Part shown: in pieces, positions 1 through 13,306 of the stretch
Layout of the letters: each line of letters opens with the position of its first letter
Position numbering within the stretch: position 1 is the first letter of the stretch
Origin: Blautia sp.
GTDB taxonomy: Bacteria; Bacillota; Clostridia; Lachnospirales; Lachnospiraceae
Assembly: GCA_017515945.1 (NCBI GenBank)
Contig: JAFWDX010000277.1
Coordinates: 1 to 13,306 of the forward strand
Direction of reading: 5' to 3'
Length of the DNA: 13,306 bases
Position numbers and translations under genes: made by a program
Notes under the pieces: generated by a model
The model's database searches: none
Told to the model about the DNA's origin: nothing
The model's input: the letters and a program-made list of their open reading frames with translations, nothing else

Positions 1-109
1 GTTCCCGCTGGACCAGATCAATGAAGCACATGAGTTTGCCCTGGCACAAAAGGGGCTTAAGGTCGCCATCACAAATGTTCCGCTGGATGGATCGACTAAG
101 AATCATTGA
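1..109 (+). CDS. C-terminus of probable zinc-type alcohol dehydrogenase (partial)
   Basis: Only the last 35 codons are present; the reading frame enters at base 2 and stops with TGA at 107-109. The visible peptide begins FPLDQINEAHEFALAQKG and continues into a short hydrophobic K-V-A-I stretch. This matches the usual C-terminal pattern of medium-chain zinc dehydrogenases, where a P-L-x-x-I-N-E-A helix is followed by G-K-V-V-I. An alcohol dehydrogenase fits the context: in aldehyde-generating microcompartments it reduces part of the aldehyde to alcohol and regenerates NAD+. No catalytic or cofactor residues lie inside the window, so the call rests on the C-terminal signature and on the shell genes that follow. 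Another zinc-dependent sugar-alcohol dehydrogenase is possible. Confidence 0.55.
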   Translation, partial: FPLDQINEAHEFALAQKGLKVAITNVPLDGSTKNH

Positions 110-127
110 ATCGAAGCTGAAGGAAAG

Positions 128-161
128 GTAACTGTGAAGGAGCTTGTGACTGAACAGTTAC
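128..161 (+). mobile_element. 34-bp mini-element, GTAAC/GTTAC ends (copy 0)
   Basis: The ends form an 8-bp inverted repeat, GTAACTGT (128-135) and ACAGTTAC (154-161). The unit is identical, base for base, to the last 34 bp of the long element at 3849-4014. It is flanked by AAGGAAAG (120-127) and AGGGAAAG (162-169), a 7/8 direct repeat that reads as an aged target-site duplication. It sits between the dehydrogenase stop and the first shell gene. The right flanking repeat overlaps the Shine-Dalgarno sequence of that gene (AAAGGAG, 166-172), so insertion left the ribosome binding site usable. Confidence 0.8.
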
Positions 162-180
162 AGGGAAAGGAGCATAAGCC

Positions 181-495
181 ATGGCTGACGCAGTCGGAAT
201 TCTCGAAGTTTATGGTCTTTCGACAGCCTTTGTGGCGGCGGATGCCGGCTGCAAGGCGGCGAATGTACGGCTGGAGGTCTTTGACAAGAACAAACCGGCC
301 AACGCAGATTCTCTGCCGGTTCCGCTTCTTGTGTGCATCAAGTTCCGCGGCAGCGTATCGGATGTGACCGCCGCGGTAGAAGCCGGCATCAAGGTCGCTG
401 AGAGCATGACAGGAGTCGTGCAGCACCATGTGATCCCCAGCCCTGAGCCGGGAACCCGCAGAATGCTCAAGATCAGTGCACTGGACAAGAGATAA
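181..495 (+). CDS. BMC-domain shell protein with expanded pore loop
   Basis: This 104-residue single BMC-domain protein should form hexameric tiles in the microcompartment shell. The start [18 protein letters not shown] (residues 6-23) and the closing HHVIPSP (82-88) are standard BMC landmarks. It differs from the PduA/EutM-like neighbours in the loop that lines the central pore. Between L31 and R56 there are about nine more residues than in the protein at 536-817, including D-K-N-K-P-A-N-A-D around residues 35-43 and a proline pair at 46 and 48. The loop therefore lacks the usual G-S-G pore turn, so this tile should have a different pore. The ATG at 181 follows AAAGGAG at 166-172. I recall similar loop-expanded paralogues in clostridial microcompartment loci, but no specific substrate can be read from the sequence. 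Confidence 0.92.
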
Positions 496-535
496 ACGAT
501 ATCCTATATATTTTTTAATCAGGAGGATCCCCACT

Positions 536-817
536 ATGGCAATGGAAGCATTAGGAATGGTAGAAACCAGAGGACTTACTGCGGCGATCGAAGCTGCGGA
601 TGCGATGACAAAGGCCGCAGAGGTCACGCTGATCGGTACGGAAAAGATCGGATCCGGTCTGGTGACCGTGATGGTACGCGGAGATGTCGGCGCTGTCAAA
701 GCAGCCGTGGAAAGCGGCAGCGCAGCTGCATCCAGACTTGGTGAACTGGTAGCCACTCATGTGATCCCGCGTCCCCACAATGATGTTGAAAAGATCCTTC
801 CCGGCCTTCCTAAATAA
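536..817 (+). CDS. BMC-H shell protein, PduA/EutM-like (paralogue 1)
   Basis: At 93 residues this is a canonical hexameric BMC shell protein. It has the opening [19 protein letters not shown] (residues 4-22), the pore turn K37-I-G-S-G41 and the tail [17 protein letters not shown]. Ser40 falls at the position of the PduA pore serine, a residue associated with a polar pore for small metabolites in that family. The ATG at 536 is preceded by AGGAGG at 521-526. An ATG further upstream at 476 would add a low-quality N-terminus outside the domain, so 536 is preferred. The protein is nearly a duplicate of the one at 1222-1500, differing at about 13 of 92 positions. It is probably one of the bulk facet proteins of the shell. 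Confidence 0.95.
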
Positions 818-840
818 GCCGGAGAGCAGGGAGTTTGCTC

Positions 841-1140
841 ATGAATAAGGCATACGGATTTCTGGAGATCACAGGTGTCGTGGCAGCGATCGACGCGCTG
901 GATATCATGTGCAAGACGGCAGGCGTCGAGATCGCGTCCTGGGAAAGAAAGCTGGGCGGACGGTTGGTGACGATCATCATACAGGGTGATGTGGCCGCCG
1001 TGAACGAGGCTATCCAGGCCGCACAGGAAAAGTGCATCAAAAAACCTGTGAACTGTGCCGTCATTCCACGGCCGCATGAGGAGATCGTCCGGCTGGTGGA
1101 GCTCAGCGCGAGCCGCTGGCGAAAAAATCGCAATGAATGA
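841..1140 (+). CDS. BMC-H shell protein with Gly-Arg pore turn and basic tail
   Basis: This is a 99-residue single BMC-domain protein. It opens with AYGFLEITGVVAAIDALD (residues 4-21) and carries the conserved C-A-V-I-P-R-P-H segment near residues 72-79. The pore turn reads K37-L-G-G-R41, so an arginine replaces the small residue seen in the neighbouring PduA-like tiles. The C-terminus is extended and basic (SRWRKNRNE). Both features suggest a minor shell tile with a positively charged pore or a tail that contacts cargo or nucleic acid (inference). The ATG at 841 has AGGGAG at 828-833, seven bases away. A TTG at 835 is in frame but too close to that site. The gene follows the previous stop by 23 bp and is clearly in the same operon. 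Confidence 0.92.
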   Translation: MNKAYGFLEITGVVAAIDALDIMCKTAGVEIASWERKLGGRLVTIIIQGDVAAVNEAIQAAQEKCIKKPVNCAVIPRPHEEIVRLVELSASRWRKNRNE

Positions 1141-1155
1141 ATCAGAAGCATACTT

Positions 1156-1177
1156 GCGAGAACAATTATATTCTCGC
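1156..1177 (+). other. Intra-operon hairpin between shell genes
   Basis: GCGAGAA (1156-1162) and TTCTCGC (1171-1177) form a perfect 7-bp stem with an eight-base AT-rich loop. No T-run follows, so it is not an intrinsic terminator. It lies in the 81-bp gap between two shell genes and 45 bp ahead of the strongly conserved shell gene at 1222. A role in mRNA processing or stability is possible but unproven. Confidence 0.4.
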
Positions 1178-1221
1178 GCGATCCAATACACGGAAAATGA
1201 AATATGACCGGAGGTAAAGAT

Positions 1222-1500
1222 ATGACACAGGAAGCATTGGGAATGATTGAAACCAGAGGACTCACCGCAGCGATCGAAGCCGCGGACCAGATGTGCAAGG
1301 CAGCCAATGTGGTGCTGATCGGCACAGAAAAGATCGGTTCCGGTCTTGTCACCGTGATGGTGAGAGGCGATGTAGGCGCTGTCAAGTCCGCCGTAGAGGC
1401 CGGCAGCGCAGCCGCATCCAGACTGGGCGAGCTGATCGCGACGCATGTGATCCCGCGTCCTCACAACGATGTGGAGCAGATCCTGCCAAAGCTTAACTGA
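1222..1500 (+). CDS. BMC-H shell protein, PduA/EutM-like (paralogue 2)
   Basis: This 92-residue hexameric shell protein is very close to the one at 536-817. The region from [10 protein letters not shown] through the pore turn K-I-G-S-G and on to [13 protein letters not shown] is almost unchanged, with small swaps such as Ala23 to Gln, Thr25 to Cys, Glu29 to Asn and Thr31 to Val. The ATG at 1222 is preceded by GGAGG at 1210-1214. An ATG at 1204 would place that site inside the coding region and add residues outside the domain. The two copies are separated by a third, divergent shell gene, so they are not a simple tandem duplication. Keeping two near-identical tiles may raise shell protein dosage or allow mixed facets (inference). 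Confidence 0.95.
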
Positions 1501-1542
1501 TCAGGAAAGGCCTGAAAAGGCAGGCAGAAAGCAGGTGAGAGC

Positions 1543-2187
1543 TTGGAGACGAACAATATAGAAATGATTACCCGCATGGTGATCCAGGCCATGGAAAAAG
1601 CAAAGCCTGATGAAGGCGGCTTTATGGTGCCGATCGGAGTTTCGGCGAGGCATATCCATCTCACGCAGGAGCATGTGGAAGCACTTTTTGGACCCGGTTA
1701 CCAGCTGACAAAGAAAAAAGATCTCATGGGAGGACAGTTTGCTTCCAATGAGACAGTCACTATAGTGGGCTTGAAGCTGCGCGCCATTGAAAATGTTCGG
1801 ATCCTTGGTCCGGTGCGCAAGGTTTCCCAGGTGGAGGTTTCCGCTACGGATGCCATCCGTCTGGGCATGAAGGTACCCGTAAGGGAATCCGGCAATGTGG
1901 CCGGCAGCGCGCCGATCGCCGTTGTCGGACCTAAGGGTGCCATTTACCTGAAGGAAGGCTGTATCGTCGCGATGCGTCATATCCATATGTCTCCCGAGGA
2001 CGCAGAAGCCGCAGGCGTTAAGGACGGCGATATCGTTTCTGTCCGTGCGGACAATGAGCGGGGTACGATCTTTAATCACGTGAAAATTCGTGTGGATAAG
2101 AGCTTCACGCTGGAAATGCATATCGATACGGATGAAGCCAACGCCGCGCAGATTTCGACAGGCAATACAGTCACGATCATCAGATAA
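1543..2187 (+). CDS. pduL: PduL-type phosphate acyltransferase (phosphotransacylase)
   Basis: PduL converts propanoyl-CoA or a similar acyl-CoA plus phosphate to acyl-phosphate and free CoA. It recycles CoA inside the microcompartment and leads to ATP formation by a kinase. The 214-residue protein carries the two zinc-binding histidine motifs of the family: S-A-R-H37-I-H39-L and M-R-H146-I-H148-M-S-P-E-D, the latter repeating the former in the second barrel. A further family-type histidine is at 193. Residues 1-20 form a short amphipathic helix (N-N-I-E-M-I-T-R-M-V-I-Q-A-M) separated by a charged linker from the catalytic domain, typical of an encapsulation peptide. No ATG lies upstream in frame; TTG at 1543 with AGGTGA at 1533-1538 is the best start and keeps the targeting helix whole. 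The next candidate, ATG 1564, would cut it. Confidence 0.95.
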   Translation: METNNIEMITRMVIQAMEKAKPDEGGFMVPIGVSARHIHLTQEHVEALFGPGYQLTKKKDLMGGQFASNETVTIVGLKLRAIENVRILGPVRKVSQVEVSATDAIRLGMKVPVRESGNVAGSAPIAVVGPKGAIYLKEGCIVAMRHIHMSPEDAEAAGVKDGDIVSVRADNERGTIFNHVKIRVDKSFTLEMHIDTDEANAAQISTGNTVTIIR

Positions 2188-2208
2188 ACCTGATCACAGG
2201 AGAACCCT

Positions 2209-2475
2209 ATGATAGTTGGAAAAGTAGTGGGAAGCATTGTTTCCACCAGGAAAAGCGAAAAGCTGATCGGTAATAAATTTATGATCATTGAGCCTGTGGA
2301 GCCGATGAAAGGGGATGGGTGTCAGATCGTCGCCATCGATATTATCGGTGCAGGCATTGGCGAGTATGTGCTCATCGCACTCGGGAGTGCTGCACGGATC
2401 GGCTGCGGGATGGAAGATGCGCCTGTCGATGCCGCGATCGTGGGGATCATCGATGATGGTACGGGATGGGAGTGA
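2209..2475 (+). CDS. pduN: EutN/PduN/CcmL-type pentameric vertex protein
   Basis: This 88-residue protein belongs to the BMC-P family, whose pentamers cap the vertices of the polyhedral shell. The start MIVGKVVGSIVSTRKSEKL is the usual EutN/CcmL opening. The middle has V-A-I-D-I-I-G-A-G-I-G-E-Y-V-L-I, with the family's G-A-G followed by G-E-x-V-L. The end P-V-D-A-A-I-V-G-I-I-D is also standard. AGGAG at 2198-2202 lies six bases before the ATG. The gene follows pduL by 21 bp and its stop is four bases from the pduS start, so the three are probably translationally linked. It appears to be the only vertex protein in the window. Confidence 0.94.
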   Translation: MIVGKVVGSIVSTRKSEKLIGNKFMIIEPVEPMKGDGCQIVAIDIIGAGIGEYVLIALGSAARIGCGMEDAPVDAAIVGIIDDGTGWE

Positions 2476-2479
2476 CGCG

Positions 2480-3814
2480 ATGGAAATCAGAGAATTGCAG
2501 AAGATCATCCAGGAAGGCGGAGTCGTCGGCGCCGGAGGCGCCGGCTTTCCCACATATGCCAAGCTGAATGAAAATGCGCGGACCATCCTGCTGAACTGTG
2601 CGGAGTGTGAACCCCTGCTCACATTGCACCAACAGCTTTTGGAGCGTCACGCTTATGATATCATGAAAACCTTTTTCATGATGGCAGGGACAGTTGGCGC
2701 CAAAGAGGCAGTGATCGGGATCAAAAAATCCTATACCCGCACGGTTCAGGCCCTCAGCACGTATATCGGAGAGTTTCCCGGAATGAGGATCCATCTGCTG
2801 GATGAGGTGTATCCGATGGGAGATGAAGTAGTGCTGATCTATGAGGCGACCGGACGTGTTGTCCGTCCGGGAGGCCTGCCCATAGAACAGGGTGTCGCTG
2901 TGTTTAATGTGGAGACAGTCTACAATATATACCGGGCAGTCAGCGCCGGACAGCCGGTGACGGATAAGTATGTATCTGTCGTGGCGGAAGTATCCAGGCC
3001 GGTTACCGTGAAAGTGCCCCTGGGATGTACCCTTGAAGAGACTGTAGCTGCCGCCGGTTCTGTGACTGTGAAGGATCCGGTCTATTTTGTGGGTGGTCCC
3101 ATGATGGGGCGGATCGGCAGTCCTTTTGAGCCTGTGACCAAAACCACCAATGCGATCCTGGTCCTGCCCTCCGATCATCCGATCGTGGTAAAAAAGAATA
3201 GAACACCGTCAATCGACCTGAAACGCGCCGCCTCGATCTGCTGTCAGTGCAATACCTGTACGGATCTGTGCCCGAGACACAATCTTGGTCATCCGATCGA
3301 CCCGGCGAGGTTTATGCGGGCGGCTTCAAATCAGGATTTCAGAGATCTCAATCCCTGCCTGAATGCGGCCTTCTGCAGCTCCTGCGGAGTGTGTGAGATG
3401 TTTTCCTGTCCACAAGGCCTGGCGCCCAGGTCTTTGCTGGCGGATATGAAGGCCGGACTCCGCAAGGCCGGGGTGCGCCCTCCCGCTGATGTACAGCCAA
3501 AGGCTGTCGGGCCGGAGAGAGCCTTCCGCAAAGTGCCGGAAGACAGGCTGATGGCCCGCCTCGGTCTGACAAAATATGACAGGCCGGCTCCGATCGACGA
3601 GGCAATTTTGCCTGTGGATCAGGTGAGGATACCCCTCAGTCAGCATATCGGAGCTCCGGCAGAGCCGGTTGTAAAGGTCGGTGAGACAGTAACCAAAGGA
3701 CAGTTGATCGCGCAGCCCGGCAAAGGACTGAGCGTCGGGATCCATGCATCGATAGACGGGACGGTGACAGAGGTCACGGACCGCTTTGTCACGATCATGG
3801 GCAGGAATACATGA
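2480..3814 (+). CDS. pduS: PduS-like RnfC-type Fe-S flavoprotein (corrinoid/electron-transfer reductase)
   Basis: PduS proteins are flavin and Fe-S enzymes related to RnfC and NuoF. In the Pdu system PduS reduces cobalamin, and in other microcompartments it is thought to dispose of electrons. The 444-residue protein starts with a Rnf/Nuo-like N-terminus including V-V-G-A-G-G-A-G-F-P-T (residues 15-25), the glycine-rich nucleotide/FMN region. A middle SLBB-like region is followed by two ferredoxin-type cysteine sets: C254/C255-x-C257-x-x-C260-x-x-x-C264-P and C299-x-x-C302-x-x-C305-x(4)-C310-P. The C-terminus (about 385-440) is a lipoyl-like barrel: I-G-A-P-A-E-P-V-V-K-V-G-E-T-V-x-K-G. The ATG at 2480 is favoured because the in-frame upstream extension only overlaps the vertex gene. 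The next gene encodes its usual partner, PduT. Confidence 0.93.
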   Translation: MEIRELQKIIQEGGVVGAGGAGFPTYAKLNENARTILLNCAECEPLLTLHQQLLERHAYDIMKTFFMMAGTVGAKEAVIGIKKSYTRTVQALSTYIGEFPGMRIHLLDEVYPMGDEVVLIYEATGRVVRPGGLPIEQGVAVFNVETVYNIYRAVSAGQPVTDKYVSVVAEVSRPVTVKVPLGCTLEETVAAAGSVTVKDPVYFVGGPMMGRIGSPFEPVTKTTNAILVLPSDHPIVVKKNRTPSIDLKRAASICCQCNTCTDLCPRHNLGHPIDPARFMRAASNQDFRDLNPCLNAAFCSSCGVCEMFSCPQGLAPRSLLADMKAGLRKAGVRPPADVQPKAVGPERAFRKVPEDRLMARLGLTKYDRPAPIDEAILPVDQVRIPLSQHIGAPAEPVVKVGETVTKGQLIAQPGKGLSVGIHASIDGTVTEVTDRFVTIMGRNT

Positions 3815-3820
3815 GCGGTG

Positions 3821-3848
3821 GTGACTGTGAAGAAAGTAGTGACTGAAC
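3821..3848 (+). mobile_element. Left part of an older 34-bp mini-element split by a nested insertion
   Basis: These 28 bases, rejoined with AGACAC at 4023-4028, give a 34-bp sequence that aligns over its whole length with the mini-element at 128-161. It differs at several positions, for example GTGACTGT in place of GTAACTGT. The 166-bp element at 3849-4014 is inserted between the two parts and duplicated GACTGAAC (3841-3848 and 4015-4022). This older copy is more diverged and its own flanks (3813-3820 and 4029-4036) match at only about half of the positions. It begins seven bases after the pduS stop. Confidence 0.7.
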
Positions 3849-4014
3849 GTAACTGTTCAGTCAGCACCTCGCATTTACTGCGACACCGCAGGCGTGCCTT
3901 GGCAGGTGCGTGGAGCAAAAGATGAACAGCCAAGGCCAGGCGCACTTCCAATGCGACGAAAGGAGCCTGCGCCTGGCCTCGTAACTGTGAAGGAGCTTGT
4001 GACTGAACAGTTAC
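3849..4014 (+). mobile_element. 166-bp MITE-like element (copy 1), perfect 8-bp target duplication
   Basis: The ends are a perfect 15-bp inverted repeat: GTAACTGTTCAGTCA at 3849-3863 and its complement at 4000-4014. The flanks GACTGAAC (3841-3848) and GACTGAAC (4015-4022) are identical, which marks an insertion. Inside, in order, are a 64-bp left module (3849-3912), a 15-bp linker specific to this copy with AAAAG in the middle (3913-3927), and a 53-bp hairpin module (3928-3980). That module has the 12-bp stem AGGCCAGGCGCA (3933-3944) with its complement at 3968-3979. A 34-bp mini-element forms the right end (3981-4014). GCCTTGGC (3895-3902) can also pair with GCCAAGGC (3929-3936), which puts the linker in a loop. 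There is no open reading frame of note and no transposase. It fills the gap between pduS and pduT. Confidence 0.85.
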
Positions 4015-4092
4015 GACTGAACAGACACCAATGATGTATACCCGCGAGCATGATCATATGCAAAAAGAAACGTGGGAAAGGGCAGTAAACAT

Positions 4093-4641
4093 ATGAGTAA
4101 AGCAATCGGGATGATTGAATTCAAAACCACAGCCACCGGCGTGGCAGCGGCGGATCTTATGGTTAAGACCGCCGATGTGGAGATCATTGAAGCCCAGACA
4201 GTGTGTCCAGGTAAATATATAGCCCTTGTCCGCGGGAGCCTGAGCGCGGTACGTGCCTCTGTGGACGCGGCGGTAGCCGCCTACGAGGATAAATGTATTG
4301 ACAGTTTTGTCCTGGGCAACCCTCATGAGTCCATTTTCCCTGCCATCTACGGTACTTCCAGTGTGGAAGGCGTCAGCGCCCTGGGAATCCTTGAGACCTA
4401 TGACGCGGCTTCGATCATAGAAGCGGCGGATCAGGCGGCAAAGACAGCAGTAGTCGACCTGATCGAGCTGCGGATCGCGAAGGGGATGTGCGGGAAGTCC
4501 TATATGATGCTGACCGGAGAGGTCGCAGCCGTGGAGGCGGCGATCGAACGGGCGGCGCTTGTCACTGCTGATAAAGGCATGTATCTGGATTCCCAGGTTA
4601 TCCCGCATCCGGATGAGAAAATGATCACCCGGATCCTGTAA
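4093..4641 (+). CDS. pduT: PduT-like two-domain BMC-T shell protein with pore cysteine
   Basis: This 182-residue protein has two tandem BMC domains (about 1-90 and 92-182) and should form pseudohexameric trimers. Domain 1 opens AIGMIEFKTTATGVAAADLM; domain 2 opens ALGILETYDAASIIEAADQA and ends S-Q-V-I-P-H-P-D. In PduT of Salmonella, Cys38 of the first domain holds a [4Fe-4S] cluster at the trimer pore. Here a cysteine also falls at residue 38 (A-Q-T-V-C38-P-G-K) when the ATG at 4093 is used, and the length is within two residues of that protein. The cluster may pass electrons across the shell to or from PduS, encoded just upstream (inference from family knowledge). The start is preceded by GAAAGGG at 4074-4080, a rather distant ribosome binding site. 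A GTG at 4072 is in frame but would add seven residues before the domain. Confidence 0.93.
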   Translation: MSKAIGMIEFKTTATGVAAADLMVKTADVEIIEAQTVCPGKYIALVRGSLSAVRASVDAAVAAYEDKCIDSFVLGNPHESIFPAIYGTSSVEGVSALGILETYDAASIIEAADQAAKTAVVDLIELRIAKGMCGKSYMMLTGEVAAVEAAIERAALVTADKGMYLDSQVIPHPDEKMITRIL

Positions 4642-4656
4642 ATACAGGAGGCCTGA

Positions 4657-5697
4657 ATGTATACGAAAGAAGGCGACCGCGGAATCACCGCGCTTGCGCG
4701 GTCGAAAAATGTATCCAAATCCGATGACCGCCTTGTATTGATCGGAACCATTGATGAACTTGTAAGTCAGCTGGGAATGATAAAAGCCTTGCTGCATGAT
4801 GAGGACACCACAGGGATTCTGGACCGGATCCAGCGTACTCTTTTGCTGGCGGCGGAGGGCATTTCGGACCCATACATGCGCGAATACCGGATCGGAGATG
4901 AACATACAAGGATGCTGGAGACGTGTATTGACAGGCTGCAGCTTCCCGATAAGGATTCGACCCGGCCGCTCCCGGGTGGATCTGTTTTGTCGGCAGAGAT
5001 CGATCTGGCGAGGGCAGTATGCCGCAGGGCTGAGCGCGCGCTTTCTCTGGTAAGCGTCCGCTACGGAGCGGATAATGGCGCAAAAAAATATTTAAACCGG
5101 CTGTCGGATTATCTATATGCATTAGCCAGAAGCCGGGATCGTGCCGCTGCAGAGGCAGCCGGCCGGTCTGGATTACAGGATGGAGGGGCGGATACTGTCC
5201 GCTCTCTGTCCCCGGCTCCGGGACACGATCAGACAGAGATGATCCGGGATGCCGTCGTCAGGGAAATCCTGGCTCTGTCAGGACAGATTGAGGCGATCAC
5301 GCTCAGGACTGCAAAACAGCTTATCGAAATAATGGAGGAGGAAGCCACCCGACGCGGCATGGCAGCTGTCTTAGCCGTATGCAGCCCCCAGGGGAATCCT
5401 GTAGCGGTCCATGTTATGGACGGTGCTTACCTGGTAAGCTATGAAGCTGCAGTTAAAAAAGCGTATACATCCGCTGCTGTCCGAATGTCCACACTGGAGC
5501 TTTCGCACCTGGCACAGCCAGGTCAGACTTTTTACGGAGTAGAGCATACAGATCCCCGGATCGTGATCCTGGGCGGAGGGATTCCGCTCATGTACAAAGG
5601 AAAGATCATCGGCGGGCTGGGCGTGAGCGGAGGAACATCCCAGGAGGATCACTCCCTGGCCGAATACGGTCAGTCGATCGTGGCGAAACTGCTGTGA
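4657..5697 (+). CDS. pduO: PduO-like cob(I)alamin adenosyltransferase fused to GlcG/DUF336-type domain
   Basis: The 346-residue protein has the two-domain layout of PduO. Residues 1-165 are an ATP:corrinoid adenosyltransferase, which makes coenzyme B12 from cob(I)alamin and ATP. The visible landmarks are Y2-T-K-E-G-D-R-G-I-T (ATP-binding N-terminus), G30-T-I-D-E-L, L105-P-G-G, R119-A-V-C-R-R-A-E-R127 and L146-N-R-L-S-D-Y-L-Y-A-L-A-R158. The Asn that usually follows D-E-L is Val here, a small departure. After a linker (about 160-195) comes a GlcG/HbpS-like domain (about 200-346) ending G-L-G-V-S-G-G-T-S-Q-E-D-H, a fold known in that family to bind haem or corrinoid. The gene follows pduT by 15 bp with an AGGAGG site. 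It indicates that a B12-dependent step is served by this operon, or was in its ancestor. Confidence 0.93.
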   Translation: MYTKEGDRGITALARSKNVSKSDDRLVLIGTIDELVSQLGMIKALLHDEDTTGILDRIQRTLLLAAEGISDPYMREYRIGDEHTRMLETCIDRLQLPDKDSTRPLPGGSVLSAEIDLARAVCRRAERALSLVSVRYGADNGAKKYLNRLSDYLYALARSRDRAAAEAAGRSGLQDGGADTVRSLSPAPGHDQTEMIRDAVVREILALSGQIEAITLRTAKQLIEIMEEEATRRGMAAVLAVCSPQGNPVAVHVMDGAYLVSYEAAVKKAYTSAAVRMSTLELSHLAQPGQTFYGVEHTDPRIVILGGGIPLMYKGKIIGGLGVSGGTSQEDHSLAEYGQSIVAKLL

Positions 5698-5703
5698 GTA
5701 TTT

Positions 5704-5869
5704 GTAACTGTTCAGTCAGCACCTCGCATTTACTGCGACACCGCAGGCGTGCCTTGGCAGGTGCGTGTGATAAAAGTCCAATAGCCAAGGCCAGGCGCAC
5801 TTCCAATGCGACGAAAGGAGCCTGCGCCTGGCCTCGTAACTGTGAAGGAGCTTGCGACTGAACAGTTAC
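5704..5869 (+). mobile_element. 166-bp MITE-like element (copy 2), inserted at the pduO stop
   Basis: This copy has the same length and module order as the one at 3849-4014. The two are identical except inside the 15-bp linker (here 5768-5782, again with a central AAAAG) and at one base near the right end (C for T at 5855). It is flanked by perfect 8-bp direct repeats GAGTATTT at 5696-5703 and 5870-5877. The left repeat overlaps the last two bases of the pduO stop codon (5695-5697), so the insertion hit the end of the gene without changing the protein. High identity between copies 1 and 2 points to recent activity or conversion. Confidence 0.86.
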
Positions 5870-5881
5870 GAGTATTTATAT

Positions 5882-5908
5882 GTAAGGAGCTTGTGACTGA
5901 ACAGGTAC
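5882..5908 (+). mobile_element. Remnant of a mini-element
   Basis: These 27 bp match the mini-element at 128-161 with a 7-bp internal deletion near the left end (GTAA joins directly to GGAGCTTGTGACTGAACAG) and one change in the right end (GGTAC for GTTAC). No flanking direct repeat is visible. It lies between the target duplication of copy 2 and the terminator stem and is probably an old, decayed insertion. Confidence 0.55.
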
Positions 5909-5910
5909 GT

Positions 5911-5949
5911 ACAGTGGATGGTCTGTCGGACCGTCCACTGTCTTTTTTT
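5911..5949 (+). terminator. Strong intrinsic terminator of the microcompartment operon
   Basis: ACAGTGGATGGTC (5911-5923) pairs with GACCGTCCACTGT (5929-5941) as a 13-bp stem with one T-G wobble and a five-base loop. One C and seven T residues (5943-5949) follow. This is a textbook Rho-independent terminator. It lies 214 bp after the pduO stop because the 166-bp element and a remnant intervene; before those insertions it would have been much closer. Confidence 0.93.
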
Positions 5950-5960
5950 ATACTCGTGTT

Positions 5961-6039
5961 GTTGGGCTTTTGTTCCACGCACCTGCCAAGGCACGCCTGC
6001 GGTGTCGCGGTAAATGCGAGGTGCTGACTAAACAGTTAC
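5961..6039 (-). mobile_element. 79-bp half-length element, inverted (copy 3)
   Basis: Read on the minus strand this is the 64-bp left module of the 166-bp elements with two base changes, followed by a 15-bp linker with a central AAAAG that ends in CCCAAC. The hairpin and mini-element modules are absent. It is flanked by perfect 8-bp direct repeats CTCGTGTT at 5953-5960 and 6040-6047, so it appears to have moved as a unit. Its + strand left end is GTTGGGC, not the usual GTAACTG, so only one end has the family terminus. Together with 5704-5767 it forms an inverted pair of 64 bp (62 identical) around the terminator. Confidence 0.75.
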
Positions 6040-6073
6040 CTCGTGTTACTTAATACATGGAAAATGTGTCATT

Positions 6074-6814
6074 ATGAACAGAAATCAAATGAAACTGATC
6101 GCAGTTGCAGCCATGGTGCTGGATCATATCGCGGTAATATTTCTCACCCAGGAAACGGCATTGTGGGTTGCTTTCAGGACATTGGGCAGGATCACAGCTC
6201 CGGTAATGTGTTTTTTTCTGAGTGAAGGATTCATACATACTTCCTCTTCCAGAAAATATCTTTACAGGCTTGGTTTTTTTGCCCTGATCTCCCAGGTTCC
6301 CTATGCCCTGGCTTTTCGTGAAGTCATGGAGTGGTGGCATCCAAATGTTATGTACACGCTGTTCATCAGCCTCCTTTGCCTGCACGTGCATAAGTTCAGA
6401 AAGAGTCAGGATGCGGTCCTGATCCTTGCAGGACTTTTTGCTTTGACCATCCTGGCTGACTGGGGAATCATCGGACCTTTATATGTGATGACTTTTTATG
6501 CGGCGGGAACCATCAAGCCGCTGATCAGAATGCCTGGATTTATGTCACGCACGACTCCTCTCAGGTTCAGACAGGTTTATTCCTTTACAATTGTGAGCAT
6601 GATCATGCTGGCCGCGGAGTATCTTTCCGCCCACAAAACGGGACTGCCTATTTACACGCAGCTGTATGAATGCGGGATTTTTCTTTTTATCCCTCTGCTG
6701 CTGGCATATGACGGCAAACCCGGCTCCCGCGGACCTGTGGCAAAATGGGGTTTTTATGTCTTTTATCCGCTTCACCTGTTCATTCTTGCCGGAATCAGAA
6801 TGGCAGTCCATTAA
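6074..6814 (+). CDS. TraX-family integral membrane protein
   Basis: The 246-residue protein is strongly hydrophobic, with about seven or eight likely membrane segments, and resembles the TraX family. Landmarks are the opening K-L-I-A-V-A-A-M-V-L-D-H-I-A (7-20), then L-G-R-I-T-A-P-V-M-C-F-F-L-S-E-G-F-I-H-T (37-56), the Y-L-Y-R-L-G-F-F-A-L-I-S-Q-V-P-Y segment and N-V-M-Y-T-L-F. TraX of F plasmids acetylates pilin; chromosomal homologues in Firmicutes are of unknown role and may act as membrane acyltransferases. There are no conjugation genes nearby, so a pilin role is not supported. The ATG at 6074 has only a weak site (TGGAAA, 6058-6063). The gene stands alone after the operon terminator, 27 bp beyond the target duplication of copy 3. 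Confidence 0.8.
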   Translation: MNRNQMKLIAVAAMVLDHIAVIFLTQETALWVAFRTLGRITAPVMCFFLSEGFIHTSSSRKYLYRLGFFALISQVPYALAFREVMEWWHPNVMYTLFISLLCLHVHKFRKSQDAVLILAGLFALTILADWGIIGPLYVMTFYAAGTIKPLIRMPGFMSRTTPLRFRQVYSFTIVSMIMLAAEYLSAHKTGLPIYTQLYECGIFLFIPLLLAYDGKPGSRGPVAKWGFYVFYPLHLFILAGIRMAVH

Positions 6815-6876
6815 TCGTAGTCTGAATTACTTCTTGCAAAAATCTCTGTTTTCCTATACACTTTAATGGACAGGAA

Positions 6877-6976
6877 GTAACTGTTCAATCAGCGCCTCGC
6901 ATTTACTGCGACACCGCAGGCGTGCCTTGGCAGGTGCGTGAGACAAAAGCTGAGGAGCTTGTGACTGAACAGTTAC
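6877..6976 (+). mobile_element. 100-bp element with internal deletion (copy 4)
   Basis: This copy has the 64-bp left module (6877-6940, with changes such as TTCAATC for TTCAGTC), 12 bp of a copy-specific linker with AAAAG (6941-6952), then the last 24 bp of the mini-element (6953-6976). The 53-bp hairpin module and the first ten bases of the mini-element are missing. Perfect 8-bp direct repeats GACAGGAA flank it at 6869-6876 and 6977-6984, so the short form itself seems to have been mobilised. It lies in the 225-bp gap between the TraX-like gene and the glucosaminidase gene; nothing else is recognisable in that gap. Confidence 0.83.
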
Positions 6977-7039
6977 GACAGGAATACGCTGTGACAAAAT
7001 GCGAACAAGATTCAGTCAAGTGCAGGAAAAGGAGATAAT

Positions 7040-8155
7040 ATGTACGATTTAAAGAGCATATCAAATCGATCCCTGACAGAAAAAATCCGTTTTTTTGTAC
7101 ACCTGTTCACACTTGTGATGACTGTCTGTGTGATACCACAGGCAGTCCCTGTCCGGGCCGCCGCTGGTTTATCCGGGACAGAGGCTGTCGGAGCTTCGGC
7201 CCGATGGGTGCAGAACGACAAAGGATACCGATACAGACTTGCAGACAGATCCTATGTAAAAAATGCCTTTTACAAGATCGGAAAACATACCTATTATTTT
7301 GATGCCAAAGGCTACCGGGTCACAGGCTGGCAAAAGATCGGAAAGAAGCTGTATTATTTTACAACGACCGGGAAGATGCGCACCGGCTGGAATAAGGTTA
7401 AAGGGAAAATATTCTGCTTCACTTCCAAAGGAGCTCTGCGCACAGGCTGGTACAAGCCTGCGGACGGCAAAGTCTTTTATCTGCACAAGTCAGGTAAGGC
7501 TGGCATACGGGGGGAATTGTACACAGGATGGAACATCATCTCCGATGTGACTTACTATTTCCGCAAGGATGGAGAACTTGGAGAAATAGGCAACATGGTG
7601 AAAAGCGGCTGGGAAAAGATCGGGGATACAGAGTACTATTTTAACTCAGACGGGATCTGGACCACGACACGCATGACAAATCAGGAATTCATAGAAACCG
7701 TAGGAAATATGGCCGTATATGACATGCGCAAAACCGGTGTCCTGGCTTCCCTTACGATCGCGCAGGCCATACTGGAAAGCGGCTGGGGCCGATCGGAACT
7801 GGCATTGGAGGGCAATAACCTGTTCGGTATGAAAGCCAGCCTTTCCGGAGACAACTGGGGATCCAGATGGAAAGGCAGAGTGCATTACCTTAGAGGAACA
7901 CCATACAGGGCCTATGATTCGATCCAGGAAAGTGTGGACGATCATTCCCTTTATCTGCTGGGAGCCACGATCGACGGTAAAAAGCTGCGCTACGAGGGAA
8001 TCGAAAAAGCCACTACGACCCGCCAGGCGGCAAAAATCCTGATCGATGGAGGATACACATCAGGTTACCAGTATGTGGAAGATCTGGTGAGTCTGGCAAA
8101 AAAATACAATCTTACAGCGTATGACAAAAAGGCCAGAGAACCGCTGGCCGGATGA
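7040..8155 (+). CDS. Secreted N-acetylglucosaminidase with cell-wall-binding repeats
   Basis: The 371-residue protein is a predicted exported peptidoglycan hydrolase. Residues 12-42 form a signal peptide with a basic start, hydrophobic core and A-x-A-type end (V-R-A-A-A). From about 73 to 206 there are six degenerate wall-binding repeats of the K-I-G-x-x-x-Y-Y-F-x-x-x-G-x-x-x-T-G-W type, for example 98-117 and 191-206. The C-terminal domain (about 211-360) is of the FlgJ/Atl glucosaminidase type. It contains A-Q-A-I-L-E246-S-G-W-G-R-S-E-L with the likely catalytic glutamate, then N-N-L-F-G-M-K and Y-R-A-Y-D-S-I-Q-E-S-V-D-D-H. It should cleave N-acetylglucosaminyl bonds during wall turnover or cell separation. 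An AAGGAG site precedes the ATG. It is probably monocistronic. The ligand of the repeats (choline or other wall polymer) cannot be told from sequence. Confidence 0.92.
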   Translation: MYDLKSISNRSLTEKIRFFVHLFTLVMTVCVIPQAVPVRAAAGLSGTEAVGASARWVQNDKGYRYRLADRSYVKNAFYKIGKHTYYFDAKGYRVTGWQKIGKKLYYFTTTGKMRTGWNKVKGKIFCFTSKGALRTGWYKPADGKVFYLHKSGKAGIRGELYTGWNIISDVTYYFRKDGELGEIGNMVKSGWEKIGDTEYYFNSDGIWTTTRMTNQEFIETVGNMAVYDMRKTGVLASLTIAQAILESGWGRSELALEGNNLFGMKASLSGDNWGSRWKGRVHYLRGTPYRAYDSIQESVDDHSLYLLGATIDGKKLRYEGIEKATTTRQAAKILIDGGYTSGYQYVEDLVSLAKKYNLTAYDKKAREPLAG

Positions 8156-8167
8156 AGCATATCGGTA

Positions 8168-8189
8168 TCAGACATGATTTTTAGTCTGA
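8168..8189 (+). terminator. Possible weak terminator of the glucosaminidase gene
   Basis: TCAGAC (8168-8173) and GTCTGA (8184-8189) form a 6-bp stem with a ten-base T-rich loop, 12 bp after the glucosaminidase stop. No T-run follows. It may act with a factor or only stabilise the 3' end. Confidence 0.3.
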
Positions 8190-8215
8190 ATAATTAATAA
8201 ACAAGTCATAAAAAA

Positions 8216-8242
8216 TTCATATTTTCTGCTTATAATTATAAT
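8216..8242 (+). promoter_or_regulatory. Candidate sigma-A-type promoter for the BMP transporter
   Basis: The 154-bp gap before the binding-protein gene is distinctly AT-rich. Two TATAAT hexamers lie end to end at 8231-8236 and 8237-8242. TTCATA at 8216-8221 is a poor -35 match, 15 bp before the second hexamer. Transcription would start near 8250, just at the palindrome at 8252-8271. Confidence 0.5.
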
Positions 8243-8251
8243 CTGTACTTT

Positions 8252-8271
8252 TGGCGATGTATACGTCGCCA
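8252..8271 (+). promoter_or_regulatory. 20-bp near-perfect palindrome, possible operator
   Basis: TGGCGATGTATACGTCGCCA is a palindrome centred on GTATAC, with only the seventh pair unmatched as DNA (T opposite G, a wobble in RNA). It begins about ten bases after the TATAAT and lies 38 bp before the ATG. The position fits a repressor site at the transcription start or a 5'-leader hairpin. No regulator gene is in the window. Confidence 0.5.
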
Positions 8272-8309
8272 TTTATGATCCAATTTATTTTATCCGGGAG
8301 GACAACCAC

Positions 8310-9500
8310 ATGAAAAAAATGTTTGCTCCGCTTCTTGCCCTGACTCTCTGCCTGGGTATGGTTCCTGCTGTGCCGGCCATGGCAGCCGATACATCAGATG
8401 TCAAAGTCGGCTTCATCTTCCTTCATGACGAAAATTCCACCTACGACCTCAACTTTATCAATGCGGCTAAAGAAGCCTGCGAACAGCTCGGCGCCGAGTA
8501 TGTATTCAAGACCGGCATCGATGAGTCCGAGGCCTGCTACGAGGCGGCTGCGGATCTGGCTGACAGCGGCTGTGATATCGTCTTTGCCGACAGCTTCGGC
8601 CATGAGGACTATATGATCCAGGCTGCCATGGAGTATCCTGAAGTACAGTTCTGTCATGCCACCGGTACCAAGGCGCATACAGAGGGACTGGCCAACTATC
8701 ACAACGCCTTTGCATCCATCTATGAAGGACGCTACCTTGGCGGTATTGCCGCAGGCATGAAGCTCAACCAGCTCATCGAGGAGGGCAAGATCACAGAGGA
8801 TCAGGCCAAACTCGGATATGTCGGCGCCTTCACTTATGCAGAGGTTATCTCCGGATATACATCCTTCTTCCTCGGCGCCCGTTCTGTCTGCCCGACCGCT
8901 ACGATGGAGGTTACCTTCACAGGTTCCTGGTATGATCCTGCGCTGGAGCAGGAGGGAGCTGTAAAGCTCATCGGCAACAACTGTGTGGTACTTTCCGAAC
9001 ATGCGGATTCCATGGGCGCTCCTTCAGAGTGTGAAAAAGCCGGTGTTCCCTTCGTATTCTATAACGGTTCCGCTGCGGATGCCTGCCCGAATACCTATAT
9101 CGTCGCATCCAGGATCAACTGGGCACCTTACTTTGAGTTCATCATCAACGCTGTCGCAAACGGCGAGGAGATCCCTGCCGACTGGACAGGCACGATCGCT
9201 ACGGATTCCGTCCAGCTCGTCGGCATGAATGATGCCGCTGCCGCTCCCGGTACCACAGAGGCGATCGAGGAAGCCAAGGCAAAACTCGAGTCCGGCGAAC
9301 TCCATGTGTTTGATACGGCCACATTTACAGTAGGCGATGCCGCACTTGAGACCTATATGGCTGATGTGGATACGGACGAGGCTTATGAGGGCGATACTGA
9401 GGCAGTTTCTGACGGATATTTCCATGAGTCCGAGTATCGTTCCGCTCCTTATTTTGATATCCAGATCGATGGCATTACCCTGCTCGATACTGCCTTCTGA
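8310..9500 (+). CDS. BMP-family ABC substrate-binding protein
   Basis: The 396-residue protein is the extracellular binding component of a BMP (basic membrane protein, PnrA/NupA-like) ABC importer. Members of that family bind purine nucleosides or related compounds. Residues 1-25 are a signal peptide ending A-M-A followed by A-D-T. The mature part starts V-K-V-G-F-I-F-L-H-D-E (31-41), with a strand and glycine-containing turn typical of type I periplasmic folds, and continues with E-G-R-Y-L-G-G-I-A-A-G near residue 138 and G-Y-V-G-A-F. No lipobox cysteine follows the signal; the only early cysteine, C14, is inside the hydrophobic core. That is unusual for a Gram-positive binding protein. GGGAGG precedes the ATG. 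The ATPase and two permeases follow downstream. The real ligand is not evident from sequence. Confidence 0.88.
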   Translation: MKKMFAPLLALTLCLGMVPAVPAMAADTSDVKVGFIFLHDENSTYDLNFINAAKEACEQLGAEYVFKTGIDESEACYEAAADLADSGCDIVFADSFGHEDYMIQAAMEYPEVQFCHATGTKAHTEGLANYHNAFASIYEGRYLGGIAAGMKLNQLIEEGKITEDQAKLGYVGAFTYAEVISGYTSFFLGARSVCPTATMEVTFTGSWYDPALEQEGAVKLIGNNCVVLSEHADSMGAPSECEKAGVPFVFYNGSAADACPNTYIVASRINWAPYFEFIINAVANGEEIPADWTGTIATDSVQLVGMNDAAAAPGTTEAIEEAKAKLESGELHVFDTATFTVGDAALETYMADVDTDEAYEGDTEAVSDGYFHESEYRSAPYFDIQIDGITLLDTAF

Positions 9501-9529
9501 GCGGATTTCAATCTGACTGAATAATCATA

Positions 9530-9565
9530 AAGAGGATCCTGGTTTCACACAGCTGGGATCCTCTT
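9530..9565 (+). terminator. Hairpin after the binding-protein gene, partial terminator
   Basis: AAGAGGATCC (9530-9539) and GGATCCTCTT (9556-9565) make a perfect 10-bp stem with a 16-base loop. The downstream tract is ATTCG, not a clean T-run, so termination may be incomplete. Such hairpins commonly let the binding protein be made in excess over the ATPase and permeases of the same transporter. Confidence 0.65.
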
Positions 9566-9594
9566 ATTCGCTATATTGTGTATTACTCCAAAAG

Positions 9595-9626
9595 GTAACT
9601 GTGAAGAAACAGTGACTGACAGTTAC
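9595..9626 (+). mobile_element. 32-bp mini-element (copy 5)
   Basis: GTAACTGT (9595-9602) and ACAGTTAC (9619-9626) form the 8-bp inverted ends. The interior is GAAGAAACAGTGACTG, which lacks the AAGGAG seen in the other mini-elements. The flanks TCCAAAAG (9587-9594) and TCCGAGAG (9627-9634) agree at 6 of 8 positions, fitting an old target duplication. It lies between the attenuating hairpin and the ATPase start. Confidence 0.65.
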
Positions 9627-9659
9627 TCCGAGAGTATATTTATGAGGAGGACTTACATT

Positions 9660-11351
9660 TTGAGCCAGACAGCCGCCGTAGAAATGCGGCATGTGACCAA
9701 ACGATTCGGTGCCGTGACGGCCAATGACGATGTGAGCATGCAGATTTACCGTGGAGAGATCCTGGCACTGCTCGGAGAGAACGGCAGCGGCAAGACGACA
9801 CTTATGAATATGCTTTCAGGGATCTATTTTCCGGATGAGGGAGAGATTTATATAGGCGGGGTAAAAACAGCCATTTCATCTCCCCGGGTTGCCCTGGACC
9901 TGGGGATCGGCATGATCCACCAGCATTTCATGCTGGTAGACGTAATGACGGCAGCGGAAAATATCATCCTTGGTCTGGAGGGAAGCCTGCGCCTGAAAGA
10001 AGCCACCGCAAAGATCCTGGATATCTGCCATACCTATGGCTTTGAGATCAATCCGGAACAGAAGGTTTACGATATGTCCGTTTCCCAGAAGCAGACTGTG
10101 GAGATCGTCAAAGCCCTCTACCGCGGAGCGGATATCCTGATCCTGGACGAGCCCACAGCCGTCCTGACGCCGCAGGAGACGGACCGTCTCTTTGACGTAC
10201 TTCGGAACATGCGCAGCGACGGCAAGACGATCGTCATCATCACCCACAAGATGCACGAGGTCGAGGCGATCTCGGATCGTGTGGCAATTTTGCGTCAGGG
10301 GCGTTATATACGGGATCTGATCACGTCGCAGACCAATGCGCAGGAGATGACCAATGAAATGGTAGGACGGTCCGTGACACTGGATATCGACCGTCCGGAT
10401 CCGGTCAATGCCCAGACCCGCCTGGAGGTTCGTCATCTGACCGTTCGGAGTGAGGAAGGCGTGCTGAAGCTGGACGATGTATCTTTTACAGCGAACTCAG
10501 GGGAGATCCTGGGCATTGCCGGCATCGCCGGCTCCGGTCAGAAGGAATTGCTCGAAGCGGTGATCGGCCTGCAGAACATTGAAAACGGAGACATCATCTT
10601 CCATAATCCCAAAAAGGACCAGCCCGTCACCTTCATTCACAAAAGCATGAAAAAGGTCCGTGAGCTGGCAGCCCAGGGAGCATTCCACGACAAGGATATG
10701 AATCCCGTGACCTTTGAGGGGATGAGCACCAGGCAGATCCGTGCCATGGTCGAAGCCGGTGAAGTGCTATTCTGGGAGGATGAGATCCTGGATCTCAGAA
10801 ACAAAAACCCACTGGAGATCCGTGAACTGGGCGTACGTCTGGCTTTCGTTCCTGAGGACCGTCTGGGTATGGGCCTCGTCGGCAGCATGGACATCACGGA
10901 TAACATGATGCTGCGCAGCTACCGCAAGGGACACGGCGGCTTTGTGGATCGCAAGCCGCCTCATGATCAGGCAGAGGAGATCGTCAGTGAACTGAATATC
11001 TCCACGCCCGGCATTTCCACACCTGTGCGCCGCCTCTCCGGCGGAAATGTCCAGAAGGTCCTGGTGGGCCGTGAGATCGCTTTCACACCCAAGGTGCTGA
11101 TGGCAGCCTATCCTGTACGTGGTCTGGATATCAATTCCTCCATGACGATCTATGATCTGCTTAACAGGCAGAAACAGAGAGGTATCGCAGTGATCTACGT
11201 CGGCGAAGACCTGGATGTGCTCCTGGAGCTTTGCGACAGGATCCTGGTCCTTTGCTCCGGCAAGGTCAGCGGGATCGTGCCGGGACGGGGAACGACCAAA
11301 GAGGAGATCGGTATGATGATGACACAGATCGGAGGTGGATCCCATGCATAA
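9660..11351 (+). CDS. Double-domain ABC ATPase of BMP/nucleoside importer
   Basis: This 563-residue protein carries two ABC ATPase domains, as in sugar and nucleoside importers of the RbsA/YufO group. Domain 1 has Walker A G39-E-N-G-S-G-K-T, Q-loop Q88, the signature region M-S-V-S-Q-K-Q (139-145), Walker B I-L-I-L-D-E164 and H-loop H196. Domain 2 has a degenerate Walker A (G-I-A-G-S-G-Q-K, 288-295), signature L459-S-G-G-N and A-A-Y-P-V-R-G-L-D, as usual for this group. There is an extra stretch of about 50-60 residues at 317-378, inserted ahead of the R-E-L-G-V-R-L-A-F-V-P-E-D-R strand. This makes the protein longer than the typical 500-520. TTG at 9660 is chosen because GAGGAGG lies at 9644-9650; ATG 9642 overlaps that site. 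It overlaps the first permease gene by 8 bp. Confidence 0.92.
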   Translation: MSQTAAVEMRHVTKRFGAVTANDDVSMQIYRGEILALLGENGSGKTTLMNMLSGIYFPDEGEIYIGGVKTAISSPRVALDLGIGMIHQHFMLVDVMTAAENIILGLEGSLRLKEATAKILDICHTYGFEINPEQKVYDMSVSQKQTVEIVKALYRGADILILDEPTAVLTPQETDRLFDVLRNMRSDGKTIVIITHKMHEVEAISDRVAILRQGRYIRDLITSQTNAQEMTNEMVGRSVTLDIDRPDPVNAQTRLEVRHLTVRSEEGVLKLDDVSFTANSGEILGIAGIAGSGQKELLEAVIGLQNIENGDIIFHNPKKDQPVTFIHKSMKKVRELAAQGAFHDKDMNPVTFEGMSTRQIRAMVEAGEVLFWEDEILDLRNKNPLEIRELGVRLAFVPEDRLGMGLVGSMDITDNMMLRSYRKGHGGFVDRKPPHDQAEEIVSELNISTPGISTPVRRLSGGNVQKVLVGREIAFTPKVLMAAYPVRGLDINSSMTIYDLLNRQKQRGIAVIYVGEDLDVLLELCDRILVLCSGKVSGIVPGRGTTKEEIGMMMTQIGGGSHA

Positions 11352-12459
11352 TACCCGTAAAAGCGAGCCGCTCTTTCATATATCCAGGAGAGGCGTACTG
11401 CCCTGGTACATTTCATGGCTGATCCGCGGAGCGGCCCTTCTGATCGCGCTCATACTCGGAGCCCTTGTGACAAACCTTGTCACGCATCAGAATCCTGCCG
11501 ATATTTATGTGACGATTGCTGAAGCCTCTTTCTCGACATCCAGGCGCAGATGGGTACTCTGCCAGAACCTGGCGATGCTGCTCGGTGTTTCTCTGGCTGT
11601 GATCCCTGCCTTCCGCATGCGATTCTGGAATCTCGGGGCGGAGGGGCAGATGCTCGCAGGCGGTCTGGCCTGTACAGCCTGCATGATCTGCCTGCGTGAT
11701 ATCCTCCCGGGATGGGCTGTGATCGCCGCCATGGTTGTCACCAGCCTGGCCGCGGGTGCGGTCTGGGGCGTGATACCTGCGTTCTTTAAAGCGAAATGGA
11801 ATACCAATGAAACGCTGTTTACCCTTATGATGAATTACATCGCCATACAGCTGGTTTCCTTCTTTATCATTGTATGGGAAGTACCAAAAGGTGCAGGAAA
11901 GATCGGAATCATCAACCAGTCAAGCATGATCGGCTGGCTGCCGTCTGTCGGCGGGCAGAAATATCTGCTGAATATCCTGATCGTCGGCGTTTTGACGGCC
12001 ATGATGAGCATTTATCTGCGATACTCCCAGCATGGCTATGAGATCTCCGTAGTCGGAGAGAGCGTACAGACTGCCCGCTATATCGGGATCAAGGTTGAGA
12101 GCGTCATCCTCCGCACGATGCTCCTCTCAGGAGCTCTCTGCGGGATGATCGGGATGCTGCTGGTCGGCGGCACAGACCATACGCTGACCACCACCATTAC
12201 CGGCGGCAGGGGATTTACCGCGGTCATGGTCGCCTGGCTGGCCAAGTTCAATCCGGTCTGGATGGTCGCCACTTCCTTCCTGCTGGTATTTCTGGAGAAG
12301 GGGGCGGGAGATATCTCCACCAATTTTGGACTGAATCAATCCTATTCCGATATTCTGACAGGCATTATCCTGTTTTTTATCATAGGCAGCGAGTTTTTCA
12401 TTAACTACAGGATCAGTTTCCGCAATACCGCAAAGAAAAAGGAGGCAGCCCATGTTTGA
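11344..12459 (+). CDS. BMP-type ABC importer permease, subunit 1
   Basis: The 371-residue membrane protein belongs to the branched-chain/ribose/nucleoside permease family (BPD_transp_2) and resembles YufP/NupP. A cytoplasmic start is followed by a hydrophobic segment (about 24-46) and several more. The family motif F94-W-N-L-G-A-E-G-Q-M is present, as is N153-T-N-E-T-L-F-T-L-M-M-N-Y-I-A, the counterpart of the N-E-x-x-x-T-x-M-x-N-Y coupling region. Towards the C-terminus come G-G-R-G-F-T-A-V-M-V-A-W-L-A and a final hydrophobic segment before the basic tail. ATG 11344 lies eight bases after GGAGG (11331-11335); GTG 11335 overlaps that site. Both ends of the gene overlap its neighbours by 8 bp, which indicates tight translational coupling. 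Confidence 0.92.
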   Translation: MHNTRKSEPLFHISRRGVLPWYISWLIRGAALLIALILGALVTNLVTHQNPADIYVTIAEASFSTSRRRWVLCQNLAMLLGVSLAVIPAFRMRFWNLGAEGQMLAGGLACTACMICLRDILPGWAVIAAMVVTSLAAGAVWGVIPAFFKAKWNTNETLFTLMMNYIAIQLVSFFIIVWEVPKGAGKIGIINQSSMIGWLPSVGGQKYLLNILIVGVLTAMMSIYLRYSQHGYEISVVGESVQTARYIGIKVESVILRTMLLSGALCGMIGMLLVGGTDHTLTTTITGGRGFTAVMVAWLAKFNPVWMVATSFLLVFLEKGAGDISTNFGLNQSYSDILTGIILFFIIGSEFFINYRISFRNTAKKKEAAHV

Positions 12460-13306
12460 CTTTTTATCATTCCTTCCCAGGGCTGTTATGCAGGGTGTAC
12501 CGCTTATGTTCGGGAGCACCGGAGAGACCCTGACGGAAAAGTCCGGAAATCTGAATCTGGGAATCCCGGGCATCATGTATGTGGGGGCTATCAGCGGCGT
12601 GATCGGCGCATTCTTTTATGAAGCTTCCCTGCCCGGACCGGAAGCTTTTTCACCGCTTCCTGCTGTCCTGATCTCTACATCCTGCTGCCTGATCGGTTCT
12701 TTGCTGATGGGACTCTTATACTGCCTGCTGACAGTCACGCTCAGAGCCAATCAGAATGTGACCGGACTGGCCATGACCACCTTTGGCGTAGGCTTCGGAA
12801 ATTTCTTCGGCGGCTCCCTGATCAAGCTTTCCGGCAACAGCATGCCTTATCTGGCACTCTCGGACACCAGCGCGGCCTTCCGTACAAAATTATTCCCGAC
12901 TGCGGGAACAGGATGGGTCGGTACGATCTTTCTTTCATACGGCTTCCTGGTCTATCTGGCGATCGCTCTGTCCCTGGCGTCGGCCTTTGTGCTGCACCAT
13001 ACCCGTGTCGGCCTGCACCTGCGGGCAGTCGGTGAAAACCCGGGCACGGCTGATGCCGCCGGCATCAACGTGGCCAGGTACAAATATGTCGCAACCTGTA
13101 TCGGCAGTATGATCGCAGGCCTGGGCGGCTTGTACTATGTCATGGATTATGCCAGCGGGATCTGGAGCAACAACGCGTTTGGAGACAGAGGATGGCTGGC
13201 CATCGCGCTCGTCATCTTTACGATCTGGAGGCCAAATGTGGGCGTGCTGTCCTCGATCCTTTCGGCGGACTGTACATCCTGCATATGTATATCCCGACAG
13301 GCATGA
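12452..13306 (+). CDS. BMP-type ABC importer permease, subunit 2, apparent frameshift near the 3' end (partial)
   Basis: This is the second membrane subunit of the importer, YufQ/NupQ-like. Residues 33-45 (N-L-N-L-G-I-P-G-I-M-Y-V-G) match the family's N-I-G-I-E-G-M motif, with Pro where Glu is usual. R191-A-V-G-E-N-P-G-T-A-D-A-A-G-I-N-V and G244-D-R-G-W-L-A-I-A-L-V-I-F are also conserved. After Leu270 the frame reads S-A-D-C-T-S-C-I-C-I-S-R-Q-A and stops at 13304-13306, unlike any family C-terminus. The other frame from about 13260 reads F-G-G-L-Y-I-L-H-M-Y-I-P-T-G-M and is open to the window end, exactly what the family predicts. One base, probably a T in the run at 13260-13262, seems to be missing. 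The gene then continues past the window. AAGGAGG precedes the ATG. Confidence 0.88.
   Translation: MFDFLSFLPRAVMQGVPLMFGSTGETLTEKSGNLNLGIPGIMYVGAISGVIGAFFYEASLPGPEAFSPLPAVLISTSCCLIGSLLMGLLYCLLTVTLRANQNVTGLAMTTFGVGFGNFFGGSLIKLSGNSMPYLALSDTSAAFRTKLFPTAGTGWVGTIFLSYGFLVYLAIALSLASAFVLHHTRVGLHLRAVGENPGTADAAGINVARYKYVATCIGSMIAGLGGLYYVMDYASGIWSNNAFGDRGWLAIALVIFTIWRPNVGVLSSILSADCTSCICISRQA

Follow-up and report, generated by a model that had tools for sequence, protein, structure and literature searches.

The window, the whole 13,306-nt stretch of DNA analysed here, carries six insertions of a family of short mobile elements, and these insertions and all their flanking repeats were found at every position given in the preliminary description (Table 1). 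Four of them are flanked by perfect 8-bp direct repeats and two by degenerate ones. Common ends had been attributed to all six; the 79-bp copy has one family end only, its left end at 6039, and stops on the other side at an internal cryptic end, GTTGGGC. Two additional degenerate 34-bp copies were recognized beyond the six, one truncated and the other split by a nested insertion, since a 166-bp element sits within it.

Table 1 Family elements and their flanking duplications in the window. Solo, the right end of the family standing alone; long, an element with the 34-mer as its right end.
Element	Position	Strand	Target duplication and remarks
34-bp solo GTAACTGTGAAGGAGCTTGTGACTGAACAGTTAC	128..161	+	AAGGAAAG/AGGGAAAG, 120-127 / 162-169, 7/8
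Older degenerate 34-bp solo, split by long 3849-4014	3821..4028 (3821-3848 plus 4023-4028)	+	Repeat family D4
166-bp long	3849..4014	+	Perfect, GACTGAAC, 3841-3848 / 4015-4022; target inside the older solo
166-bp long	5704..5869	+	Perfect, GAGTATTT, 5696-5703 / 5870-5877
Left-truncated 34-bp solo	5882..5908	+	No duplication seen
79-bp one-ended copy	5961..6039	-	Perfect, CTCGTGTT, 5953-5960 / 6040-6047
100-bp element without the second hairpin	6877..6976	+	Perfect, GACAGGAA, 6869-6876 / 6977-6984
32-bp solo GTAACTGTGAAGAAACAGTGACTGACAGTTAC	9595..9626	+	Degenerate, TCCAAAAG/TCCGAGAG, 9587-9594 / 9627-9634, 6/8

Genome-wide copies, target duplications and empty sites

The end motif, with at most one mismatch, occurs 469 times in the host draft genome (2.63 Mb; 79% complete), and its reversed control 0 times. 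Solos and longs were surveyed in 616,294 bp of host DNA, which held 142 scored elements and 191 of the 469 ends. Extrapolation from this sample gives about 350 elements in 2.63 Mb, and the density of about one copy per 2 kb noted earlier applies to the window and not to the genome. Two main classes were present. Solos are 34 bp in length, whereas longs measure about 145-187 bp (mainly 145, 166 or 187 bp), are built from hairpin modules and combine a simple left end with the same 34-mer as right end, an imperfect palindrome both edges of which read as transposon ends. Internally shortened sizes of 25, 55, 61, 79, 85 and 100 bp also occurred. The elements bearing duplications measured 25-233 bp, too short for a transposase gene. 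With terminal inverted repeats, a target duplication of fixed 8-bp length and no transposase inside, the elements can be classed as non-autonomous transposons of the MITE type. The exclusively intergenic placement described for the window holds there and not in the sample, where 46 of the 142 element midpoints fell within ORFs of at least 150 aa, which, taken as crude ORFs rather than gene calls, make up 84% of the sampled DNA.

The similarity between the two flanks of an insertion extended over exactly 8 positions. Across the 616,294 bp, 8-bp duplications with at most one mismatch flanked 26 of the 69 solos, against a mean of 0.65 and a maximum of 4 over 500 shuffles; for longs with both ends the count was 34 of 51, against a mean of 0.81 and a maximum of 5 after shuffling. 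When the window and 20 contigs (241,692 bp) were scanned for GTAACTGT...ACAGTTAC pairs, 34 of 125 had a duplication with zero or one mismatch, against 0.86 upon flank shuffling; some of the 125 pairs join an inner end to an outer one. Copies without flanking duplications at the one-mismatch threshold, which had been proposed as an argument against transposition, do exist (17 of the 51 longs and 43 of the 69 solos), next to those that carry them.

The spacer holding the nested copy at 3849-4014 is 308 bp long in the host. Both flanks could be placed on a single contig in 46 congeners, where 24-85 bp separate the aligned parts, except in three genomes (G032, G034 and G040) that gave shorter alignments with a correspondingly short spacer. 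The spacers of four of the 46, read directly, contained no family element. At this one site, all 46 placed congeners thus lacked room for the 166-bp copy, which is a lineage-specific insertion. Another long (L200:7056) lies in a different hairpin repeat, uninterrupted copies of which occur at 78-83% identity (L003 and L061). Because exact 8-bp duplications recur genome-wide and one insertion is nested within another, with a congener spacer too short for the insert, transposition is established as the way in which the elements spread, in agreement with the preliminary description, which had set it against RNA-structure repeats.

Of 64 genomes of the genus, 32 contain a related 27-bp element with the same solo and long architecture. 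Among 65 distinct 27-mers in the fetched loci, nine were duplication-flanked solos, against a mean of 0.3 and at most 2 after shuffling, and 29 had a left end together with a duplication.

Origin of the solos

The target duplications of solos differ from those of longs. In the host genome, the left duplication copy ended in TC at 7 of 26 solos and 0 of 34 longs (p = 0.0017), six of these seven solos carrying TC in both copies, and the GA/TC asymmetry had a permutation p of 0.0006. The TC difference recurred in other species (4 of 8 solos versus 2 of 29 longs, p = 0.013, after removal of one solo from a pair whose flanks were identical). After pooling, left copies ended in TC at 11 of 34 solos versus 2 of 63 longs (p = 0.0001), and right copies started with GA at 9 of 34 solos versus 35 of 63 longs (p = 0.0098). 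When only elements with no more than one mismatch were considered, and either duplication copy was counted, the figures were 3 of 17 solos versus 19 of 32 longs for GA (p = 0.007) and 4 of 17 versus 1 of 32 for TC (p = 0.043). On the strength of these differences we argue that the 27-34-bp units insert by themselves, and solos most likely move as such rather than arising in place.

No empty orthologous or paralogous site was found for any solo. In 58 joined-flank queries for paralogous empty sites, the solo matches that spanned the join were confined to the filled locus itself or to a tandem array at that locus. Three genomes (G011, G016 and G055) have a 3.3-kb segment in common, at about 100% identity, and it contains the solos in all three; a 170-bp length difference of this segment falls in other DNA. 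One further locus (L291) adjoins multi-copy sequence, an insertion sequence by its look with seven near-identical stretches in one genome (G052), and therefore allows no clean solo-site comparison.

We lean towards the reading that a single 27-34-bp palindromic end is a complete transposon, which an IS66-type transposase would cut at both edges and insert with an 8-bp duplication; it would rank among the smallest bacterial transposons, and the longer MITEs would be the same unit with a left arm added. A 34-bp duplex is too stiff for its ends to be looped together, which speaks against solo insertion.

A competing explanation, which we consider less likely, is that only the longs are IS66-type MITEs and that the 34-bp (27-bp) solos are immobile, left behind when the middle was lost by recombination between two copies of GTAACTGT, or of GTAACT in other species, with the original duplication kept, as in solo TIRs or LTRs. 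The left tip of a long reads GTAACTGT, and so does the start of its right 34-mer; a single deletion would therefore yield exactly a solo. Solos are also older on average (2.42 mismatches to the core versus 0.99 in longs), their share climbs with divergence from 24% at zero mismatches to 79% at four or more, as this explanation predicts, and the other internally shortened sizes speak for it as well. The 43 of 69 solos without a recognizable duplication and the failure to find an empty solo site count against solo mobility. A recombination origin is likewise raised, as a speculation by the authors, for the palindromic solo TIRs found among the internal eliminated sequences of Paramecium in the available text of PMC3464196. 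However, a deletion would keep the duplication of the long, and the pooled TC and GA spectra of solos differ from those of longs, differences that persist when no more than one mismatch is allowed and, for TC, recur in other species.

A putative IS66-type partner

The IS66 family is defined by ends beginning with GTAA and an 8-bp duplication, and the elements described here have both. In the same GTDB genus, IS66-family elements have the ends GTAACAGTTCAG (L107, L108 and L233) or GTAACTATTCAG (L114), which match the host GTAACTGTTCAG at 11 of 12 bases, and are flanked by exact 8-bp duplications. These four, one-main-ORF elements from Blautia and other Lachnospiraceae, share the end type and differ in being 1.7-1.9 kb long and in carrying a transposase gene, which is interrupted in L114; the host assembly yielded no element of this type, and none with the exact host end was found. 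Looser GTTAC..TTCA ends with exact 8-bp duplications occurred at L102-L104, L110, L111, L145, L153 and L158. Six scanned proteins (L102, L107, L108, L110, L111 and the upstream part of L114) matched PF03050 above the cut-off, and the IS66-type proteins scored under the NCBIfam IS66 cut-off. Because the congener ends match at 11 of 12 bases and carry exact 8-bp duplications, mobilization in trans by an IS66-type transposase, as first suggested from the window, appears well supported. A lack of transposases with matching ends in relatives had been named as an argument against it; IS66-type elements with that end type do exist there, whereas none was found in the host draft and none had exactly the same ends.

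An IS66 transposase gene between such ends occurs in congeners and was not found in the 79%-complete host assembly, which also yielded no relatives of L107 or L108. The sole PF03050 gene of the host assembly (L031) was rejected as the partner, as the 3 kb analysed at its locus contained no such ends. No insertion sequence with exact GTAACTGTTCAGTCA ends was detected, the 15-mer having five matches in 4 of 396 other family genomes and no nearby pair. Autonomous copies, sought as ends spaced by 320-4500 bp and flanked by an exact duplication, numbered 0 among 3188 end pairs from the window, 20 host contigs and 20 loci of relatives, a scan that left out L031 and earlier loci, and viral_contigs gave 0 exact matches of a 19-mer and of the 27-mer. 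Given that the one IS66 gene of the host draft is without such ends, the source element is presumably unassembled, lost in this strain or located elsewhere.

Mobilization by a non-IS66 transposase whose GTAAC-type ends and 8-bp stagger would be coincidental is quite improbable. The host assembly, searched for PF03050 and PF00872 only, did lack a matching IS66 element, yet the IS66-family elements of its genus agree with the family in 11 of the 12 outermost end bases and in the 8-bp duplication, and that search revealed no IS256-type transposase in the host.

As a whole, the data are probably best explained by MITEs of an IS66-type transposase that comprise longs plus self-inserting solos. Acting in trans, the enzyme would recognize ends of the type GTAAC(T/A)(G/A)TTCAG and would cut the target 8 bp apart, so that an 8-bp duplication would flank each insertion. 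A long would move by its simple left end and the 34-bp palindrome as right end, and a solo would insert as a unit, the enzyme taking the two edges of the palindrome as the two ends.

Relation to known elements and significance

REP/REPIN repeats are not known to have a fixed target duplication, and neither an 8-bp duplication nor a connection with IS66 is known to us for the small dispersed repeats of cyanobacteria, on which Elhai reportedly wrote in 2008. The latter repeats are cited in the available text of PMC3116915 and PMC2884548. As far as the available text of PMC3733652 and PMC3116915 goes, REP/REPIN repeats are likewise 20-40-bp palindromes in high copy and differ in their GTAG or CGTC tags and RAYT transposases; with GTAAC ends and 8-bp duplications instead, the present family was rejected as a member of the REP/REPIN-RAYT group. 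The idea of REP/BIME-like or RNA-structure repeats spread without transposition can be dismissed, for although the elements are palindromic, mostly outside long ORFs and high in copy number, and the 166-mer folds strongly, they have exact 8-bp target duplications and a nested insertion and match no Rfam family at gathering score.

Bacterial IS-derived MITEs, in the available text of the review PMC10969869, share with the present elements terminal inverted repeats, a target duplication, high copy number, IS-family-type ends and no transposase; the difference is that the right end is common here to two size classes and, at 27-34 bp, is also found on its own. The word IS66 occurs 0 times in that text. 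Internal eliminated sequences of Paramecium are, in the available text of PMC3464196, transposon remnants no shorter than 26 bp, the first peak of their size distribution lying at 26-28 bp, and differ in being eukaryotic, TA-bounded and excised by a domesticated piggyBac transposase. Among the matches listed in the open-licence literature, none of the titles dealt with a solo-end transposon of bacteria, a MITE of Blautia or a MITE derived from IS66.

The 34-bp elements may be among the smallest DNA elements able to move. If this is true, a 27-34-bp transposon would lie far below what DNA-looping models of end pairing allow, and the minimal requirements of its transposase would be directly testable with oligonucleotides. 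Such short units have reached hundreds of copies in one gut lineage, yet are rare in congeners, and their hallmark, an 8-bp duplication together with a GA...TC target, may be used for finding mobile elements that are too short for the usual searches.

Anatomy and abundance of the elements

All six insertions reported in the preliminary description were recovered in the window with their flanks at the places described, and two additional degenerate copies were found. An Rfam search returned no family at gathering score. In the host draft assembly (2.63 Mb, 518 contigs, 79% completeness, the window being contig 117), the motif GTGACTGAACAGTTAC occurred 469 times with at most one mismatch and the reversed control 0 times; counts of 0-15 were obtained in 59 congeners (98 genomes searched). 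The exact 15-mer occurred 363 times in the host and five times in four other genomes (397 genomes of the family searched).

The anatomy was analyzed in 93 host stretches (616,294 bp). These were the window, contigs bearing hits (a first set of 20 and a further 40), a systematic sample of 20 contigs (every 15th, regardless of matches) and 12 stretches from the motif search, so that 73 of the 93 were selected by motif matches or were the window itself. The 20 unselected contigs carried 9 ends in 90 kb; the window and first 20 hit-bearing contigs carried 82 in 242 kb. In total, 69 solos (the 34-bp sequence GTAACTGTGAAGGAGCTTGTGACTGAACAGTTAC alone) and 73 long elements were scored, 51 of the latter with both ends. 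The long form starts with GTAACTGTTCAGTCAG, continues through hairpin modules and GGCCTC or similar, and terminates in the same 34-mer as the solo. Among 34 long elements with duplications, the main lengths were 166 bp (12), 145 bp (9) and 187 bp (4), and sequence comparison showed a step of 21-bp modules between sizes. Further sizes were 25 and 55 bp with 7/8 duplications, and 61, 79, 85 and 100 bp with perfect ones; solos were also found serially at 8-bp spacing.

Features of the window and of fetched loci (L handles)
Locus	Coordinates	Feature
window	181-5697	microcompartment (BMC) genes with phosphate propanoyltransferase, RnfC-like protein and cobalamin adenosyltransferase
window	3815-4092	gap holding elements; elements also lie behind the last of the genes at 181-5697
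window	3849-4014	copy inside an older degenerate copy, from which its target GACTGAAC derives
window	5961-6039	copy with cryptic second end
window	7040-8155	glucosaminidase with choline-binding-type repeats, adjoined by an element
L185	690-920	three diverged 34-bp solos in tandem, 42-bp period; related 8-bp spacers TGACACGG, GGACACGG, GGATACGG
L058	2960-3200	one target for a 145-bp long element and a 34-bp solo, three copies of one 8-mer: GAATGACG-long-GAATGACG-solo-AAATGACG
L207	5300-5508	34-bp unit with first 8 bases replaced (TTTTTGAC); duplication ATGAAAAG nonetheless perfect
L003	2277-2324	other host hairpin repeat, AGGCTCTGAAT...AGAGCCTCT type or similar
L061	5669-5719	as L003
L186	1573-1652	as L003
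L200	7056	at least this long element inserted into such a hairpin repeat

Target sites and candidate mobilising transposases

Within the 93 host stretches, 8-bp duplications with at most one mismatch flanked 26 of 69 solos (shuffled mean 0.65) and 34 of 51 two-ended long elements (shuffled mean 0.81). Flank matching was limited to 8 positions and ended sharply beyond them. One window copy has a perfect duplication yet a cryptic second end, which suggests that end recognition is loose.

In the host, the spacer between the RnfC-like gene and the two-BMC-domain gene, which we take to be pduS and pduT, spans 308 bp. Both flanks could be placed on one contig in 46 congeners (68-83% identity). The gap between the aligned flanks was 24-85 bp in 43 of these, and the remaining three had correspondingly short spacers once shorter alignments were allowed for; therefore, none of the 46 has room for the 166-bp copy. 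No family element was present in the four congener spacers read, the longest among them, and these spacers are too diverged for the single copy of the target 8-mer to be visible. For solos, a search of orthologous and paralogous sites yielded no clean empty site.

The host assembly contains one PF03050 (IS66) transposase gene, around which a scan found no ends of the element type, and no IS256-type transposase was found. Elsewhere in the host's GTDB genus there are IS66-family elements that are flanked by exact 8-bp duplications and have GTAACAGTTCAG (L107, L108), GTAACTATTCAG (L114) or GTTAC..TTCA (L102-L104, L110, L111) as their ends. Such ends and duplications were also found at L145, L153, L158 and L233, which come from the family beyond the genus and from a named Lachnospiraceae record. 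Three loci in two genomes (L072, L079, L095) showed the other IS66 end type, GTAAGCGTC, and in most remaining loci scanned an end pair with duplication was not resolved. The six IS66-type proteins scanned all scored above the PF03050 cut-off and below the NCBIfam IS66 cut-off. The host end GTAACTGTTCAG is identical at 11 of 12 bases to each of GTAACAGTTCAG and GTAACTATTCAG, and long elements of other species themselves start with GTAACTATTCAG. There is good support for the view that the elements form an IS66-type family of non-autonomous transposons (MITEs) which underwent a burst in one lineage.

Relatives across the genus and the origin of solos

A 27-bp version, GTAACTGTGARGGTACTGAACAGTTAC (at most 3 mismatches), occurred in 32 of 64 genus genomes in up to 34 copies, with zero copies in the host, one of the 64, and 0 in controls. 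Among the 65 distinct copies in fetched loci, a subset of all copies, nine were solos with duplications (two with identical flanks), and 29 combined a GTAACTATTCAG-like left end with a duplication, forming elements of 42-233 bp (142-144 bp in 15). Perfect duplications also flanked a tiny 34-mer in genome G027, a tiny 27-bp form in G003 and a 30-bp unit in G039, and G032 contained palindromes of 29-30 bp, one with a 7/8 duplication. Separately, a ~3.3-kb segment that includes two 27-bp solos and, save for a 170-bp difference, is ~100% identical in three congeneric species (L289, G011:C158; L338, G016:C62; L339, G055:C13) looks like a recent transfer.

Solos could have arisen by recombination between the two GTAACTGT copies of a long element, removing its middle. 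Their greater average age accords with such an origin, but deletion would leave the flanking 8-mers unchanged, and these differ between the classes, which speaks against it. In the host, GA began the right copy in 18 of 34 long elements and 5 of 26 solos (p=0.015), TC ended the left copy in 0 of 34 and 7 of 26 (p=0.0017), and a permutation test of the asymmetry counting either copy gave p=0.0006, the motif having been spotted in these data before testing. The independent test was the small other-species set, in which TC marked 4 of 8 solos and 2 of 29 long elements (p=0.013) and GA did not separate the classes (4/8 and 17/29); pooled with the host, TC occurred in 11 of 34 solos and 2 of 63 long elements (p=0.0001). 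The natural reading is that each palindrome edge would prefer an adjacent GA, visible in long elements at the right only and in solos at either side. Of the two readings, the likelier is that the 27-34-bp right end is by itself a transposon, and this is what makes the MITE family interesting.
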